Positions 1 through 64,000 of a stretch of DNA of 64,000 nucleotides are shown piece by piece; the first letter of the stretch is position 1, and each line of letters opens with the position of its first letter. The stretch comes from an uncultured Alphaproteobacteria bacterium (GTDB lineage Bacteria > Pseudomonadota > Alphaproteobacteria > SP197). The stretch spans positions 3,228,225 to 3,292,224 of the forward strand of contig OY282363.1 of assembly GCA_958295695.1 (NCBI GenBank). The letters are read 5' to 3'. The position numbers and the translations under genes were made by a program. The notes below the pieces were generated by a model. That model saw nothing but the letters and a program-made list of their open reading frames with translations. It was not told where the DNA came from and made no database searches.

Positions 1-146
1 CGTGGTTGACGAGCCCGACCGGGAGGCCGGAACGGCGGCCGATGCGCGCCACCGTGGCGTCCTGGAACCCGTCCCGGTGGACGGACGCGATGGTCGCGTC
101 GATCGACTGCCGCCGGCGGACCCGGCTCCATCCCCGGCTTCGGCGT
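1..146 (-). pseudogene. betI: BetI-like TetR regulator, broken 5' end (partial)
   Basis: The minus strand reads a TetR-type helix-turn-helix with the segment RRRQSIDATIASVHRDGF followed by ATVARIGRRSG, which strongly resembles the N-terminus of BetI, the repressor of choline/betaine genes. The expected start (xPKPGMEP) is present at 146-129, but the first codon is ACG rather than ATG, and one extra G near 121-125 shifts the PKPGMEP segment out of frame with the helix-turn-helix. In the helix-turn-helix frame no ATG, GTG or TTG lies between the permease stop and the motif. The gene begins about 10 nt after the permease stop and runs off the window edge. I read it as a decaying third gene of the transporter operon; a homopolymer sequencing error could explain the frameshift but not the start codon as well. 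Confidence 0.62.
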
Positions 147-154
147 GGGACGGG

Positions 155-2281
155 TCAGGCCGCGAGGCCGAGGTCGCGCTTCTTCTGGCTCGCCCAGGCC
201 TGGATGATGCGGTCGGCGATCATGGCGATGAGCGCCATGGAGCCGCCCGCGATCACGCCCTGGCCGAAGCGGGCGTTGGTCAGGGCGTCGTAGACCCACT
301 GGCCGAGCCCCTTGGTGCCCACGAGCGCGGCGATGACGAGCATGGCGAGGGCGAACATCACCACCTGGTTGAGGCCCAGCATGATCTCGGGGATCGCCAG
401 GGGAAGCTTGACCCTCCAGAGCACCTGCCGCTCGGTGCAGCCCATCATGCGGGCGGCCTCGACCGCGACCGGGTCGACATGGCGCAGGCCATGCTCCGTG
501 TAGCGGATCGCCGGCACGATCGAATACATGATGATCGCCAACAGCGCCGAGAAGTCGCCCACCAGGAACACCATGATGACCGGGATCAGGAAGACGAAGA
601 GCGGCATGGTCTGCAGCGTGTCGTTGATCGGTCGCACGATGGCGGAGACCCGGTCGTTCTGGGCCGCCCAGACGCCGATCGAGCCGCCGACGACGAAGCA
701 GACGATGACCGACGTGGCGGTCAGGTAGAACGACAGCATGGCGCGCGACCAGGCGCCGGTCGTGAGTATGAAGGCCATGCCGAGGAAGGCGAACAGCGCC
801 ACCTTCCAGCCGCCCACCTGGAAGGCGATCAGCGTCACGGCGGCGATGAAGACCGGCCAGGGCGTCCCCGAGGCACCGTAGAAGAACAGCACGGCGAGCA
901 GCCCGTAGGTCACCACCCCGCGCCAGTTGGCGAACAGCGCCACGAGGCCGCCGACGCCGATGGCGAGCGCCCAGTAGTAGATGGCGTCGGCCGCTTCCTT
1001 GAACTCGAAGCCCCACGACGTGGGCCGCGCGATCCGCTCCAGGCCCGCCTTCATGGGCAGCATGAAGAAGTAGAGCGTGTAGGTCTTGATGGCGTCGGTC
1101 GTCTCGAAGAAGTTCCGGGTGAACCAGCCGACCGCCTCGTTCAGGTCTTCCGCCGGGTAGTAGACCCAGGCCTCGGGATAGCGCTCGAAGGCGGGGAAGA
1201 CCGCCGCCAGGACGATGCCGATCCCGGTCGCGGCGACCATCGCGGAAAGGTAGGGATGGCGGTTCAGGACATGGCCGGTGCGCGCGAGGTGGATTTCGCC
1301 GGTGCGTTCGGCGAAACCGCGGCTGATGCGGTCCATCATCATCGCCAGCAGGACGATCACGAGGCCCGCCAGCAGGCTCTGGCCGGTCTGCGCCTTGCGC
1401 ATGGTCGACAGCACCTCCCAGCCGATGTCGGCGAAGCCGCCGATGATCGCGGCGATGATGACCATGGACAGCGCCGCCATGATCGTCTGGTTCACGCCGA
1501 TCATGATCGTGTGGGTCGCGGCCGGGATGCGCACGAGGAAGAGGAGCTGGAAACCGTTGCAGCCCGACATCTGGCCGCTTTCGATCACGTTGTCGGGCAC
1601 CCGGCCCAGGCCGAGCATGACGTTCCTGACCACGGGCGGGCTGGCGTAGATCGCCGAGGCGACCATGCCGACCACGGGGCCGATGCCGAACAGGATCAGG
1701 ATCGGCACGAGATAGGCGAACGTCGGCACCGTCTGCATCACGTCGAGCATCGGCTCGATGACCCGGCGCGCCCAGCGGGACTGGAACCCGAGGAGGCCCA
1801 GCGTCATGCCGATGAGGAGGGAGAGCGGCACCGACATGCCGACCAGCGCCAGGGTCGACATGCTTTCTTCCCAATAGCCGACGATCACCATGTAGAGCAG
1901 GGCGGCGGTGCAGAAGCCGGCCAGACGCCAGCCCTTGGCCGCATAGGCGACGACCGCCACGATGCCGATCGTGGCGGGCCACGGCAGCCAGTGGAGGACC
2001 CCCAGGAGCCCCTTCATGGGCCATTCCAGGACGTCGGAGATGAAGCGGAAGACCGGCTTGAAGTGGGCCGTGAACCAGTCCATCGCCGCCTCGAGCCAGT
2101 CGATGAGCGGGATCTCCCAGCCCCTCGGGTAGCCGACGAGCCACTTCTCGTCCCCACGCAGGGCGAGGCAGAGCACGGCGAAGACGGCGAAGGCGAACCA
2201 GCAGAGGAGCCGGGGCGGCAGGCGCTCCGCGACCGGGCCGCCCAGCGGCGACCCGGCCCGGTCCCGGACCGCGTCGGTCAT
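155..2281 (-). CDS. Betaine/proline-type ABC permease with two fused permease domains
   Basis: Inner-membrane permease of the ProW/OpuA quaternary-amine ABC family, about 708 residues. It carries two complete permease modules in tandem. Each has several hydrophobic helices and an EAA-type loop that contacts the ATPase: one around GQMSGCNGFQLLFLVRIP in the first half, one around EAARMMGCTERQVLWRVKLP in the second. Usual ProW proteins have a single module of about 280-350 residues, so this is a duplication-fusion supplying both halves of the pore in one chain. The ATG at 2281 overlaps the TGA of the upstream ATPase gene by 4 nt, giving translational coupling; a longer upstream open frame is antisense shadow. 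The substrate (glycine betaine, carnitine, choline or proline betaine) is inferred from the neighbours. Confidence 0.86.
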   Translation of the reverse strand: MTDAVRDRAGSPLGGPVAERLPPRLLCWFAFAVFAVLCLALRGDEKWLVGYPRGWEIPLIDWLEAAMDWFTAHFKPVFRFISDVLEWPMKGLLGVLHWLPWPATIGIVAVVAYAAKGWRLAGFCTAALLYMVIVGYWEESMSTLALVGMSVPLSLLIGMTLGLLGFQSRWARRVIEPMLDVMQTVPTFAYLVPILILFGIGPVVGMVASAIYASPPVVRNVMLGLGRVPDNVIESGQMSGCNGFQLLFLVRIPAATHTIMIGVNQTIMAALSMVIIAAIIGGFADIGWEVLSTMRKAQTGQSLLAGLVIVLLAMMMDRISRGFAERTGEIHLARTGHVLNRHPYLSAMVAATGIGIVLAAVFPAFERYPEAWVYYPAEDLNEAVGWFTRNFFETTDAIKTYTLYFFMLPMKAGLERIARPTSWGFEFKEAADAIYYWALAIGVGGLVALFANWRGVVTYGLLAVLFFYGASGTPWPVFIAAVTLIAFQVGGWKVALFAFLGMAFILTTGAWSRAMLSFYLTATSVIVCFVVGGSIGVWAAQNDRVSAIVRPINDTLQTMPLFVFLIPVIMVFLVGDFSALLAIIMYSIVPAIRYTEHGLRHVDPVAVEAARMMGCTERQVLWRVKLPLAIPEIMLGLNQVVMFALAMLVIAALVGTKGLGQWVYDALTNARFGQGVIAGGSMALIAMIADRIIQAWASQKKRDLGLAA

Positions 2282-3351
2282 GGCGCGCTTCCCTCGTCGT
2301 GCTCGCTCGCCAGGGCCGCGAGAACGGCCTGGGGGGTCACCTCGCCGACCACGGTCCCGCTGTCGTTCGTCACGGCGACCGCGCCGAGGCCGTCGCCGAA
2401 ACGCGGCATGAGACGCTCGAGGGTCGCGCCGGCCGGCACGGCGGCGGAGGCGTCGAGGCCGTTCCCGGCGGGCCTCATGATGTCGCCCGCCGTGATGACC
2501 TTCACGCGCGGCACGTCCTGGGTGAACTCCTCGACATAGTCGTCGGCCGGCTGCATCACGACCTCCGCGGGCGTGCCGATCTGGACGATCCGGCCGTCCT
2601 TCATGATGGCGATCCGGTCGGCCAGCCGCAGGGCCTCGAGGAAGTCGTGGGTGATGAAGACGATGGTCTTGTGGAGCAACTGCTGCAGGCGCATGAACTC
2701 GTCCTGCATCTGGCGGCGGATCAGCGGGTCCAGCGCCGAGAACGGCTCGTCCAGGAACCACAGTCCGGGCTCGACCGCGAGGCTGCGGGCGATGCCGACG
2801 CGCTGCTGCTGGCCGCCCGAAAGCTGGCGCGGATAGCTGGTCTCGCGCCCGCCCAGGCCCACGAGCTCGATCATCTCCATCGCGCGCGCGACGCGGGTCG
2901 GCTTGTCGACGCCCTGGACCTGGAGCGGGAAGGCGACGTTCTCCAGAACGGAGAGGTGCGGAAGCAGGCCGAAGTTCTGGAACACCATGCCCATCTTGTG
3001 GCGCCGGATGTCGATGAGCTGGTCCTTGCCGACGCGCAGAAGGTCCTCGCCGTCCAGGATCACCTCGCCGGCCGTGGGCTCGACCAGGCGCGACAGGCAG
3101 CGGACGATCGTCGACTTGCCGGAGCCCGAGAGGCCCATGATGATGAAGATCTCGCCGACATGGACATCGAAGCTCACGTCGCAGGCGGCGCCGATATGCC
3201 CGCTCTCGCGCACGCGATCGACAAGGCCCCGCGGGTCGGGGACGTCGCCGTCGCGGTCCGTGAAGAAGCCGTCCGCCTGGGGTCCGTAGACCTTCCAGAC
3301 GTGTCGGCAGGTCAGTTTCACGTCGCGTTCCGACGTTTCGGTCATGTCCAC
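2278..3351 (-). CDS. Betaine/proline-type ABC transporter ATPase
   Basis: Cytoplasmic ATPase subunit of a ProV/OpuAA-type importer, 357 residues. Visible motifs are Walker A GLSGSGKST (about residues 73-81), the signature LSGGQQQRVGIAR, Walker B LWFLDEPFSALD and a switch histidine in FITHDFLEALRLADR. The C-terminal 80 residues look like a regulatory CBS-type extension, as in ProV. It is the first gene of a minus-strand operon with the permease (ATGA overlap) and the betI-like remnant. A divergent Rieske oxygenase gene starts about 200 bp away, so the intergenic segment 3352-3553 probably holds two promoters. The binding protein that would complete the transporter is not in this operon; the best candidate is at 14787-15758. 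Confidence 0.9.
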   Translation of the reverse strand: MDMTETSERDVKLTCRHVWKVYGPQADGFFTDRDGDVPDPRGLVDRVRESGHIGAACDVSFDVHVGEIFIIMGLSGSGKSTIVRCLSRLVEPTAGEVILDGEDLLRVGKDQLIDIRRHKMGMVFQNFGLLPHLSVLENVAFPLQVQGVDKPTRVARAMEMIELVGLGGRETSYPRQLSGGQQQRVGIARSLAVEPGLWFLDEPFSALDPLIRRQMQDEFMRLQQLLHKTIVFITHDFLEALRLADRIAIMKDGRIVQIGTPAEVVMQPADDYVEEFTQDVPRVKVITAGDIMRPAGNGLDASAAVPAGATLERLMPRFGDGLGAVAVTNDSGTVVGEVTPQAVLAALASEHDEGSAP

Positions 3352-3553
3352 CTCGCCCGAGGCCGGCGCTCCGCGGCGCTTCGGCCCGCCCCACTCCGGT
3401 CCGCGGACCCGCCCGCGGCGGCCCGGCGACAGACTAGCCGCGCCGCCGCGCCGGCGTCCACTACTTGTCCCCCCGCCGGGGGCCGGCGGACCGCGCGGCC
3501 GTCCGGACCGGAACCGGTTGTCTCGGCCGGGGATTCGTCTCTAGGATGACGCC

Positions 3554-4684
3554 ATGCTGACCGCGGACCAGACCGAGGCGCTGTTCCGGCCGACGGCGGA
3601 GGCCAGGGGCCTGCCGGCCTTCGCCTACACCTGCGAGGACTTCGCGCGCGAGGAACGGACGCGCCTCTTCGCCCGGACATGGACCTGCGCGGGCTACGCC
3701 CACGAGGCGCCCGAACCCGGCGACGTGGCGACCCGGACCGTGGCCGGCGTTCCCCTGCTCTTCGCCCGCTCCAGGACGGGCGAGGTGAAGTGCTTCCACA
3801 ACGTCTGCTCGCACCGCGGCGCGCTCCTGGTGTCCGGCGCGGCGCGCGGCAGGCGGGCTCTGCGCTGCCGCTACCACGGCTGGACCTACGATCTCGACGG
3901 CGCCCTGCGGGCGACGCCCCATTGGGGCGGGCACAACCGGCCCGACGCCGAGGGGTTCGACAAGTCCCGCCTGGCGCTGAAGCCCGTGCGCATGGCGCGG
4001 TGGCGCGACTGGCTCTTCGTCAATATCGACGGCGAGGCCGAACCCTTCGAGGACTACGCCGCGCCCTTCCTGGCCAGGGTCGGGGAATACGACCTGGACG
4101 AGGTCACGTGGCGCCGGACCCTGTCTTACGAGATCGCCGGCAACTGGAAGCTGGTGGCGGAGAACTACCTCGAGACGCTGCACCTCGACTTCGTCCACAC
4201 CGTGCTCGCCGAAGCGGCGCCCTTCGAGGAGCACGCCGTCGTCGCCGACGGCGCGGCCCTGGGCACGATCATCGACGTCGGCCTGCCCGATTCCTGGACG
4301 GCCGGGGACCCCCTGCCGCGCTGGCCCGGCATCGGCGGCGACAACCGCACGGCCAAGAATCTGGCGCTCTTCCCCAACTTCAAGTTCGTCATCGGCCCCG
4401 ACCACTGCTGCTCCATGGTCGAGTTCCCGGACGGCGCCGGCGTCTCGCACCAGCGCTGGGACTTCTACTTCCACGGCGAGGGAGCGAGCGCCGCGCGGTA
4501 CGAGGCCGCGCGCGACAGCATCGTCGACTTCTACGACAAGACGAACATCGAGGATTTCGAGGCGGTCGAGGCCGTGCACCGGGGCCACGCCTCGCCGGCC
4601 ATGGCCGGCGCGAGGTTCAACGGCATTTGGGAAGGCGGCGTGCATCACTTCCAGAAACTCGTCGCCGGCTACATGGCCGCCTGA
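3554..4684 (+). CDS. Rieske non-haem iron oxygenase, large subunit (GbcA/CntA-like)
   Basis: Ring-hydroxylating-dioxygenase type alpha subunit, 376 residues, of the branch that demethylates or cleaves quaternary amines (glycine betaine monooxygenase GbcA, carnitine monooxygenase CntA, stachydrine demethylase). The Rieske [2Fe-2S] ligands are Cys85-x-His87 and Cys105-x2-His108. The mononuclear iron site is visible as ENYLETLHLDFVH with His210 and His215, and an acidic ligand is expected in the late DFYDKTNIEDFEAVE segment. A BKACE gene follows 17 nt downstream and a betaine transporter is divergent upstream, supporting a betaine or carnitine substrate. No reductase partner (GbcB/CntB type) is adjacent. 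The exact substrate is not readable from sequence. Confidence 0.85.
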   Translation: MLTADQTEALFRPTAEARGLPAFAYTCEDFAREERTRLFARTWTCAGYAHEAPEPGDVATRTVAGVPLLFARSRTGEVKCFHNVCSHRGALLVSGAARGRRALRCRYHGWTYDLDGALRATPHWGGHNRPDAEGFDKSRLALKPVRMARWRDWLFVNIDGEAEPFEDYAAPFLARVGEYDLDEVTWRRTLSYEIAGNWKLVAENYLETLHLDFVHTVLAEAAPFEEHAVVADGAALGTIIDVGLPDSWTAGDPLPRWPGIGGDNRTAKNLALFPNFKFVIGPDHCCSMVEFPDGAGVSHQRWDFYFHGEGASAARYEAARDSIVDFYDKTNIEDFEAVEAVHRGHASPAMAGARFNGIWEGGVHHFQKLVAGYMAA

Positions 4685-4701
4685 CGCGCCGGGGAGAGGC
4701 C

Positions 4702-5589
4702 ATGCCCATCAACAACGACGTCTTCATCACCTGCGCGCTGACCGGCGCGAGCGACACGACGGGCAAGAGCCCCCACGTGCCGGTGACGCCCAGGCAGATC
4801 GCCGAGTCCGCGATCGCGGCGGCCGGGGCCGGCGCCGCCATCGTCCATATCCACGTCCGCGATATCGAGACGGGCCGGGGCAACCGCGACCGCGACTGCT
4901 TCCGCGAGGCGGTCGCGCGCATCCGCGACACCGACACCGACATCGTCATCAACCTGACGACCGGCATGGGCGGCGACTACACGCCCGACGCGGACGATCC
5001 CGGCCGGGCCGCCGAGGGCAGCGACATGGCGAGCCCCGAGGAGCGGGTGCTCCACGTCGAGGAGCTGCTGCCGGAAATCTGCAGCCTCGACGTCGCCACC
5101 ATGAACTTTCCCGACGGCGCCTTCATGAACGTGCCGGCCCACCTGCGGACGATGGCCGACCGGATCGGGGCCGCGGGCGTGAAACCGGAGCTGGAGTGCT
5201 TCGATCTCGGCCATGTGCGCCTCGCCAACCAGCTCATCGCGGAGGGCCATATCGAGGAGCCGCCGCTCTTCCAGATCTGCCTGGGCGTGCCGTGGGGCGC
5301 GCCGTCGGACCCCGAATCGCTCATCGCCATGCGCAACCTGCTCCCCGACAACGCCCACTGGTCGGCCTTCGGCATCGGCCGCATGCAGATGCCGATGGCG
5401 GCCCAGGCCGCGATCGCCGGGGGCAACGTCCGCGTCGGCCTCGAGGACAACCTCTATCTCGACCGCGGCGTGCTGGCGACCAACGAGCAGCTCGTCGAAC
5501 GCGCCGTGGGCGTCGTCGAGCGCCTGGGCTGCAACATCCTGGGTCCGGCGGAAACCCGCCAGAGGTTGGGTCTTTCGAGACAGCACTGA
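4702..5589 (+). CDS. Beta-keto acid cleavage enzyme (BKACE, DUF849)
   Basis: Zn-dependent beta-keto acid cleavage enzyme, 295 residues, the usual family length. BKACE enzymes condense a beta-keto acid with acetyl-CoA and release acetoacetate plus a CoA thioester. The Zn ligands are visible as His49 and His51 in VHIHVRD and Glu248 in VRVGLEDN. The NLTTGMGG segment resembles BKACEs that act on 3-dehydrocarnitine, fitting the carnitine/betaine neighbourhood, but substrate assignment within this family is treacherous. The start ATG has a clear ribosome site (GGGGAGAG) and lies 17 nt after the Rieske gene, so the two form an operon. A longer open frame running through the Rieske gene is a shadow. 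Confidence 0.86.
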   Translation: MPINNDVFITCALTGASDTTGKSPHVPVTPRQIAESAIAAAGAGAAIVHIHVRDIETGRGNRDRDCFREAVARIRDTDTDIVINLTTGMGGDYTPDADDPGRAAEGSDMASPEERVLHVEELLPEICSLDVATMNFPDGAFMNVPAHLRTMADRIGAAGVKPELECFDLGHVRLANQLIAEGHIEEPPLFQICLGVPWGAPSDPESLIAMRNLLPDNAHWSAFGIGRMQMPMAAQAAIAGGNVRVGLEDNLYLDRGVLATNEQLVERAVGVVERLGCNILGPAETRQRLGLSRQH

Positions 5590-5805
5590 TGGAGACCGCC
5601 GCCGCCCGGCCCCCGTCGCCGCGAGAGAGGCGGCGTGGAACGGCGCGTCGCTCACCGCCGTGCCGGCCCGGTTCTCCCAGGTCCGCGTCATGGCCGTGGA
5701 GATGCCGCGCGGCCCGGACCGCATGGCGATGTGCGCACCGTCACGGGGGCGGACAGCCGCCCGACACGCCGGACCGCCACGGTCCGACAGGCCCTCGAGG
5801 TTCCA
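5590..5805. other. Intergenic segment, nothing recognised
   Basis: About 215 bp between the BKACE gene and the convergent AbrB-like remnant. I looked on the minus strand for a PIN-domain toxin that could partner the remnant antitoxin and found none. No terminator with a T-tract was seen. Confidence 0.5.
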
Positions 5806-6068
5806 TCACCCTGACGAGGCTTCCGCCAGAACTCCCGCCTCCATGTCGGCCAGGGACTTGGGCGGACGGTCGCGGGCGAGGCGTCCGAACACCTCCTCGG
5901 GCCGGGTCGCGGCGAAGACCGGCGCGGGTTTCAACAGCACGCCCTCGGGGTGTCCTCCACGATCAGCCGCGTTCCCGCTTCCCAGCGCAACGCCCGGCGG
6001 ATCGCCTTGGGCGGGACGACCCGGCCGTTCGTCGAGACGGTGGCGGTGAGCCGTTCGGGTGCCGACAT
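5806..6068 (-). pseudogene. AbrB/MazE-type antitoxin, frameshifted
   Basis: The first 40 codons from ATG 6068 read MSAPERLTATVSTNGRVVPP, then KAIRRALRWEAGTRLIVEDT, a SpoVT/AbrB swapped-hairpin DNA-binding domain of the VapB/MazE antitoxin type. The frame then hits a stop at 5931. One base lost in the run of C residues near 5949-5953 restores the family C-terminus in the neighbouring frame: PEGVLLKPAPVFAATRPEEV, then FGRLARDRPPKSLADMEAG, ending at TGA 5806-5808. The two pieces together would give about 86 residues, the normal family length. No toxin partner is recognisable on the downstream side. It is either a decaying orphan antitoxin or a homopolymer sequencing error. Confidence 0.72.
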
Positions 6069-6227
6069 CGCGGAGCCTCCGGTGTCGCCTCGGTCAAAGC
6101 CGGGGCAAGATAGCTTGGGCGGCGTTTCGGGCCAAGGGCGGATAACGGCGCGGTAAGCCCGGCGTCCGGCGCAACGGTGTCCGGGTTGGCGCTTGCGTGA
6201 CGGGCGGTCCTGGGCGACAACGGGGCG

Positions 6228-9200
6228 ATGGTCGGAACGAACGCAAAACTCGCGGCGGCGGTGGAGGCTTACTTCGCCGACCTGCGGCGTGTGCGGGCCT
6301 CGGGCGGGGCGACGGGGGAGCGGTCGAGCTACGGGCCGCTCGCGGGTCTGCTGAACGCCGTCGGCGCGACGCTCGGGCCGAAGGTGTTCTGCGTCGGGGA
6401 GCTCGCCAACCGGGGCGCGGGGCATCCCGACTTCGGCCTGTATGCGGCCAGGCAGGTGCAGCGGGGCCGTCCGCGCGAGGGGCAGGCGCCGGAGCGCGGC
6501 GCGGTCGAGGTGAAGCCGGCGGCCGACGACGCATGGCTCGCGGCGGCTTCCGATCAGGTCGGCCGCTACTGGGGCCGCTACCGGCTGGTGCTGGTGACCA
6601 ACACGCGCGACTTCGTGCTGGTGGGCGAGGACGCGGCGGGCCGCCCGGCGGCGCTGGAGAGCCTGCGGCTGGCGGACGACGCGGAGGACTTCGCGCGTCG
6701 TCTCGAACATCCGCGCGCCTTCGCCCGCGCGGTCGGGGCGAGCCTGGGCGAATATCTTGCGCGCGCCCTGTCGCACCGGGCGTCGCTGGCGGAGCCGCGG
6801 GACCTTGCGTGGCTTCTGGCGTCGCATGCTCGCGACGGACTGGCGCGCGTCGAGGCGGCGGGGGACGCGCCGGCGCTGGCGGCGGTTCGGCGGGCGCTCG
6901 AAGAGGCGCTGGGCGTGCGCTTCGAGGGGGAGCGGGGGGCGCGGTTCTTCCGCTCGACGCTGGTGCAGACGCTGTTCTACGGCGTGTTCTCCGCCTGGGT
7001 GCTGTGGGCGCGCCAGACCCCGCCGCCGACCGGTTCCTTCGACTGGCACACGGCGGTCTGGCATCTGCGCGCGCCGGTGCTGCGGGCGCTGTTCCAGCAG
7101 TTGTCCGATCCCGGCCGGCTGCAACCGCTTGGACTGGTGGAGGTGCTGGACTGGACGTCCGCCGCGCTGGACCGGGTGGACCGGGCGGCGTTCTTCTCGC
7201 GCTTCGACGAGGGCGCGGCGGTGCCCTACTTCTACGAACCGTTCCTGGAGGCGTTCGACCCCGAACTGCGCAAGCAACTCGGGGTCTGGTACACGCCCGC
7301 CGAGGTCGTCCGCTACATGGTGGCGCGGGTGGACCGGGCGTTGAAGGACGACCTGGGCGTCGCGGAGGGTCTGGCGGCGGAGAACGTCTACGTGCTGGAC
7401 CCGTGCTGCGGCACCGGGGCCTATCTGGCGGAAGTGCTGCGGCGCATCGCGGCCAACCTGCGGGGCCAGGGGCTGGGCGCGCTGGCCGGGGCGCGGGTCA
7501 AGCAGGCGGCGACGGAGCGGGTGTTCGGGTTCGAGATCATGCCGGCGCCGTTCGTGGTGGCGCATCTGCAAGTGGGGCTGGCGCTGCGGGACCTGGACGC
7601 GACGCTGGCCGGCGACGGGACGGAGCGGGCCGGGGTGTTCCTGACCAACGCGCTGACGGGCTGGGAGCCGAGGACGACCAAGCCGTTGCCATTCCCGGAA
7701 CTGGAGGAGGAGCGCGACCGGGCCGAACGGGTGAAGCGGGAGGCGCCGATCCTCGTGGTCCTGGGCAACCCGCCCTACAACGGCTTCGCCGGCATGGCGG
7801 TGGACGAGGAGCGGGAGTTGTCGGAGGCGTACCGGACGACGAAACGGGTGCGCGGCCCGGAGGGACAGGGGCTGAACGACCTCTACGTCCGCTTCTTCCG
7901 CATGGCGGAGCGGCGCATCGCCGGGAAGACGGGCCGGGGCGTGGTGTGCTTCATCTCGAACTACTCGTGGCTGGACGGGCTGTCGTTCACCGGGATGCGG
8001 GAACGCTACCTTGAGGCGTTCGACGCCATCCGCGTCGATTGCCTGAACGGGGACAAGTACAAGACCGGCAAGGTCGCGCCGGACGGGACGCCGGACCCGA
8101 GCGTGTTCTCGACGGAAGGCGACCCGGTGGGCATTCAGGTGGGGACGGCGATCGCGACCCTGGTTCGCAAGGCGGACCACGCGCCGACGGAGCGCATCGG
8201 CTTCCGCCATCTGTGGGGGCGGACGAAGCGCGAAGACCTGCTGGCGACGGCGGAGGCGGAACCGGGCGCGCTCTACGAGGCCGTCGATCCGGTCCTGCCG
8301 CTCGGTCTGCCCTTCGCGCCGGCCGTGGCGAGCGCCGAATGGTTCGGCTGGCCGGCGCTGCCCGATCTGCTTCCCGCGCACTTTCCCGGCGTCAAAACCG
8401 GCCGCAACGGCTTCCTGATCGACATCGACCTCGACCGGCTCAAGGCCCGGATCGCCGACTATTTCGACCCGGCCTTGAGCCACGAGGAGATCGCCCGGCG
8501 CTACCCGCCGGCGATGAAGAGCTTCGGACGGTCCGACGCACGGGCCGTGCGCGATGCGCTGCTGGCGCGCGGCGGGCCGCTCGAATCGGCTTTTGTCCGC
8601 CACACTTATCGCCCGTTCGACGACCGTTGGCTCTATTGGGAGGCGGGCGTCGGACTCCTCGATGGCGCGCGCGCCGCTTACAAACGGCAGATTTTCGCGG
8701 GGAATCTATGGATCGAAGCCCGTCAGCGCGACGCCAGGGAGGATTACTCGCGCGGCATGCCGGTGCGCCATCTGGCGGACAATCTCGGCAACGGGCTTTC
8801 GAGTTACTTCCCCGTCTGGCTCCTTGACGACGACCTCGGCGGCAACGGCGACGGCGCGCGGCGGGCCAATCTGAGCGAGGCGGCGCATTGCTATCTCAAG
8901 CGTCTGGGTCTCGGCGTGGAAGACCTGTTCCATCACGCGCTGGCCGTCCTGCACGACCCCGCCTACCGCGAGGCCAACGCCGGGGCGCTGCGCATGGAAT
9001 GGCCGCGCGTCCCGCTCCCCGGCTGGCCGCATGGCGAATCCGAGGGCGCGGCGGAGGCGTTGGCCGAGTCCGCCGCGCGGGGCCGCGACCTCGCCGCCCT
9101 GCTCGATCCCGAAACCCCGGTTTCCAGCGTGACGCGGGGCAACCTGCGCCCGGAGATCGCCGCCGTCGCCGTGCCCGCGACCACGCACGGGCGCAACATG

Positions 9201-9554
9201 GCCGGAGACGACTTCGCGCTGACCGCCGGTTGGGGCCATTACGGAACGGGCGAGGCCGTGATGCCCGGCCAGGGCCGCGCCGTGGAGCGCGACTACACCC
9301 CCGACGAACGCGCCGCCCTGGGCGACGCCATCGCCACCCTTGGCGAAACCACGTTCGACGTGCGCCTGAACGACCGCGCCTTCTGGCGCAACGTCCCCAC
9401 CGCCGTCTGGCGCTATCGCCTCGGCGGCTACCGGGTCCTCAAGAAGTGGCTCTCCTACCGAGAACGCCTCGTCCTCGCCCGCCCGCTCTCGCCCGAAGAG
9501 GTCCAGCACTTCACGGACACTGCAAGGCGGATAGCGGCGATCCCGTGCGGATAG
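6228..9554 (+). CDS. Type IIG-like restriction-modification enzyme (fused nuclease-methyltransferase)
   Basis: Single-chain restriction-modification protein of 1108 residues. The N-terminal nuclease motif is Asp68 in GHPDFGLY with Glu94-x-Lys96 in VEVKP (PD-ExK type). The central adenine methyltransferase shows motif I DPCCGTGAYL (about residue 391) and motif IV GNPPYNGF (about residue 513), giving N6-adenine specificity. The last 350 residues, ending around VWRYRLGGYRVLKKWL, look like the specificity domain of this family. No helicase motifs are present, so it is not a type ISP enzyme. It stands alone, with no separate hsdS or hsdR nearby, and would both mark and cut DNA. ATG 6228 is the first plausible start, before the first conserved residues. 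Confidence 0.85.
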   Translation: MVGTNAKLAAAVEAYFADLRRVRASGGATGERSSYGPLAGLLNAVGATLGPKVFCVGELANRGAGHPDFGLYAARQVQRGRPREGQAPERGAVEVKPAADDAWLAAASDQVGRYWGRYRLVLVTNTRDFVLVGEDAAGRPAALESLRLADDAEDFARRLEHPRAFARAVGASLGEYLARALSHRASLAEPRDLAWLLASHARDGLARVEAAGDAPALAAVRRALEEALGVRFEGERGARFFRSTLVQTLFYGVFSAWVLWARQTPPPTGSFDWHTAVWHLRAPVLRALFQQLSDPGRLQPLGLVEVLDWTSAALDRVDRAAFFSRFDEGAAVPYFYEPFLEAFDPELRKQLGVWYTPAEVVRYMVARVDRALKDDLGVAEGLAAENVYVLDPCCGTGAYLAEVLRRIAANLRGQGLGALAGARVKQAATERVFGFEIMPAPFVVAHLQVGLALRDLDATLAGDGTERAGVFLTNALTGWEPRTTKPLPFPELEEERDRAERVKREAPILVVLGNPPYNGFAGMAVDEERELSEAYRTTKRVRGPEGQGLNDLYVRFFRMAERRIAGKTGRGVVCFISNYSWLDGLSFTGMRERYLEAFDAIRVDCLNGDKYKTGKVAPDGTPDPSVFSTEGDPVGIQVGTAIATLVRKADHAPTERIGFRHLWGRTKREDLLATAEAEPGALYEAVDPVLPLGLPFAPAVASAEWFGWPALPDLLPAHFPGVKTGRNGFLIDIDLDRLKARIADYFDPALSHEEIARRYPPAMKSFGRSDARAVRDALLARGGPLESAFVRHTYRPFDDRWLYWEAGVGLLDGARAAYKRQIFAGNLWIEARQRDAREDYSRGMPVRHLADNLGNGLSSYFPVWLLDDDLGGNGDGARRANLSEAAHCYLKRLGLGVEDLFHHALAVLHDPAYREANAGALRMEWPRVPLPGWPHGESEGAAEALAESAARGRDLAALLDPETPVSSVTRGNLRPEIAAVAVPATTHGRNMAGDDFALTAGWGHYGTGEAVMPGQGRAVERDYTPDERAALGDAIATLGETTFDVRLNDRAFWRNVPTAVWRYRLGGYRVLKKWLSYRERLVLARPLSPEEVQHFTDTARRIAAIPCG

Positions 9555-9624
9555 CGGCGCGAGCTCTTGCCTCGATAAGTTCCGTCGGCGCGTCATTCCA
9601 TCGGATTGGATGGCGAGGGCCGGT

Positions 9625-9662
9625 CCCTCGATACGCGCCCCGCGGGCGCTACTCGGGATGAG
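9625..9662. repeat. REP-like palindromic element
   Basis: The segment CCCTCGATACGC ... GCTACTCGGGATGAG encloses a GC-rich palindrome. Its reverse complement matches the pair of elements at 14544-14650: CTCA(T/C)CCCGAG, a variable hairpin, then CGTATCGA. Such dispersed palindromes are typical of intergenic space in many alphaproteobacteria. Confidence 0.6.
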
Positions 9663-9681
9663 CGACCGACTGTCTTGTCGG

Positions 9682-9780
9682 TCAAGCGATGCGCCATGGC
9701 GTTCGGTCCCCGACGATGGCGTTGAGGATGGCGAGGGGCCTTCGCATGACGGCGGTGGGCGCGGCCATGGAGAGGGGGTG
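9682..9780 (-). mobile_element. IS110-family transposase C-terminal fragment
   Basis: The minus strand reads TAVMRRPLAILNAIVGD followed by RTPWRIA and a stop at 9682-9684. This matches the C-terminal tail of IS110/IS116/IS902 transposases (TAVMRKLLVILNA...RDxTPW). Only about 30 codons survive; no catalytic DEDD or serine domain is present, and the sequence on either side is unrelated. It is a dead fragment beside the REP-like element. Confidence 0.5.
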
Positions 9781-9901
9781 GCGCGCCCGGCGGCGTCTCC
9801 GCCGCCGGGCGCGCTCTCATGGCCCTCCGGCGAGATACAAGGGGGGAGCGTCCGCGCGCCCCACCCCGAATCCCCTCACCTCGAGGCGCGCGGAACGGCC
9901 C

Positions 9902-10690
9902 CTACTCGGCCGCCTCCGGCCGGGACGCCGCCGCGGCTTCCCTCGGCTGGAAGATGCAGAAGATCTTCCGCACCGCGCCCGTGCTGTCCCACCGGTAGAC
10001 CATGCCCTTCGGGACCATGAAGGTGTCGCCGGCCCCGTAGGTCGTCGCCCGGCCGGCGCCGTCGGTGATCGTCACCTCACCTTCCAGAATGTGCATCAGC
10101 TCGTTGCGCGGAAACGGCGCCGGCCCGGTGTGCATCTCCGTCGTCGACCACACGCCCACGGTCATCTGCCCGGTGGCGTCCTCGAAGAACACCTTGACGC
10201 CCTGCTCGGGTACGCCGCCGATGTAGCGCGAGGCGTCCTGCTCGCCCACGGGATCGAGATCGCAGCCGGGGTCGGGACGGCGGACGACAAGCTTGTCGTC
10301 GCCGAGCGTCTCGCCGGAATCGTCGTCGAAGATCGCGTAGAACTTGCGGATGTCCCCGGTCTGCTTCCAGACGCACGGCGTGCCCTTGGGGATGACGAAG
10401 CTCTCGCCCGCCCGGATCGTGTCCTCGACGCCGTTCTCGTGCGCGATCGTCACCGAACCCTCGAGCACCAGCATGAACTCGTTGACGTCGTAGGGAGCCC
10501 TCTTCGTGGTCATCGGCGTGCAATGCCACACGCCCGACGTCAGCTTGCCGGTCTCGTCGGCGAAGTAGGCGTGGCCGGTCTGGACCGGCCTGCCCTCGGT
10601 CAGCGCCTCGGCGGGAATCTCCGGCCAGACGGCGAGGCCCGCGCCGGCGGGTCCCCGGTCGGAATAGGCGATGGGGGTCGGTTCGCTCAT
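9902..10690 (-). CDS. Bicupin protein with two Cupin_3-like domains
   Basis: 262-residue protein with two tandem cupin folds of the Cupin_3 (DUF861) type. The first domain is marked by NEFMLVLEGSVTIAHENG and GESFVIPKGTPCVW, the second by NELMHILEGEVTITDG and GDTFMVPKGMVYRW. Metal-ligand histidines of classic dioxygenase cupins are sparse, as in DUF861 proteins, so a catalytic role is uncertain; related proteins occur with amine or ureide catabolism. The start at 10690 has an AGGAGCAGG ribosome site; a longer open frame upstream has no conserved content. A perfect hairpin lies in its upstream region at 10772-10800. Confidence 0.82.
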   Translation of the reverse strand: MSEPTPIAYSDRGPAGAGLAVWPEIPAEALTEGRPVQTGHAYFADETGKLTSGVWHCTPMTTKRAPYDVNEFMLVLEGSVTIAHENGVEDTIRAGESFVIPKGTPCVWKQTGDIRKFYAIFDDDSGETLGDDKLVVRRPDPGCDLDPVGEQDASRYIGGVPEQGVKVFFEDATGQMTVGVWSTTEMHTGPAPFPRNELMHILEGEVTITDGAGRATTYGAGDTFMVPKGMVYRWDSTGAVRKIFCIFQPREAAAASRPEAAE

Positions 10691-10771
10691 CGGTTCCTGC
10701 TCCTGGTTCGGCCGCGTCGGCGACGCGGGCCCCGGTTTCGTCGGGATGGACGGACATCCTTGCGGACATGC

Positions 10772-10800
10772 GCGCCGCCGGTCCACGAGACCGGCGGCGC
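10772..10800. other. Perfect 12-bp-arm hairpin upstream of the bicupin gene
   Basis: Arms GCGCCGCCGGTC and GACCGGCGGCGC are separated by CACGA. No T-tract follows on either strand, so it is not a standard terminator. It sits 82-110 nt before the bicupin start codon, so it could lie in a leader transcript or be an isolated palindrome. Confidence 0.5.
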
Positions 10801-10873
10801 CCGTCCCATCCTGTCCGAAGGCGGGAGTATGCCCCAACGGGTCTTGCCGGAACAGGCGGAACGCGGCAAGACG

Positions 10874-11317
10874 ATGGTATCGACGCGACGCCGGGGCGCG
10901 GGGTCCGGTCGTGAGCCGCTCGACACCGATACGGTCTCCGAATCCCCGCGTCCGAAACCGGCTGCGGGCGTCATGCGGGGACCGCGCGAGCATGACGGCG
11001 AGACGGCGATCCCGGCGCCGACTCGGCGCGAGTCGCGCTTCGGCCGCGCCCGGCTTCCGCCGTCGCGCCGTCGAGAAGCGATCGAACGCTCAATCGAGTC
11101 CGTCGTCATGGCGAGCTTCCCGGCGCCGGACCGCGACAGGAAAGCGGCGGACCGGCATGCGCTGGAACGCGCGCGGCTTGGCGCCGCCGGCGGGGCGCCG
11201 CCTTTCGTGGACGGCCGGATCGCGGCGACCGCCTCTGTCAACGACCCGATCCCGATTACGGCGAATGCTGGAGATTTCGAGCGTTTCCAAGGGCTTCGGG
11301 CACGGAGTCGGGCATGA
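10874..11317 (+). pseudogene. VapC-like PIN-domain toxin, degraded but open
   Basis: The 147-codon open frame retains the skeleton of a VapC ribonuclease. LDTDTVSESPRPKPAAGVMR matches the usual LDTNVxSExxRPxPxxxV start, ESRFGRARLPPSRRREAIE matches the EIRFGIARLPxGRRRxxLE segment, and PFVDGRIAATA plus TANAGDFERFQGL match the end. The catalytic acids of the first, second, third and fourth positions are all still identifiable, but the conserved Asn after the first Asp is Asp and the hydrophobic strands between are scrambled. No antitoxin gene precedes it. I read it as a decaying toxin; activity cannot be excluded. Confidence 0.5.
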
Positions 11318-11383
11318 GCGGTTTGCCGCCCGCGCGAAGCTCCTCGCCGGGACCGGGCGGTGGAATCCGGTCGCGGACCCGCT

Positions 11384-12514
11384 CTATCCCGCCGAGTCGA
11401 AGCGACAGACGGCGTTCGCCTCCACGTCCTCCCAGTCGATCTCGACGCCGAGGCCCGGTCCTCCGGCTGCGGCGACGCAGCCGTGGGCGTCGAGCGCCGG
11501 AGGATTTCGGACGGGATAGTCGAAGGGCGCGCTCGGCGCGGGATGCTCGAACCACGTGCAGCCCGCCATGCCCAGCATGACGTGGAGGTTGGCCTGCTGG
11601 GCCGGCCCGAAGCCGAAGGACTGGATCTCGACCGGGACCTCCATGGCGCGCGCCAGGCCGATGGCCTTGATCGCCGTCGTGATCCCGCCCGCGTTGCAGG
11701 CGTCGAAGCGCAGCCGCGACCAGGCCTTCCGCTCCAGTCCGATACGCCAGTTCTCGAGTCCGACCAGTGTGTTGCCCGCCGGCAGCACATCGACGCCGAC
11801 CGCGCCGTTGAGCTCGACATAGGCGTCGAGGTCGGTGTCGGGCAACGGCGCCTCGAGCCAGTCGAAGGGTCCCCGGCTCATCGCCTCGCCGAGCCGCACG
11901 GCCTCGTCGAAGTCCTGGAGCTGCTCCTGGTCGGTCATGAAGCGGACCTTGCCGTCGCCATAGGCTTGCGTCACGACGCGCACCAGCTCGAGATCGAAGT
12001 CCGGATCGGTGTTCATGTGGAACTTCACCGCCGGATAGCCCAAGGCCACGAAACGCTTCGTCGCGTCGAGATAGTCCTCGATCGCAAGATAGGCCTCGGT
12101 GCTGGCGTAGGCGGGGATGCGCTCGCGATAGCCGCCCAGGAGCCGCCACAGCGGCTGGCCGACGGCGCGGGCGTAGGCGTCCCACATCGCGCAGTCGACG
12201 ATGGAAAGGCCCTCCCACGGTCCGGCGTCCGCCCCGGCCAGCAACGCTTCCGTCGAGGCGGACCGCGTCGCCGCGTCGGCCCCGAGCGCCTCGCCCGCCA
12301 GCGCCTCGATCCGGCGCACGACCGAACCCGCCTCGCGGCCGGACCAGCCGCTCAGGGACGAGGCCGCGCCTTCGGCGCCGTTCGCCAGGGTGAGCCGGAC
12401 GATCTCGGCGTTCATCCGCTCGGGCTCCATGCGCCCGTGATAGCGCGTCGGCGGCGCTCCGGCGGGCGCGACGGCGTAGGCGCGGACGCGGGCGATTCGG
12501 AGATCTTCGGTCAT
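11384..12514 (-). CDS. Mandelate racemase/muconate lactonizing enzyme family protein (paralogue A)
   Basis: Enolase-superfamily protein, 376 residues, with the N-terminal capping domain and C-terminal barrel. Barrel landmarks are AVKFHMNTDPDFDLEL (the KxK position reads Lys-Phe-His), FMTDQEQ (first metal Asp present), DWLEAPLPD (second metal Glu present) and VLPAGNTL, where the third metal ligand normally sits but is Asn. Some relatives are proline-betaine or hydroxyproline-betaine racemases (HpbD) found with Rieske and flavin demethylases, as here. The start is 3 nt after the stop of the paralogous gene upstream, so they are co-transcribed with the CaiD-like gene. Substrate and even catalysis remain open because of the altered ligand. 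Confidence 0.82.
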   Translation of the reverse strand: MTEDLRIARVRAYAVAPAGAPPTRYHGRMEPERMNAEIVRLTLANGAEGAASSLSGWSGREAGSVVRRIEALAGEALGADAATRSASTEALLAGADAGPWEGLSIVDCAMWDAYARAVGQPLWRLLGGYRERIPAYASTEAYLAIEDYLDATKRFVALGYPAVKFHMNTDPDFDLELVRVVTQAYGDGKVRFMTDQEQLQDFDEAVRLGEAMSRGPFDWLEAPLPDTDLDAYVELNGAVGVDVLPAGNTLVGLENWRIGLERKAWSRLRFDACNAGGITTAIKAIGLARAMEVPVEIQSFGFGPAQQANLHVMLGMAGCTWFEHPAPSAPFDYPVRNPPALDAHGCVAAAGGPGLGVEIDWEDVEANAVCRFDSAG

Positions 12515-12517
12515 GGA

Positions 12518-13627
12518 TCAGTCCTCCAGGTCGAACGTCAGGAAGGCGTCGGCCTCGATGCGGTCCCACTCGGGTATCGCTCCCAGTCCCGGCCCAGCGG
12601 GCGCGGACATACACCCTTCCCCGTCGATCTCCGGGAGCGGGACGGTCTCGCGCCGGCCGTCGGCCCCGGGCGCGGGCCGCTCGAACCATCCGCAGTTTCC
12701 CAGGCCGAGCGCCAGATGGAGGGCGGCCAGCCGGGGGGCTCCGGAGCCGTGGGACCGCAGTTCGACGGTCGTGCCGTGCGCCGCCGCCAGGCCCATGGCG
12801 CGCGCGGTCGCCGACACGCCGCCGTTGTGGGCCGGTCCGGTCCGCAGGCGGCTCCAGGCGCCGGCGGCGATCCCGTCGCGCGGGGTTCCGAGATCGGTGA
12901 GCGTGTCGCCCGCCGGCACGACCGGCACGCCGGCGGCGCGCCGCAGCTCCGCATAGGCCGCCACGTCCTCGTCGGGGAAGGGAGCCTCGAACCAGACGAA
13001 CCCGAGTTCGGCCAGACGCCGGCCGATCCGGACGGCCGTCCCGAGGTCGTAGCGCCGCCCGGCGGCGAGCATGAAGGCCATGCGCGCGCCGTGGGCGGCG
13101 TGGACCGCCCCGGCCATGGCGAGGTCCCGGCCGGGGTCGCGCTCGGCGCGGAGTTTCACGGCCCGGTAACCCCGGGCGGCGAGGTCCCCGACGAAGGCGA
13201 CGCAGGCGTCGATGTCGTCGAAGGCGGGCGCGAGGGCGCAGGCCGCGATCCGGTCCCGCGCGCCGCCCAGCAGCCGCCACAACGGCTCTCCCGCCGCCCG
13301 CGCCGCGAGGTCCCACAGGGCGATGTCGATGGCGGATTCCGCGCGCTTTCGCGGGTCGCCGCACGCGCGCAGGAGCCGTTCCGAGACCGCCTCGCGTTCG
13401 AGCGCCGAGGCGCCCAGAACCTGGGGCGCGATGGCGCGCAGGCGGTCGGCCAGGGAACGGTCCGGCCCGCCGCCGAGGGCGGACGGGTCCGACGCGCTCG
13501 AGGCCCAGCCCTCCAGGCCGTTGGCCGCCGTGAGCCGCAGGATGTTGTCGACGACGGGGACGGCGCCGTTCCCGGCCGGCGCGACCGCATGGACGCGGAC
13601 CCGCACGATATCGAGATCGCGCGACAC
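12518..13627 (-). CDS. Mandelate racemase/muconate lactonizing enzyme family protein (paralogue B)
   Basis: Second enolase-superfamily protein, 369 residues, clearly paralogous to its downstream neighbour along its whole length (shared GEPLWRLLGG/GQPLWRLLGG and WSRLR segments). The barrel shows AVKLRAERDPGRDLAM (Lys-Leu-Arg at KxK), FMLAAGRRYD, where the first metal Asp is replaced by Ala, VWFEAPFPDED (Glu kept) and VVPAGDTL (Asp at the third ligand). Each paralogue therefore lacks a different ligand. It is the middle gene of a minus-strand operon behind the CaiD-like gene, 9 nt after its stop. It may be a subunit-like partner of paralogue A or a diverging enzyme. Confidence 0.8.
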   Translation of the reverse strand: MSRDLDIVRVRVHAVAPAGNGAVPVVDNILRLTAANGLEGWASSASDPSALGGGPDRSLADRLRAIAPQVLGASALEREAVSERLLRACGDPRKRAESAIDIALWDLAARAAGEPLWRLLGGARDRIAACALAPAFDDIDACVAFVGDLAARGYRAVKLRAERDPGRDLAMAGAVHAAHGARMAFMLAAGRRYDLGTAVRIGRRLAELGFVWFEAPFPDEDVAAYAELRRAAGVPVVPAGDTLTDLGTPRDGIAAGAWSRLRTGPAHNGGVSATARAMGLAAAHGTTVELRSHGSGAPRLAALHLALGLGNCGWFERPAPGADGRRETVPLPEIDGEGCMSAPAGPGLGAIPEWDRIEADAFLTFDLED

Positions 13628-13636
13628 GGGGCGCGG

Positions 13637-14464
13637 CTACCGGCCCTTGAACTCCGGCCTGCGCTTCTCGGCGAAGGCGCGGGCGCCTTCCATGAAGTCG
13701 TCCGAGAAGAGCATCCTCTCGTAGGCCGGCAATCCGCTGGAGCCGTCGCCGCCGGAGCGCACGGCCCGGCGCGTCACCTCGAAGGAGTCCGGCAGCGGCA
13801 GGTGCATCATCGCGCCCAGCGCCTCCTTCAGGGCCTGGAGCGCCAGCGGCGCGCCCTCGGCGATCTCCGCGGCCAGCGCGCGGGCCTTGTCCAGAAGCTG
13901 TCCGCGGGGCACGACGGCGTGGACGAGGCCCCAGCGCCTGGCCTCCGGCGCGCCCATGCGGCGGCCGGTCAGGAAGAGCTCCATCGCCACGTTGTAGGGA
14001 ATGAGCCTGGGGAGGCGCTGGATGGCGCCCGCGTCGGGCAGGAATCCGCGCTGCATCTCGGGCAGGAAGAACTCGGCGTGGTCGGCCGCCACCAGGACGT
14101 CGCAGGCCAGCGCGATCTCGAACCCACCGCCCACGGCGGCGCCGTTCACCGCCCCGACGACCGGCTTCCCGAGGTCCCAGAACTCGACGATGCCGGCGAA
14201 ACCGCCGTCGAGCCCGTCCGCCGATCCCAGCGCGTCGGCGTTGCTCCCGGCCCGGGCGACCTCCTTGAGGTCCCAGCCCGCGCTGAAGATGCGGTCGCCG
14301 GTCGCGGTCACGAGGCCGGCGCGCAGGTCGACGTCGTCCCTGAGCCGGCACAGCGCCTCGTGCATCTCCGCGCTGAACCGCCGGTTGATGGCGTTGGCGG
14401 GAGGCCGGTCCATCACGATTTCGAGAACCCGGCCCCTCCGGGCGGTATGGACGAACTCGGCCAT
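13637..14464 (-). CDS. caiD: CaiD-like crotonobetainyl-CoA hydratase (enoyl-CoA hydratase family)
   Basis: Crotonase-fold protein of 275 residues with strong, collinear resemblance to E. coli CaiD, which interconverts crotonobetainyl-CoA and L-carnitinyl-CoA. Shared landmarks are RGRVLEIVMDRPPANAI, FSAGWDLK (oxyanion loop), KPVVGAVNGAAVGGGFE, the segment LPEMQRGFLPDAG that carries the catalytic Glu region, TGRRMGAPEARRWG, and the tail GARAFAEKRRPEFKGR. It is the first gene of a minus-strand operon with the two enolase-family genes. No CaiB or CaiC CoA-activating partner is in the window, so the acyl-CoA source is not explained. A divergent promoter region with REP-like elements separates it from the binding-protein gene. 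Confidence 0.83.
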   Translation of the reverse strand: MAEFVHTARRGRVLEIVMDRPPANAINRRFSAEMHEALCRLRDDVDLRAGLVTATGDRIFSAGWDLKEVARAGSNADALGSADGLDGGFAGIVEFWDLGKPVVGAVNGAAVGGGFEIALACDVLVAADHAEFFLPEMQRGFLPDAGAIQRLPRLIPYNVAMELFLTGRRMGAPEARRWGLVHAVVPRGQLLDKARALAAEIAEGAPLALQALKEALGAMMHLPLPDSFEVTRRAVRSGGDGSSGLPAYERMLFSDDFMEGARAFAEKRRPEFKGR

Positions 14465-14543
14465 GGGCGCTTCCCCCCTTCGGCGGCGGCCGGGAGCCTA
14501 GGACAGATCCCGCCCGGATTGAATCGTCCGCGGGCCGGCCCGT

Positions 14544-14650
14544 CCCTCGATACGGTCCTTTCGGGACCTACTCGGGATTGAGGGGATTTTTGCGCCTTGT
14601 CCCCACCCAACCCCCCTCACCCCGAGGCGCCGCCGCAGGCGGCGTATCGA
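14544..14650. repeat. Pair of inverted REP-like palindromes (BIME-like)
   Basis: The first element, CCCTCGATACGG ... CTACTCGGGATTGAG (14544-14582), encloses GGTCC-TTT-CGGGACC. The second, CCTCACCCCGAGGCGCC ... GGCGTATCGA (14615-14650), is the same motif family in the opposite orientation. They sit in the divergent intergenic region between the caiD-like gene and the binding-protein gene, together with about 140 bp that contain nothing else I recognise. Confidence 0.6.
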
Positions 14651-14786
14651 CGGAGCCTGTCCGGGAACGGGGGCCGCCGGGAACGGATCGTTCCTCCGGC
14701 TTGCGCATCGCCGCCTCATGGCGCATAAGAATCGGCCCAGAACACCCGGCAGGGGTGCTCTCGATTCCAACACTGGGAGACACAAC

Positions 14787-15758
14787 ATGGATCTGACACG
14801 GAAGTTCCTGTCGGCGGTCGCGGCCGGCGCGATGCTCGCCGGCGTCGCCGCCTCGGCCGGCGCCCAGAGCATCCCCGAGACCGACGCGCCCGTCCGGCTC
14901 GCCATGAACGAGTGGACCGGCCAGCACATCAGCACCGCCGTGGCCGGCGAAGTGCTCAAGCGCATGGGCTACAACGTCGAATACGTGACGGCCGGCTACT
15001 ATCCGCAGGTCGCGGCCGTCGCCGACGGCGACCTCGACGCCACCCTCGAAATCTGGAGCTCCAACATCGGCGAGGGCTGGGACGGGCACTTCGATTCCGG
15101 CTCGGTCGAGATCGTGGCGCTGTCCGGTCTCAAGCCGCAGGAAGCCTGGTTCGTTCCGGGATACGTCGTCGACATGTGCCCGGGCCTGCCGAGCTGGGAG
15201 GCGCTCAACGACTGCGTCGACCTGTTCGCGACGCCCGAGACGATGCCTTCGGGCCGTTTCCTGGACTACCCGGCCGACTGGGGCGACAAGAATTCCCACA
15301 AAATCGCCGCGCTCGGGCTCGATTACGTGAACATCCCGTCGGGCGGCGAGGGCGCGCTCGTCGCCGAGATCAAGTCGGCCTACGAACGCCAGGCGCCGCT
15401 GATCACCATGTTCTGGGAGCCGCACTGGATGTTCGCCCAGTACGACCTGCAGCGGGTCCACCTGCCCGAGCACTTCGAAGGCTGCGAAACCGACGCGTCG
15501 CTCGGCATGAATCCCGACGCGGTCCACGACTGCGACTGGGCCGGCGCCGAGATCTGGAAGGTCGCCAATCCGGGCCTCAAGGACAGCCATCCCGGCGCCT
15601 GGGGACTGATCGAGGCCTATTCCATCACCAACCTGGAGCAGGCCCAGATGATGTCGGAGATCGACGACAAGGGCCGCGACCTGATCGAGGTCGTCAACGA
15701 ATGGCTCGACGACAACTCGGAGACGGTCCAGGGCTGGATCGACCACGCGATGATGTAG
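14787..15758 (+). CDS. Periplasmic betaine-type substrate-binding protein
   Basis: OpuAC/ProX-type binding protein, 323 residues, secreted by an N-terminal signal peptide (MDLTRKFLSAVAAGAMLAGV, then an Ala-rich cleavage region ending near GAQS). The mature part has LAMNEWTGQHIS, GDLDATLEIWSSN and tryptophan-rich segments such as TMFWEPHWMFAQYD, consistent with the aromatic cage that binds trimethylammonium head groups. Four Cys residues may form disulphides. It is monocistronic, with a ribosome site (CTGGGAGAC) before ATG 14787 and a strong terminator 25 nt after the stop. It probably feeds the transporter at 155-3351, 11 kb away, which lacks its own binding protein. Confidence 0.88.
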   Translation: MDLTRKFLSAVAAGAMLAGVAASAGAQSIPETDAPVRLAMNEWTGQHISTAVAGEVLKRMGYNVEYVTAGYYPQVAAVADGDLDATLEIWSSNIGEGWDGHFDSGSVEIVALSGLKPQEAWFVPGYVVDMCPGLPSWEALNDCVDLFATPETMPSGRFLDYPADWGDKNSHKIAALGLDYVNIPSGGEGALVAEIKSAYERQAPLITMFWEPHWMFAQYDLQRVHLPEHFEGCETDASLGMNPDAVHDCDWAGAEIWKVANPGLKDSHPGAWGLIEAYSITNLEQAQMMSEIDDKGRDLIEVVNEWLDDNSETVQGWIDHAMM

Positions 15759-15782
15759 GCGCCGATCCGACGGACCGGACGG

Positions 15783-15814
15783 AAGGCCGGGCGGCGACGC
15801 CCGGCCTTTTTCTT
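15783..15814 (+). terminator. Rho-independent terminator of the binding-protein gene
   Basis: Perfect 11-bp arms AAGGCCGGGCG and CGCCCGGCCTT with a GCGA loop, followed by TTTTTCTT. It is placed 25 nt after the stop codon of the binding-protein gene. Confidence 0.9.
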
Positions 15815-15863
15815 CGTCGGGAGCCGCCCGCCGTTCCAGCTCTCCGCGGCGCTCCGCCCGGAA

Positions 15864-17939
15864 TCAGGGCAGCGCGAATTCCGCCGCCAGCTCCGTCAGT
15901 TCCCGCTTGAAGGGGATGTCCCGGGGCTCCGCGCCCAGCTCGCGGGCGAAACGGTGGCCTTCGTAGACCGCCGCGGCGATGGTGGCGGGGCCGTGACAGT
16001 CGCCGATGCGGCGGACCGAGGCCACGCCGGCGTCGCGCAGCCGCTCCGGATCGCCGGCCAGCTCGCGGTAGAGCGCGTCGTCGGGCAGGCGCGACGTCAC
16101 CATCACGACCGAGGCGGCGGCGACCTCGCGGCGGCGCCCGGTGAAGACGCAGGCCAGCGCGGCGACGCCGTCGCCGATGGCCGAGAGCCTGGCGTTGGCC
16201 TCGACGCCGACGCCGAGCCCGATCAGGCGCGCCTGGATGCGGTGCTGCTCCAGGGTCTCGACGGTCCATGACGACACGACGGGGTCGGGCGTCGCCAGCG
16301 TCACCTCGAGGCCGTCGCCGCGCAGCTTCTCGGCGATCGCGCCGCCCATGTAGTAGTGGTCGTCGTCGTAGACCAGGACGGGACCCTCGGGCGCCGAACC
16401 CGCCATGACGTCGTCGGGCGTGAGCACGCCCGCGCCGTCGGCGCCGGGGATCGGGAACTGGTGCGCCCGGCCGTAGCCGTCCTTCCGCCAGGACGCGCCG
16501 GTCGCCACGGCGACGCGGTCGGCGCCGAACTCGAGCGCCTGCCCGGCCGTCAGCCGGCTGTCGAGGAAGATCTCGACATTGGCCATCCGCCGGAGTTGGT
16601 GCGCCCGGTAGTCGCGCACCCGGCCCCAGGCGGCGAACCCCGGCAGGCGGCTTTCGCGCGCGACCCGGCCGCCCAACTCCCCGGCCGCCTCGGCCAGCGT
16701 GACGCCGTAGCCGCGCTGGCCCGCCGCGAGCGCCGCCTCGAGGCCCGCGGGCCCTGCGCCGATGACGAGCACCCTGTCGTCGGCCGCCTTCCGCGGAATG
16801 CGTTCGGGATGCCAGCCCTTGCGCCACTCCTCGCCCTTGGTCGGGTTCTGGGTGCAGCGCATGGGCGCTTGCAGGTGGTCCCAGCCGACGCAGATGTTGC
16901 AGCCGATGCACTCCCGGATGTCGTCGATCCGGCCCTCCTCGATCTTCCTCGGCAGGAAGGGATCGGCGATCGAGGGCCGGGCCGCGCCGATCATGTCGAG
17001 CACGCCGTTCCTCACCAGGGAGACCATGCGGTCGGGACTGGTGTAGCGGCCGACGGCCACCACGGGCTTGGTGGTGACCTGCTTCACGAAGGAGATGAAA
17101 GGCTCCTGATAGCCCTCCTCGGCGAAGCGGCTGGTGACGCTGTCGTTCTCCCACTCGGCCACGTTGACGTCCCACAGGTCGGGCAGCTCGGCCAGCATCT
17201 CGACGATCTCGCGCCCCTCCCCGTCGGACTCCATGCCTTCGGCGCCGCGCCTCTCGTCGACGGCGAAGCGCGCGACCACGCCCATCGTGTCGCCGACCGC
17301 CTCCTTGGCGTCCTCGACGATCTCGCGGAACAGGCGGACGCGGTTTTCCAGGCTGCCGCCGTATTCGTCCGCGCGGCGGTTGTAGCGCGGCAGCATGAAC
17401 TGGCCGGCGAGCGACAGGTTGTGGGCGGCGTAGCAGCAGACGATGTCGAAGCCGGCCCGCCTGGCGCGCTTCACGGCGTCGAGGTGCCAGCGCCGGTAGT
17501 CGGCGATGTCCGTCTTGTCCATGGCGCGGGCCTGCACCGGCGCGTTGCCGACCACGGGGATGTGGGACGGGAAGAGCGGAACCTCGCGGCTGTAGGCCGC
17601 CGTCGCGAACTTGCCGTTGTGGGTCAGCTCGATCAGCGCGAGGGCGCCGTGCTCATGGACGGCGTCGCACATGCGCGCGAGATAGGGGATGTCCCGATCC
17701 GACCACAGCCGCCCCTCGGTGGCGCCGGTGATGTCGGTCGTGGGGTGGATGTCGATCTGCTCGGTCGAAACCACGGCCCAGCCGCCCTCGGCCTTCACGC
17801 CGCGCATCGCCGCCATGCTGGACGGGAAGGTGCGCCCCATGCCGTTGCAGTGGGGAACCTGGTAGAAGCGGTTCCTCGCCGTGACGGGACCGATCTTCAC
17901 GGGCTCGAAGAGGATGTCGTAACGGGGATCGCGGGGCAT
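15864..17939 (-). CDS. Dimethylamine/trimethylamine dehydrogenase-like flavoprotein (paralogue A)
   Basis: Iron-sulphur flavoprotein of 691 residues, collinear with trimethylamine dehydrogenase (TMADH): an old-yellow-enzyme barrel, a 4Fe-4S motif CIGCNICVG...C, then two nucleotide-binding domains (VLVIGAGPAGLEAALAAG). RNRFYQVPHCNGMG contains Cys31, equal to the Cys30 that links FMN covalently. TMADH Tyr60 is Gln here (STEQIDI), the substitution that distinguishes dimethylamine dehydrogenase. The catalytic Tyr/His pair (CCYAAHN), the Trp-Asp pair (AEWEND) and the second cage Trp (CVGWDH) are kept. This fits oxidative N-demethylation of a dimethylated or betaine-derived amine. It lies 21 nt after its paralogue in one operon. 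Confidence 0.85.
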   Translation of the reverse strand: MPRDPRYDILFEPVKIGPVTARNRFYQVPHCNGMGRTFPSSMAAMRGVKAEGGWAVVSTEQIDIHPTTDITGATEGRLWSDRDIPYLARMCDAVHEHGALALIELTHNGKFATAAYSREVPLFPSHIPVVGNAPVQARAMDKTDIADYRRWHLDAVKRARRAGFDIVCCYAAHNLSLAGQFMLPRYNRRADEYGGSLENRVRLFREIVEDAKEAVGDTMGVVARFAVDERRGAEGMESDGEGREIVEMLAELPDLWDVNVAEWENDSVTSRFAEEGYQEPFISFVKQVTTKPVVAVGRYTSPDRMVSLVRNGVLDMIGAARPSIADPFLPRKIEEGRIDDIRECIGCNICVGWDHLQAPMRCTQNPTKGEEWRKGWHPERIPRKAADDRVLVIGAGPAGLEAALAAGQRGYGVTLAEAAGELGGRVARESRLPGFAAWGRVRDYRAHQLRRMANVEIFLDSRLTAGQALEFGADRVAVATGASWRKDGYGRAHQFPIPGADGAGVLTPDDVMAGSAPEGPVLVYDDDHYYMGGAIAEKLRGDGLEVTLATPDPVVSSWTVETLEQHRIQARLIGLGVGVEANARLSAIGDGVAALACVFTGRRREVAAASVVMVTSRLPDDALYRELAGDPERLRDAGVASVRRIGDCHGPATIAAAVYEGHRFARELGAEPRDIPFKRELTELAAEFALP

Positions 17940-17960
17940 GGTCGTCTCCCTATTCCCGGG

Positions 17961-20045
17961 TCAGGGGTGCGGCCAGTCCGGCGACAGCGCCACCAGCTCG
18001 CGCCTGAAGGGCGGACTGTCGACCGGCGTCTCGGCGTCCAGTTCGCGGGCGTACCTGTGGCCGCCGTGGACCGCGGCCGCGACGAGGCCCGGCGCCAGGC
18101 AGTCGCCGATCGCGGTCACGCTCCGGACGCCGGCCGCGTCGAGCGCCGGCCGGTCGCCGGCGAGGGCGCGGTAGAGCGCGTCGTCGGCGTCGCGCATGGT
18201 CACCGGGACCAGGGAGCCGCGCTCGATCCGCGTGCGCCGGTCGGTGAAGTTGCAGGCGAGCTCGATCTCCTTCCCGCCGACCCGCGCGAGATGCTTGTTC
18301 GTCACGATGTCGGCGCCGATCTCGATCATGCGGGCCTGGATGCGCCCCTGCTCCATCGTGTTGTGGGTCCAGTGCGCCACGTCCGGCGCGGTGGTCACGT
18401 AGACCACCACGTGGCCCCGCCCGGCGGCCAGCTCCGCCAGGACGCTCGCCATGACGTAGTGGTCGTCGTCGTAGACGACGACGGGGTCCTCCAGCGCGAC
18501 CTCGCCGGACATGATGTCGTCGGGCGAGAAGACGCCGGCCCCGTCGAGTCCCGGAACGGGCGCGCGGTGGGTGCGGCCCAGGGCGTCGCGCCGCCAATGC
18601 GACCCGGTGGCGACCGCCACGCGGTCGAAGCCGAACTCCCGCACCTGGTCCGCGTCGAGCCGGCTGTCCATGAAGATCTCGACGTTGGGGAGCTCGCGGA
18701 GCTGGCCGACGCGCCAGTCCACGACCCGCGCCCAGCTCGCCAGCCCCGGAAGCCGCGAGAGCCGGTTGAGATGCCCGCCGAGTTCCGTGGCGGCTTCCGC
18801 CAGGGTCACGGCGTAGCCGCGCTGGCCCAGCGCGCGGGCCGCCTCCAAACCCGCCGGGCCGCCGCCGACCACGAGCACGCGGCCGTCGCCGTTCCGGGCC
18901 TCGATCCGCTCGGGATGCCAGCCCCTGCGCCACTCCTCGCCCGTGGTCGGGTTCTGGGTGCAGCGCATGGGCGCGAACGTGTAGTCGCCGCCGACGCAGA
19001 TGTTGCAGCCGATGCACTCCCGGATGTCGTCGATGCGGCCGTCCTCGATCTTCCTGGGCAGGAAGGGGTCGGCGATCGAGGGGCGCGCCGCGCCGATGAA
19101 GTCCGCGACGCCCCCATTGACCAGCGAGACCATGCGGTCGACCGAGGTGTAGCGTCCCACGGCCACCACCGGCTTGCTCGTGACCTGCTTCACCCAGCCG
19201 ACGAACGGCTCCTGGTAGCCCTCCTCGGCGAAGCGGGCCGTCTGGCTGTCGTTGTCCCACTCGGAGACGTTCACGTCCCAGAGGTCGGGCAGGTCGGCGA
19301 GCAGCTCGACCGTCGCCCGCCCGTCGCCGTCGGCGGCGATGCCGTCGTCGCCGGCCAGCTCCTCGACGGCGAACCGCACCGCCACCGCCATGGCGTCGCC
19401 GACCGCGTCCTTGGCGTCCTCGATCACCTCGCGCATCAGGCGCACGCGGTTCTCGATCGGGCCGCCGTACTCGTCCGTCCGCGTGTTGTAGCGGCGCGAG
19501 ACGAAGTGCTGCATGAGGCAGAGGTTGTGCCCGGCGTAGACGTAGACGATGTCGAAGCCCGCGTCGCGCGCCCTGAGCGCCGCCTGCCTGTGCCAGCGCC
19601 GGAAGTCGGCGATGTCGGCCTTGTCCATGGCCCGCGCCTGACCGGGCGCGAAGCCCTGCATCGGTATGGCGGCCGGGGCCATGGCGATCTCGCGCGACTG
19701 GAGGTTGTGGCTCGCCATGCCGCCGTAGACCAGCTCGCAGCCCGCCAGCGCGCCGTGGCGTTTCACGCCCTCGGCCATGCGCGCCATGATCGGGACGTCC
19801 TGTTCCGACCACAGCCGGGCCTCGATGGCGGGCGCGACGTCGCCCGTGTGGTGGAAATCGCACTCCTCGGTGCAGACGACCGCCCAGCCGCCCTCGGCCT
19901 TGACCGAGCGCATCGCCGCCATGGCGCTGGGATAGTGGACGCCCATGCCGTTGCAGTGCGGCACCTGGTAGAACCGGTTGCGCGCGGTTACCGGCCCGAT
20001 CGAGACCTCCTCGAACAGCACGTCGTATCGCGGATCCCGGGCCAT
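17961..20045 (-). CDS. Trimethylamine dehydrogenase-family flavoprotein (paralogue B)
   Basis: 694-residue paralogue of the downstream gene with the same layout: barrel with RNRFYQVPHCNGMG (FMN-linking Cys), 4Fe-4S motif CIGCNICVG, and dinucleotide-binding domain VLVVGGGPAGLEAARALG. The position equal to TMADH Tyr60 is Glu (CTEECDF), and the second cage Trp of TMADH is missing (CVGGDYTF instead of the W-containing loop), while the Tyr/His pair (YVYAGHN) and Trp-Asp (SEWDND) remain. The substrate pocket is therefore more acidic and open than in TMADH or its neighbour, so it likely takes a different N-methylated compound. ATG 20045 starts MARDPRYD and is the natural start; an upstream open extension is shadow. 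It is the first gene of the two-gene operon, divergent from a Rieske gene. Confidence 0.84.
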   Translation of the reverse strand: MARDPRYDVLFEEVSIGPVTARNRFYQVPHCNGMGVHYPSAMAAMRSVKAEGGWAVVCTEECDFHHTGDVAPAIEARLWSEQDVPIMARMAEGVKRHGALAGCELVYGGMASHNLQSREIAMAPAAIPMQGFAPGQARAMDKADIADFRRWHRQAALRARDAGFDIVYVYAGHNLCLMQHFVSRRYNTRTDEYGGPIENRVRLMREVIEDAKDAVGDAMAVAVRFAVEELAGDDGIAADGDGRATVELLADLPDLWDVNVSEWDNDSQTARFAEEGYQEPFVGWVKQVTSKPVVAVGRYTSVDRMVSLVNGGVADFIGAARPSIADPFLPRKIEDGRIDDIRECIGCNICVGGDYTFAPMRCTQNPTTGEEWRRGWHPERIEARNGDGRVLVVGGGPAGLEAARALGQRGYAVTLAEAATELGGHLNRLSRLPGLASWARVVDWRVGQLRELPNVEIFMDSRLDADQVREFGFDRVAVATGSHWRRDALGRTHRAPVPGLDGAGVFSPDDIMSGEVALEDPVVVYDDDHYVMASVLAELAAGRGHVVVYVTTAPDVAHWTHNTMEQGRIQARMIEIGADIVTNKHLARVGGKEIELACNFTDRRTRIERGSLVPVTMRDADDALYRALAGDRPALDAAGVRSVTAIGDCLAPGLVAAAVHGGHRYARELDAETPVDSPPFRRELVALSPDWPHP

Positions 20046-20183
20046 CGCCCCTCTCGCCGTCTGGACGGTCAAGTCTAGTCCGGCCGGGCGGCGCCGCGCC
20101 ATCCCCGTCCCGGTTGCATTCGCGCGCCGCGTGGCGAATGATCGCGCGCAAGGGAGCCAGCCACGGTCCGGGAAGCCCCGCGC

Positions 20184-21533
20184 ATGGCGACGCGCACGAA
20201 CGCATCCACGCCTTTCGACGGTTACCGCCGGACCGGCGCGGGCGGCCACGACGAGTTGCTGGTCCGCGTCGGGCCGGGCGCGCCGGCGGGCGAATACCTG
20301 CGCCGTTACTGGCAGCCGGTGCACATCGCCGGCGAGCTCGGCCCGAGGCCCAAGCGGATCCGCATCATGGGAGAGGACCTCGTGCTGTTCCGCGACGGGA
20401 GTGGGCGCGTCGGGCTGGTCCACAGGAACTGTCCGCACCGCCGCGCCTCGCTCGAATTCGGAGTCTGCGAGGAGCGCGGCATCCGTTGCTGCTACCACGG
20501 CTGGCTGTTCGACGTGGACGGCGCGGTCCTGGAGACGCCCGGCCAGCCGGACGGCGTCGAGGAACGCGTGCGGGCCGCGACCCGGCTGGGCGCCTATCCG
20601 GTGAAGGAATACAAGGGCCTGATCTTCGCCTATCTCGGCCCGCCGGAGCGGCGGCCGGAGTTCCCCGTCTACGACACGCTCGAGCTGCCCGGCCACGTCA
20701 TGACGCCCTACAAGGCGCCCTTCCGCTGCAACTGGCTCCAGGTGGTCGACGCCATCCTCGACCCGCTCCACACCGCCTTCCTGCATTCGCGCATGAGCCG
20801 GGAGCAGTTCAGCCGCGGCTTCGGCGAGATCGGGGAGATGAAGTTCTACGAGAGGCCCATGGGCTTCCTCGGCGCGGCCACCCGCCGGGTCGGCGACAAC
20901 GTCTGGGTCCGCGTCAACGAACTGGTCCTGCCCAACTACACCCAGGCCGGCGCGGCGTTCGCGGCGGACGGCGCCCGGCGACGCTATTTCGGACGCACCG
21001 CCTTCGCCCGCTGGGTCGTGCCGGTGGACGACCGTGAGACGGTCTGCCTCGCCTGGGCGATCTTCGGCGAGCGCGGCGACCCCGAGAGCTACAACACGCC
21101 CGAGGGGCCGGAGCTCATCGAACAGGGCGAGGTCTTCGACCGGACCTACGACGAGCGCCAGCGCTTCCCGGCGGACGCCGAGGCCACGGAGGGCATGGGC
21201 CCGATCACCGAGCACGACAGGGAGAACCTCGTTCCCAGCGACAAGGGCGTCCGGATGTACCGCCGCCGGCTGCGCGAGCTGGTCGGCGCCCTGCGGGACG
21301 GCGCGGAACCGGAGCACGTCTCCTCGATCTGGCCCAATCCCGTGCCGACCTACGGCGGCGACACCGTGCTCCGGCTGCCCGCCTCCGGCGGCGACGACCG
21401 CGCGCTCCTGCGCGGGGCCGGCATGGCGGTGATGGAGCGCCAGTTCGCCGCCGAGGCGCTGAAGGGCGAGGCGCGGGACGCCCGGGTGGTCGCCGCGCTG
21501 AAGGACCTCGAGGCGGACGGGCTTCCCGCATGA
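20184..21533 (+). CDS. Rieske oxygenase, phthalate/vanillate-demethylase type
   Basis: Rieske non-haem iron oxygenase, 449 residues, of the PobA/phthalate-4,5-dioxygenase branch, which acts as monooxygenase or demethylase. The [2Fe-2S] ligands are Cys83-x-His85 (CPHRRASLEFG) and Cys102-x2-His105 (CCYHGW). The iron site appears as DAILDPLHTAFLH with the paired His. It belongs to a different branch from the Rieske enzyme at 3554. It starts a plus-strand operon whose next gene overlaps its stop by 4 nt. The ATG at 20184 precedes the conserved region by about 10 residues. No reductase component is adjacent. Confidence 0.85.
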   Translation: MATRTNASTPFDGYRRTGAGGHDELLVRVGPGAPAGEYLRRYWQPVHIAGELGPRPKRIRIMGEDLVLFRDGSGRVGLVHRNCPHRRASLEFGVCEERGIRCCYHGWLFDVDGAVLETPGQPDGVEERVRAATRLGAYPVKEYKGLIFAYLGPPERRPEFPVYDTLELPGHVMTPYKAPFRCNWLQVVDAILDPLHTAFLHSRMSREQFSRGFGEIGEMKFYERPMGFLGAATRRVGDNVWVRVNELVLPNYTQAGAAFAADGARRRYFGRTAFARWVVPVDDRETVCLAWAIFGERGDPESYNTPEGPELIEQGEVFDRTYDERQRFPADAEATEGMGPITEHDRENLVPSDKGVRMYRRRLRELVGALRDGAEPEHVSSIWPNPVPTYGGDTVLRLPASGGDDRALLRGAGMAVMERQFAAEALKGEARDARVVAALKDLEADGLPA

Positions 21534-22546
21534 CCGTCCGGGTCCACATCAAGAACAACCGCGCGCGTCCGGACACGTTCCCGCCCACGCCCGAGGCCGA
21601 GCCCGTCTTCACCGCGACCAGGGAACGCTACGAGGCGGTGCTCGCGGCCTATCCCGACCTCCGGGGCCGGCTCGACACGACGATCGACTGGGACACCGAC
21701 AACTTCGCCGAGTCCATGAAGACGGCCGAGGCGCTGATGTGCTGGGACCTGCCGACCGGGAACCTCGCCCGCACCGCGCCGAACCTGAAATGGATCCACA
21801 TCATCGGGGCGGGCGTGGAGCACCTCTGCCCGATGGACTGGGCGCCCGACGGCGTGGTCGTCACCAACAACAAGGGCGCGCAGACCGACAAGGCGGGCGA
21901 CTTCGCGCTCATGGCCGTCCTGATGCTGCACTGCCGCGTCCCGGCCATCGCCGCCAACCAGCGCGAGGCCCGCTGGAACTCGCTCTATTCGACGCCGATC
22001 GAGGGCCGCACGGCGCTGATCGTGGGCGTGGGCAGCCTGGGCGGCGGCGCGGCGAAGCGGCTGAAGGCGGCCGGCCTCCGGGTCCTGGGGATCGGCCGAC
22101 ACGGCCATCCCCACCCCTGCGTCGATACGATGGGAACGGCGGCCGACCTCGACGCCTTCCTGCCGCGCGCCGACTATGTCCTCGTTTCGATCCCCGCCAC
22201 GCCCGAAACCGTCAACCTGATCGACCGGGACCGCCTGTCGCGGATGAAGCCCGGCGCGGGCCTCGTCAACATCGGGCGCGCCGCCACCGTGGACTACGAG
22301 GCCGTCGTCGAGCTTCTCGGCGCCGGCCGTCTTTCGGGCGCCATCCTCGACGTCTTCGACCCGGAGCCCCTGCCCCCGGACTCCCCGCTCTGGACGGCGC
22401 CGAACCTGATGGTCATGCCCCACATCTCGGCCGACGACGGCGAGACCTATGTCGAGACCACGCTGACGATCTTCCTCGACAACATGCGCCGCTTCATCGC
22501 CGGCGACGCACTCCGCAACGTCGTCCGGCCCGAGCTGGGCTACTGA
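21530..22546 (+). CDS. D-2-hydroxyacid dehydrogenase, NAD(P)-dependent
   Basis: 338-residue member of the D-isomer-specific 2-hydroxyacid dehydrogenase family, which reduces 2-keto acids or oxidises D-2-hydroxyacids in the cytoplasm. The Rossmann motif is ALIVGVGSLGGGAAKRL. The catalytic triad is visible as Arg in VNIGRAATVD, Glu in DVFDPEPLP and His in VMPHISA. Its ATG overlaps the TGA of the Rieske gene (ATGA), so it is translated in the same operon and presumably processes a product of the Rieske enzyme. Confidence 0.86.
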   Translation: MTVRVHIKNNRARPDTFPPTPEAEPVFTATRERYEAVLAAYPDLRGRLDTTIDWDTDNFAESMKTAEALMCWDLPTGNLARTAPNLKWIHIIGAGVEHLCPMDWAPDGVVVTNNKGAQTDKAGDFALMAVLMLHCRVPAIAANQREARWNSLYSTPIEGRTALIVGVGSLGGGAAKRLKAAGLRVLGIGRHGHPHPCVDTMGTAADLDAFLPRADYVLVSIPATPETVNLIDRDRLSRMKPGAGLVNIGRAATVDYEAVVELLGAGRLSGAILDVFDPEPLPPDSPLWTAPNLMVMPHISADDGETYVETTLTIFLDNMRRFIAGDALRNVVRPELGY

Positions 22547-22569
22547 TACGGAGGCGGTCGATACTGCCG

Positions 22570-23580
22570 ATGAGCGCTCACGAAACCTTCGCGCTGGGCG
22601 ATGTCGAACTGCGGTCCGGCCAAGTCCTCAAGGATGCGAAGCTCGCCTACAAGACATGGGGTTCGCTCAACGCCGCCGGCGACAACGCGGTGCTGATCCC
22701 GACCTACTACACGGGCACGCACGCGAGCAACGAGGCCTATTTCGGGCCGGGCCGGGCGATCGACCCCGACAGGCATTTCGTCGTCTCGATCGACCTGTTC
22801 GGCAACGGGTTGTCGTCCTCGCCGAGCAACGCGGCGCCGCCCCAGGACGGGCCGCGCTTTCCCGGGACCGCCTTCCACGACAACGTCGCCTGCCAGCACC
22901 GCCTGCTCACCGAGCGTCTCGGCGTCGAGCGCCTGGCGCTGGTGACCGGCTGGTCCATGGGCGGCTGCCAGGCCTTCCAGTGGGGCGCGCAGTTCCCGGA
23001 CTTCGTGGACGCCATCCTGCCGTTCTGCGGCTCGGCCCGGACGTCGCCCCACAACATCGTCTTCCTGGAAGGGGTGAAGGCGGCGCTCCAGGCCGACCGA
23101 AGCTGGAACGGCGGGGATTACCGGACGCAACCGGTCGCCGGCCTCGGGGCCTTCGGCCGGGTCTACGCCGGCTGGGCCTACTCCCAGACCTGGTACCGCG
23201 AGGGTCTCTACCGCGAGCTGGGCCACGAGACCCTCGAGGATCTGCTGGCCGACTGGGAAGCGGACCACGTCGACAACTGGGACGCCAACGACCTGCTCCA
23301 CAAGCTCTGGACGTGGCGGAAGGGCGACATAAGCGCCAACGAGGCTTATGGCGGCGACCTCGTCCGCGCGCTCGGCGCCATAAGGGCCAGGGCCATCGTC
23401 ATGCCGGCCTCGACCGACCTCTACTTCACGCCCGGGGACAACGCCCTCGAGGTCGCGCACATGCCGAACGCGGAACTCCGGGTCTTCGAGACGGTCTGGG
23501 GCCACTGCGTCGCCAGCGGCCGCACCGTGCCGGCGTTCCACGCCTTCCTCGACGAGGCGATAAGGGAACTGCTGGGTTAG
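22570..23580 (+). CDS. Alpha/beta hydrolase of the homoserine O-acetyltransferase (MetX-like) family
   Basis: 336-residue alpha/beta-hydrolase. The nucleophile elbow is LVTGWSMGG with Ser129, the acid lies in the STDLYFTP region, and the late His is in ETVWGHCVASG. MetX proteins share this architecture, but placement in a catabolic operon suggests an esterase or acyl hydrolase rather than methionine synthesis. It is the third gene of the plus-strand operon, 23 nt after the dehydrogenase. It converges on the ATPase gene at 23610, with a small hairpin between. Confidence 0.78.
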   Translation: MSAHETFALGDVELRSGQVLKDAKLAYKTWGSLNAAGDNAVLIPTYYTGTHASNEAYFGPGRAIDPDRHFVVSIDLFGNGLSSSPSNAAPPQDGPRFPGTAFHDNVACQHRLLTERLGVERLALVTGWSMGGCQAFQWGAQFPDFVDAILPFCGSARTSPHNIVFLEGVKAALQADRSWNGGDYRTQPVAGLGAFGRVYAGWAYSQTWYREGLYRELGHETLEDLLADWEADHVDNWDANDLLHKLWTWRKGDISANEAYGGDLVRALGAIRARAIVMPASTDLYFTPGDNALEVAHMPNAELRVFETVWGHCVASGRTVPAFHAFLDEAIRELLG

Positions 23581-23583
23581 GGG

Positions 23584-23599
23584 CGGCCCTCTTGGGCCG
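23584..23599. terminator. Possible bidirectional hairpin between convergent genes
   Basis: CGGCCC-TCTT-GGGCCG sits in the 29-bp gap between the convergent hydrolase and ATPase genes. It lacks a T-tract, so it is only a weak terminator candidate. Confidence 0.35.
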
Positions 23600-23609
23600 G
23601 CGGCCGGCG

Positions 23610-26273
23610 TTACCCACCCGTTCGGCAGTCGGCCAGCCGAACCGTTTTCGCGCCCAGCGTTTCGTAGCGGGCTTCATGACAGGTCAGGACGACGATCTGG
23701 AGGGTCTCCGCCGCCTTCCGCAAAGCGAGTTGCATACGGTCGAATCGTTCGTCGTCGCTGTTGACCAACGGATCGTCGAGGATCAGCGCGACCGGCCTGT
23801 CCTTCTCGCGCAGCAGGTCGGCGAACGCCAGACGGGTGAGCACCGCGACCTGTTCGCGCGCGCCGACGCTGAGGTCGTCGAACGGTTCCTCCACGCCGCC
23901 CCGCACAAGCGATACGATGTCCAGAGTATCCTCGCGCAATCGCAACTCCGTGTCCGGGAAGAGCATCCGCAGGTAGGGTTTCAAGCGATCGCGCACCGGC
24001 CCGAGGAAGGTTTCCTTCGCTTCCCGTTCGGCCTCGCGCAGCGTGTCCATCAGTAGCTTCCACGCCTTGGCCTCGGCTTCCTCCCGAGCCAGTTCGGCGC
24101 ATGCGATGTCCAGTTCGCCCCTGGCGCGCTCCAGTTCCTCGGCCAGCCCGCGCTGTCCGAGCGTGCGCAGTTCAATGGTCAGATCGCGCTCGTCCCGCTC
24201 GGCCTTGTTCTTTTCCTTCTTGAGCCTGTCATAGGCGTCCCGTGCCCGTCCGTGTTCGAGTTGCACTTCGTCCGGCGCGAGCGCATCCCGTTCCTTGAGC
24301 ATTCTTTCATACTCCGCCTTGCGCTCGTCAAACTTGCGCCGGTCCGCTTCGGCGCGTTCGGCGAGCACATCGTCCGCCGTATCGCGCCGTGCTTGCGCCA
24401 GTTCGGTTTGCAGCCTATCCGCCGCTTCGGCTTTCAGCCGACGCCGCTCGGCCGCCCCGATCCATTCATCCTGTAACTTGCCGTGTGCGGAACGAGCCGC
24501 ATCGCGTTCCCGCAAGGCGGCGGCGAAGGCGCTCTCCGCGTCTTCGAGTCGTCCCTCCGCCTCCGCCTCGACCGTCCGGGCGCTCTCGATATCCGGCGAA
24601 CCGCCGTCGCCGCCTTCGACCGCCGCCAAGGATTCCCGTTTCCCACGAACGGTTTCTCGAAGAGCCTCGACGCCCTCGGGCGCGATTCCCTTCAATTCGC
24701 CACGCAAACGTTCCAGACGTCCAGCCGATCTCTGTCTCTCCCGCAAAGCTGTTTGCGCGGCGGCAAGATCGTTCAGGCCCAGTTCGCGCAGTTTGTCCCG
24801 TAGCCGGCGGCTCAGGCCGGAGAGACGATCGCGCAGGGGGACAATGTCCTCGTCGCCCGGCCTCACCTCGACCGCGCCGAACCCCTGCAAGCGGAATGTC
24901 TTCCTTTCCGTGACGCGTACCGGCCGATCCGTATCGACGGGCTCCCCATCGAGCGAAACCGCCATGGCGCCCTCCGGTTCGAACGTTAATGCCACGGCCG
25001 CCGCCTCAAGCGCGGCCTCCGCTCCTGCTATTTTCGACGACAGATCGCGCAGACGGTCAAGGACATCGTCATCGACCGGATTGGCGGCCGAAGCCCGTTT
25101 TTCCCGGCCGATTTTCTCATTCAGCGCATCGGCCCGCTTCAACTTGTTCTCGATCGTTTCCAGTTCGTCGGCGGTCTTCGCGCGCTCCCGCGCCCGACGC
25201 GCCGATACCGCGGCGTCTTTCGCCTCGTCCCGTCGCCGGCCGGATTTATCGAACTGTCGCAGGGTTTCCGTGAGCGCCCTTTCGGCCCCGTCCCGCTCGG
25301 GTTCGAGGTTTTCCAGAGCGGTTGCCGCCTCTCGCGCCTCTTCTTCAGCGCGGGAAGCCTTGGCGGCGAGGCCGGCGCGGCGGTCCCTGTCTTTTTCGGC
25401 CGCTCTGGCTACAGCTTCCGCCCCACCCATCGACGCTTTGGCGGTCTCGACACGCGCGTCGACCTTCTCCAACTCCCGGACAGCCTTGTCGGCTTCATCC
25501 ATCGCGGTCTTCGCCGTTGTCAGCGAGTCTTTGCGATCGTAACGGATGAGACGTCGGCGCAAATCCCCAAGCTCCTTCACTTTCTTATCGTAATCCCGGA
25601 GTTCGCGTTCCTGCGTCTGGCGTTCGTTCTCAAGCTCCCCGACCCGCTTGCGCCGATCGCTCAATGTCTTTTTCTCGCGCCCGGTCGGGGTGTAGTAGTC
25701 GCCGACCCGCTCCTTCACTGCGGCCAGCAGACGCCGTCCGCGGTCTCCGCCCAGCACCTGTCCGACTTCGCCCTCGATCGCTTCCCGCAGCGCCGTCTGG
25801 CTGTCGCTGTTCATCTCCAGCCGCGCGAAGGCCCGGCCCTGCTCCACCCAGAGCAGGCCGGCGAGGCCGCGATGCTCCTCCTTCGCGGGGCCGCGACCCG
25901 GTTGCGTGAAGCCGAGCAACTCCCGCAACCTGTCTTCGGCGTCCTCTCCCTGCCAGCGTCCACCGCCGCCTTCGAGCGAGACCGAGGGATCGCGCCCGAA
26001 CGCCTTTTCGAGACGGTAGAGTGCTCCGGCCAGCACGAAATCGACGTCGATGGCGGGGCGGACGCCCTTCGCGCCGAAGGGAAGCATGTCCTCGATGGCT
26101 TTGCCCGTCAGCCCGTGACGGTCGAAGAACACCGCCTGCAGCGCCTTCAGAAGGGTGGACTTGCCTTCCTCGTTGTCGCCGACGATGATCGTGATGGCGG
26201 GATCGAAACCCGCGATCTCGACGCCCCTGTCGAGCTTGCGGAAATCGCGGACGGCGAGTCGTTCGATCCGCAT
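23610..26273 (-). CDS. SbcC/YhaN-like coiled-coil ATPase
   Basis: SMC-like ATPase of 887 residues that would act with the adjacent nuclease on DNA ends. Walker A is VGDNEEGKST (residues 31-40), followed by a long central coiled coil very rich in Glu, Arg, Lys and Ala (about residues 180-740). The C-terminal half-site has the signature DLSVGAREQVAVLTRLAFAD and Walker B ALILDDPLVNSDDERF. No CxxC zinc hook typical of SbcC/Rad50 is evident, which points to the YhaN branch. ATG 26273 is chosen because MRIERLAVRDFRKLD is the canonical start. It follows the nuclease gene by 4 nt. Confidence 0.85.
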   Translation of the reverse strand: MRIERLAVRDFRKLDRGVEIAGFDPAITIIVGDNEEGKSTLLKALQAVFFDRHGLTGKAIEDMLPFGAKGVRPAIDVDFVLAGALYRLEKAFGRDPSVSLEGGGGRWQGEDAEDRLRELLGFTQPGRGPAKEEHRGLAGLLWVEQGRAFARLEMNSDSQTALREAIEGEVGQVLGGDRGRRLLAAVKERVGDYYTPTGREKKTLSDRRKRVGELENERQTQERELRDYDKKVKELGDLRRRLIRYDRKDSLTTAKTAMDEADKAVRELEKVDARVETAKASMGGAEAVARAAEKDRDRRAGLAAKASRAEEEAREAATALENLEPERDGAERALTETLRQFDKSGRRRDEAKDAAVSARRARERAKTADELETIENKLKRADALNEKIGREKRASAANPVDDDVLDRLRDLSSKIAGAEAALEAAAVALTFEPEGAMAVSLDGEPVDTDRPVRVTERKTFRLQGFGAVEVRPGDEDIVPLRDRLSGLSRRLRDKLRELGLNDLAAAQTALRERQRSAGRLERLRGELKGIAPEGVEALRETVRGKRESLAAVEGGDGGSPDIESARTVEAEAEGRLEDAESAFAAALRERDAARSAHGKLQDEWIGAAERRRLKAEAADRLQTELAQARRDTADDVLAERAEADRRKFDERKAEYERMLKERDALAPDEVQLEHGRARDAYDRLKKEKNKAERDERDLTIELRTLGQRGLAEELERARGELDIACAELAREEAEAKAWKLLMDTLREAEREAKETFLGPVRDRLKPYLRMLFPDTELRLREDTLDIVSLVRGGVEEPFDDLSVGAREQVAVLTRLAFADLLREKDRPVALILDDPLVNSDDERFDRMQLALRKAAETLQIVVLTCHEARYETLGAKTVRLADCRTGG

Positions 26274-26277
26274 GGCC

Positions 26278-27408
26278 CTATCCGCCCGTCCCGACATGCG
26301 TTTTGTAGAGCCGGATCAGCGCCGCCCTTGCGACCGCCCGGTCGGGATCGCGTTCGTCTCGCGCACGGTCGCGCAGCCGCTCGACGGCCACGCGGACGAA
26401 GCCGTCGCGGTCGATGCGGTCGAGGTCGTCTTCGCTCGGTTCGGCCAGCAGGCCGTCTTCCCAGATGTCCAGATGGTGGAGACGCGCCTCCCAATCGCCG
26501 AGACGATCGAAAAGTCGCTTGCGGGTCGCGAGGTCGACCGCGCCGTCGAGCGTCAGCCGAAGCAGGCAGCGTTCCGGCTCCGGGGCGAGTTCGCCGATCT
26601 TCCGGTCGAGCGCCTCGACATCGGCGTCGTCGCGGACCTCCGCCGATTCCTCCCGCCAGGTGAAGTGGCCGGTGGGGACCTTCTCGACTTCCGGCGACCC
26701 GCCCGGTTTGCGGATCGTCACGACCAGCGCATGGCCCGGATCGCTGGATGTGAACCTGTCGGTTTCCGGCGTGCCGGAATACCATGTCCGGTCGTTGATC
26801 CGACGTGTCCCGTGCCAGTCTCCGAGCGCCAGATAGTCGAGGCGCGCCGCCTCCGCCCGTCCGGCGGGGACCCGATTCGGCTTTGCGGAGGAGTCGGGCA
26901 GAGACTCGGGGACCGACCCGTGGGCAAGCCCGATGCGAATCGCGTCTTCCTGCGTTTCCGCGTTGTCGAACCATGCCGTGAGATCGTCGATTTCGTGTCG
27001 CCGCCGCAGCACCGCCGGCAGCACGACGGCCCGTCCGCCCGCGAGCGTCAGCGGCTTCTCCAGCTCCAGGGCCAGATACACGTTGTCGGACAGTCCGCGG
27101 TGCCGGAGGCGGCTCCAGACCGAATCGGCGAGCGCCGGATCGTGGTTGCCGGGGATGAACACCCAGTCGCCAGCAAACTCTTTCAAGGCGACCGACATGC
27201 GGGTCAGCGTGCGGTCGGCGACGGCGTTGGCGTCGAACGCATCGCCGGCGACCAGAACCGCATCCGCATCCCGTTCCGCGGCCAGCCTGCCGACCGCCTT
27301 GACGGTCTCGACCCGCCGCTCGCGCAGGGCCGCGCCGGCGTCGCCCGGAATGTTGGCGAACTGCTTGCCCAACTGCCAGTCCGCCGTATGCACGAACCTG
27401 AACGTCAC
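26278..27408 (-). CDS. SbcD/YhaO-like metallophosphoesterase (DNA exonuclease subunit)
   Basis: 376-residue calcineurin-like phosphoesterase. The metal-binding motifs run in order: VHTADWQLG (His7, Asp10), LVAGDAFD, PGNHDPAL, a middle His in LAHGSVP, and ALGDWHG. These are the Mn-binding residues of SbcD/Mre11-type nucleases. It is first in a two-gene operon with the SMC-like ATPase, the usual nuclease-ATPase arrangement. Probable role is DNA end processing or removal of unusual DNA ends. Confidence 0.86.
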   Translation of the reverse strand: MTFRFVHTADWQLGKQFANIPGDAGAALRERRVETVKAVGRLAAERDADAVLVAGDAFDANAVADRTLTRMSVALKEFAGDWVFIPGNHDPALADSVWSRLRHRGLSDNVYLALELEKPLTLAGGRAVVLPAVLRRRHEIDDLTAWFDNAETQEDAIRIGLAHGSVPESLPDSSAKPNRVPAGRAEAARLDYLALGDWHGTRRINDRTWYSGTPETDRFTSSDPGHALVVTIRKPGGSPEVEKVPTGHFTWREESAEVRDDADVEALDRKIGELAPEPERCLLRLTLDGAVDLATRKRLFDRLGDWEARLHHLDIWEDGLLAEPSEDDLDRIDRDGFVRVAVERLRDRARDERDPDRAVARAALIRLYKTHVGTGG

Positions 27409-27502
27409 GCCTCGATACCCCTCGGTCCGACCCCGTTCGGGAGCCGGAACCTAGCGAGAGGGGTCATGGCTGTCGAGGCGGCGCGCGCCCCGTCCGCGCC
27501 CG

Positions 27503-28369
27503 TCACGGCCGCAGCTCGGCCCGGCCGTCGTCGAGCACCACCCAATCCCGCTCCAGGCAGCGGGTACGGTGGAACGCCGTGGCGCCGTCGCGCCAGATCT
27601 CGGTCGCCAGCGTGTCGCCGGGATAGACCGGAGCGGTGAACCGGCCGTGGAAGGCCCTCACGCGGGAGGGGTCGTGGCCGCAGCAGGCCGCCACGACCGC
27701 GTGGCACGCCATGCCGTAGGTCGCCAGGCCGTGCAGGATCGGGCGCTCGAACCCGGCCTCGCGGGCGAACGCGGGGTCGGCGTGGAGTTCGTAGAGGTCG
27801 CCGCTCAACCGGTAGATCAGCGCGGCCTGGCCGGCGACGGCGCGCTCCACCACCGCGTCGGGCGCGCGGCCGGGCATGGCGGCGCGTTCCGGGGGCGGCG
27901 GCGGCTCGCCGCCGAAACCGCCCGCGCCGATCAGCACGCCGGTCTGGCGCAGGGTCGCCACGGGCTCGCCCGTCGCGGCGTCGGACACCTCGTCCTCGAC
28001 CTTGAGGATGGCGTGGCTTCCCTCGCCCCGGTCGTAGAGGCCGACGATCCGGCTCCGGCATTCGACCTCGCCCTCGGCGGGCAGGGGGCGATGGAGCGTG
28101 ACGGTCTCGTCGCCGTGCACGTTCGGCGCGTCGCCCAGGCCGGACTCGCCGTCCCGGAACCATTCGAAGTCGTGGCCGACGACGGTGGCGAAGGTCGGCA
28201 GGACCTTCGGCCCCCACCCCTCGTAGACGAAGGGGAGTTCGTCGCGGTCGAGAGGATCGGCGCCCAGGCCGAGACCGAGCGCGTAGAGCACCGCCTCCCG
28301 CGCGCCGTAACGCACCCTGCGCGGCGCGGCGCGCCAGGCCGCGACCTTCCCGGGGTCGGGCCGGATCAC
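27503..28369 (-). CDS. MaoC-family (R)-specific enoyl-CoA hydratase (hydratase 2 type)
   Basis: 288-residue double-hotdog protein. The second half carries the hydratase-2 motif: Asp in HADPAFAREAGF and His in RPILHGLATYGMA. The first half has the non-catalytic hotdog seen in eukaryotic-type hydratase 2 proteins. It would hydrate trans-2-enoyl-CoA to (R)-3-hydroxyacyl-CoA in the cytoplasm. The stop is at 27503 and the TPR gene lies 76 nt upstream on the same strand. Confidence 0.85.
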   Translation of the reverse strand: MIRPDPGKVAAWRAAPRRVRYGAREAVLYALGLGLGADPLDRDELPFVYEGWGPKVLPTFATVVGHDFEWFRDGESGLGDAPNVHGDETVTLHRPLPAEGEVECRSRIVGLYDRGEGSHAILKVEDEVSDAATGEPVATLRQTGVLIGAGGFGGEPPPPPERAAMPGRAPDAVVERAVAGQAALIYRLSGDLYELHADPAFAREAGFERPILHGLATYGMACHAVVAACCGHDPSRVRAFHGRFTAPVYPGDTLATEIWRDGATAFHRTRCLERDWVVLDDGRAELRP

Positions 28370-28445
28370 GGCGGGTCCCGGAAGGCGGCGTCTCCGCGGA
28401 CTCCGAACCCGGCGAGAACGGTCGCGCTATCGGAATCGGCGGGGT

Positions 28446-30098
28446 TCACGCCGCGCTCCGCGTACGGCAGTAGCAAGACGAGCGCACCGGCACGTCGCAG
28501 CGCGCCGCGGCGAGGTCGAGGCGCTGCCCGACGAGCGGCGCCTCGACCGTATCGCCCCGGCGGACAAGGCATTCGTGGAGGCCGTGCAGGCTCCAGACGT
28601 TGTCCGGATGCTGGCAGGGCCGGCGCAGGGTGGCGTCGAACCCCAGGTCGGCGCGGTAGACAACCTCGGCCTCCCCGTAGCGGCCCTGCTCCATCAGCAG
28701 CGCGCCGAGGGCGTGGCGGGTCGGCTGCATCCAGGCCCAGGGCTCGTCGTAGGGCAGGCCGTCGTCGAGCTCGACCGCGCGGCGCAGGTGGGCGAACGCG
28801 GCGTCGTGGTCGCCCTTGCGGTAGTCCAGTTCGCCCAGGAGCATCCGTTCGGCGACGGCGAGGATGTCGAGGCAGGTGTTGTTGAACAGCCGGCGGCTTT
28901 CGGGCACGCGGTCGCGCGCCTCCAGGAAGAGGTCGCGCTCGGCCTCCGCCTCGGCCACCCGTCCCGTCGCGGCGAGGGCCACGCAGCGGGCGTAGCGGAC
29001 CGTCGCGGCGGTGACGCAATAGAGCCCGGGATCGTCGGGCGGCCGCTGCTCCAGGATCTCCCGCCACTTGCCGAACCGGACCAGCACGTGCTGCTTGATC
29101 GGGATGTAGCCCTCCAGCCAGTCGGCGGCGGGCGGCGAGCCGCTCTCCAGGAGCTCCCGCGGCAGGGTCTCGACCATCTCCTCGGCGGCCTCGATGGCGG
29201 GACCGTACTGGCCCAGGAACATCGCGCCGTAGACCTTGAAGTGGTAGTCGTGCGCCCGGTAGCCGGAATAGACGTTGAAGACGCCGGCGTGCTCGACGAA
29301 CTTCCGGTCGGCGACGATGGCCGCGTGGTTGCGCTCCACGACGGCCCGGTAGTTGCCGCACAGCACGTCGATGTGGGTCGGCATGTGGCGCAGGTGGCCC
29401 GATTCCGGCGCCGCGTCGTAGAGCGCGTCGCCCGACTTGAGCGCCCGTTCGGGATGCGGCGACATCTCCATGACGTGGACATGCATGTGGAGCAGGCCGG
29501 GGTGCCGGTCCGCGCCCGGAAGGGTGGCGAACGCGGTCTCCAGGACATCGATGACCTCCAGGGTGTCGGCGCCCTCGGCGGCCTCGCCGGTGTCCAGGTC
29601 CCAGAGCCGCCACGGCGTGCGGTTCATCAGCGCCTCGGCGAAGAGGGCGCAGACGTCGAGGCTGTCGCCGTGCGCGGCGTGGACCGGCCGCATGGCCGCC
29701 GCATAGGCGTCGTTCCAGCCGTCGTAATCGTCGTCGCCGGTCTCGGGGAAACGCTCGACCAAGGCCGCGCAGAGCGCTTTCTCGACCTCGGTCGCGCCTT
29801 GCGAGCGCGCCGCGGCCTCGCGGCTTTCCGAGCGCGCGCGGGCGAGGCGCTCCGCCCGCTCCTCCTCGCCGAAATCGGCCCAGGGCCTGTTGTAGTTCGG
29901 CCCGATGGCGTAGGCGACGCCCCAGCGCGCCATGCAGCATCCGGGGTCGGCGGCCAGGGCCTTCTCGAAGCAGGCGACCGCCTCCTCGTGGTTGAAACCG
30001 TAGGTCCAGGCCAGGCCCCTGTCGAACCAGACCCGCGCCTCGGCCGAGGCCGCGGTGACGGGCCAGCGGTAGGTCCCCAGGTCGAAATAACCGCTCAT
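28446..30098 (-). CDS. Tetratricopeptide-repeat protein
   Basis: 550-residue protein built from degenerate TPR helices. Canonical spacing is visible in FNHEEAVACFEKALAADPGC and GDHDAAFAHLRRAVELDDG. A cluster of histidines and methionines, LLHMHVHVMEMSPHPER and HLRHMPTHIDVL, suggests a metal site. No signal peptide or transmembrane segment is seen. Homologues are common next to hydrolase genes, but the function is unknown. It follows the MBL-fold gene by 24 nt and is probably co-transcribed. Confidence 0.78.
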   Translation of the reverse strand: MSGYFDLGTYRWPVTAASAEARVWFDRGLAWTYGFNHEEAVACFEKALAADPGCCMARWGVAYAIGPNYNRPWADFGEEERAERLARARSESREAAARSQGATEVEKALCAALVERFPETGDDDYDGWNDAYAAAMRPVHAAHGDSLDVCALFAEALMNRTPWRLWDLDTGEAAEGADTLEVIDVLETAFATLPGADRHPGLLHMHVHVMEMSPHPERALKSGDALYDAAPESGHLRHMPTHIDVLCGNYRAVVERNHAAIVADRKFVEHAGVFNVYSGYRAHDYHFKVYGAMFLGQYGPAIEAAEEMVETLPRELLESGSPPAADWLEGYIPIKQHVLVRFGKWREILEQRPPDDPGLYCVTAATVRYARCVALAATGRVAEAEAERDLFLEARDRVPESRRLFNNTCLDILAVAERMLLGELDYRKGDHDAAFAHLRRAVELDDGLPYDEPWAWMQPTRHALGALLMEQGRYGEAEVVYRADLGFDATLRRPCQHPDNVWSLHGLHECLVRRGDTVEAPLVGQRLDLAAARCDVPVRSSCYCRTRSAA

Positions 30099-30122
30099 CG
30101 TCCGCCCCCGCCCGGGTCGGCC

Positions 30123-30899
30123 TCACGCCGCCGCCCGCCTGTCGAGATAGGCGCGGCACAGTTCCACGAGCCGCTCCCGCCCGAAGCTCGGGTCGTGGCC
30201 CGCGTGGACCGCCCTGACCGGCAGGCCGATCAGCCGCTCCATGGTCCCGCGATAGGCGGCGATGTCGGATTCGGGCAGCATGTCGAGCAATGGGCCGTCG
30301 TAGACCGCGTCGCCGGAGAACAGCGTGCCGGTCTCCGCCTCCCACAGGCCCACGCTGCCCGGCGAATGGCCCGGCAGCTCCAGCACCTCGAAACGGCGGT
30401 CGCCGATCGAGACCTCGTCGCCCTCGTCCACCACGCGGGTCGGCCTGGCGGGCTCCACGCGCCAGGCGCGGGCGTCGTAACCGGGGTAGGGCGCGGCGTC
30501 GATCAGGCATTCGGCGATCCGGTAGCCCGCGTCCTCGATGCACCTCACGATCTCGGGGTCCATGTCCTCGCGGTAGAGCGAGAAACGCCGGTCGGGCTCC
30601 TCCATGACCGCGGCCTCGCGCCGTCCCACGATGCGGTGCTCGAACTCGTGCAGGCCGCCCACGTGATCGAAATGCGTATGGGTCGCGAACGCCAGCACGC
30701 CGTGGCCGAACAGGTCCTCGATCGCCGGCTTGAGCTGGGCCACGCCCATGCCGGTGTCCACCAGAAGGTCCGCCTCGGATCCCCTTACATGCCAGATATT
30801 GCAGCGTCCCAGCGGATCGACATGGGGTTCCCGGATCAGCGTGATGTCGTCGTCGATCCTCTCGCGTTCGAACCAGCGTCCGGCGATCGGAAAGGTCAT
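30123..30899 (-). CDS. MBL-fold metallo-hydrolase
   Basis: 258-residue metallo-beta-lactamase-fold hydrolase with the full set of metal motifs: THTHFDHVGG, LPGHSPGSVG, SGDAVYDG and VHAGHDPSFG. Such enzymes hydrolyse thioesters, lactones or phosphoesters; the substrate here is not identifiable. It lies 43 nt downstream of hyuB on the same strand and may end the hydantoinase operon. Confidence 0.87.
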   Translation of the reverse strand: MTFPIAGRWFERERIDDDITLIREPHVDPLGRCNIWHVRGSEADLLVDTGMGVAQLKPAIEDLFGHGVLAFATHTHFDHVGGLHEFEHRIVGRREAAVMEEPDRRFSLYREDMDPEIVRCIEDAGYRIAECLIDAAPYPGYDARAWRVEPARPTRVVDEGDEVSIGDRRFEVLELPGHSPGSVGLWEAETGTLFSGDAVYDGPLLDMLPESDIAAYRGTMERLIGLPVRAVHAGHDPSFGRERLVELCRAYLDRRAAA

Positions 30900-30942
30900 G
30901 GCGCAAACTCCCGTCGCATCGTCGCGCGGCCCGGCCCGTCGC

Positions 30943-32604
30943 TCACGCGTAGCCCTCCGCCCTGTCGCGCTCGACGAGCGCCGGGTCGCGTTCGGCCGGG
31001 TCGCCCCAGCCTCCGCCGCCGGCGCCCACCGTGCGCAGGACGTCGCCGCGCTTGAGGACGACGCCGACCATCTTGCTCTTGAGGTTCTCCTCGTCCGGCC
31101 CGCCGGGATTGCGGATCAGGGCCGCCCGGCCGCCGTCGCCGCCGCCGTGGAGGCCCCACGGCGCGGTCTCGGGCCGGGTCTGCTGGCAGTAGCCGGTGAG
31201 GATGCCGGTCCCGGCCAGCACCTCGTAGTCGCGCCGGACGCCCAGTCCGCCGCGGAACCTGCCCTCTCCGCCCGAACCCTCGACCAGCGCGGTCCCGTTG
31301 ACCCGGACCGGCGACAGCGTCTCCATGATCTCGGCCGAGAGGATGGCGCAGTTGCCGCCGTGGCTGTCGACGGCGTTGAGGCCGTCGCGCCCCTCGGCGC
31401 CTCCCATGCCGCCGCCGATGATGTCGGCGATCACGTAGTAGGGACGCCCGCCGTCGTCCTCGGCCATCTCGGGCCGGTCGTCGAAGCCGCCCAGCACGAA
31501 GCTCGGGAAGGACGTGTGGCAGCCCGCGGCGGCGTTCGCGCCGGCGACCGGCGACAGCGCCTTCAGCACGACATCGGCCAACGCCTGCTGGGTGATGTGG
31601 CGCACGGAAACGGCGGCCGGCCGGATCGGATCGAGCACCGTGCCGCGCCGCGTCTTCACGCGCACGGGCCGGTCGCAGCCCTGGTTCTGCGGCAGGTCGG
31701 GCGCCAGGACGCACTTCACCGCGTAGTGGATCATCGACAGCGTCGAGGCCTCCGGGCAGTTGAGCCCGTTGGCCCGCTGCTCGTCGGCGCCGGAGACGTC
31801 GACCGCGATCTCGTCGCCCGTCACCGTCACCGCGGCGTGGAGCCGGATCGGCTCGTCGGTGGCGACGTCGTCCTCCATGAGCACGTCCGCCTCCCAGCGG
31901 CCCTCGCCCAAGCCCGCGATGGCGCGGCGCATGTAGGTCTCGTTGTAGTCGAGGCAGGCGCCGCACAGATCGCGGAAACGGTCGTTGCCGTAGCGCCCGG
32001 CGAGTTCGGCGATGCGCCGCTCGCCGGTGCGGCAGCCGGCGATCTGGGCCCGCAGGTCTCCCGCCGAGCCGCGCGGGTCGCGCACATTGGCCGCCAGGAT
32101 GTCGAAGATCGCCCGCGCCGGGCGGCCTTCCTCCACCAGCTTCAGCGGCGGCAGGATCAGGCCCTCGGCGAAGACCTCGAGATTGTCCGGTCCCTCGCTG
32201 CCCGGCACCTTGCCGCCGATGTCGACGTGATGGGCGATGGTCGAGGTGAGCGCGACCAGCTCGCCGTCGTGGAACACGGGGCCGAACAGACAGACATCCA
32301 TGGTGTGCGTGCAGCCCTGGTAAGGGTCGTTGCACACGATGACGTCGCCGGGCCTCCACTCCTCGCGCGGGATCCTGGCGAACATGTAGCGGATCGCCGT
32401 CGACATGATGCCGAGCTGGGCCGGAATGGTCTCGGCCTGGCCGAGCATGTCGCCCTCCGGCGTGAAGAGGCCGCACGAATAGTCGTACATGTCCCAGATG
32501 ATCGAGGAGAAGGCGGCGCGCCGCAGCGCCATCGACATCTCCTCGGCGATGCCCGCGAGCTGGTGCTGGAACACGTCGCGGGCGATGGCGTCGATCTCGC
32601 TCAT
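30943..32604 (-). CDS. hyuB: Hydantoinase/oxoprolinase subunit B (HyuB)
   Basis: 553 residues, normal for HyuB. Typical segments are DVFQHQLAGIAEEMSMALRR, GQAETIPAQLGIM, DVIVCNDPYQGCTHTMDV, HHVDIGGKVPGSE and the glycine-rich C-terminus GGDGGRAALIRNPGG ... GAGGGGWGDP. With HyuA it forms the ATP-dependent N-methylhydantoinase/5-oxoprolinase complex that opens hydantoin-like rings. Its ATG overlaps the stop of the truncated HyuB copy upstream by 4 nt (ATGA), so its translation depends on that remnant being translated. Confidence 0.9.
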   Translation of the reverse strand: MSEIDAIARDVFQHQLAGIAEEMSMALRRAAFSSIIWDMYDYSCGLFTPEGDMLGQAETIPAQLGIMSTAIRYMFARIPREEWRPGDVIVCNDPYQGCTHTMDVCLFGPVFHDGELVALTSTIAHHVDIGGKVPGSEGPDNLEVFAEGLILPPLKLVEEGRPARAIFDILAANVRDPRGSAGDLRAQIAGCRTGERRIAELAGRYGNDRFRDLCGACLDYNETYMRRAIAGLGEGRWEADVLMEDDVATDEPIRLHAAVTVTGDEIAVDVSGADEQRANGLNCPEASTLSMIHYAVKCVLAPDLPQNQGCDRPVRVKTRRGTVLDPIRPAAVSVRHITQQALADVVLKALSPVAGANAAAGCHTSFPSFVLGGFDDRPEMAEDDGGRPYYVIADIIGGGMGGAEGRDGLNAVDSHGGNCAILSAEIMETLSPVRVNGTALVEGSGGEGRFRGGLGVRRDYEVLAGTGILTGYCQQTRPETAPWGLHGGGDGGRAALIRNPGGPDEENLKSKMVGVVLKRGDVLRTVGAGGGGWGDPAERDPALVERDRAEGYA

Positions 32605-33038
32605 CTCATGTCTCCATCCTGTTCCGCCGCCTCGGCGGCGACATAGCCTTCTTCCAGATCGCGCGCCACGAGCGCCGGGTCGCGCTCGACCGCGTCGCCC
32701 CAGCCTCCACCGGCGCCGACGACGCACGGCGCGCCGCAGCGCTTCAGGACATGGGACGTCACGCGGGCGGGCGGCTTCTCCTCGCGGGCGACGCCGGGGT
32801 TGAGGACGAAGGCGGCCTTGCCGCCCGGTCCGCCGCCGTCGATGCCGAGTTGGGCCGGAATGGCGTCGGCTTGGGCGATCGTGTCGCCGTCGGGCGCGAA
32901 GAGCGCGCGGGAGCAATCCCACATATCCCAGACGATCGAGCTGTAGGCCGCGCGCCGCGGCGCCGTCGACATCTCGTCGGCGACGCCGTGAAGCCGGGTC
33001 TGGAAGATGTCCCGGTCGATCGGATCGACGGCCGTCAC
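32601..33038 (-). pseudogene. Second HyuB copy with a large in-frame internal deletion
   Basis: 145-codon open frame. Residues 1-65 match the HyuB N-terminus (DRDIFQTRLHGVADEMSTAP, ADAIPAQLGI) and the rest matches the HyuB C-terminus (GGGPGGKAAFVLNPGVAREE, GAGGGWGDAVERDPALVARD). About 400 central residues are missing, joined at ...PAQLGI/DGGG, without breaking the frame. The GTG start (33038) overlaps the hyuA stop by 4 nt and its stop overlaps the full hyuB start by 4 nt, so coupling is intact at both ends. It cannot be a functional catalytic subunit; it may survive because it passes ribosomes to hyuB. Confidence 0.82.
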
Positions 33039-35104
33039 GCCGCCACCTTGACGCGGATCACGCCGCCGCCGGTCACGGTGGCGCTCTGGCCGGCCAGCAC
33101 CACGGTCGTGGCGTCCCGCTGAACCACGATGGCGGGTCCTTCGAGCGCGTGCCCCGGCAGAAGGTCGGTCCGGCGATGGACCGGCGTCTCGCGATAGCCT
33201 TCGCCGGCGTCCAGGCAGACCGGGCGAACGGCGAAGGGCGTCGGCGCGCCCGCGGCCTTCCCGTCGAAGGACGGCAAGGCCGCCTTGGCGGTCGCGCCGA
33301 AGGCTTCGACCCTGAGGTTGACGAACTCGACCGGCGCGTCGGGATCGGTATGGCCGTAGGTCCGGTCGTGGTGGGCGTGGAAGGATTCCGCGACGGCGTC
33401 CGCGCGCCACCAGCCCGCCTCGCCGATGTTGGGCAACGGAACCGGAAGCTCGTGGAACTGGCCGGTGCAGCGCATGTCGGCGAGGAAACGGAAACGGCGG
33501 TCGGCGGGCGCGATGCCGTCGCGCTCCAGCGCCCGGTCGAGCTCGTCGCGCATGGCCGTGAGCCGTTCGGTGAGCTCCGCTTCCCCGACCTTCGAGAAAC
33601 GCCGCTGGAAGGCCGTCTGCGCCGTGTGGCGGATGTCGGACATCAGGAGCCCCTGGGCGGCGTAGACGCCCGGGTTGAGCGGCACCAGCACCTCGGTCAT
33701 GTCGAGGTCGCGCGCCATGAAGGGCGCGTAGATCGGCCCGGCGCCGCCGAAGGCCAGCAGGGCGAAGTCGCGGATGTCGAGGCCCCGCTCGACCGAAAGC
33801 TTGCGGATCGCCTGGATCATGCCCGCGTTGGCGACGCGCACGATCCCGAGCGCCGCGTCTTCCGGCGACAAGCCGAGCGGACCGGCCACGTGGCGCGCGA
33901 CCGCCTCCCGCGCCAGATCGGCGTCGAGCGGGATCTCGCCGCCCAGGAACTCACCGGGGTGCAGGACGCCCAGCACCACCGCCGCGTCCGTCACCGTGGC
34001 GTCGGCCCCGCCCCGGCCGTAGCAGGCCGGGCCCGGCTCCGCGCCCGCCGACCGGGGACCGACGCGCAGGGCGCCGCCCAGATCGACGCCGGCGATCGAT
34101 CCGCCGCCCGCCGAGATGGTCTCGATGTCGAGGCTCGGCAGGCGCAGCGGCTGCCCGTCGATGCGGCGTTCGGTCACCATGCGCGGCTCGCCCCCCGCGA
34201 TCACCGAGAAATCGGCCGACGTGCCGCCCATGTCGAACGTCACGAGGTCGGACACGTCGAGGTCCTCGACCATGGCGGCGCCGGCGATCACGCCGCCCGC
34301 CGGTCCGGAGAGCATCATGGCGGCGGGGTTGTCGCGCGCCGAGCGCGGCGTGGCGACCCCGCCGTCGCTCCGCATCAGCCGGAGCGGGGCGGAGACCCCG
34401 TCGCCCGCGAGGGCCTGGTCGAGCGTGGAGACGTAGCGGTCGATCACGGGTCCGACATAGGCGGCGACCGCCGTGGTGTTGGCGCGGGGGTATTCCTCGA
34501 TCTGCGGGTTGACCCGGCTGGAGAGGTAGACCGGCACGCCGGGCAGGACGCGCGCGATCGCCCGCTCCAGCACGGTTTCGTGGCTGTCGTCGAGGAACGA
34601 GAACCCGAGGCAGACCGCCACCGAGTCCGGTTCGAGCGCGGCCAGGGCCTCGGCCACGCGGCCGGTCTCGTCGCAGGTGAGCGGGGTCGCGACCTTGCCG
34701 AAGGCGTCGCGCCGTTCATGGACCTCGACCATGCGCGAGCGCGGCACGACCGGCGCGGGCTTCGACTGGCTCAGGCGGTAGAGGTAGGGCCGCATCTGGT
34801 CGCCGATCTCCATCACGTCGCGCATGCCGGCCGTGACCGCCATCGCGACCCTGGCGCCGCCGCGCGTCAGGAAGGCGTTGGTGCCGACCGTGAAGCCATG
34901 GACGAAGATGTCGATGTCGCCGGGCTCGATGCCGGCCTCGCCGGCCACGCGCCGGATGCCGGAGAGCACCGCGTCGGCCCGCCCCGGCGTCGAGGGCGCC
35001 TTGTCGAGATGCACGGCGCCGGCCTCGCCGTCGATCAGCATCAGATCGGTGAACGTCCCGCCCACATCCACGGCTATGCGGTATCTAGCTTGCGATACTG
35101 TCAT
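33035..35104 (-). CDS. hyuA: Hydantoinase/oxoprolinase subunit A (HyuA)
   Basis: 689-residue ATP-binding subunit of the ASKHA fold. The phosphate-1 motif is IAVDVGGTFTDLMLID at the N-terminus, the second phosphate loop is VTFDMGGTSADFSVI, and the adenosine region includes LLAFGGAGPIYAPFMARDLD. Length and architecture are normal. It phosphorylates or activates the amide for ring opening with HyuB. It is the first gene of the operon. The sequence just upstream of ATG 35104 has TTGACAGATAGATATGACAG, a short direct repeat of GACAG that could be a regulator site. Substrate unknown; N-methylhydantoin from creatinine would fit the methylamine theme. Confidence 0.9.
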   Translation of the reverse strand: MTVSQARYRIAVDVGGTFTDLMLIDGEAGAVHLDKAPSTPGRADAVLSGIRRVAGEAGIEPGDIDIFVHGFTVGTNAFLTRGGARVAMAVTAGMRDVMEIGDQMRPYLYRLSQSKPAPVVPRSRMVEVHERRDAFGKVATPLTCDETGRVAEALAALEPDSVAVCLGFSFLDDSHETVLERAIARVLPGVPVYLSSRVNPQIEEYPRANTTAVAAYVGPVIDRYVSTLDQALAGDGVSAPLRLMRSDGGVATPRSARDNPAAMMLSGPAGGVIAGAAMVEDLDVSDLVTFDMGGTSADFSVIAGGEPRMVTERRIDGQPLRLPSLDIETISAGGGSIAGVDLGGALRVGPRSAGAEPGPACYGRGGADATVTDAAVVLGVLHPGEFLGGEIPLDADLAREAVARHVAGPLGLSPEDAALGIVRVANAGMIQAIRKLSVERGLDIRDFALLAFGGAGPIYAPFMARDLDMTEVLVPLNPGVYAAQGLLMSDIRHTAQTAFQRRFSKVGEAELTERLTAMRDELDRALERDGIAPADRRFRFLADMRCTGQFHELPVPLPNIGEAGWWRADAVAESFHAHHDRTYGHTDPDAPVEFVNLRVEAFGATAKAALPSFDGKAAGAPTPFAVRPVCLDAGEGYRETPVHRRTDLLPGHALEGPAIVVQRDATTVVLAGQSATVTGGGVIRVKVAA

Positions 35105-35434
35105 ATCTATCTGTCAATAAAGCATTTTCCGGAACGCGCGGTGTCGAGACGCCATGGCGACATCGTGTTGCCGTAAGCATACCGCAAGCGGATTCGATGC
35201 AATGCCGACGCATCCAAGCGCACTCTTGTCGGTAAGGGTTCGGTCGCATGGTGTATCCGTTCACGTCGCATGCAAGCGTTCGGTCGGCCTCCGCCCGACG
35301 GCAATGTAGCAGGTTGCGTTCCAGGACCCAACGGAGTGTCCCGGTTCGGGACAGGGGATTTCGCTCGCACCGGTATCGGCGTGGCCCGAGCGAGACGACC
35401 TTCCAGTCCGACGCCAAGGGTCTGCCGCCGCCGA
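35105..35434. other. Intergenic region upstream of hyuA
   Basis: About 330 bp with locally lower GC next to hyuA. It should hold the hyuA promoter, but I could not place -35 and -10 boxes with confidence, and I see no gene here. Confidence 0.5.
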
Positions 35435-35620
35435 AGCCGGCTTGGCCCGGAGTTCGATCTCTTCCGCTCTCTCATCGAGGCCCGCACACGCGCCAGGCTC
35501 ACGCAAGCCGAGCTCGCGGAACGGAACGACCCATGCAGCCCAGCTTGAGAGCGGTCGCGCCCATCCCTCCGCCGGAACCCTCGAAAAGGTCGCGCGCGCC
35601 GCCGGCGCCCGTCCCGGCCA
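35435..35620 (+). pseudogene. XRE-family helix-turn-helix (antitoxin-like) gene, frameshifted
   Basis: One frame reads LGPEFDLFRSLIEARTRARL then TQAELAERN before a stop at 35546-35548. The next frame continues with GTTHAAQLESGRAHPSAGTL then EKVARAAGARP. Joined, they match an XRE/HigA-type antitoxin (LTQAELAERMGTT...LESGRxxPSxxTLEKVA). A frameshift and a few lost codons in the middle helix break it. No start codon or toxin partner is evident. Confidence 0.65.
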
Positions 35621-36009
35621 GCGTGATGACAGCCTCCGGAGACGGACGCCGGCGCGTCGTCCGTTTCGACTATGCGTCCCGGACCGGGTTCGCGCCCTTG
35701 GATCTTGTGGGGGTCCGGCCACGGCAACCGGTACGATTGCCTCGTGTTCAGGGGCGAGCTTCCAGGCGGCGGCGCCGAAGCCGGGCATGGCGAGCGTCCA
35801 GCCGTCGCGGTCTTGCCGGTCAGGGTCTCCGGCGCTCGGGACGCAGGGGATAGCTCGCGAGGAACGTCTCCGCGGTCTCGGAGCGGGCGGCCCCGGCGGA
35901 CAGCGCCCCCCATGCGCCGTCCACGGACTCCGGCAGGCGTCGACCACGGTCGGGGCCTTCGCCCGGTCGATCTCCTCGCTCGGCGGACATTCACCAGCTC
36001 TGCCCGCCG
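35621..36009. other. Decayed intergenic DNA
   Basis: Open frames exist on both strands but none shows recognisable family motifs. The flanks are gene fragments, so this is probably eroded coding sequence. Confidence 0.4.
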
Positions 36010-36319
36010 GGGAAATCCAGGCGGATCGGCCTCGGCCGCCACGGAGCGATCCCCGCCGGCCTGCCGGACCGCGACCGCGATCCGAAGGTCATCGGCAAGA
36101 GGGCCGTCCATGTCGTGCTGACATGGACCCACCGCGTGTTCGCCAATCTCAAGCGCTGGGCGCTCGGCGCCTTCCACGGGCCGCGCCGGCCGCATCCGCG
36201 CCGCTATCTCGACGAGTTCGTGTTCCGATGGAACCGCCGCCGCCTTCGACACCCTGATCGGCATCGGCGCGCGCCTCGACCCCGCCACATACCGCGATCG
36301 GGTCGAACAACGCGCATGA
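36010..36319 (+). mobile_element. IS1595-type (ISXO2-like) transposase fragment, frameshifted
   Basis: The reading GLPDRDRDPKVIGKRAVHVV, then LTWTHRVFANLKRWALGAFH, then RRYLDEFVFRWNRRR is the C-terminal part of an ISXO2-like DDE transposase. After RWNRRR a one-base shift is needed to continue with AAFDTLIGIGARLDPATYRD and reach the stop at 36317-36319. The N-terminal zinc-ribbon half and the first catalytic Asp are absent. It is non-functional. Confidence 0.72.
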
Positions 36320-36636
36320 TCCCGACAACGCCCGGCGCATGCCGCCGCACCTTCGCTCCCGACGACCCGCGCCGGACGGCCGAAAACCCATCCCGGACCC
36401 TCAACGTGTCCAAAACGCGCCGCGACGCCCAACATATCGAGCCCGGCGCCAACCGCATACCGTCAACATCGCGTAACACCGGGTGAAAAGGGATAAGCCT
36501 TTTCTTGTATCGTTCGGGACCGGCCCGGAATCGCCGCGTTCGGCTCATCCGGCAGGCCCAGGCAGACGATATCCGGCCGTGCCGGGGCAGAACCTTGCGC
36601 TTGAAAAACGCCACGGCGCGCAGGCCTCAACGAAGG

Positions 36637-36818
36637 CGGAGATCGACGCGCAAGGGTTCGACGTTCCGCCGCGCCGATGGGCGGTCGAACCTGGGCTGGC
36701 GTGGCCGGACCGCAACCGACGGCTGGCAAAAGACTTCGAGGCGACAATCGCCGCCGCCCGGACCCGGCTCTTCATCGCCAGCGTCCAACTCATCGCAAGA
36801 CGGCTCGCAAGGTATTGA
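36637..36818 (+). mobile_element. IS5-type transposase C-terminal fragment
   Basis: The frame ending at TGA 36816-36818 reads GFDVPPRRWAVEPGLAWPDR, then [20 protein letters not shown], then IASVQLIARRLARY. This matches the IS5-family C-terminus ([24 protein letters not shown]...). The catalytic Glu segment VERT has changed to VEPG. An in-frame ATG at 36483 exists, but the preceding 50 codons are not transposase. It ends about 50 bp before the oldest CRISPR repeat. Confidence 0.72.
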
Positions 36819-36869
36819 AAAACACTATTGTCTTTGTGGGCCGGGCTCTTGGCCCCGGCTCTGCTGGAA

Positions 36870-37881
36870 TGCCCGACTCCTCGTGGAGAGCGATGACGTT
36901 GCGAGCCGGGACCGTCATCGGCCTTTATGCCGATCTCCTGACCCTTCATGGGGAGCGATGACATCGCTGCTCGGCATCATGACGACGGCGATCCCGATCT
37001 CCTAACCCCTCATGGGGAGCGATGACGTCAGCGCCGAGCCGGCCTCGGCCGTGACCGTGTATTCCTAACCCCTCATGGGGAGCGATGACGCGGCTCCCTC
37101 GCGCTCTCGAGGCTCTCGCTACTGGTGCTCCTAACCCCTCATGGGGAGCGATGACCAGGCGTACCTCGCCCACCTCCAGGCCTACGGCCGCTGCTCCTAA
37201 CCCCTCATGGGGAGCGATGACTTCCGCCGGGAGAGACCGCCCTGGCGACCCTGGAGACCTCCTAACCCCTCATAGGGAGCGATGACTTGTCGGAGATCCA
37301 CGGATGGATCGCCCAGACCTTGAGCTCCTAACCCCTCATGGGGAGCGATGACCGGCAGCTGCTGCACAGGCCAGGCCGCTGCGGCTTCCTCCTCCTAACC
37401 CCTCATGGGGAGCGATGACCGTAGTCCTCGTTCCGCAGCCGGAACCCGCTCTCGGACTCCTAACCCCTCATGGGGAGCGATGACTCGTCGATCTGGCGCT
37501 GGAGGGCGCGCGTCGCCTCCTCCTCCTAACCCCTCATGGGGAGCGATAACGCCACGGCCAAGGCGGCCACGACCGTCCTGCTGACCAACTCCTAACCCCT
37601 CATGGGGAGCGATGACGCCGCGCCCATGGCCTCGACGGAACAATGCATCGCGGCCTCCTAACCCCTCATGGGGAGCGATGACCCGCCTCGTGGCCGACCC
37701 CCGGAGCGAGTACGTCGAGAACTCCTAACCCCTCATGGGGAGCGATGACTTGGCGTTCAGGATGGCCCCGCCGTAGTAGCCGTTGCTGTACTCCTAACCC
37801 CTCATGGGGAGCGATGACGACGAGCTGCGCGTCGTCGTCGAATGGCCCGCGATCTCCTAACCCCTCATGGGGAGCGATGAC
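36870..37881 (-). CRISPR. CRISPR array, 16 repeats and 15 spacers (type I-D associated)
   Basis: 28-bp repeats; on the plus strand each begins CTCCTAACCCC and ends ATGGGGAGCGATGAC, with a CCCC/GGGG stem. Repeats start at 36870, 36935, 36999, 37062, 37128, 37194, 37259, 37325, 37392, 37457, 37523, 37589, 37655, 37722, 37791 and 37854; spacers are 35-41 nt. The first repeat (36870) has about 7 mismatches and the second has 2, marking the trailer end; repeats at 37062, 37259 and 37523 carry one change each. The degenerate end on the left, the A/T-richer flank on the right and the cas operon direction all indicate transcription on the minus strand, with the repeat read as GTCATCGCTCCCC... in RNA. 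Confidence 0.97.
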
Positions 37882-38140
37882 CCTTTATGAAACAACAACA
37901 TAGGAAAGAGACCCCTGTCGGATGTGGAGGGCATGACGGGCTTCTCGGGAGCGTCGGCGACGCAATCCCCGTCATCCCGCGTGACCGGAGCGCGTGGCGC
38001 GGGGCGACGGGCCGTCGGCGTCATGCGAGCGCCGTTCACGGGGGTCCGTTTCAGGAACGCCGTTGTTCCGGTTTTCGCGAGATGGCCGCCGTTCCGGCGA
38101 TCCTCCGAAACGGTCGCCACGAGTCGGGCATCGGTCATTT
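37882..38140 (-). promoter_or_regulatory. Probable CRISPR leader
   Basis: 259 bp between the last perfect repeat and the cas3' stop codon. The first 35 bp beside the repeat are markedly A-rich (for example GAAACAACAACATAGG on the plus strand) in otherwise GC-rich DNA. New spacers and the pre-crRNA promoter are expected on this side. No precise promoter boxes are claimed. Confidence 0.55.
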
Positions 38141-40147
38141 TCATCGAATGTCTTCCGCGCCGCCGGGCGCCACGGTCTCGGCCACCGTGTCCGCATTGTC
38201 GGCGCCGGCAAGCGGAACGATTCTGGACAGACGAACCAGGACGCGCGCGGATTCGAGCGCCCGCTTCTGGGCGGCGCCGAGCGGCGATCGCAGGGCCGTC
38301 TTCGCACAACGAAGCCACGCGTCGCTCCGATCTCTCCCGTCGATCGGGACGATCCGGCGTTCGTGAGGGAACAGCGCGTCCACGGAATGCCGCCACGGCG
38401 CGGTCTCGCTGGTTCGCACCACTTCGTCGAGGCGCCGGTCGAGGTGTATTTCGATCCCGCCGTCGGCGCCCTCGAAGGACGGCGCATTGAACAGGTCGAT
38501 GTGCGACGCGTACATGTTCCACGGTACGGAGCGGCGGTTCCCGGTGGCGTCCACGACCTCGACCCTCGGGAGGACGATCCGAAAACGGCGCGCCTCGCGC
38601 AGGAAGGCGTTCAACCACTCCCGGGCCGCCTCGATCTCGATCCCCGATTCGTCGATTTCCCGGAGGCGCGCCGACACATATCGGGCTTTGTCCGGCGAGA
38701 AACACCGCAGACTCCTCCGCTGACCCGGGCGCAGGCGGTCCGCTCCCTCCAACGCGGCCCAGAAGACGGCGGCGCACCAGACCGCCCTTTGCGGCATGGA
38801 TCTGAAGGTATCCGGAGGGTCGTGCGAAGACTCCTCTTCCGGATAGCCGAAGTTCTTCCGGTTGGCGGCGAGGGCCGTCTTCGTGAAGCGATCGACGTCG
38901 ATGGGCGAGGCGTCCTTCGGCAGGCCGTCCATCAACATCTTCAGCCAGGGAGTCCGATCGACGCGACGCGCGTCGACGCGGACGACGACGGCCCCGGGCC
39001 GGTCGCCCCGCGCCACCCGGCCCGCCCGCTGCACGAACGAGGCGGCGTCATGGCCGGGGTCCATGACCATCAACCCGGCGCGGAACGTGACGCCCATTTC
39101 TACCGTCGAGGTCGCGAGCAGCAGCTTGTAGCTCATCGGGTCGCGCCGTATGCCGATGTCGAAGAGGCTGTCGTCGCCCGCCGCGATGGAGTCGTCGGGT
39201 GAATTGAGAGCGAGGCGTTCCCGTTGGGACACGCCGATCTCCTCGCACCACTCGGCGATCCCCTGTTTTTCCCGATTGAGGTCCCTCAGGGAGTCGAAGA
39301 CGACGACGACCTGCCGCCCACCGCGCAGACAGGCGCGTACCGCGGGTTCGTTTTCGCGCAACGTATCCCGCATCGTTTCGCTGTCGACGAAGCGGTAATC
39401 GACGTCGCCGTGAACCGCGCGCGCGCCGCCCGTGGCGGCCTTGTCTCCGGTGACGATCCGCTCGGATGCGGCTCGAATGCGGTCGGCGGGTATGCCGAAG
39501 GCCGTGAGCGACGGCCCGATGTCGATCGGCGTGGCGCTGAGAAACGTCACGCGCGCGCCGCCGCGAACCTCCGCGACGATACGGGAGACCGCCGCGGCGA
39601 GGCCCAGCCCCCTCGCTTCGATCGTATGGAATTCGTCGAACACGACGTGGTCGAACCGGACCAGATCGGACAGGTCGGCCGCCGCCGCGCCGCGCGGACG
39701 AAACGACGGGTTCAGGAGCATCCAGGCAACCGACTCGGGCGTCGCGATGATCATGCATCCGCCTTCCGGCGGTTGCAGTCCCCGTATCTGCCGGAAGCGC
39801 AGTCTGCCGACGTTCAGATCCGGATTCTCCGCCCTCAGACGCGCTCGTTCGTCCGATGTCCACACCACGACCCGCCGCGCCGCTTCCTCCGAAGCTTGCC
39901 CCGGGTCTTCGATCAAGGACCGGGCCAGATTCTGGGCGAGCCGTCGCGTGGGCACGACGAACAGCACGCGCTTGTCGTGTCGGGCGACAGCTCGCTGGAA
40001 CGCGTAGCTCTTCCCGGCCCCGGTGGGAGCCGAGAAAATTCTCACCGGGGACGGGTCGTCGAGGCACCGCCGCTGAAGAGGCGACAAGCCGTCGGCCCCG
40101 CCCGGAACGCAGTGCCGCGCCACGCGGAACGCCGGAAGCGTCTTCAC
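38141..40147 (-). CDS. cas3: Type I-D CRISPR helicase Cas3'
   Basis: Superfamily 2 helicase of 668 residues without an HD nuclease domain, as expected for type I-D, where the HD domain sits in Cas10d. Walker A is SAPTGAGKS (residues 39-47), the DExH box is FDEFH (171-174), motif III is FLSATP, and motif VI appears as FVQRAGRVARGDR. The GTG start (40147) overlaps the stop of csc1 by 4 nt, in the last position of the effector operon. It would be recruited to a target-bound Cascade to unwind DNA. A much longer open frame upstream overlaps csc1 and is not coding. Confidence 0.88.
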   Translation of the reverse strand: MKTLPAFRVARHCVPGGADGLSPLQRRCLDDPSPVRIFSAPTGAGKSYAFQRAVARHDKRVLFVVPTRRLAQNLARSLIEDPGQASEEAARRVVVWTSDERARLRAENPDLNVGRLRFRQIRGLQPPEGGCMIIATPESVAWMLLNPSFRPRGAAAADLSDLVRFDHVVFDEFHTIEARGLGLAAAVSRIVAEVRGGARVTFLSATPIDIGPSLTAFGIPADRIRAASERIVTGDKAATGGARAVHGDVDYRFVDSETMRDTLRENEPAVRACLRGGRQVVVVFDSLRDLNREKQGIAEWCEEIGVSQRERLALNSPDDSIAAGDDSLFDIGIRRDPMSYKLLLATSTVEMGVTFRAGLMVMDPGHDAASFVQRAGRVARGDRPGAVVVRVDARRVDRTPWLKMLMDGLPKDASPIDVDRFTKTALAANRKNFGYPEEESSHDPPDTFRSMPQRAVWCAAVFWAALEGADRLRPGQRRSLRCFSPDKARYVSARLREIDESGIEIEAAREWLNAFLREARRFRIVLPRVEVVDATGNRRSVPWNMYASHIDLFNAPSFEGADGGIEIHLDRRLDEVVRTSETAPWRHSVDALFPHERRIVPIDGRDRSDAWLRCAKTALRSPLGAAQKRALESARVLVRLSRIVPLAGADNADTVAETVAPGGAEDIR

Positions 40148-40848
40148 GGTTCTTTCGTTCGAGGGCCCGACGCCCGCCAGGCGCCGACTCTTTCGGCGGC
40201 GGCGTTCAGCGGCATGGGGGCGGTGATCTGGATATCGTGCAAGGCGTAGACGTCGACGCTCATCAGCGGGTCGTCGTCCACGTCGTACCCGGCCAGGTTC
40301 GCGGTCCACGCATTGAGTCGCACCATGTCGTCGTCGCCGGACTCGCGACGGTCGAGGGCCAGGATCCCGCCGAGATGGCGGCCGGCGCGGACGACGATCC
40401 GCCCCACGTCGCGGTTCTCGACCCTTCCCGCCAGGGCGAAAGGATCGAGGCCGAAGACCGCGCCGTCGTAGACCGTGCCGGGCGGGACCTCCTGCACGAA
40501 GAACCATGTCTTCAGATTGCCGGTGCCCGTCGCGTCCTGGATTCGTTTCCGGTACCCGCCTTCCCCGTCCAGGTTCAGTCGTTTGCCGAGCGGGCGCATG
40601 AGCCGGGGTTCGCGGGCCTCGAAAATCGACGCCAGCCAGGGAAGGGCGCGGAAGTCGCGCGGATAGTCCTTCTCGGGCAAGGCCGGAGAGGCGGCGAGAG
40701 CGCCCATGGCCGATGCGAGCGCATAGCTCATCGCGCGATCCGCCAGATAGGGGGCCAGTGTCGCCGTGCCCGAAGGGACGGCCAGACTGTGATAGTGAAA
40801 GGGCGTCAACGTCGTCGCCCGGATACGGGTCGCGGCGGGTACGCTCAC
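40144..40848 (-). CDS. csc1: Type I-D Cascade subunit Csc1 (Cas5 family)
   Basis: 234-residue protein between csc2 and cas3', the standard I-D order. The N-terminus RIRATTLTPFHYHSLAVP and the segment LADRAMSYALASAMGAL resemble Csc1/Cas5d, which binds the crRNA 5' handle. The GTG start (40848) overlaps the csc2 stop (GTGA), and its own stop overlaps the cas3' GTG in the same way. Assignment rests on position and on these segments; Cas5 proteins diverge strongly. Confidence 0.8.
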   Translation of the reverse strand: MSVPAATRIRATTLTPFHYHSLAVPSGTATLAPYLADRAMSYALASAMGALAASPALPEKDYPRDFRALPWLASIFEAREPRLMRPLGKRLNLDGEGGYRKRIQDATGTGNLKTWFFVQEVPPGTVYDGAVFGLDPFALAGRVENRDVGRIVVRAGRHLGGILALDRRESGDDDMVRLNAWTANLAGYDVDDDPLMSVDVYALHDIQITAPMPLNAAAERVGAWRASGPRTKEP

Positions 40849-41861
40849 TTTCTCTGTCCGAATCCGGCGAACCACTCGTCGAAGAATTTACCGATCTTTC
40901 CATGGGCTTCGGTATAGCGTTTACGCATTCCCGCATCGTTCTTCTCGAGATTGTCGATCATCCGCGTCTGAAGCCGCCGCACATCGTCACCCGCAACCTT
41001 TTCGGTCGCGGCGTCGGAAAACCTGTCGGCGAGAGCCTTTTGCACGTCCTCGATCGCTCCGCGGCCGACCGCGCATTTCGGGATCTCGCCCAGCGCGACA
41101 TACGGGCTCGCGATGTCCCGCTCGAAGCGCGTGGCGTAGATACCGACGATATGGTTGCGAACGTTGACGCCGTAGACGGAGGTCTGGCCTCCGTATGCGC
41201 CCGCCAGGCCGATGGAAAGAAGCAGATGTTCGAGCGCGAGAAGCGGCGCCGTCCGGCCGTTGAAAGAGATCGTCTGAACGAGCAATGTTCCCGGGAGCAG
41301 GACATGTCGTTCGAAGATGTTCGAGCTGTTCTCCTTGTCCTCGGCGTCGAACAGCGTCCCGTCTTCCGCCGCCCTGATGTGGAAAGAGGCATCGACGGAA
41401 TCGCCGTAAGACTGGATCGACAGCGCGTCCGAATACTGCGCCGCCGCCTTGACGGGAAGGACGCGCTTGCCGTGATTCGCGCTGTCGCCGAACACGATCG
41501 TGTTGAGGTCGTAGGCCGCGCTGGGTCGGTCTTCGCTCGCGAACGCTGTCTTGTTCTGCGGCATCGATCCGCCGGCGCCGAAGTAGCGGAGAACCTGGAG
41601 CCCTCGCGATCGTTCGCCGTACTTGAACTTGTTGGCCACCGCGCGCACGCGGCGGGCTCCGTCGAGATCCAGGATATCCGTGATTTCGGGGTCGGCGTTC
41701 CGAAAGGATGCCGGCGCGATGACCTCGCGAATCAGGGGAATGGCAACGGAGCCGAGATTCTTGAGGGCCGGCTGGACGTACTCCTTTCCCTTGTCGTTCC
41801 TGGTCGTATGCAGCAGCTTGTCAAGACTGCCGAGATAGGGCTCGATGGCGTCAAGAGTCAT
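40845..41861 (-). CDS. csc2: Type I-D Cascade backbone Csc2 (Cas7 family)
   Basis: 338-residue Cas7-type subunit that polymerises along the crRNA. Characteristic Csc2 segments are YDLNTIVFGDSANHGKRVLP, FHIRAAEDGTLFDAEDKENS and GLAGAYGGQTSVYGVNVRNH. It overlaps the cas10d stop by 11 nt and hands over to csc1 through a GTGA overlap, so stoichiometry is probably set by coupled translation. Confidence 0.87.
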   Translation of the reverse strand: MTLDAIEPYLGSLDKLLHTTRNDKGKEYVQPALKNLGSVAIPLIREVIAPASFRNADPEITDILDLDGARRVRAVANKFKYGERSRGLQVLRYFGAGGSMPQNKTAFASEDRPSAAYDLNTIVFGDSANHGKRVLPVKAAAQYSDALSIQSYGDSVDASFHIRAAEDGTLFDAEDKENSSNIFERHVLLPGTLLVQTISFNGRTAPLLALEHLLLSIGLAGAYGGQTSVYGVNVRNHIVGIYATRFERDIASPYVALGEIPKCAVGRGAIEDVQKALADRFSDAATEKVAGDDVRRLQTRMIDNLEKNDAGMRKRYTEAHGKIGKFFDEWFAGFGQRK

Positions 41862-44751
41862 AATGGGTCTCCTCGTTCGATTCGTCGTTGGCGCCGCGCG
41901 CCGCGCGGGCCGCCCGCTCGAAACTCATGCGATAGATCGCCAGCGCGATCCGCCGCCGTCGAGACGGAGGCGGTGCGCCGGCGAAGGCTTTCGGCCAGAC
42001 GTCGTCGATGAAAATCCTGGCGGCGTTCAGAAGCGAGGAATGCAGCGTCGTGTCTTTCCGGGTAGCGGAACTCGAAAAGAGGTCTTTTCGACCCAGTTCC
42101 TTGTCGAGCGAGCCCATGGTTGCGTGAATCAGGCTGTCGCGTGAAGTCTGTCCCAGTTGTCCGGCGGCTTCGACGGCATCGAGCGCCACCCGGAGCCCGA
42201 TCTCGGAAACGGTATCGCCGTCCGAGCTTATCCGCGCACGCTGCACATGGGCCATCGATTCGGCGAATCGGACAATGACGTCGTCGCTCTCCGTCTTCAT
42301 GGTTTCCGTATCCTCCAGTGAACTCAGCAGCAAATGTCGGAGAAAGCTCTTGGCGTTCGCCTTCCCCTCGTTCATCCGGTCTATTCGCATGACCGCATCG
42401 CACGCGGCGGCGAAGCGGGTTTCGGGATCGGCGACCCGAGCGGCGAGTTCGAGTCCCATGCCAGCGGTCGAGGCGACCTCCTCGACCATGCGGAGCAGGC
42501 GAATCTTCGCCGGGATCTGTTCGAGCCGAAACGACATGCCGCCCAGCGCGGCGACGAGATGCTCCGGCAGGAAATCGAAACCGACGAATCCGGGTTCCGG
42601 CCGCGGCAAGCCACGGAAGACGTGTATCGGCCTGCCGATTCGCTGAGCGGTCTCGAAGACCATCTTGACGAAGGCAACCATGCCGATGTCCCGATCGCGC
42701 GAAACCATCCGCTCCGGCAACGCCTCGTAACGGCCGATCCGGTAACGGCGGGAGAAATGATCCACCTCGTGGAACACGATCTTGCCGGATTTCCTGTTGT
42801 CGGCGCGCAAGGCGTCGAACAGGGAAAACTCCAACGGAAGCTCGTTGTGCACGTAAACCAGGCTCGCGAACAGGCCGGCGCTCGTCGGCGACGAGATGAG
42901 CACCGGGACGTCCGGCCGCCCGCCCGAGCGCCGGACTCGAATGGAGCGCAATCTGTGCTCCGCGAGCGCGAGCGGAGAAACCAGGGTTTCGGCCTTCGCG
43001 CTGTCGAAGGACTCCCGGCGCCCCTCGCGCCCTGAAAAGGCGCTGACCTTGATCCCGTACAAACCGGTGGACGATTTGATCGGAGCGTTGCGCGGAACCG
43101 GCGCGTTGGTGAAATGGCAGCGGCCTTCGGCGTCCTCGTTGTCCACGCGCACCAGACGGCCCCGGGCCGCGCCACGAAACCACGCCTGCGCGGCGGCCGC
43201 CATGCGCGAGCCTGGATCGTCTATCTTGTCGAGAAGGCCGTGGCGCTCTCCGCGTCCCCGCAGCCACAGATTGACGAGTCCGTCGTTTCCGAGGAGCGCT
43301 TCGCGGAACGCTTCGCTCATGCTGGTGGTCGCGGCGGCCAGCGCGGAGAGAAGATTCCGTCGGCTGATCCCGTGTTTCAGGCCCGTCAACCACTCGGGAA
43401 CCTGAATGCCGCTCCGCGTCATCAGCACGCCGAGTTCCCGTTCCCTCTCCCGGGCGTCGGGGACGTTCAGTTTCCGGCCCGGCCGCGGCGCCTTGCACGC
43501 CAGGGCCACGGCAACCGTCGCGGCGTCCACCAGAAAGGCGTCTCTCGCGTCATCCGCTTCGCGATTTGTGAGCCACGGAGAGACAAGGCGCGCCGAATAC
43601 CTGTCGAAGTCGGGCCATGAAGGCGCGACTCCGAAAGGGATGAAGAGGTCGTCGATCCGGGATCTTTCCGGCTCTCGATTGACGAGATCGACAGAGATCC
43701 GTAGCGCCTTGCTGGCGGTAGAGATATTTTCCTCGAGATGCTCGCGAATATCGCCCGCGTCGCGACCGCCATCGAGAATATCCGGCATACCGCGGGCGCT
43801 GATGTCCACGCGCGCGTCCAGATCGAAAGCCTTGGCCAGAGCGTCGACGGCGCGGTCGAAAACATCGTCGAATCCCGCCGACGGAGCCACCAGCAGCAAC
43901 TCGCCGTCGTGATGCACTTCGATCAGCGGCGGGTGGCCGTGGCGATCCGTGCAAGCGTGAGAGAAATGGCCTTGGAGTTCATCGAGCAGGAACGGCGTGT
44001 GCGGGGAGACGATTCTCAATGCCCGCCACTGTCCGAGTGCGTTCCCGCGTAGATTGTCGTTCTCGAATGCCCTCAATTCCTCGACCACGCGCTCGATCCC
44101 CTTCCGCGTGTCCAGATAGGCGCCGTCGAGGCGGTCGGCGAGAGCGATGTAGGCGCAGTCCTGAACCTCCCGCAAGGAAAGGATCGGTTCTCCCGGACGC
44201 ATTCGGTTCGCGCGCGTCGTCTCGACCTGATCGATCATCGACGTCATCCGTTCCGCATCCGGCGCCTGGCCGAACTTCGTCATGAATCGGACGACGCCGT
44301 AGTCGCGCATGAGGCCCTCGACGTCGCCGGGCTCGATTTCCACCCGACGGTCGCGCCGCAACATCTTGTCTGCGTCGTGCAGGAATGCGACGGCCGCGAT
44401 CTTTGCGAGTCGGCCCGGCAACTCGCCCTCCGGGACGCCGGCGGCGCGGAGGTCGATCTCCCCGAAAACGAGGGCGCCCCGAACCACACTCGCGAGATGA
44501 TCGATCAGGGTGACGTTCACGAAGGGCTTGCGCCGGGCGAACGCGGGGCTGGGGAGCCAGCCTCCCTTTCCCGACAAGGTCGCGAGGAGGGGCGCCCGAA
44601 GGTCGATGCTGTCGCCCTTGTCGATCGCGCGCCTTTTTTCGTCGCCGAGAGGGCGGCCGGCCCCGCGGGTCCGCTGTTCCTCGGAGAACACCCCCTCTCT
44701 CACGACATCCGTCAGGAAGTCCCTGTAAACGGCCTTCGACGTCTCGATCAT
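41851..44751 (-). CDS. cas10d: Type I-D large subunit Cas10d (Csc3) with HD domain
   Basis: 966-residue signature protein of type I-D. The N-terminal HD nuclease motifs are TLIDHLAS (Asp84, His85) and AFLHDADK (His125, Asp126). The central part includes a CHFTNAPVPRNAP segment where Csc3 proteins carry their zinc-ribbon region, although here only one Cys is obvious. The large C-terminal alpha-helical region is long and charged. In type I-D this protein replaces Cas8 and supplies the DNA-cutting HD domain that Cas3' lacks. ATG 44751 is 14 nt after the cas6 stop. Confidence 0.85.
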   Translation of the reverse strand: MIETSKAVYRDFLTDVVREGVFSEEQRTRGAGRPLGDEKRRAIDKGDSIDLRAPLLATLSGKGGWLPSPAFARRKPFVNVTLIDHLASVVRGALVFGEIDLRAAGVPEGELPGRLAKIAAVAFLHDADKMLRRDRRVEIEPGDVEGLMRDYGVVRFMTKFGQAPDAERMTSMIDQVETTRANRMRPGEPILSLREVQDCAYIALADRLDGAYLDTRKGIERVVEELRAFENDNLRGNALGQWRALRIVSPHTPFLLDELQGHFSHACTDRHGHPPLIEVHHDGELLLVAPSAGFDDVFDRAVDALAKAFDLDARVDISARGMPDILDGGRDAGDIREHLEENISTASKALRISVDLVNREPERSRIDDLFIPFGVAPSWPDFDRYSARLVSPWLTNREADDARDAFLVDAATVAVALACKAPRPGRKLNVPDARERERELGVLMTRSGIQVPEWLTGLKHGISRRNLLSALAAATTSMSEAFREALLGNDGLVNLWLRGRGERHGLLDKIDDPGSRMAAAAQAWFRGAARGRLVRVDNEDAEGRCHFTNAPVPRNAPIKSSTGLYGIKVSAFSGREGRRESFDSAKAETLVSPLALAEHRLRSIRVRRSGGRPDVPVLISSPTSAGLFASLVYVHNELPLEFSLFDALRADNRKSGKIVFHEVDHFSRRYRIGRYEALPERMVSRDRDIGMVAFVKMVFETAQRIGRPIHVFRGLPRPEPGFVGFDFLPEHLVAALGGMSFRLEQIPAKIRLLRMVEEVASTAGMGLELAARVADPETRFAAACDAVMRIDRMNEGKANAKSFLRHLLLSSLEDTETMKTESDDVIVRFAESMAHVQRARISSDGDTVSEIGLRVALDAVEAAGQLGQTSRDSLIHATMGSLDKELGRKDLFSSSATRKDTTLHSSLLNAARIFIDDVWPKAFAGAPPPSRRRRIALAIYRMSFERAARAARGANDESNEETHYDS

Positions 44752-44765
44752 GGAAGCACCGCCGC

Positions 44766-45476
44766 TCACTGAAGCATCACGGGACAGCCGAAACCGCCCC
44801 GGGTTTTGGCGCCGATACCCGCGAAGTAGGCGAAACGAATATCCTCCGGCCGGCCGCGCATCGTCAGAGGGATCGAGAACGCCGGTATCAGGATGCGCCG
44901 GTCTCCGACGAAACGTGTCGCTACGAGTCGGCGGCATCCATCGACGGCAAGCGTCAGCGGATCGACATGGAATTCGAGGTCCAACGCCCGGCCCGCGCGC
45001 GCCGCCACACTCGCGCGAAGCGCGGCGGACAGGTCGACGCCAGCGAGATCGTCATGGAACCGGGTCTTCGAGCGCCCGGTCTTCGCCTTCATGACGGCGA
45101 AGGGGCTTCCGAAGGCCACCGCCAGTTCCGAAACCGCTTCGTGAGGCGATCGGAGCTCGGCGCCGATATCCGCGCCGGAGAAGTCGAGTTCGTCGCCATT
45201 GGACGACCTCGCCCGCGCCGCCGCCGGATCGAGTCCCGCAAGGGCGCGGGCGATCTCCGCATCCGCGGTCGAAACGGTCAGGCCGGACATGACGGTAAGG
45301 CCGCCGCGTTTCGAGAAGCCGCCGACGGCGAACGTCCAGGGTCCCGCTTCACGGCCCACGACCCTCTCCGAGGGGGCGCCGGCTTCGGTCAACCCCGCCA
45401 CGACGGCCGCGTTGACCGAATCCAGGAAACGGAATTGCGGCCGCACATGGTTGAAGGCCAAGCGAATCCTGTGCAT
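44766..45476 (-). CDS. cas6: CRISPR RNA endonuclease Cas6
   Basis: 236-residue RAMP protein. The C-terminal glycine-rich loop GIGAKTRGGFGCPV is the Cas6 hallmark, preceded by IPAFSIPLTMRGRPEDIR. It processes pre-crRNA at the repeat stem. It is the first gene of the minus-strand cas operon. The 86-bp gap to the divergent WYL regulator contains a possible -10 box TATACT (complement of 45511-45516) and the palindrome at 45547-45559. Confidence 0.86.
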   Translation of the reverse strand: MHRIRLAFNHVRPQFRFLDSVNAAVVAGLTEAGAPSERVVGREAGPWTFAVGGFSKRGGLTVMSGLTVSTADAEIARALAGLDPAAARARSSNGDELDFSGADIGAELRSPHEAVSELAVAFGSPFAVMKAKTGRSKTRFHDDLAGVDLSAALRASVAARAGRALDLEFHVDPLTLAVDGCRRLVATRFVGDRRILIPAFSIPLTMRGRPEDIRFAYFAGIGAKTRGGFGCPVMLQ

Positions 45477-45546
45477 GGCAGGCGTTGCCTCGGTTGGTCG
45501 GGCCGGAGTATACGCGACCTCGGATCATGCGGAAGCCATCAACGTA

Positions 45547-45559
45547 TGATAAAATATCA
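45547..45559. promoter_or_regulatory. Palindromic operator candidate between cas6 and the WYL regulator
   Basis: Perfect inverted repeat TGATA-AAA-TATCA inside an A/T-rich patch, ending 3 nt before the regulator ATG. Its position allows one bound dimer to block the regulator's own ribosome site and sit upstream of the divergent cas promoter. Confidence 0.55.
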
Positions 45560-45562
45560 CAC

Positions 45563-46405
45563 ATGAAGATGAAAAGATTTCTTGATTCCCGAGCGGTCTT
45601 CGAGTTCCTGGCGTTCTGGCGGGACGGGGTCACCGCGACCGAGCTTGGACAGGTGCTCGGCTTGACCCGGGAGGCTGCGCAACGGTCTGTCGTGGGGCCG
45701 TACAAGAAGGCGTTTCCCCATGCGACGGTGCCGCGCGGGAAGCGTACGCACATCGCCGGGGATGCATACTCTCTGAAGGTCTCGCCCTGGCGGGTTATGG
45801 ACGCGGTGAATTTCACCAGCGCGATGCAGGCGTTTGCCGAAGCTTCGAACGGTGAATCCCCTCTCGGGGTGCCGATAGAGGATCTCGCCAACTTTCTCGA
45901 CGTCGACAACGAGGTCGAGCGCTTCCGGGAACTCTACGCGGCCATCGCGCGGCGGCGCACCGTATATCTCGACTACGCGGCGAAGCGCGGGCGCATCCAG
46001 TTGATCTTCAGTCCCCACGCGATCGTGCGCACACCGGCTCGGCTCCACTTCCGGGGACATTCCGTCAGAATCTCGGAGGATGGAAGCCGCTACATCGACA
46101 TGGTGCCCGGACGCATCATTTCGTCGAGGCTGGGGCGCGAAGATGAATATGTCGGCGCGAAGGACGATATCGAGTGGCACACACGGGTTCCAATAATCGC
46201 CGAACTCAATCCCCGACTCGGGGAGGCGGCCAGGGAAAGCGTGATGCGGGAGTATCAGTGCGAAGATCGACTGACGATAACGGATGTGAGGCGCGCAGTG
46301 GCCGAATACGTCGTCGATTGGCTGAAGGGCCGGAGGCTGCGCGGGATCGCGGACCCCGTATGGGCGGTAGCGCGGGTAGGCACCGGCAGGCGCGACGACC
46401 GTTGA
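45563..46405 (+). CDS. WYL-domain transcriptional regulator, CRISPR-associated
   Basis: 280-residue regulator. The N-terminal winged helix is visible around FEFLAFWRDGVTATELGQVL and GLTREAAQRS. The central region with ARRRTVYLDYAAKRGRIQLI and FSPHAIVRTPARLHFRGHS has the layout of a WYL ligand-binding domain. It is divergent from the cas operon. A WYL protein next to the type I-D operon of Synechocystis 6803 (sll7009) is reported as a repressor of that operon, so the same role is inferred here. ATG 45563 gives MKMKRFLD; ATG 45569 is the alternative. Confidence 0.8.
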   Translation: MKMKRFLDSRAVFEFLAFWRDGVTATELGQVLGLTREAAQRSVVGPYKKAFPHATVPRGKRTHIAGDAYSLKVSPWRVMDAVNFTSAMQAFAEASNGESPLGVPIEDLANFLDVDNEVERFRELYAAIARRRTVYLDYAAKRGRIQLIFSPHAIVRTPARLHFRGHSVRISEDGSRYIDMVPGRIISSRLGREDEYVGAKDDIEWHTRVPIIAELNPRLGEAARESVMREYQCEDRLTITDVRRAVAEYVVDWLKGRRLRGIADPVWAVARVGTGRRDDR

Positions 46406-46515
46406 CCGTCATGCACGCTCGGTCGATGGCCGACGATTGCCCTGCCACCGGTTTTCCGTCGGCTTCCCGCCGGTGACCGTCCCGGCGGCAACTGCTATAG
46501 CGCGCGCGAGAGGTC

Positions 46516-46607
46516 GGCGGCGGACGGCTTTCTCGCCAACCCGGTCAGGTCCGGAAGGAAGCAGCCGTAACGAGTTTCAAGCCGGGTCGTTTGCCGGTCT
46601 CCCGCCA
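46516..46607 (+). ncRNA. ffs: Small SRP RNA (4.5S RNA)
   Basis: Contains the invariant SRP core GGTCAGGTCCGGAAGGAAGC followed by AGCCGTAACGAGTTTCAAGC and GGGTCGTTTGCCGGTCTCCC, typical of alphaproteobacterial 4.5S RNA. GGCGG near 46516 can pair with CCGCC near 46606 to close the helix. Ends are approximate. It lies 60 nt upstream of the dnaX start, the conserved synteny in this class. Confidence 0.93.
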
Positions 46608-46665
46608 CTGGCGAGACGCGCCGCCCGCCGCCTACCCGTGCGGGTCGAGGGACGAACGGGCACCG

Positions 46666-47748
46666 ATGAGCGAGGACGGCGCGGCCTATCGCGTCTTGGC
46701 GCGCAAACGCCGGCCGACCAGCTTCGCCGGCCTGATCGGCCAGGAGCCCCTCGTGCGCACGCCGAGCAACGCGACCGCGACCGATCGTCTGGCCCATGCC
46801 TATCCGTTGACCGGCGTCCGCGGTGTCGGCAAGACCTCGACCGCCCGGATCATCGCCCGAGCGCTCAACTGTATCGGCCGGGACGGGAACGGCGGCCCGA
46901 CGCCGGAGCTCTGCGGGGCCTGTGAGCACTGCGTCTCGATTGCCGAGGATCGCCATGTCGACGTGATCGAGATGGACGCGGCCTCGCGCACCGGCAACGA
47001 CGACGTGCACGAGCTGATCGAGAGCGTGCGCTACCGCCCGATATCGGCGCGCCACAAGGTCTCCATCATCGACGAAGTGCACATGCTCTCGAAGCAGGCC
47101 TTCAACGCGCTCCTCAAGACCCTCGAGGAGCCGCCGCCGCACGTCAAATTCGTGTTCGCGACGACCGAGGCGCGCCGGCTCCCGGTGACGGTGTTGTCGC
47201 GCTGCCAGCGTTTCGACCTGCGCCGGGTCGGGATGGAGACGCCGCAACGACGACCTCCTCAACCTCCTCCCCAAGGGCGTCGTCGCCTTCCCCGGTTCCG
47301 GCATCACCGAGAACCTTATCGACAAGGCGCGCCAGCTCGGCATCCCGGTCATGCGGGCGGCCTGAGCCGCGGCGCCATCGCGGGCCGCGTCGCTCCGTCG
47401 GCGCAGCCCGTTCATCCTTCCCGTCACGACCCGGTGCGGCAGCGCGGACAACGCCGCGCCGGTATCCCCTCGCTGCCCGCCGCGTGGATGCTCTCGCCGG
47501 CGCTTCGCGCCGTGCTCGCCGCGGCCATCGCCTCGCTCGCCGCCATTGCACCGCTCGCGTCGCCGGCGCCGGCTTCGCCGCGCACCGGCATCCGCACGGC
47601 CGTCCGCGGTCGTGGCGACACTACCGCCGGCCCCCGTGCAGGCGCGACCGTCGCCGCGTCCGGCAGCGTGCTTCGCACGACTGCCCGCGGCTCCGTCCAC
47701 GCCACCGTTCGCCGTCGCGCCTTCGGTCCATCGCACCAGCGAGGCTGA
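46666..47748 (+). pseudogene. dnaX: dnaX (DNA polymerase III gamma/tau), truncated after about 188 codons
   Basis: The first 188 codons are clean DnaX: YRVLARKRRPTSFAGLIGQE, Walker A GVRGVGKTS, zinc-finger Cys in CGACEHC, Walker B IIDEVHMLSKQAF, and sensor 1 FATTEARRLPVTVLSRC ending with QRFDLRRV at 47229. After this the frame stays open to 47748, but the protein (Pro/Arg-rich) has no DnaX homology; lid domain III and the tau region are missing. At the break another frame encodes a DUF2493 tail. DnaX is essential, so a complete copy must exist elsewhere or this locus is a rearranged duplicate. Confidence 0.86.
47243..47365 (+). pseudogene. DUF2493 (SLOG-type) C-terminal fragment
   Basis: This frame reads NDDLLNLLPKGVVAFPGSGI then TENLIDKARQLGIPVMRAA and a stop, matching the C-terminus of DUF2493 proteins (GVIVFPGSGISENLADKARKLGIPV), which are common on alphaproteobacterial plasmids and islands. 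The N-terminal two thirds are absent. It abuts the dnaX break at 47229-47243 and marks a recombination junction. Confidence 0.75.
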
Positions 47749-47752
47749 CGCC
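47366..47752. other. Low-complexity GC-rich segment
   Basis: About 390 bp of Ala/Arg/Pro-coding low-complexity sequence. Frames are open on both strands for compositional reasons; I recognise no domain. Confidence 0.45.
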
Positions 47753-47964
47753 GCGGTAACGTGTGCATCGCTCGCGCCCGCGCTCGCGGTAACGTGTGAA
47801 TGGAGAGCCATCGCCTTGAACACCGGCGCTTGCACCGCCCATCCCTGCGTTGCGGGAACATGTGTGCGGCGCCCGATTGATCGGAGGAACATGTGAGGAA
47901 GCACTCATGCGCCAAGGTAACGAACCGACCTGTGCACCAGCTCCGGTGCGCGACGTGTGAAGAA
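47753..47964. repeat. Iteron-like repeats (consensus GCGG-AAC-RTGTG)
   Basis: Six related units have their AAC (or GAC) cores at 47758, 47791, 47857, 47888, 47919 and 47952: GCGGTAACGTGTGCA, GCGGTAACGTGTGAA, GCGGGAACATGTGTG, GGAGGAACATGTGAG, AAGGTAACGAACC and GTGCGCGACGTGTGAAG. Intervals are 33, 66, 31, 31 and 33 bp, close to multiples of three helical turns, all in one orientation. This layout resembles plasmid replication iterons or a multi-site operator. Confidence 0.55.
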
Positions 47965-48275
47965 TGCCGCCGTTCGCTTGCACCGCACGCCGCACTTCGT
48001 TACCTCTGTTGTCGGGACGACAACGCGGAACGCGCTCGGAGATCGCGGACCGGTCGTCTCGCTCAAGCGCCGCGATGGCTCCAAACCCTTGCGGCGACGG
48101 CCTCCCGGGCCCGACGCGGTGTGTACGACGCGAACGCCTGTAGGACTCCAGTGGGAGCTTCTATCATCACACCCGACGCACCTAAGGTGCCCTCGCGGAC
48201 AAGCGCGCGCCTGGTCTCGCTCCACCGCCACTGAAGCGCCTTGTTCGCGCTTGCCTGTGATGGGAACCCGTCCTC
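47965..48275. other. Intergenic region between iteron-like repeats and inverted repeat
   Basis: About 310 bp. No gene with recognisable content; possibly part of an origin or transfer region together with the repeats on either side. Confidence 0.4.
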
Positions 48276-48366
48276 GTTTCGTGTGACATCTATCCGATTG
48301 ATATCATTGGGTGTTTCGTCGTGTCCCCGTCGTGTCACACGGCAAGGATCCCATGTCACACGAAAC
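48276..48366. repeat. 14-bp perfect inverted repeat around GTGTCACAC
   Basis: GTTTCGTGTGACAT at 48276-48289 and ATGTCACACGAAAC at 48353-48366 are exact reverse complements, 63 bp apart. Between them lie further related copies (GTGTTTCGTCGTGT at 48311, CGTGTCACACG at 48331). Three copies of GAAAACCG follow at about 48443, 48472 and 48483, directly before the ribbon-helix-helix gene. Possible operator or oriT. Confidence 0.6.
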
Positions 48367-48490
48367 CAACACGACGTGCCCGTGTCGGTCGCGTGAACCG
48401 GGGTTCGCGATAGGCTATGAAACCGGCGTGGAAACGCCGGAAAACCGACACCAACCGGGCCGGTCCCGTGCCGAAAACCGGAGAAAACCG

Positions 48491-48823
48491 ATGGCCGTTC
48501 AACGCTCCCAGCGCTCGATCCGGTTCTCCGACGACGAATGGGACGTCGTCGTCCGGGCCGCCGAACGCAATGACCTGACCCCCGGCGCGTTCGTCCGAGA
48601 GACGGCGACGCGCGCCGCCGCGGAGAATCTCGACCCGAGCGACGCCCAGTTGACGCCGGAACTGATCGAGCTCGTCAAGCGAACCTTCCGCGGCGTCCAC
48701 CTGCTTGCCTTCCTGAAGCGCGAGGAACTCGCCGAACTCGGCAAGGAGGACGACATCGAGCGTGCCGCCAAGGCAGCGAAGGCCGCACAATCCGACACGC
48801 TCGGTGCGGAGGATTCGCATTGA
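48491..48823 (+). CDS. Ribbon-helix-helix (CopG/MobC-like) protein
   Basis: 110-residue protein. Residues 1-45 (SQRSIRFSDDEWDVVVRAAE, then RNDLTPGAFVRETATRAAAE) match a ribbon-helix-helix DNA-binding domain like those of relaxosome accessory (MobC-type) and plasmid-control proteins. The C-terminus is charged and helical. The ATG at 48491 is preceded by the GAAAACCG repeats, candidate autoregulatory sites. The presence of a MobF relaxase nearby supports a role in mobilisation, but it is on the opposite strand. Confidence 0.7.
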   Translation: MAVQRSQRSIRFSDDEWDVVVRAAERNDLTPGAFVRETATRAAAENLDPSDAQLTPELIELVKRTFRGVHLLAFLKREELAELGKEDDIERAAKAAKAAQSDTLGAEDSH

Positions 48824-48944
48824 AATCCCCGGGACGGCATCCATATCGGCATGTTGACGTCGCTCGCCGTGGCCAAGGCGGCAGGGGCAGGCTACCGGTA
48901 TTCCGGCCAGTCGAAGACAATTGACGGGAGAAGGACGCCCGGCG

Positions 48945-50093
48945 ATGCAAAAAGACATGCACTACTACGGGACCTACGCGATGGCCCGCGCTGCCGGTCT
49001 GGCACCGAAGGTTTGCCAGACCATCGCGACGGCCGCCGAGTTCGTCGACGACAACGGGGATAGGGAGACGATCGAATTTCCGGACGGCGGCCGCCTCGAC
49101 TTCGTGCCCACGGCACACCATGCCGCGGACATCAAGAATATAGACCGTCACGATCAACGCCTCATCTGGGTGCCGTTTCACTTTATTCCGGGCAACCAGG
49201 GCAGGACGATGTCCGAACGCTTCCTGTGCCGGAAGGACAGCGGGATTGCCCGCGAGATGATCGACCACAATCTGTCTCTAGCCGACAAGCCATTCGGACT
49301 CCACCTCGTCGGCATCACCGCGCACGTTTACGCCGATACCTTCTCACACTACGGCTTTTCCGGAGTGAGTTCGCGCTGGAACAGGATCGATTCATCGTCG
49401 TTCGATCTCGTCGATGTCGATCCGGAAATCCTGGACTACATCCGGAAGAAGGAAAGCCGTTTCCGAGAAAAATACGGCGAGGAGGCAGGCGAGCTTCTCA
49501 ACATTCGCAATCCCGAGAGATGGAATGTCGGTCTCTCCAGCGCGATCTCGAGACTCAGGGATCGTTTCGTCAGCGATGCGGCCGAGATATTGTCCGGCGC
49601 GCTGGGTCACGGCGCGGCTCTTACGTATCCCGATCGTCCATACCTTCGATGGCGGTTCGATTACGAATATCCCCGGAGACGCTCATCCGGCCCGCGGGAC
49701 AATCCTGCTACGTTTCTTGAAGGCTGCGAGAAGCTGCACAATATGTTCCGTCAACTGGGTGTTCCGGGCGAGGGCGGCGGGCAGGACGAGGGACGGCCTT
49801 TCCAGGATATTCGAGCTTCGGTCGCTCGAATCCTCGCGACGCAGGCATCCCGTGAAGGCCGGGAAAAAGCGTGGAAAGACGCCGCCAGGGCCGGCGAACT
49901 GTTCGTCGCGGCGGAGGCCATTCTCCCCTACCAAGGCGCCCAGTGGAAGAGAGGGCTTGACGGCTTGAGAAGGGCCACGGATTCGCGCAAGGCTCTCGAC
50001 AAGCCGATCTTCCGGTTTTTCCAGGCGGCCGCGGCACACCGAACCTTCATTCTTCGCGATCTTCTGCCGAGACACGGCCTCGTGGTCGATTGA
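48945..50093 (+). CDS. DUF6765-like protein
   Basis: 382-residue protein starting MQKDMHYYGTYAMARAAGL, the signature of the DUF6765 family. HLVGITAHVYADTFSHYGFSG and TAHHAADIKNID supply closely spaced His and Asp residues, similar in spirit to zinc-dependent phospholipase C/S1-P1 nuclease folds, so a metal-dependent hydrolase is possible. No signal peptide is evident. The GGGAGAAGG ribosome site supports ATG 48945 over the TTG at 48921. Its last 166 bp overlap the 3' end of the relaxase frame on the other strand. Function unknown. Confidence 0.75.
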   Translation: MQKDMHYYGTYAMARAAGLAPKVCQTIATAAEFVDDNGDRETIEFPDGGRLDFVPTAHHAADIKNIDRHDQRLIWVPFHFIPGNQGRTMSERFLCRKDSGIAREMIDHNLSLADKPFGLHLVGITAHVYADTFSHYGFSGVSSRWNRIDSSSFDLVDVDPEILDYIRKKESRFREKYGEEAGELLNIRNPERWNVGLSSAISRLRDRFVSDAAEILSGALGHGAALTYPDRPYLRWRFDYEYPRRRSSGPRDNPATFLEGCEKLHNMFRQLGVPGEGGGQDEGRPFQDIRASVARILATQASREGREKAWKDAARAGELFVAAEAILPYQGAQWKRGLDGLRRATDSRKALDKPIFRFFQAAAAHRTFILRDLLPRHGLVVD

Positions 50094-52996
50094 ACGATGC
50101 CCACAGGCAAGGAATCGGAAAATGTCGCAGAGCGATGATGGAGCGTCCGATGCGGGCTCGCTATGGATGTTGTGTCTTTTTCGCCAGGAATCCCGAGCCT
50201 CTCGTGTTGTCTCCTGGAAAACTTCCAACGTGTTGATTGAGTAGTCCGAAAAACTTTTCCTGTCTCGCTCAGCTCGCCGGTCGCGGTTTCCAGTCTCTCG
50301 CGGAGCGCCTTGGCGTCGTCGGTGACCAGCTCCGCCCTGTGCCGGGCGCGGCCGATCTCGACGTAGAAGCTCTTTTGCGTCGTCAGGTGCGGATGGTTCG
50401 CCTCCATGACGGCGATGACGTTGTCGACCGTGCGCCCCTGGAACGCATGCACGGTAGACGCCCAGGCGTGATCCAGGTGTCGGAGTTGCGGGTCCTTACG
50501 CCCGAGTTCGAGCCGCCGCCCGTCCTCGAGCCGGAAGGCGACGCGGTTCCCCCGAACCGACGAGACCTCGGCGGTGTGGCTGTTGACGAGGCCGAACCGG
50601 GCGTCGTTCCGGGTCCAGCGGATGCGGTCTCCGGCGCGCAGCGCGATCCCCTCGGCGCGGTAGACCTCGACGGCGCCGCGCCTGCCGCCCACGCGGCGGG
50701 GCCGCCAGGGAACCGGTCCTCTTCCTTCCCCTTCCAGGATCACTATTCCTCTCGCGCGATCGACGCGGGCGATCCGGCGTTCCTCGCCCTTCTCGACTCC
50801 GAGACTCTTGTAGGCGCGGTGGAACGCCACCACGTCGCCGGGCGCGTAGTTGGCGGCGAGCGCCTTCTCCGCGCCGGTGTAGCCATATGACACCAGCCGT
50901 TCGACATCGAGAGCCGCCCCATGGATCGCGCCGTCGCGGGCGAGACGTTCGCGGATATGGCCGTTGACGGCCTGCCGCAGTTCATGGCTCGGCGCCATCA
51001 GTCCGGCGTTCTCGCGTTCGGACGCCGAGAGTCGGAGCCAGCGCGCGGCGGCCGCGCCGGCGAGATTGTCCGCCTTCACCTCCGCGACGTTGGACCCGAG
51101 CTTCTCGAACGCCTTGCGCACATCGCCCGCGAGGCTCGCCTCGACGGCGGCCTTCAAACCCGCGTCGCGCTGGCGCATGATCTCGTCCATGGTCGCCGTC
51201 TTCATGCCCGCCCGCTGCAACTGCGCGAAGGGCTTGCCGGCATCGACCGCATCGAGCTGCTTCTCGTCGCCGACCAGCACGACCCGGGGAATGCGCAGGG
51301 TGTTGGCGATCCGCAGGAGATCGCGGGCCTGGACGGTGGAGGCGAGCGAACCCTCGTCCACGACCAGCACCGTCTTCTTGAACGCGGCGCGCATCTGGCG
51401 CTCGCCCCTGTCCGTGAGCCGTCCCTGAGCGACGCCGGCGTTGCGGGCGAGGAACCGTTGCAGGGTCTCGCTTCGGATGCCGGCTTCGTTCTCCAGGGTG
51501 CGCGCGGCCGAGGCCGACGGGGCCAAGCCCTTGACCTCGAACCCGCGCTTCTCCAGGAGCGCGCGGGCGCGGTTCAGCATCGCGGTCTTGCCGGTCCCCG
51601 CGTAGCCTTGGACGCCCACCGTCCGGTCGCTCGAAGACAGGATCAGCTTCACCGCGTCCTTCTGCCCGGGCGTGAGGGGGCCGTTGCGCAGCACCTTGCC
51701 GACGGCGCGGCCGCGCATGACGGACGCGCCCCGGTCCCGGCCACTCCGCATCAGGGCGACGGTCTCCTTCTCGTCGGCGACCGCCTTGTCGGTGGTGAGC
51801 AACTGCCCGGGAACGGGCAGGTTCGCGGCGTGCAACGTCCCGGCCTTCTCCAATCGTGTTACCGCGTCTTCGGCCTCGCCGATCGCCACCGCGCCGGGAC
51901 GCCAGGCGAGCATGGCGGCCAGCAGGTCGGTGCGCGAGAACACCGCCTCGCGCTCGGAGAGATGCGCCACCGCCCACGCCGCGGCCCGGTCGGCCTCGGC
52001 AACCTTCCCCGAACGCTGCCGGTCGTCGGAAGGACCCGTAGCGTCACGGCCCGCGTCCTTGCCGGCCTCCCGTGGCACGGCTTCCGCGGCAAGCGTCCGC
52101 GCGTCGAAGCCGAGACCGGCTGCTTGTTTTTCCCAACTCTGCCGAAGTGCTTCCTTGTCGACGTCGCGCTTGTGGGCGCGGGTCATCAGCGCCGCGCGCT
52201 GGGCGAGGCTCTGATTCCCGGCAGTGTCGCCGGGACCGTGCTTCGCCATCGCCGCCTCGATCTCGGCGCGCCGCGTCGAGAACGCCTCGACGGTCGCGCG
52301 CGGAACCCCGGCGATCTCGAAGCGCCCGTCGGCATGGGTCTTCTCGATGCGGTAGCCGAGCGCTCCCAACTCCCGCGCCAGTTCGCTCCGGTACATGGCG
52401 CCGACCGGCATCTTCGAGGCGTAGAGCTTCTCGTTCGCCATCGTGCGCCACTTGCCGTCCTCGCCCCGGACCATGTTGGCGATCACCGCATGGGTGTGGA
52501 GTTGCGGATCGAGGTTGCGCGAGGTGTCGTGGCGGAAGGTCGCGGCGACCATGCCCTGGCCGCCGGCGCGGACCATGCGTCCGGTCTCCGGGTCCTTCAT
52601 CCGGGTCTCGACGACGTTGGCCTCGATCCATGCGAGGGTGCGCGTCACCGCCCGGTCGTGCGCGGCGACGACGCGCCCGTCGCCGCCGATCAGGGCCGCG
52701 AGAGAGACGGACTTGGGAGCGGAAAAGGTGACGTCTCGTCCGGGCCGGTGATGGACGTTGCCGTCCCTGTCCTTGCGCCCGAGCCGGCGGCCCGTTCCGT
52801 CCGGGACCTCTCCCGCCAGCACGTCCTTGAACGTGTCCGCGTCGACGGGTCCTTCGAGGCCGAGCGCCTCGGCGCCCTTGCCGAACCAGGCGCTGCCTTC
52901 CTTGTGGGCGGGATCGTCCCTGGCGTAGTAGCCGTCGCGCTCGTAGTAGGTGACGCCTTGGGCGGGCGAGGCGACCGCGCCGATGGAGGCGACCAT
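49928..52996 (-). CDS. MobF-family conjugative relaxase/helicase (TraA/TrwC-like), odd C-terminus
   Basis: 1022-residue relaxase. The N-terminal nicking domain has paired tyrosines Tyr17-Tyr18 and Tyr23-Tyr24 (GVTYYERDGYY) and the metal-binding histidines His156, His167 and His169 (FRHDTS, QLHTHAVIAN). The helicase domain has Walker A VQGYAGTGKTAML, Walker B VLVVDEGSLAS and late motif STVHAFQGRTVDNV. Recognisable homology ends near SETGKVFR (about 50250); the last 107 residues are antisense to the DUF6765 gene and unlike relaxases, so the original 3' end was probably lost. It lies 1 nt after the coupling-protein remnant. Confidence 0.86.
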   Translation of the reverse strand: MVASIGAVASPAQGVTYYERDGYYARDDPAHKEGSAWFGKGAEALGLEGPVDADTFKDVLAGEVPDGTGRRLGRKDRDGNVHHRPGRDVTFSAPKSVSLAALIGGDGRVVAAHDRAVTRTLAWIEANVVETRMKDPETGRMVRAGGQGMVAATFRHDTSRNLDPQLHTHAVIANMVRGEDGKWRTMANEKLYASKMPVGAMYRSELARELGALGYRIEKTHADGRFEIAGVPRATVEAFSTRRAEIEAAMAKHGPGDTAGNQSLAQRAALMTRAHKRDVDKEALRQSWEKQAAGLGFDARTLAAEAVPREAGKDAGRDATGPSDDRQRSGKVAEADRAAAWAVAHLSEREAVFSRTDLLAAMLAWRPGAVAIGEAEDAVTRLEKAGTLHAANLPVPGQLLTTDKAVADEKETVALMRSGRDRGASVMRGRAVGKVLRNGPLTPGQKDAVKLILSSSDRTVGVQGYAGTGKTAMLNRARALLEKRGFEVKGLAPSASAARTLENEAGIRSETLQRFLARNAGVAQGRLTDRGERQMRAAFKKTVLVVDEGSLASTVQARDLLRIANTLRIPRVVLVGDEKQLDAVDAGKPFAQLQRAGMKTATMDEIMRQRDAGLKAAVEASLAGDVRKAFEKLGSNVAEVKADNLAGAAAARWLRLSASERENAGLMAPSHELRQAVNGHIRERLARDGAIHGAALDVERLVSYGYTGAEKALAANYAPGDVVAFHRAYKSLGVEKGEERRIARVDRARGIVILEGEGRGPVPWRPRRVGGRRGAVEVYRAEGIALRAGDRIRWTRNDARFGLVNSHTAEVSSVRGNRVAFRLEDGRRLELGRKDPQLRHLDHAWASTVHAFQGRTVDNVIAVMEANHPHLTTQKSFYVEIGRARHRAELVTDDAKALRERLETATGELSETGKVFRTTQSTRWKFSRRQHERLGIPGEKDTTSIASPHRTLHHRSATFSDSLPVGIVQSTTRPCLGRRSRRMKVRCAAAAWKNRKIGLSRALRESVALLKPSSPLFHWAPW

Positions 52997-52997
52997 C

Positions 52998-54044
52998 TCA
53001 GATCCGGATCGGCCCGCTCGCCGGCTTCCCGTCGCCGGGGGCGGAGCCGTCCCGCGCGTCCGGCCGGTTCGCAACCGGGGAACTGTCGCTCGCGTCCCCA
53101 CCGCTGCCTTCCCTGGAACGTTCTTCTCCGGGGCTCGGCCGGAAGGCCTCCGCGTTCTCTCCGCCCGCATCGGCCGTCGTCGGTAACGGGTCGATCTCCT
53201 CCGGCCAGCCTTCGGCGGCGCGGCTCATTGCCCATGTTTCGAGATCCCGTTCCACCCAATCCGCCGCCGTCGGGTCGGGTTCCCACAAGTCGACCGCGGC
53301 CTCCGCGTCGTGCGCCGGCCCGGTCGCGTCCTTCGTCCCGCCCGGCTTTCCCTTTGCGGCCTTCGAACCCGGTCGGGCGGCCTCGCGATCGGCTTCCCCG
53401 GCGCCGGCTTCCCCTTCCGCCCTCGGCACGAACCGCTCGGCGACCTTGGGGCGTTTCGCGCACAGCAGCTTGATTCGCGCGACCGGCCACGCGCCGGGGA
53501 GCTTGAGGTAGCCGGCGAGGCTGTCGAGACGGGCGATCTCGGCCGGCAGCACCGGCAGACGCGGCGCGCACCGGAGTTGGCGGGCGGAGAGCGGTTCGCC
53601 GCCGCGCGGGCGCCACCCGCGCTTGAGCCTGCCGCCGGCGTAGTGGAGCGCGGCGAGCGCGACGACGGCGAGGCCGATACCGATCCCCAATCCTAGCAGG
53701 GCCGCGTTCAGGAGGTCGCCGATGATGCGCTCGCGCAATGCGAGCAGCGGCCGGTGGCCGGCGATGGCGCCGAGGGTCACGGTCTCGGTTCTTCCGTCCG
53801 CATGCCGTATCTCCTTGGGCCGGTGGGGGCTCAGGCCGGCATCGATGAGGGTCTCGGCGAGCACGAGCATACCGACGGCGTACCACTGGTGGGCGGTGGT
53901 GGTGCGCGCGGCCTTCCAGGCGGCGGCGCTGGCGGCGCCGATCAGGGCGGCGGCGAGAACCATGCCGACGAGCCGCCTCCAGGTGCGCAGGCCGCGGGCG
54001 GTGGCGCGGACGCCGCGCCCGGTATCGCCCCCGGCCCCGGTCAC
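52998..54044 (-). CDS. Coupling-protein (TraD-like) remnant lacking the ATPase core
   Basis: 348 residues from a GTG at 54044. The N-terminus has two membrane segments (LVGMVLAAALIGAASAAAW and LLNAALLGLGIGIGLAVVAL) around a periplasmic loop, as in TraD-type coupling proteins of elements with TraA relaxases. Normally a 400-residue RecA-like ATPase follows; here the chain goes from GGRLKRGWRPRGGEPL directly to LDSLAGYLKLPGAWPVARIK, a segment typical of the region near or within coupling proteins, and then to an acidic disordered tail. No Walker A or B is present. It appears to be an in-frame internal deletion. Identification of the family is by layout and is moderate. Confidence 0.5.
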   Translation of the reverse strand: MTGAGGDTGRGVRATARGLRTWRRLVGMVLAAALIGAASAAAWKAARTTTAHQWYAVGMLVLAETLIDAGLSPHRPKEIRHADGRTETVTLGAIAGHRPLLALRERIIGDLLNAALLGLGIGIGLAVVALAALHYAGGRLKRGWRPRGGEPLSARQLRCAPRLPVLPAEIARLDSLAGYLKLPGAWPVARIKLLCAKRPKVAERFVPRAEGEAGAGEADREAARPGSKAAKGKPGGTKDATGPAHDAEAAVDLWEPDPTAADWVERDLETWAMSRAAEGWPEEIDPLPTTADAGGENAEAFRPSPGEERSREGSGGDASDSSPVANRPDARDGSAPGDGKPASGPIRI

Positions 54045-54597
54045 GGCGCGCCCGCTCCCATATCCAACCGCGCCGGGCTCGGGCCGCGCCGGGCGGCGAA
54101 GACCCGAATGGCGTCCCGCGGAGCTTGCATGCTGTTGACCATGAATAGGAACATAAAAAGAACATATGGCCTCGGCAACGGCCTTCGATTGCGTCTTCCA
54201 TACAAATGGCGACAGGCTCGCGCCGGCATGCGCTCCGCTACGGGAAAAAGTTTCGCGAACCCGCCGCGTGGACGCGATTCTCCCCATGCGGGACGCCTCG
54301 CCGGCTGGCTCGGATACGACTCGGCGAGGCTGCGCCACGCCGTCGTTCCCAAGCGTAAACCGTCGAAGCGGAGGCTGTGCTATACGCTGTCCCAGACTCC
54401 CGGCGCGACCCTCGCCGGCATTTCCGAGATGGCGCGCCGGTATCTGCCCGAGGCCATACTCCGGTACGAGGGCGGCGCGGCGTCCGAGAGTCTCCGTATC
54501 CTCCGCGCGCGGCGATTCCATGAAGCCCGTGGTCCATGACCGAGGCCGACTCCCGGTCGACATCGCCCGCAAGACCTCTGACACTGAAGAAGGAGAA
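54045..54597. other. Intergenic segment with unassigned open frame
   Basis: About 550 bp. A plus-strand frame runs through it to 54539 (segments KRKPSKRRLCYTLSQTPG and GISEMARRYLPEAILRYEGG), but I recognise no family and no ribosome site, and local GC is lower around 54140-54200. It could be a remnant of the element's left part. Confidence 0.35.
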
Positions 54598-54726
54598 ATG
54601 GCCGTACTACGGGAGGGCACGGATATCGTGGTCGAACGCGTCGAAATCCCGACCCGCCACGGCTTTGTCGGCGCCGACATGAGCTGGAGCTTCACTCACC
54701 TCGACCTCGGCGGCACATTCTGCTAG
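54598..54726 (+). CDS. Possible 42-residue small protein
   Basis: ATG 54598 is preceded by a strong ribosome site (AGAAGGAGAA). The product MAVLREGTDIVVERVEIPTR continues to HGFVGADMSWSFTHL and ends GGTFC. No family is recognised. It lies 50 bp upstream of vapB on the same strand. The support is only the ribosome site and plausible composition. Confidence 0.35.
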   Translation: MAVLREGTDIVVERVEIPTRHGFVGADMSWSFTHLDLGGTFC

Positions 54727-54776
54727 CATGGGCCAATGTCGCCAATCGATGCACCGTCCAATGGAGAAGCGCCACG

Positions 54777-55034
54777 ATGAGTTCCACCGTCACCGTCCGC
54801 GATATCGACCCGGGAGACAAATCCTGGCTCAAGCGCGAAGCACGCCAAGCTAGCGTTTCGATGGAAGAGTTCGTCCGCCGCCTCATTCGCGAGAAGCGCG
54901 TCAAGACTGAACGCCGCCCGATGCCCTCCGAGGCATTCCAGCGGCATTTCGGGCCCGGGCACGGGGTCGAGTTGCCGCCGCCCGCGCGCCATGGCTACCG
55001 GCCGGTCGCGTTCGCCGACGAGAGCGGGGCGTGA
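54777..55034 (+). CDS. vapB: VapB/FitA-type antitoxin
   Basis: 85-residue ribbon-helix-helix antitoxin: SSTVTVRDIDPGDKSWLKRE, then SVSMEEFVRRLIREKR. The C-terminal tail (residues 45-85) should wrap the toxin. A GGAGAAG ribosome site precedes ATG 54777. Its TGA overlaps the GTG start of the toxin gene by 4 nt (GTGA), the standard antitoxin-first arrangement, and the pair should repress its own promoter. Confidence 0.85.
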   Translation: MSSTVTVRDIDPGDKSWLKREARQASVSMEEFVRRLIREKRVKTERRPMPSEAFQRHFGPGHGVELPPPARHGYRPVAFADESGA

Positions 55035-55462
55035 CCGCGCCGCTCGCCTGGCTCCTCGACACGAACGTCGTCTCGGAGATGATGCGACCTAATCCGGAGC
55101 CGCGCGTCGCCGGGTTCCTCGACAAGATCGCCGACGAGGGGATCGGCCTCGCGTCGGTCACCGTCTGGGAAATCCTCGACGGCATCGGTCGCCTCGACCC
55201 CGGACGGCGCCGGAACGACCTCGCCGAACGGTTCCAGGACCTGCTCGACGAGCTGTTCGAGGACCGGATCGTCGACTGGACCCTGGCCGACGCCCGAGCG
55301 TGTGCCCGTGTCATGGAGGAGAAGCGGCGCCGGGGCGAACCGCTCGACGACCACCTGCCGGACGCCATGCTCGCCGGAACGGCCGTCCGCCTCGAGCTCG
55401 CCGTCGTCACGCGGAACACGGGCGAATTCCGAAACACCGGCATCGCGGTTGCCGACCCGTAG
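55031..55462 (+). CDS. vapC: VapC PIN-domain ribonuclease toxin
   Basis: 143-residue PIN-domain RNase. All four catalytic acids are visible: Asp in WLLDTNVVSEMMRP, Glu in VTVWEILDGIGRLDPGRR, Asp in DDHLPDAMLAGTAV, and the terminal acidic/Asn segment VVTRNTGEFRNTGI, where the usual Asp is Glu. Length is normal. It is translated from GTG 55031 overlapping vapB. VapC toxins cleave tRNA or rRNA. This pair is intact, unlike the other toxin-antitoxin fragments in the window. Confidence 0.87.
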   Translation: MTAPLAWLLDTNVVSEMMRPNPEPRVAGFLDKIADEGIGLASVTVWEILDGIGRLDPGRRRNDLAERFQDLLDELFEDRIVDWTLADARACARVMEEKRRRGEPLDDHLPDAMLAGTAVRLELAVVTRNTGEFRNTGIAVADP

Positions 55463-55607
55463 ACCGATCCGCTGCCATGATGCCGCAACGCCGCATTGAC
55501 GCCGATGGATGTCCGAGCCCTGCCCGAATCCCGACGTCACGGCCCGAACGGCCGAATCGACCGACATCGAAATCCGCGTCGATGGAAACAGCGGGAGAGG
55601 GACGGCC

Positions 55608-57689
55608 GTGAGCGGCCTGAACATAGACAACTTCATCTGGAGCATCGCCGATGACGTGCTCCGCGATGTCTATGTGCGGGGAAAATACAGGGACGTCATC
55701 CTGCCGATGATCGTGATCCGCCGCCTCGACGCGGTGCTCGATCCGACCAGGGACGCCGTGCTCGGGATGAGCGGGCAACTGGACAAGGCGGGGATCGCCA
55801 ATCAGGACGCGGCGCTTCGTCAAGCCTCCGGCGAGGCATTCTACAACACCTCGCCCTTCCGGCTTCGCGACCTCGCGTCCCGCGCCCGCCGCCAGAGCCT
55901 CAAGGCGGATTTCGAGGCCTATCTCGACGGCTTCTCGCCCAACGTTCAGGAGGTCCTGGACAAGTTCAAGTTCCGCAACCAGATCCCGACGCTCGTGGAG
56001 GCGGACGCGCTCCGGTTCCTGATCGAGAAGTTCCTGGACCCGTCGATCAATCTCGGCCCCAAACCCGTTCTGAACCAGGACGGGACCGTCCGCCTGCCCG
56101 GTCTCGACAACCATGCGATGGGCACGATCTTCGAGGAGCTGGTCCGGCGCTTCAACGAAGAGAACAACGAGGAGGCCGGCGAGCACTTCACCCCGCGCGA
56201 CGTGGTGGAGCTGATGGCTCACCTGATCTTCAAGCCGGTCGCCGACGACATCCGATCCGGCACCTGGCTCGTCTATGACGGCGCCTGCGGCACCGGCGGC
56301 ATGCTGACCGTGGCCGAAGAGACGCTGGTCCGGCTCGCGGCCGGTCACGGCAAGGAGGTCTCCGTCCATCTCTACGGCCAGGAGGTCAATCCCGAGACCT
56401 TCGCCATCAGCAAGGCCGACCTGATCCTCAAGGGCGAGGGAGTGGAAGCCGACAACATGGCATACGGCTCGACGCTGGCGGGCGATGCGTTCCCGTCGCG
56501 GGAGTTCGATTTCATGCTGTCGAACCCGCCCTACGGCAAATCCTGGAAGACGGACCTCGAACGGCTGGGCGGCAAGAAGGATATCCGCGACCCCCGGTTC
56601 GTGATCGAGCACGGCGGCGATCCCGAATACAGCCTGATTACGCGCTCGAGCGACGGCCAGATGCTGTTCCTCGCCAACATGTTGAGCAAGATGAAGACAT
56701 CCTCGCCGCTCGGCAGCCGCATCGCCGAGGTCCATAACGGCTCGTCGCTGTTCACCGGCGACGCGGGCTCGGGCGAGAGCAACATCCGCCGCTGGATCGT
56801 CGAGAAAGACTGGCTCGAGGCCATCGTCGCCCTGCCGCCCAACATCTTCTACAACACCGGCATCGCGACCTATATCTGGGTGCTGAGCAACCGCAAGGCG
56901 CCCGAACGGCGCGGGAAGGTCCAGCTCATCGACGCCACGGGTTGGTCCAGACCGTTGCGCAAGAACCTGGGCAAGAAGAACTGCGAACTCGGCCCCGACG
57001 ATATCGAACGCATCTGTACCGCCTTCCTGCGTTTGGAAGACAGCGGCCGGTCGAAAGTCTTCCCCAACGAGGCGTTCGGTTATTGGAAGGTGACGGTCGA
57101 GCGGCCGCTGCGGCTCGAGGTCGCGCTTACGGAAAGCGCCCTGCAACGGTTCCGGACCGCATGTGCGGAAGCCTCGGAAGCGCCGCTCGCCGATATCGTG
57201 GACGGTGTGGCGCGAAAGCTCGGCGCGGGGCCGCACCGGGACTTCAACCGGTTCCTGGAGGCCGTGGAGACCGAGGCGGCCGGGCGCCCGCGCATGACGG
57301 CCAAGCGCCGTAAGCTGCTGGCGGCGGCGCTCGGGACCCGGGATCCCGAAGCCGAACCCGTGGTCATCAAAGACACGGCGGCCGGGAACGGCGCCGGCCC
57401 GGAGCGCGCCGTCGAATACGAGCCGGACCCGGCGCTGCGCGATACCGAGCAGGTGCCGTTGTTGGAGGACGGCGGTATCGAGGCCTTCTTCCGGCGCGAA
57501 GTGCTGCCCTACGCGCCCGACGCCTGGATCGACGAGTCGAAGACGGCCATCGGCTACGAGATCTCCTTCACCCGGCATTTCTACAAGCCGAAGCTCCTGC
57601 GGACCCTCGAAGAGATCGAGGCCGACATCCGGGCGCTGGAGAAGGAGACCGAGGGGCTGCTCGACGATCTGCTGGCGGGACGCGGTTGA
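55608..57689 (+). CDS. hsdM: Type I restriction-modification DNA methyltransferase HsdM
   Basis: 693-residue N6-adenine methyltransferase. The N-terminal bundle starts LNIDNFIWSIADDVLRDVYV. Motif I is DGACGTGGML (about residue 224) and motif IV is SNPPYGKSW (about residue 306). The C-terminal 200 residues are longer than in short HsdM proteins and end in a coiled segment EIEADIRALEKETEGLLDD that should contact HsdS. The GTG at 55608 has a GGGAGAGGG ribosome site; an in-frame ATG at 55509 is the alternative. It is the first gene of the operon that runs to the window edge. Confidence 0.9.
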   Translation: MSGLNIDNFIWSIADDVLRDVYVRGKYRDVILPMIVIRRLDAVLDPTRDAVLGMSGQLDKAGIANQDAALRQASGEAFYNTSPFRLRDLASRARRQSLKADFEAYLDGFSPNVQEVLDKFKFRNQIPTLVEADALRFLIEKFLDPSINLGPKPVLNQDGTVRLPGLDNHAMGTIFEELVRRFNEENNEEAGEHFTPRDVVELMAHLIFKPVADDIRSGTWLVYDGACGTGGMLTVAEETLVRLAAGHGKEVSVHLYGQEVNPETFAISKADLILKGEGVEADNMAYGSTLAGDAFPSREFDFMLSNPPYGKSWKTDLERLGGKKDIRDPRFVIEHGGDPEYSLITRSSDGQMLFLANMLSKMKTSSPLGSRIAEVHNGSSLFTGDAGSGESNIRRWIVEKDWLEAIVALPPNIFYNTGIATYIWVLSNRKAPERRGKVQLIDATGWSRPLRKNLGKKNCELGPDDIERICTAFLRLEDSGRSKVFPNEAFGYWKVTVERPLRLEVALTESALQRFRTACAEASEAPLADIVDGVARKLGAGPHRDFNRFLEAVETEAAGRPRMTAKRRKLLAAALGTRDPEAEPVVIKDTAAGNGAGPERAVEYEPDPALRDTEQVPLLEDGGIEAFFRREVLPYAPDAWIDESKTAIGYEISFTRHFYKPKLLRTLEEIEADIRALEKETEGLLDDLLAGRG

Positions 57690-57726
57690 CGGGCTTCGCC
57701 GGCGCCCGGTGTATGGCGCGCGCTGT

Positions 57727-57824
57727 CCGCCTATGTTATCGCCACACGATAACATAGGCGGCGCGCTGTCCCATAGTGTCAACAATTATTAACATGGACA
57801 GCGAGGCGCCCCATGTTATCGCCA
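57727..57824. promoter_or_regulatory. Operator candidate upstream of fic: 15-bp inverted repeat plus a third half-site
   Basis: CCGCCTATGTTATCG (57727-57741) and CGATAACATAGGCGG (57747-57761) are perfect inverted repeats with a 5-nt spacer. ATGTTATCGCCA recurs at 57813-57824 in direct orientation. An A/T-rich stretch (CAACAATTATTAACATGG) between them is the likely promoter. The hairpin could also terminate hsdM transcripts, but it lacks a T-tract and the third copy argues for protein binding. Confidence 0.65.
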
Positions 57825-57865
57825 GGGTGCAATATGGGGCGAGTCGCGTCTCGATGGGGCAAGCC

Positions 57866-59065
57866 ATGGCGGACACAAGCGGAACGAACGGTCGAGGCCG
57901 CGCCGGCGGTTACGTTCTCCAGCCCGACGGCTACCGGGCATTCGTTCCCGCTCCGCTGCCGCCACGGCCGCCGGTTCGCATGGCGGGAACCGTACAGGCC
58001 CTGTTGTCGGCGGCCGACCGCGCCTTGGGCAGGCTGGACGGCGCCATCCACACATTGCCCGAGGCGGACCTCTTCGTGCTCATGTACGTGCGCAAGGAGG
58101 CCGTGCTCTCCAGCCAGATCGAGGGCACGCAGAGTTCTCTCCGGGACGTGCTTGCCGCCGAGGCGCGTCTTCTGTCGCCCCGCGGCGCCGGGGACGCGGG
58201 CGAAGTGATCAACTATGTGGCGGCCATGAACCACGGACTCGAACGGTTGCCCGACCTGCCTCTGTCCGTTCGCCTGATCCGCGAGATGCACGAAAGGCTG
58301 CTGGAGGGCGTGCGCGGCGGCCGTTCGACACCGGGCGAACTACGCCGGTCGCAGAACTGGATCGGCCCGGCCGGCTGCACGCCACGCGACGCGGTCTTCG
58401 TTCCTCCTCCCTTCGAGGAGGTGCCGCGCGCGTTGGGCGATCTGGAGACCTTTCTCCACCGGAACGACGATCTCCCCCCGCTCGTCCGGATCGGGTTGGC
58501 CCATGCCCAGTTCGAGACGGTTCACCCCTTCCTCGACGGCAACGGCCGGGTGGGGCGGCTGTTGATCGCGTTTTTTCTCTGCGAAAGGAAAATCCTCGCG
58601 AAACCGGTCCTCTACATCTCGCATTTTTTCAAGCGGCATCGGGGCGAGTATTACGAGCGTCTTCAGGCGGTGCGCGACGCCGGCGATTGGGAAGGATGGC
58701 TCGCGTTCTTCCTGCGCGGCGTGGCGGAGGTCGGCGACGAAGCCGTCGCGACGGCTCGGCGCATCCTCGACCTGCGAGAGGCGCACCGCGCCGCCGTCAC
58801 CGCCCACCTCGGACGGGCCGCCGGCAACGGCCATCGGGTGCTCGAAGCGCTGTACCGGACGCCCGTGGTCACGGTTGCCGACGTTCGGGGAATCGCCGGC
58901 CTCAGCTACCCGGCGGCGAACAACCTCGTCGCGCGCCTGGTTTCGATCGGTATTCTGGAGCAGTTCGGGGATCGCAAACGCAACCGGGCGTTCTTCTATC
59001 GCGATTACGTCCGCGTGTTCGCGGACGACCCGGAACCCGTGCCCGGCGAGGGGCAAGCGGCATGA
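57866..59065 (+). CDS. Fic-domain AMP-transferase with C-terminal winged helix
   Basis: About 399 residues. The Fic active-site motif HPFLDGNGRVGRLL (about residue 220) is complete, so AMP (or other nucleotide) transfer is expected. The inhibitory helix SSQIEGTQSSL (about residue 82) provides the Glu that autoinhibits class II Fic proteins. The C-terminal region VLEALYRTPVVTVADVRGIA then GLSYPAANNLVARLVSIGIL is a winged helix-turn-helix, typical of Fic regulators that bind their own promoter. In-frame ATGs at 57854 and 57794 are alternative starts. Its stop overlaps hsdS by 4 nt, placing it inside the restriction operon. Confidence 0.85.
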   Translation: MADTSGTNGRGRAGGYVLQPDGYRAFVPAPLPPRPPVRMAGTVQALLSAADRALGRLDGAIHTLPEADLFVLMYVRKEAVLSSQIEGTQSSLRDVLAAEARLLSPRGAGDAGEVINYVAAMNHGLERLPDLPLSVRLIREMHERLLEGVRGGRSTPGELRRSQNWIGPAGCTPRDAVFVPPPFEEVPRALGDLETFLHRNDDLPPLVRIGLAHAQFETVHPFLDGNGRVGRLLIAFFLCERKILAKPVLYISHFFKRHRGEYYERLQAVRDAGDWEGWLAFFLRGVAEVGDEAVATARRILDLREAHRAAVTAHLGRAAGNGHRVLEALYRTPVVTVADVRGIAGLSYPAANNLVARLVSIGILEQFGDRKRNRAFFYRDYVRVFADDPEPVPGEGQAA

Positions 59066-60318
59066 CGCCTGCCCTCGAGCCCTATCCGGCCTATCGGGAC
59101 AGCGGTTTGCCCTGGCTCGGGGACGTGCCGAAGCATTGGGAAGTGCGGCGGCTGAAATCCTGCGTGAAAGATGTTATCGACATGACGAGGGAGCGTGAGC
59201 CGGGCGATAATTACGTCGCCTTGGAACATGTAGAAAGTTGGACAGGTAAGACCTCCGATGTGGATCTCGACACGTCATTCGAGAGCCAAGTAAAGCGCTT
59301 TCGGCCCAACGATGTGCTGTTCGGAAAGCTCCGGCCATATTTGGCGAAAACGACACGACCTGATCGGGAAGGTGTCTGCGTTGGGGAATTTCTTGTGCTG
59401 CGCTCTTGCAGCGGTAATCCCCTACCGAGTTATCTTGAGGCTTCGCTTCGCTCAAGACCCGTGATCGATGCCATCGACGCTTCTACGTTCGGCGCAAAGA
59501 TGCCACGAGCCGATTGGCGGTTCATCGGCAATATGGGCTTTCCGCTTCCGCCCCTCTCCGAACAGGCGGCCATCGCCCGCTATCTCGATCATGTCGGTGA
59601 GCGTGTTGATTTTTATATCGGAGCCAAGGAGCGTCTGATCGCCCTGCTGAACGAGAAGAAGCAGGCAATCGTCAATCGAGCGGTCACGCGCGGCCTCGAT
59701 CCGAGCGCCCCGATGAAGCCGACGGACATAGACTGGATGCCGGAGGCGCCGGCGCATTGGGAGATCGTGAAGCTCAAAAGATTGGCACGGATGCGAAGCG
59801 GTGAAGGGATTACTGCGGAGACCATCAGGGAGATAGGGCCATACCGAGTTTTTGGCGGCAATGGAATCAGAGGACACACTGATCGCTTTACACACGATGG
59901 TGTCTTCGCCCTAATCGGTAGACAAGGTGCACTCTGCGGAAACGTGCATCTGGCGTCGGGTCAATTTTGGGCCTCTGAGCATGCGATAGTTGCATCCCTC
60001 AAGGCGCCAAACAATATCCGTTGGTTTGTCGATCTTCTGCGAATCATGAACCTGAACCAATATTCCGAGGCCGCAGCTCAGCCGGGTTTGGCGGTAGATC
60101 ACATTGTCAATCTTTACATCCCTGCACCCCCGAAGGATGAACAAGAAGCGATCGCACGTTACCTTAGCGACGAGTCCAACGATCTGGACACCGCCATCGA
60201 CCGCGCTCGCCGCCAGATCGGCCTCCTCCGCGAATACCGGGAACGCCTGATAAGCGATGTCGTCACCGGCAAGCTGGATGTACGCGAAGCTCGTGCCGGG
60301 AACGGTGGGAGTTCCTGA
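59062..60318 (+). CDS. hsdS: Type I restriction specificity subunit HsdS
   Basis: 418 residues with two target-recognition domains and two conserved helices. Repeats in the two halves are DSGLPWLGDVPKHWEVRRLK and DIDWMPEAPAHWEIVKLKRL, LPPLSEQAAIARYLDH and APPKDEQEAIARYLSDE, and ALLNEKKQAIVNRAV and LLREYREQ-like RERLISDVV. It determines the DNA sequence recognised by the HsdMRS complex. The recognition domains (about 59170-59470 and 59790-60130) have visibly lower GC than the rest of the operon, as is common for exchanged recognition domains. ATG overlaps the fic stop (ATGA). Confidence 0.9.
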   Translation: MTPALEPYPAYRDSGLPWLGDVPKHWEVRRLKSCVKDVIDMTREREPGDNYVALEHVESWTGKTSDVDLDTSFESQVKRFRPNDVLFGKLRPYLAKTTRPDREGVCVGEFLVLRSCSGNPLPSYLEASLRSRPVIDAIDASTFGAKMPRADWRFIGNMGFPLPPLSEQAAIARYLDHVGERVDFYIGAKERLIALLNEKKQAIVNRAVTRGLDPSAPMKPTDIDWMPEAPAHWEIVKLKRLARMRSGEGITAETIREIGPYRVFGGNGIRGHTDRFTHDGVFALIGRQGALCGNVHLASGQFWASEHAIVASLKAPNNIRWFVDLLRIMNLNQYSEAAAQPGLAVDHIVNLYIPAPPKDEQEAIARYLSDESNDLDTAIDRARRQIGLLREYRERLISDVVTGKLDVREARAGNGGSS

Positions 60319-60455
60319 TCGAACGCTCTTTCCCGTGGACGCTGGTCCGGCGCATCGGCGTACACTCGCAGGGCACTTGGTGGCCCGCCAGCACGGCCGC
60401 GCAGTCCACCGATCACCGGCCGTCTGTCCAAATCCTTCCGCAATGGTATTATTGA
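60306..60455 (+). pseudogene. darT: darT toxin gene, C-terminal relic
   Basis: In a frame different from hsdS, the 3' end of hsdS and the gap after it read WEFLIERSFPWTLVRRIGVH then SQGTWWPASTAAQSTDHRPS then VQILPQWYY and a stop. This matches the C-terminus of DarT DNA ADP-ribosyltransferases (FPWxLVExIGVxS...HRPxVxIRPxWYY). Only 49 codons survive; the NAD-binding and catalytic parts are gone. It ends 18 nt before the darG start, the normal darT-darG spacing. The upstream part was evidently replaced by hsdS sequence. Confidence 0.75.
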
Positions 60456-60473
60456 ACCTGGAGAGCAGCCGCG

Positions 60474-61532
60474 ATGATCCGCTTCAAGGCCGGCGACATC
60501 CTCGCCGAGGATGTGGAGGCCCCGGTCAACACGGTCAACTGCGTCGGCGTCATGGGGCGCGGCATCGCGTCGCGGTTCAAGAAGGCGTTTCCGGACAATT
60601 TCGAGGCCTACGCGGCGGCCTGCGAGCGTGGGGAGGTGAAGCCGGGCCGGATGTTCGTGTTCGAGACGGGCGCGCTCACCAACCCCCGCTACGTCGTCAA
60701 CTTCCCCACCAAGCGGCACTGGCGCGGCAAGAGCCGGATGGCGGATGTGGAGGAGGGGTTGAAGGCGCTGGCCGCCGAGATCGAGGCCCGGAACATCCGC
60801 TCCATCGCCGTTCCGCCGCTCGCCTGCGGCTTGGGCGGCCTTGCCTGGGACGACGTGCGCCCGCGCATCGAAGCGGCGCTGGCGGGCTTCGGCGACCTGC
60901 GGGTCGTCGTCTTCGAGCCAGGCGGCGCGCCGGAGGCGAAGGACATGGCGCGCGGACGGGAGGCGCCGGAGATGACCCCCGGCCGCGCGGTGCTGGTGGG
61001 GCTGATGCGCCGCTATCTCGACGCCATGCTCGATCCCTTCGTGACCCTACTGGAGGCGCACAAGCTGATGTACTTCATGCAGGAGGCAGGCGAGCCGCCG
61101 CGGCTGCGCTATGTCAAGGCGCCTTACGGCCCCTATGCGGAGAACCTGCGGCACACCCTGAACGAGATCGAAGGGCATTTCATATCGGGCTATGCCGACG
61201 GCGGCGACGCGCCGGACAAGCCGCTGGAGCTCGTCCCCGGCGCCGTCGAGGACGCGGAGGCGGCGCTCGAACGCGCGGACCGGACGCGGACACGCTTCGA
61301 GCGGGTGGCCGAACTGGTCCACGGCTTCGAATCGTCCTTCGGCCTCGAACTCCTCGCGACCGTCCATTGGGTGATGATGCGCGAGGGCGCCGGAGCGATG
61401 GACGACGCGGTCACCCGCGCCCACGGCTGGCATGAACGCAAGAAAGCCTTCTCCCTCCGCCAGATCGCGCTGGCGGCGGAGCGGCTGCGGGAGAAGGGCT
61501 GGATCGACGCCGCGCAGCGGGCGCCCCGATGA
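60474..61532 (+). CDS. darG: DarG-like macro-domain antitoxin (DNA ADP-ribosylglycohydrolase)
   Basis: 352 residues. The N-terminal macro domain (1-150) has PVNTVNCVGVMGRGIASRFK, YVVNFPTKRHWRGKSRM and IAVPPLACGLGGLAWDDVRP, the DarG signature that removes ADP-ribose from thymidine in DNA. The C-terminal domain (about 165-345: VLVGLMRRYLDAMLDPFVTL, LMYFMQEAGEPPRLRYVK) matches the DarT-binding part of full-length DarG. The usual upstream toxin gene is reduced to a relic. Its stop overlaps the hsdR start (ATGA), so it is locked into the restriction operon. Confidence 0.84.
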   Translation: MIRFKAGDILAEDVEAPVNTVNCVGVMGRGIASRFKKAFPDNFEAYAAACERGEVKPGRMFVFETGALTNPRYVVNFPTKRHWRGKSRMADVEEGLKALAAEIEARNIRSIAVPPLACGLGGLAWDDVRPRIEAALAGFGDLRVVVFEPGGAPEAKDMARGREAPEMTPGRAVLVGLMRRYLDAMLDPFVTLLEAHKLMYFMQEAGEPPRLRYVKAPYGPYAENLRHTLNEIEGHFISGYADGGDAPDKPLELVPGAVEDAEAALERADRTRTRFERVAELVHGFESSFGLELLATVHWVMMREGAGAMDDAVTRAHGWHERKKAFSLRQIALAAERLREKGWIDAAQRAPR

Positions 61533-64000
61533 CGGCCGACACGAGCGAGCGCGGCCTTGAAGACCTGATCGTCGCCCACCTGACCGGCATCCCGCGGGAT
61601 CGGCGCCGAGGCGGGTTCGAGGAGACTCCGGAACCCCTCGCTGGCCTCTACGGTTATGTCCTCGGCGACCCCCGGGACTACGACCGCGACCACGCCATCG
61701 ACACGGCCAGGCTCTTCGCCTTCCTGAACGCGACGCAGCCCGAGGCCGTCGAGACGCTTGGCGTCGGCGCCGACGGACCGCAACGCCTGCGGTTCCTCCA
61801 CCGCCTGCGCGACGAGATCGACAAGCGCGGCGTCATCGACGTGCTGCGAAAGGGTATCGGGCACGGACCGGCCTCGGTGGAGCTGTTCCACGGCACGCCG
61901 ACCCCCGGCAACGCCAAGGCGGAGGCGCTGTTCGCCCAGAACATCTTCAGCGTCACTCGCCAACTCCGCTATTCGAAGGACGAGACCCGGCTCGCGCTCG
62001 ACCTCGCGCTGTTCGTCAACGGCCTGCCCATCGCCACCTTCGAGCTCAAGAACAGCCTGACCAAGCAGACGGTCGAGGACGCCGTCGAACAGTACCGGCG
62101 CGACCGCGACCCGAAGGAGCCGCTGTTCCGGTTCGGCCGCTGCGTCGTCCATTTCGCGGTGGACGACCACGAGGTACGGATGTGCACGCACCTGCGCGGC
62201 AAGGACTCGTGGTTCCTGCCCTTCAACAAGGGCTGGGACGACGGCGCGGGCAACCCGCCCAACCCCGATGGCCTCAAGACCGACTATCTGTGGAAGGAGG
62301 TTCTGGCCAGGGAGAACCTGACCGACATCCTCGAGAACTACGCCCAGGTGGTCGAGGAAAGGGACGACAGGGGCCGGAAGAAGGCGCGGAAGCAGATCTT
62401 CCCGCGGTTCCACCAGCTCGACGCCGTGCGCAAGCTGCTGGCGGACGCCGAGGCCTCCGGCGCGGGCAAGCGCTATCTGATCCAGCATTCCGCCGGTTCG
62501 GGCAAGAGCAACTCCATCGCCTGGCTCGCACATCGGCTGATCGGTCTGGAGACCGATGGCCGGCCGACGTTCGATTCGGTCATCGTCGTGACCGACCGGC
62601 GGGTTCTCGACAGGCAGATCCGCGACACCATCAGGCAGTTCGCGCAGGTGTCGTCCATCGTCGGCCATGCCGAGCGATCCGGCGACCTCCGCGCGTTTCT
62701 CGCGAGCGGCAAGAAGGTCGTCGTCACCACGGTGCAGAAGTTCCCCTTCGTCCTCGACGAGATCGGCGACGGGCACCGGGGCCGGCGCTTCGCCATCGTC
62801 ATCGACGAGGCGCATTCGAGCCAGGGCGGACGCACCAGCGCGGCGATGACGCGGGCGCTCTCCGATGCCGGAGAGGAGCGGGAGGAGGAGACCTTCGAGG
62901 ACCGGATCAACAATCTGATGGAGGCCCGGAAGATGCTGCCGAACGCGAGCTATTTCGCGTTCACGGCCACGCCGAAGAACAAGACGTTGGAGATTTTCGG
63001 CGCGCCCGCGCCGGAGAGCGGCAAGGTCAGGCACGTCCCCTTCCACGGCTACACGATGAAGCAGGCCATCCAGGAGGGCTTCATCCTCGACGTGCTGAAG
63101 CACTACACGCCGGTCGAAAGCTATTACCGGCTGATGAAGACGGTCGAGGACGATCCCGCGTTCGATGCCGCGCGGGCGCGGAAGAAGCTGCGCCGCTATG
63201 TCGAGTCCCATGAGCATGCGATCCGCCAGAAGGCGGAGATCATGATCGACCATTTCCACGATCGAGTGATCGCGCGGCGCAAGATCGGCGGCAAGGCGAG
63301 GGCCATGGTGGCGACCGGCGGCATCCGCCGGGCGATCCAGTACTTCCATGCCTTCGAGGATTGCCTGAAGGAACGCAAGAGCCCCTGGCGCGCCATCGTC
63401 GCGTTCTCGGGCGAGCACGACTACGGCGGGAGGAACGTGACCGAGGCTTCGCTCAACGGCTTTCCGAGCAACAGGATCGAAGAGACGATCGGGACCGACC
63501 CCTACCGCTTCCTGATCGTCGCCGACAAGTTCCAGACCGGCTACGACGAGCCGCTGCTGCACACGATGTACGTCGACAAGATCCTGTCCGGCATCAAGGC
63601 GGTGCAGACGCTCTCCCGGCTCAACCGCGCCCATCCGCTCAAGCACGACACCTTCGTGCTCGATTTCATGAACGACGCGGACACGATCGCCGCCGCGTTC
63701 CAGGACTACTACCGCACGACGATCCTCGGCGAGGAGACCGACCCCGACAAGCTGCATGACCTGATGGCGATCCTCGACAGCCGCCAAGTCTATTCCCGGG
63801 AGCAGGTCGAGGCGCTTGTGACGCTCTACCTTGGCGGGTGCGACCGGGACGAGCTCGACCCGATCCTCGACGCCTGCGTCGCCGTCTACCTGTCGGATCT
63901 CGACGAGGACGGCCAAGTGGACTTCAAGGGCAGGGCCAAGGCGTTCATGCGCACCTACGGCTTCCTGGCCGCGATCCTTCCCTACGGCAATCCGGAGTGG
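61529..64000 (+). CDS. hsdR: Type I restriction endonuclease/translocase HsdR (3' end beyond window)
   Basis: At least 824 residues, running off the right edge. The nuclease motif is ATFELKNSLTKQ (ExK, about residue 172), helicase Walker A is HSAGSGKSNSIAWL (about residue 320), the DEAH box is VIDEAHSSQGG (about 426), motif III is FTATPKNK, and motifs V-VI appear as KFQTGYDEPLL and VQTLSRLNR. It translocates DNA and cuts unmodified foreign DNA with HsdM and HsdS. It is translated by ATGA coupling from darG. Confidence 0.92.
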   Translation, partial: MTADTSERGLEDLIVAHLTGIPRDRRRGGFEETPEPLAGLYGYVLGDPRDYDRDHAIDTARLFAFLNATQPEAVETLGVGADGPQRLRFLHRLRDEIDKRGVIDVLRKGIGHGPASVELFHGTPTPGNAKAEALFAQNIFSVTRQLRYSKDETRLALDLALFVNGLPIATFELKNSLTKQTVEDAVEQYRRDRDPKEPLFRFGRCVVHFAVDDHEVRMCTHLRGKDSWFLPFNKGWDDGAGNPPNPDGLKTDYLWKEVLARENLTDILENYAQVVEERDDRGRKKARKQIFPRFHQLDAVRKLLADAEASGAGKRYLIQHSAGSGKSNSIAWLAHRLIGLETDGRPTFDSVIVVTDRRVLDRQIRDTIRQFAQVSSIVGHAERSGDLRAFLASGKKVVVTTVQKFPFVLDEIGDGHRGRRFAIVIDEAHSSQGGRTSAAMTRALSDAGEEREEETFEDRINNLMEARKMLPNASYFAFTATPKNKTLEIFGAPAPESGKVRHVPFHGYTMKQAIQEGFILDVLKHYTPVESYYRLMKTVEDDPAFDAARARKKLRRYVESHEHAIRQKAEIMIDHFHDRVIARRKIGGKARAMVATGGIRRAIQYFHAFEDCLKERKSPWRAIVAFSGEHDYGGRNVTEASLNGFPSNRIEETIGTDPYRFLIVADKFQTGYDEPLLHTMYVDKILSGIKAVQTLSRLNRAHPLKHDTFVLDFMNDADTIAAAFQDYYRTTILGEETDPDKLHDLMAILDSRQVYSREQVEALVTLYLGGCDRDELDPILDACVAVYLSDLDEDGQVDFKGRAKAFMRTYGFLAAILPYGNPEW

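Follow-up and report, generated by a model that had tools for sequence, protein, structure and literature searches.

A traD gene with its ATPase core deleted in frame beside a MobF relaxase gene in an uncultured alphaproteobacterium

The short traD gene and its relaxase

The window, a 64,000 nucleotide stretch of DNA from an uncultured Alphaproteobacteria bacterium, contains a short traD gene, copy A, directly before a MobF/TrwC relaxase-helicase gene (Table 1). The 348 codons of copy A, counted from its GTG, are uninterrupted and include no Walker motifs, and a single base (52997) lies between its stop and the ATG of the relaxase; the sequence-only reading was right about the open frame, the missing motifs and the 1-nt gap. 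The start of copy A was chosen by alignment with the full-length copy D and not from the mechanical ORF, which extends further 5' to a GTG at 54695 and has 565 aa. The relaxase, previously called TraA, scores 294.7 bits against PF08751 (TrwC) and 298.7 against NCBIfam MobF NF041492 (cut-off 100), and is of the MobF/TrwC rather than the Ti-type TraA kind. It is homologous to the other copies up to about residue 909, the C-terminal tail being unique to the relaxase of copy A.

Table 1. Positions of the short traD gene, its parts and neighbours, and the related traD copies of the same genome
Feature	Position	Strand	Remarks
Short traD (copy A)	window 52998..54044	-	348 aa, GTG start; from alignment with copy D
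Predicted TM helix 1	window 53916..53972	-	residues 25-43; hydropathy; AlphaFold helix 8-48, block pLDDT 62-78 from residue 11
Predicted TM helix 2	window 53646..53702	-	residues 115-133, glycine-rich (G118, G120, G122, G124); hydropathy; AlphaFold helix 98-143
Deletion junction (QLR/C-A)	window 53565..53573	-	alignment read by eye
Retained TrwB-like domain end	window 53466..53555	-	residues 164-193; profile positions 357-386 of 387
MobF/TrwC relaxase-helicase	window 49928..52996	-	1022 aa, ATG start
Upstream region of copy A	window 54045..54306	-	262 bp with 97% identity to the copy C leader; unlike the leader of B, D, F and H, which has a DotA remnant
Copy B	C1:963290-964315		short, open, 84% identical (aa) to A
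Copy C	C1:858635-859582		short
Copy D	C1:891516-893681		full length, 722 aa

Only the residues of the retained domain end have a Pfam match in copy A, to the last 30 positions of TrwB_AAD_bind (PF10412; 13.7 bits, E 0.03, below cut-off). With NCBIfam, residues 165-208 match the end of TraD_Ftype at 22.1 bits, far below the cut-off. In a genome-wide profile search of the window's own genome, PF10412 had no match at the short loci and a single match overall, to copy D, which itself has transmembrane (TM) helices.

The AlphaFold model of copy A, made from four sequences, has a mean pLDDT of 53. Residues 21-130 reach a block pLDDT of 76-92 and are modelled as a TM helix, a loop domain with a helix and a hairpin, and a second TM helix, and residues 144-348 are mostly below 50. 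A Foldseek search of the PDB gave no match at E<=0.001.

The deletion seen against full-length copies

The genome to which the window belongs (G000; 3.45 Mb, 2 contigs) has five homologue matches at four loci, those of copies A to D. A second MAG from an uncultured Alphaproteobacteria bacterium (OY282368.1, here G061) has the full copies G (747 aa) and H (708 aa), together with a short copy of 343 aa, F, which lies on a contig of 48 kb. Huge repeat-rich frames of 2178 aa (L040) and 3641 codons (L101) are also found on the contig bearing copy F; these are perhaps one gene.

Copy D is an intact paralogue; query residues 1-165 match one of its ends and residues 145-348 the other. It scores 451.9 bits against PF10412 and 464.3 bits against TIGR02759 TraD_Ftype (below the cut-off of 521), and aligns to TrwB (1gl6/1e9r) over residues 177-567. 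Relative to D, the short copies are without about 368 residues (about 159-526 of D), so that Walker A, Walker B and the all-alpha domain are gone, while the two TM helices, the TrwB-like domain end and the tail are kept. Copy A aligns with D as the membrane part of a coupling protein (T4CP) fused to the end of the ATPase domain and a C-terminal tail, and is a derivative of an F-type/TrwB-like T4CP. That the ATPase core has been deleted in frame, as originally proposed, is seen against D.

The junction is at an identical codon position in the alignment of copies A, B, C and F, the F junction agreeing with the others codon for codon. In full copy H the sequence GGCGC is present at both deletion borders, and the in-frame deletion probably took place at a short microhomology. 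One base near the junction is common to all four short copies and absent from every full copy. This and the identical codon position favour one deletion event followed by recombination. Separate deletions in F and in A, B and C would account for the trees, which place F with the full copies whichever half is used, but are not favoured against these two shared features of the junction.

An assembly deletion had been raised as a possibility. The assemblies are of the MAG type and the cassettes are repeated and similar, which might invite a mis-join removing the core at one locus. However, the same junction is present at four loci in two assemblies, and A and B are only 84% identical in amino acids, which makes such an artefact very unlikely indeed.

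The frames of A, B and F are undisrupted. In copy C, an uninterrupted frame of 313 codons that includes both TM helices ends 1 nt 5' of the relaxase. Only the usual start (L007, about 8626-8650) is shifted, a G run there having one base too many. This extra base may reflect an assembly slip in the homopolymer or else a genuine change. Copy C was at one point regarded as a frameshifted pseudogene; this has been partly withdrawn in view of the open 313-codon frame, only the start being displaced.

Distribution of the short form

The query (P0001) matched three of the 16 genomes of the order: G000, G007 and G014, where the match runs off the contig end. In the class sample there were matches in 10 of 385 genomes, with only five first-look candidates scored in many of them. 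Outside G000 these comprise 13 genes, of which 11 are in frames of 597-755 codons and two (248 and 308 codons) run into contig ends. Among 84,980 species genomes, at least three loci were found in at least two records; the matches listed are all full length and do not include F. No short form was matched in 72,556 plasmid records, and none of 40 pattern matches in viral contigs was confirmed. No precedent for a T4CP without an ATPase appeared among the open-access papers listed by literature searches.

G007, which belongs to the genus of G000, has a 215-aa homologue that is restricted to the membrane part (E 1.9e-7) and overlaps the start of its relaxase by 1 nt. That relaxase is 67% identical to that of copy A over 416 aligned residues, its gene being cut by the contig end. 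PF10412 has no match in the about 500 contigs of G007. Full length is therefore the rule, and in these searches the short form was found only in G000, G061 and, as another form, G007. Homologues of the same length widespread beside relaxases had been named as the observation that would point to a distinct family; in the searches made, short forms are confined to these three genomes.

The relaxases beside the traD copies

The relaxases of A, B and C are open (964-1022 aa) and start 1 nt after the short traD, as does that of F (961 aa), and the junction is the same for full and short copies. That of A is an intact MobF relaxase; the YY and HTH motifs are present in B, C, D, F and G and readable in A. 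Nine relaxase matches were counted in G000. Of the five long ones, four adjoin A, B, C and D and the fifth, E, has no traD. When 20 relaxase loci were compared, a tightly placed coupling-protein frame was present at five, short in A, B and C, full in D and membrane-only in G007. Within the 1.5 kb flank it was absent from the other 15, namely E and 14 remoter loci in G001, G004 and G008.

The relaxase beside H (L021:5581-8825) is interrupted after residue 220, with the match resuming about 1.2 kb on. This locus is the reverse of the short cassettes, with traD open and the relaxase broken. Some genus-mates are rich in MobF relaxase-helicase matches, with 16 in G004 and 13 in G008, some of which are fragments; G001, G004 and G008 have one weak PF10412 match each. 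In these three genomes the relaxases have proliferated and TrwB-type coupling proteins are nearly absent.

Origin of the cassettes

Full copy G sits downstream of an IncI/T4BSS-type conjugation cluster in G061. The cluster includes DotC/TraI (PF16932, 189.9 bits), a DotB/TraJ-like ATPase (233.4 bits, below its cut-off), DotH (PF12293, 150.4 bits), DotA/TraY (245.2 bits, cut-off 100) and a DsbG-like protein, with TraO/DotG and TraQ weak. In L099 and L020 of this genome, a MobF relaxase and an F-type-like TraD accompany a cluster of the IncI/T4BSS type. A DotA/TraY leftover (residues about 599-657) is directly upstream of traD in D, F and H, and weakly in B. Given these leftovers and the position of G, the traD-relaxase cassettes look like pieces of an IncI/T4BSS-like ICE.

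A tblastn search with nine cluster proteins, covering 351,213 bases of G000 when overlaps are counted, found only a DotA leftover. PF03135 has no match in G000 or G061, and PF19044 none in G000, G061 or G007. An earlier conclusion that these three genomes have no secretion system was withdrawn, as G061 is blank for both profiles despite the cluster beside G; the two profiles therefore miss the IncI/T4BSS-like type. A search for an oriT among the inverted repeats that precede A, D and F gave none in common, and a promoter scan found no promoter.

Other genes lie around the cassettes. A dnaX-like frame (PF13177) at 46591-48813 of the window loses its similarity near 47230, at the beginning of a block (about 47240 to 48813) which contains a weak NikA-like RHH gene and recurs about 6 kb beyond the relaxases of B and C, with a short piece of it near D. 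Between 54777 and 60318 there is a FitA-like antitoxin (PF22513) followed by an apparent PIN toxin, and a type I restriction-like set with a Fic-like gene between the methylase-like and specificity-like frames; the toxin and the restriction-like set were assigned by reading only.

With such an origin, the short traD may be a fading remnant that does nothing as a protein, the cassettes being broken pieces of an ICE. Its frame would then be open because the deletion is recent, because of exchange with full copies, and because translation of the relaxase is aided via the 1-nt junction. The DotA/TraY leftovers, the displaced start of copy C and the likeness of the 1-nt junction in full and short copies all agree with this.

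Selection and recombination

In the register of A, B, F and C there are no stops, and all seven of the aligned tails are the same length modulo 3. Omega is below 1, with a value that depends on the method. By codon ML, omega for the membrane part (164 codons) is 0.170 on short branches and 0.085 on full-length ones (LRT for short versus 1, 40.9; short versus full, 3.7). For the tail (176 codons) the values are 0.43 and 0.30 (LRT 14.6 and 1.4). On the tips A and B, without C, omega is 0.19 for the membrane part (LRT 16.9) and 0.43 for the tail (10.3). With C added, the membrane part (148 codons) gives 0.19 for A and B (LRT 6.2), 0.11 for C (11.9) and 0.10 for F (1.6), and the tail gives 0.59 (2.3), 0.25 (14.5) and 0.34 (2.4), respectively. 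The relaxase tips beside the short copies A, B, C and F have an omega of 0.095, compared with 0.092 for other branches.

Counting methods show weaker constraint than codon ML. By Nei-Gojobori the membrane part has values of 0.46-0.55 for short pairs and 0.18-0.33 for pairs of full copies, and the pairwise A-B omega is 0.48 in the membrane part and 0.50 in the tail. Between A and B, 14 of the 28 changes in the membrane part are non-synonymous, where a fraction of 0.68 is expected (P 0.034), as are 38 out of 57 in the tail (P 0.34). Between A and C the counts are 18 out of 38 (P 0.006) and 38 out of 64 (P 0.046), and between B and C 9 out of 16 (P 0.22) and 40 out of 63 (P 0.16). The pairs in these simple counts are not independent. 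Taken together, the membrane part of the short copies is somewhat constrained, with omega between 0.1 and 0.55 depending on the method, and the tail is less so; the short branches look more relaxed than the full ones.

There has been recombination among the copies: the relaxase of A has a near-zero branch, and F falls with full copies as noted above. Some of the constraint may therefore have been imported by gene conversion, and recombination blurs the choice between a remnant and a retained anchor. This exchange, and an A-B tail that is near neutral by counts, are as expected of a gene that is fading. On the other hand, the membrane part is constrained on the short branches, A and B keep the frame with 16% of their residues different, and a separate membrane-only form occupies the same position in G007. 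A retained anchor or adaptor that needs a motor in trans is favoured, if with a little less than even confidence, and the remnant is nearly as likely.

What the short protein may do

The nucleotide-binding domain (NBD) is the motif that defines T4CPs, according to PMC7431656, and this domain, with Walker A and B, is missing from copy A. The all-alpha domain falls within the stretch deleted relative to D and TrwB. The N-terminal transmembrane domain is present as a prediction from hydropathy and AlphaFold, and sequence comparison shows descent from a T4CP gene adjoining a relaxase. By its NBD, copy A is to be classed not as a T4CP but as a deletion derivative of one, and on its own the short protein cannot pump DNA. 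The requirement for a coupling protein in trans, which the sequence-only reading had foreseen, fits the presence of full-length D in the same genome and the lack of DNA transfer that a portion of PMC7434980 describes for T4CPs without a working NBD.

The likeness to F-type TraD and R388 TrwB, which are VirD4-type T4CPs, is one of descent, through the scores of copy D and its alignment to TrwB. It extends to the place of the gene directly before a MobF relaxase and to the pair of TM helices that flank a loop at the N-terminus; the short form differs in having neither the NBD nor the all-alpha domain. The nearest working analogue is a small two-TM anchor such as TraI of pIP501, a stand-alone protein that passages of PMC12857230 and PMC7434980 propose as the anchor of TraJ, a T4CP without a TMD. 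Here, however, the anchor would be a T4CP deletion derivative, and the only PF10412 motor of G000, copy D, has its own TM helices. A search of G000 with PF10412 only found no TMD-less T4CP partner. Another relaxase-linked membrane protein is the MobB-type relaxosome protein of RSF1010, which helps mobilisation. The short TraD resembles it in its linkage to a relaxase, but the two are not known to be related in origin.

It is possible to outline how a retained anchor would have come about. A traD-relaxase cassette, apparently derived from an ICE, has lost the ATPase core and all-alpha domain of traD by in-frame deletion, and the shortened gene would then have been retained and copied together with its relaxase. 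Its product would still enter the inner membrane as the membrane domain of a T4CP, which in the case of TrwB localises alone to the membrane poles, as a part of PMC7431656 reports. The tail may contact the relaxosome, or the periplasmic loop the transfer channel, so that the relaxase would be docked and transfer would be powered in trans by full-length D or a co-resident ICE. The product might act alongside a T4CP or within mixed T4CP oligomers. Docking with a motor in trans is favoured because of the linkage to open relaxase genes and the constraint on the membrane part. The suggestion of a new short relaxosome anchor gains moderate support from this constraint and from the separate 215-aa membrane-only homologue of G007.

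The same membrane domain could instead serve as a dominant-negative brake, the short protein joining mixed TraD oligomers or blocking the channel, and so lowering the transfer of a resident or incoming ICE to the advantage of the cassette or the host. Excerpts of PMC7434980 assign oligomerisation and contact with VirB10 to the membrane domain of T4CPs, a chimeric T4CP made the transfer of R388 and of pKM101 an order of magnitude lower in an experiment described in part of PMC7431656, and short and full copies share one genome. Tight linkage to a relaxase is unnecessary for a brake, however, and G007 has no PF10412 match to be blocked. Such a role is considered improbable.

A wider suggestion, tentative and rather doubtful, can be made. 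Motor-less coupling proteins may be a functional class in this genus, derivatives of TraD in which the deletion has spared the membrane domain that docks on the T4SS and the tail that serves the relaxosome. They would hitchhike as a cassette together with a MobF relaxase, and a related ICE would supply the ATPase that they borrow or modulate. The 215-aa form of G007 would be another case, shortened separately. The motor is what defines T4CPs, and a conserved derivative made of membrane part and tail would, if true, mean that docking has been separated from pumping in nature. It would also show small mobilisable cassettes arising from ICEs and exploiting them. If the short traD is a mere remnant, it still records how an ICE decays into relaxase cassettes.

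Follow-up and report, generated by a model that had tools for sequence, protein, structure and literature searches.

Fic proteins with DNA-binding tails are common. In a search of titles and the beginnings of abstracts in mostly open-access literature, we found no Fic operator array and no Fic control of hsd genes, except for the action of CccR on its own promoter; among the articles consulted, an operator is given for CccR alone. The systems closest to the locus analysed here, a fic gene within a 64-kb stretch of DNA (the window, at its full length), are described below as they appear in the available portions of the cited articles.

CccR of Yersinia pseudotuberculosis is, like the window protein, a class II Fic protein with a C-terminal helix-turn-helix, and it represses its own gene as a dimer, at a palindrome near the -35 and -10 elements (PMC9755527). 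Its operator is a single palindrome with half-sites AGATAATCAT 26 bp apart, whereas the array analysed here consists of compact 27-bp dyads at a 40-bp pitch and lacks the CccR spacing of half-sites. Moreover, CccR is a secreted effector, whereas the window fic gene lies in a restriction operon and nothing here suggests secretion. The SoFic/Sofic anti-phage Fic proteins share their domains and fold with the window protein, which is also matched by the PADLOC SoFic model. The Escherichia coli Sofic protein is a toxic dimer, and a term search of the available text found no mention of Sofic controlling its own promoter (PMC12249575). Unlike in these systems, no 47-aa AS1-type gene directly follows the window fic gene, which is overlapped by hsdS instead. 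CbFic2 of Coxiella burnetii binds DNA by its C-terminal helix-turn-helix, and a switch from AMPylation to deAMPylation on DNA has been proposed; however, this host-directed effector was assayed on random DNA, with no operator given in the text available (PMC10628234). Finally, EcoprrI carries a toxin-like gene inside its hsd operon, as does the window, but there the Hsd complex holds the product, the anticodon nuclease PrrC, and the available account describes no operator array (PMC3874165).

A fic gene within a type I restriction operon

The genes of the locus, in order, are as follows.

55509..57689, + strand: hsdM, type I DNA methyltransferase subunit (Pfam N6_Mtase and HsdM_N; PADLOC MTase_I, E 3.7e-246)
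57866..59065, + strand: fic, class II SoFic-like AMPylase (Fic_N, Fic and C-terminal winged helix)
59062..60318, + strand: hsdS, specificity subunit (Pfam Methylase_S)
60306..60455, + strand: darT remnant, last ~50 codons only, in a frame different from that of hsdS (DarT profile positions 152-201, E 2.4e-5)
60474..61532, + strand: darG, macro-domain ADP-ribosyl glycohydrolase antitoxin with an intact reading frame (NCBIfam DarG, 443.8 bits, cut-off 250)
61529..64000, + strand: hsdR, restriction subunit, running past the window end (Pfam HSDR_N and SWI2_SNF2)

Together, hsdM, hsdS and hsdR (the last cut by the window end) constitute a type I restriction-modification operon. A gap of 176 bp separates hsdM from fic, whose translation may instead begin at the ATG at 57854. 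Further downstream, ATGA overlaps join the fic stop to the hsdS start and the darG stop to the hsdR start. The operon holds no intact DarTG pair, darG being complete and darT partial; darG is thus an orphan antitoxin retained in a restriction operon after loss of the toxin. On its small contig (G000:C2:20208-21647), this genome encodes another HsdM of the subfamily, 69% identical, and the region fetched around it contained no match to fic, hsdS or hsdR.

The features of the Fic protein are the following.

58109..58126, + strand: inhibitory-helix motif SSQIEG, residues 82-87 (S82, I85, E86 and G87 invariant in 61 homologues)
58523..58558, + strand: Fic motif HPFLDGNGRVGR (H220, P221 and D224-R228 invariant in 61 homologues)
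58811..58996, + strand: winged helix, predicted in the AlphaFold2 model
58907-58945, + strand: recognition helix, residues 348-360, predicted in the AlphaFold2 model

Fic inhibitory motifs have the form [S/T]xxxE[G/N], to which the N-terminal SSQIEG conforms, and HPFLDGNGRVGR conforms to the catalytic motif HPFx[D/E]GN[G/K]R. The intact active site and inhibitory helix claimed in the original prediction are thus both present. The C-terminal winged helix that it also claimed is confidently predicted by AlphaFold2 (mean pLDDT of the protein model, 93.2), with helix-turn-helix helices at residues 337-344 and 348-360 followed by two wing strands; at the profile level this domain gave a weak Pfam match (MarR_2, 19.4 bits against a cut-off of 27), the Fic_N and Fic domains being above cut-off. 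The model matched the folds of 3zcn and 3eqx, and that of CbFic2 (8cil) more weakly. The PADLOC SoFic model covered residues 22-386 (E 3.9e-118), and the NCBIfam SoFic equivalog model scored 156.3 bits, below its cut-off of 550. By its sequence, the protein is a SoFic-like relative, not a SoFic equivalog, of a class that includes anti-phage proteins. A fic relative in the same genus (L003, 75% identity) lacks the N-terminal part and is likely a gene remnant.

An array of dyads between hsdM and fic

The original prediction drew attention to TGTTATCG, said to occur three times around the fic start. Indeed, copies are found at 57734 (+), 57747 (-) and 57814 (+), and a fourth lies inside hsdS at 59172. 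Four copies in 64 kb compare with 0.42 expected, a count reached in 1 of 100 shuffles. The first two belong to the perfect 15-bp palindrome that had been described (arms 57727-57741 and 57747-57761, 5-nt gap). The copy at 57814, described as a third half-site, does exist but does not stand alone: it forms the left half of a degenerate dyad, CCATGTTATCGCCAGGGTGCAATATGG. The window contains two inverted repeats with arms of at least 15 nt and gaps of at most 20, against 0.05 per shuffled window (40 shuffles), the other being a G+C-rich repeat at 9781 with a gap of 4. Taken alone, a perfect inverted repeat with 15-nt arms is only moderately unusual. The 3.45-Mb genome has no second copy of the exact core of the hsdM-fic repeat, which rules out a REP or MITE repeat element.

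More telling is the organization of the gap, where three 27-bp dyads centred on 57744, 57784 and 57824 follow one another at a pitch of exactly 40 bp. Scores refer to the motif learned from related loci (see below).

57731..57757, centre 57744: predicted operator 1, 27 bp, CTATGTTATCGCCACACGATAACATAG, core of the perfect inverted repeat (13.7 bits, rank 2 in the window)
57771..57797, centre 57784: predicted operator 2, 27 bp, CCATAGTGTCAACAATTATTAACATGG, degenerate (1.1 bits, rank 10 in the window)
57811..57837, centre 57824: predicted operator 3, 27 bp, CCATGTTATCGCCAGGGTGCAATATGG (15.9 bits, rank 1 in the window)

Operator 2 scores low, with one mismatch to the pattern CYATRTT-N13-AAYATRG, and lies in the exact 40-bp register. 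When the 3.45-Mb genome was scanned with this pattern at up to one mismatch, the three array sites were recovered together with an isolated match at C1:1291850, itself carrying one mismatch; the reversed pattern gave zero matches. The isolated match looks like chance, and no trans targets of the motif were found in the genome. Since the matches comprise the array and one isolated place, there is no sign of a regulon, and control would be local. A search of 385 genomes of the class for a two-site array with up to three mismatches returned this genome alone, with no matches for the reversed control; as it demanded the exact 40-bp register and the outer letters of the window, this result speaks to specificity.

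Lying immediately downstream of hsdM, the perfect repeat could also act at the RNA level, its 15-bp stem and 5-nt loop forming a hairpin that ends or stabilises the hsdM message. We consider this very improbable. No intrinsic terminator (a G+C-rich stem followed by a T run) was found, which rules out the terminator reading, and the 40-bp register extends to sites 2 and 3, whose dyads are imperfect. As detailed below, the dyads are also kept in relatives, nearly all with no hsdM found upstream, and the operator sequence tracks the predicted DNA-reading helix.

Conservation of the array and its likely reader

Relatives of the fic gene were collected as the best 80 of at least 543 in genome contigs and the best 80 of 175 in viral contigs, with more from whole genomes; 175 relatives with 160 nt upstream yielded 156 non-redundant upstream regions. 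Dyads scoring at least 10 were present in 44 of these 156. They were present in 9 of 442 controls, which are regions upstream of other ORFs at those loci; at most three ORFs per locus were used, the longest being chosen, and the set will contain some spurious ones. Direct repeats scoring at least 8 were likewise enriched at particular lags: 31 (22/156 fic upstreams against 3/442 controls), 40 (17/156 against 3/442), 41 (28/156 against 3/442), 42 (11/156 against 3/442) and 51 (19/156 against 2/442). The peaks, at 31, 40-42, 51 and weakly 62, thus fall near whole helical turns.

We then learned a palindromic motif, CCATATTAAAGGCAGCCTTTAATATGG, from the upstream regions of 18 relatives that are at least 55% identical and have 6 or more of 14 helix residues in common, the window itself being left out. 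In the 64-kb window, its best match was at 57824 (15.9 bits) and its second at 57744 (13.7 bits), the next anywhere scoring 4.0. Among 30 shuffled training sets, the log-likelihood reached 174.8 at most, against 283.3 for the real set, and none placed a top-three match in the region. The result depends on close relatives: with training on 10 relatives of at most 62% identity it was lost, 57743 ranking third at 4.1 bits.

At least one site over 6 bits was carried by 14 of the 18 training relatives, and the learned motif found none in the other four (L031, L040, L042 and L047). In all 11 relatives with two or more sites, neighbours were 39-41 bp apart. The 40 and 40 spacing of the window recurs in L028 and L034; L033 has 40, 40 and 40, with an extra weak score between two of its sites, and L024 has 40 and 39. 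A single spacing of 40 was seen in L023, L029, L030 and L050 and of 41 in L025 and L026, while L027 has 63 and 40. The sources of the training records include Deltaproteobacteria, Eisenbacteria, Gammaproteobacteria, Gemmataceae, Planctomycetaceae, Gemmatimonadaceae, Acidobacteria and Phenylobacterium.

Outside the training set, the two best sites lay just upstream of fic at a 41-bp pitch in three of five loci. In L182 they scored 31.5 and 25.8 bits, the next scoring 0.2; in the plasmid loci of Microvirga (L231) and Phyllobacterium (L232) they were at -64 and -23. The two cyanobacterial loci, L229 and L230, had a single weak match before fic, at 7.7 bits, and scored better elsewhere in the locus. 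The Microvirga locus shares the letters TTATCG with the window, and its helix, VSFPNANNLV, resembles LSYPAANNLV of the window protein. Conservation of the repeat, which the original prediction proposed to look for at other hsdM-fic-hsdS loci, was thus found upstream of related fic genes generally and is not particular to that gene order. Different operator-like arrays, TTATTTCA / TGAAATAA, were seen in the last 160 nt upstream of distant fic genes (L058, L061, L077, L157 and L176).

Which protein reads the array was approached by covariation, comparing shared 8-mers in the 117 nt before the start with identity per 14-residue protein window in 144 homologues. Upstream-DNA similarity correlated best with residues 337-362 (r up to 0.155; mean 0.018, sd 0.043; 144 proteins, corrected for overall identity and G+C only, short of a full phylogenetic treatment). 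Each of the twelve best windows fell within the C-terminal winged-helix region, 321-382. For DNA at -420 to -303 (143 proteins), the best correlation was 0.035, elsewhere in the protein. The effect is small, but the covariation is good evidence, at the level of sequence, that Fic itself reads the array. In principle, the repeat could be bound by another regulator, be it a host factor, an Hsd protein or a TA protein; we think this highly unlikely, as the motif accompanies fic in distantly related bacteria and its variation follows that of the winged helix in the Fic protein. The learned motif, its conservation and its covariation with the helix-turn-helix region all support the operator nature of the repeat and its recognition by the Fic C-terminus, as had been claimed. 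As in CccR, palindromic elements, here three dyads, stand upstream of the protein's own gene. The likeliest reading is that Fic binds the array and turns down its own promoter, as CccR does.

Proposed control of fic and of the downstream genes

A standard promoter scan of the hsdM-fic gap returned no consensus promoter. Below its threshold, a single speculative candidate may be noted.

57749..57777, + strand: weak promoter candidate ATAACA-N17-CATAGT, 8 of 12 consensus positions, with the -35 in operator 1 and the -10 in operator 2

Among the relatives, a sigma-70 promoter matching at least 10 of 12 positions was visible in 28 of 156 fic upstreams, and in 14 of these 28 a hexamer lay inside a dyad arm (a raw overlap count), which suits repression. 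We took autorepression as the most likely direction of control because of this overlap, because CccR represses its own promoter through its palindrome (PMC9755527) and because SoFic-like proteins are toxic enough to require tight control (PMC12249575), the last two points as given in the available text of these articles.

The explanation that we favour, and hold to be probable, is that the Fic AMPylase is a local autorepressor acting via the three operators, and that the same promoter sets the supply of HsdS, DarG and HsdR. A SoFic-like class II AMPylase would then double as a local transcription factor: the dimeric protein would use its C-terminal winged helix to bind the three 27-bp palindromic operators, which at 40 bp apart (about four helical turns) would lie on one face of the DNA. 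Bound Fic would repress a promoter internal to the operon, in the hsdM-fic gap, and so keep a potentially toxic AMPylase low, and repression would be relieved during stress or infection. The fic promoter would also set the supply of HsdS, DarG and HsdR, given the fic-hsdS and darG-hsdR overlaps, and hsdM would be expressed from upstream. On the same grounds, co-control of hsdS, darG and hsdR with fic is likely, as far as can be judged from gene arrangement.

A narrower reading, to which we give a lesser but real chance, is that the Fic-bound dyads control fic alone: hsdS, darG and hsdR would owe their expression mainly to transcription continuing from hsdM or to other promoters, while fic would be a passenger defence gene that arrived in the operon by chance. 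Indeed, fic genes with their own operators are mostly found away from hsd genes, a Hsd or DarG homologue having been found near 8 of 206 collected fic loci, whose flanks are often short. Moreover, relatives of the window hsdM can precede hsdS without fic, as in L214, where a close relative is directly followed by hsdS. However, the ATGA overlaps of fic with hsdS and of darG with hsdR make one message likely, and the same order is found in L025, from a Gemmataceae genome, where dyads again follow hsdM and precede fic, and where an 88-codon ORF separates fic from hsdS and overlaps both. This is the one further case of the hsdM-fic-hsdS order among the 206 loci, in which the arrangement is therefore rare. 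The 88-codon ORF (L025:7191-7454) encodes two CxxC pairs, with sub-threshold zinc-ribbon matches only, and its start and stop codons overlap both fic and hsdS. On plasmid pSYSX of Synechocystis PCC 6803, a type I cluster contains a related fic gene and hsdS in convergent orientation. It seems that a fic gene, together with operators of its own, was inserted into an hsd operon, so that in our favoured explanation the genes after fic would come under Fic control.

The original prediction also had Fic sensing a signal and modifying a target, perhaps an Hsd subunit; we obtained no support for signal sensing or for Hsd modification. That Fic controls restriction directly by modifying an Hsd subunit appears to us a slim prospect. 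The position of fic within the operon and its intact active site would fit this reading, and prrC offers the precedent of a toxin gene located within a type I operon, its product held by the complex (PMC3874165, available text). Nevertheless, most fic relatives have no hsd genes found nearby, the figure of 8 in 206 making Hsd unlikely as a general target of the Fic family, and known Fic targets differ, for example topoisomerase IV (PMC7479194) and, for CccR, FtsZ (PMC10628234), according to the portions available.

A wider and more tentative proposal, which we regard as possible though doubtful, is that a widespread class of AMPylases are enzyme-regulators on same-face arrays with pitches of 31, 41, 51 or 62 bp, that is, whole helical turns. 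Such enzymes might be stored on DNA in an inactive or deAMPylating state; here, with the array built into a type I restriction operon, the enzyme would be a dedicated controller of HsdS and HsdR supply, released and active once infection brings a loss of repression.

The array supplies a testable operator motif and geometry for a SoFic-like branch present in many bacterial groups, and it offers a simple reporter assay for what releases SoFic-like enzymes. If true, the favoured explanation would amount to an unusual transcriptional control of type I restriction, whose control is mostly post-translational (ClpXP, subunit assembly) in the available part of PMC3874165.

Directly 5' of hsdM are FitA-like RHH and PIN genes (54777-55462), and a PIN gene and a small gene also lie upstream of fic on Picosynechococcus plasmid pAQ6 (L230). 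A MobF/TrwC-type relaxase gene is found near the hsd locus (49928-53170, - strand), and the same relaxase type occurs near fic on the plasmids of L230 and L231, a hint of a mobile element.
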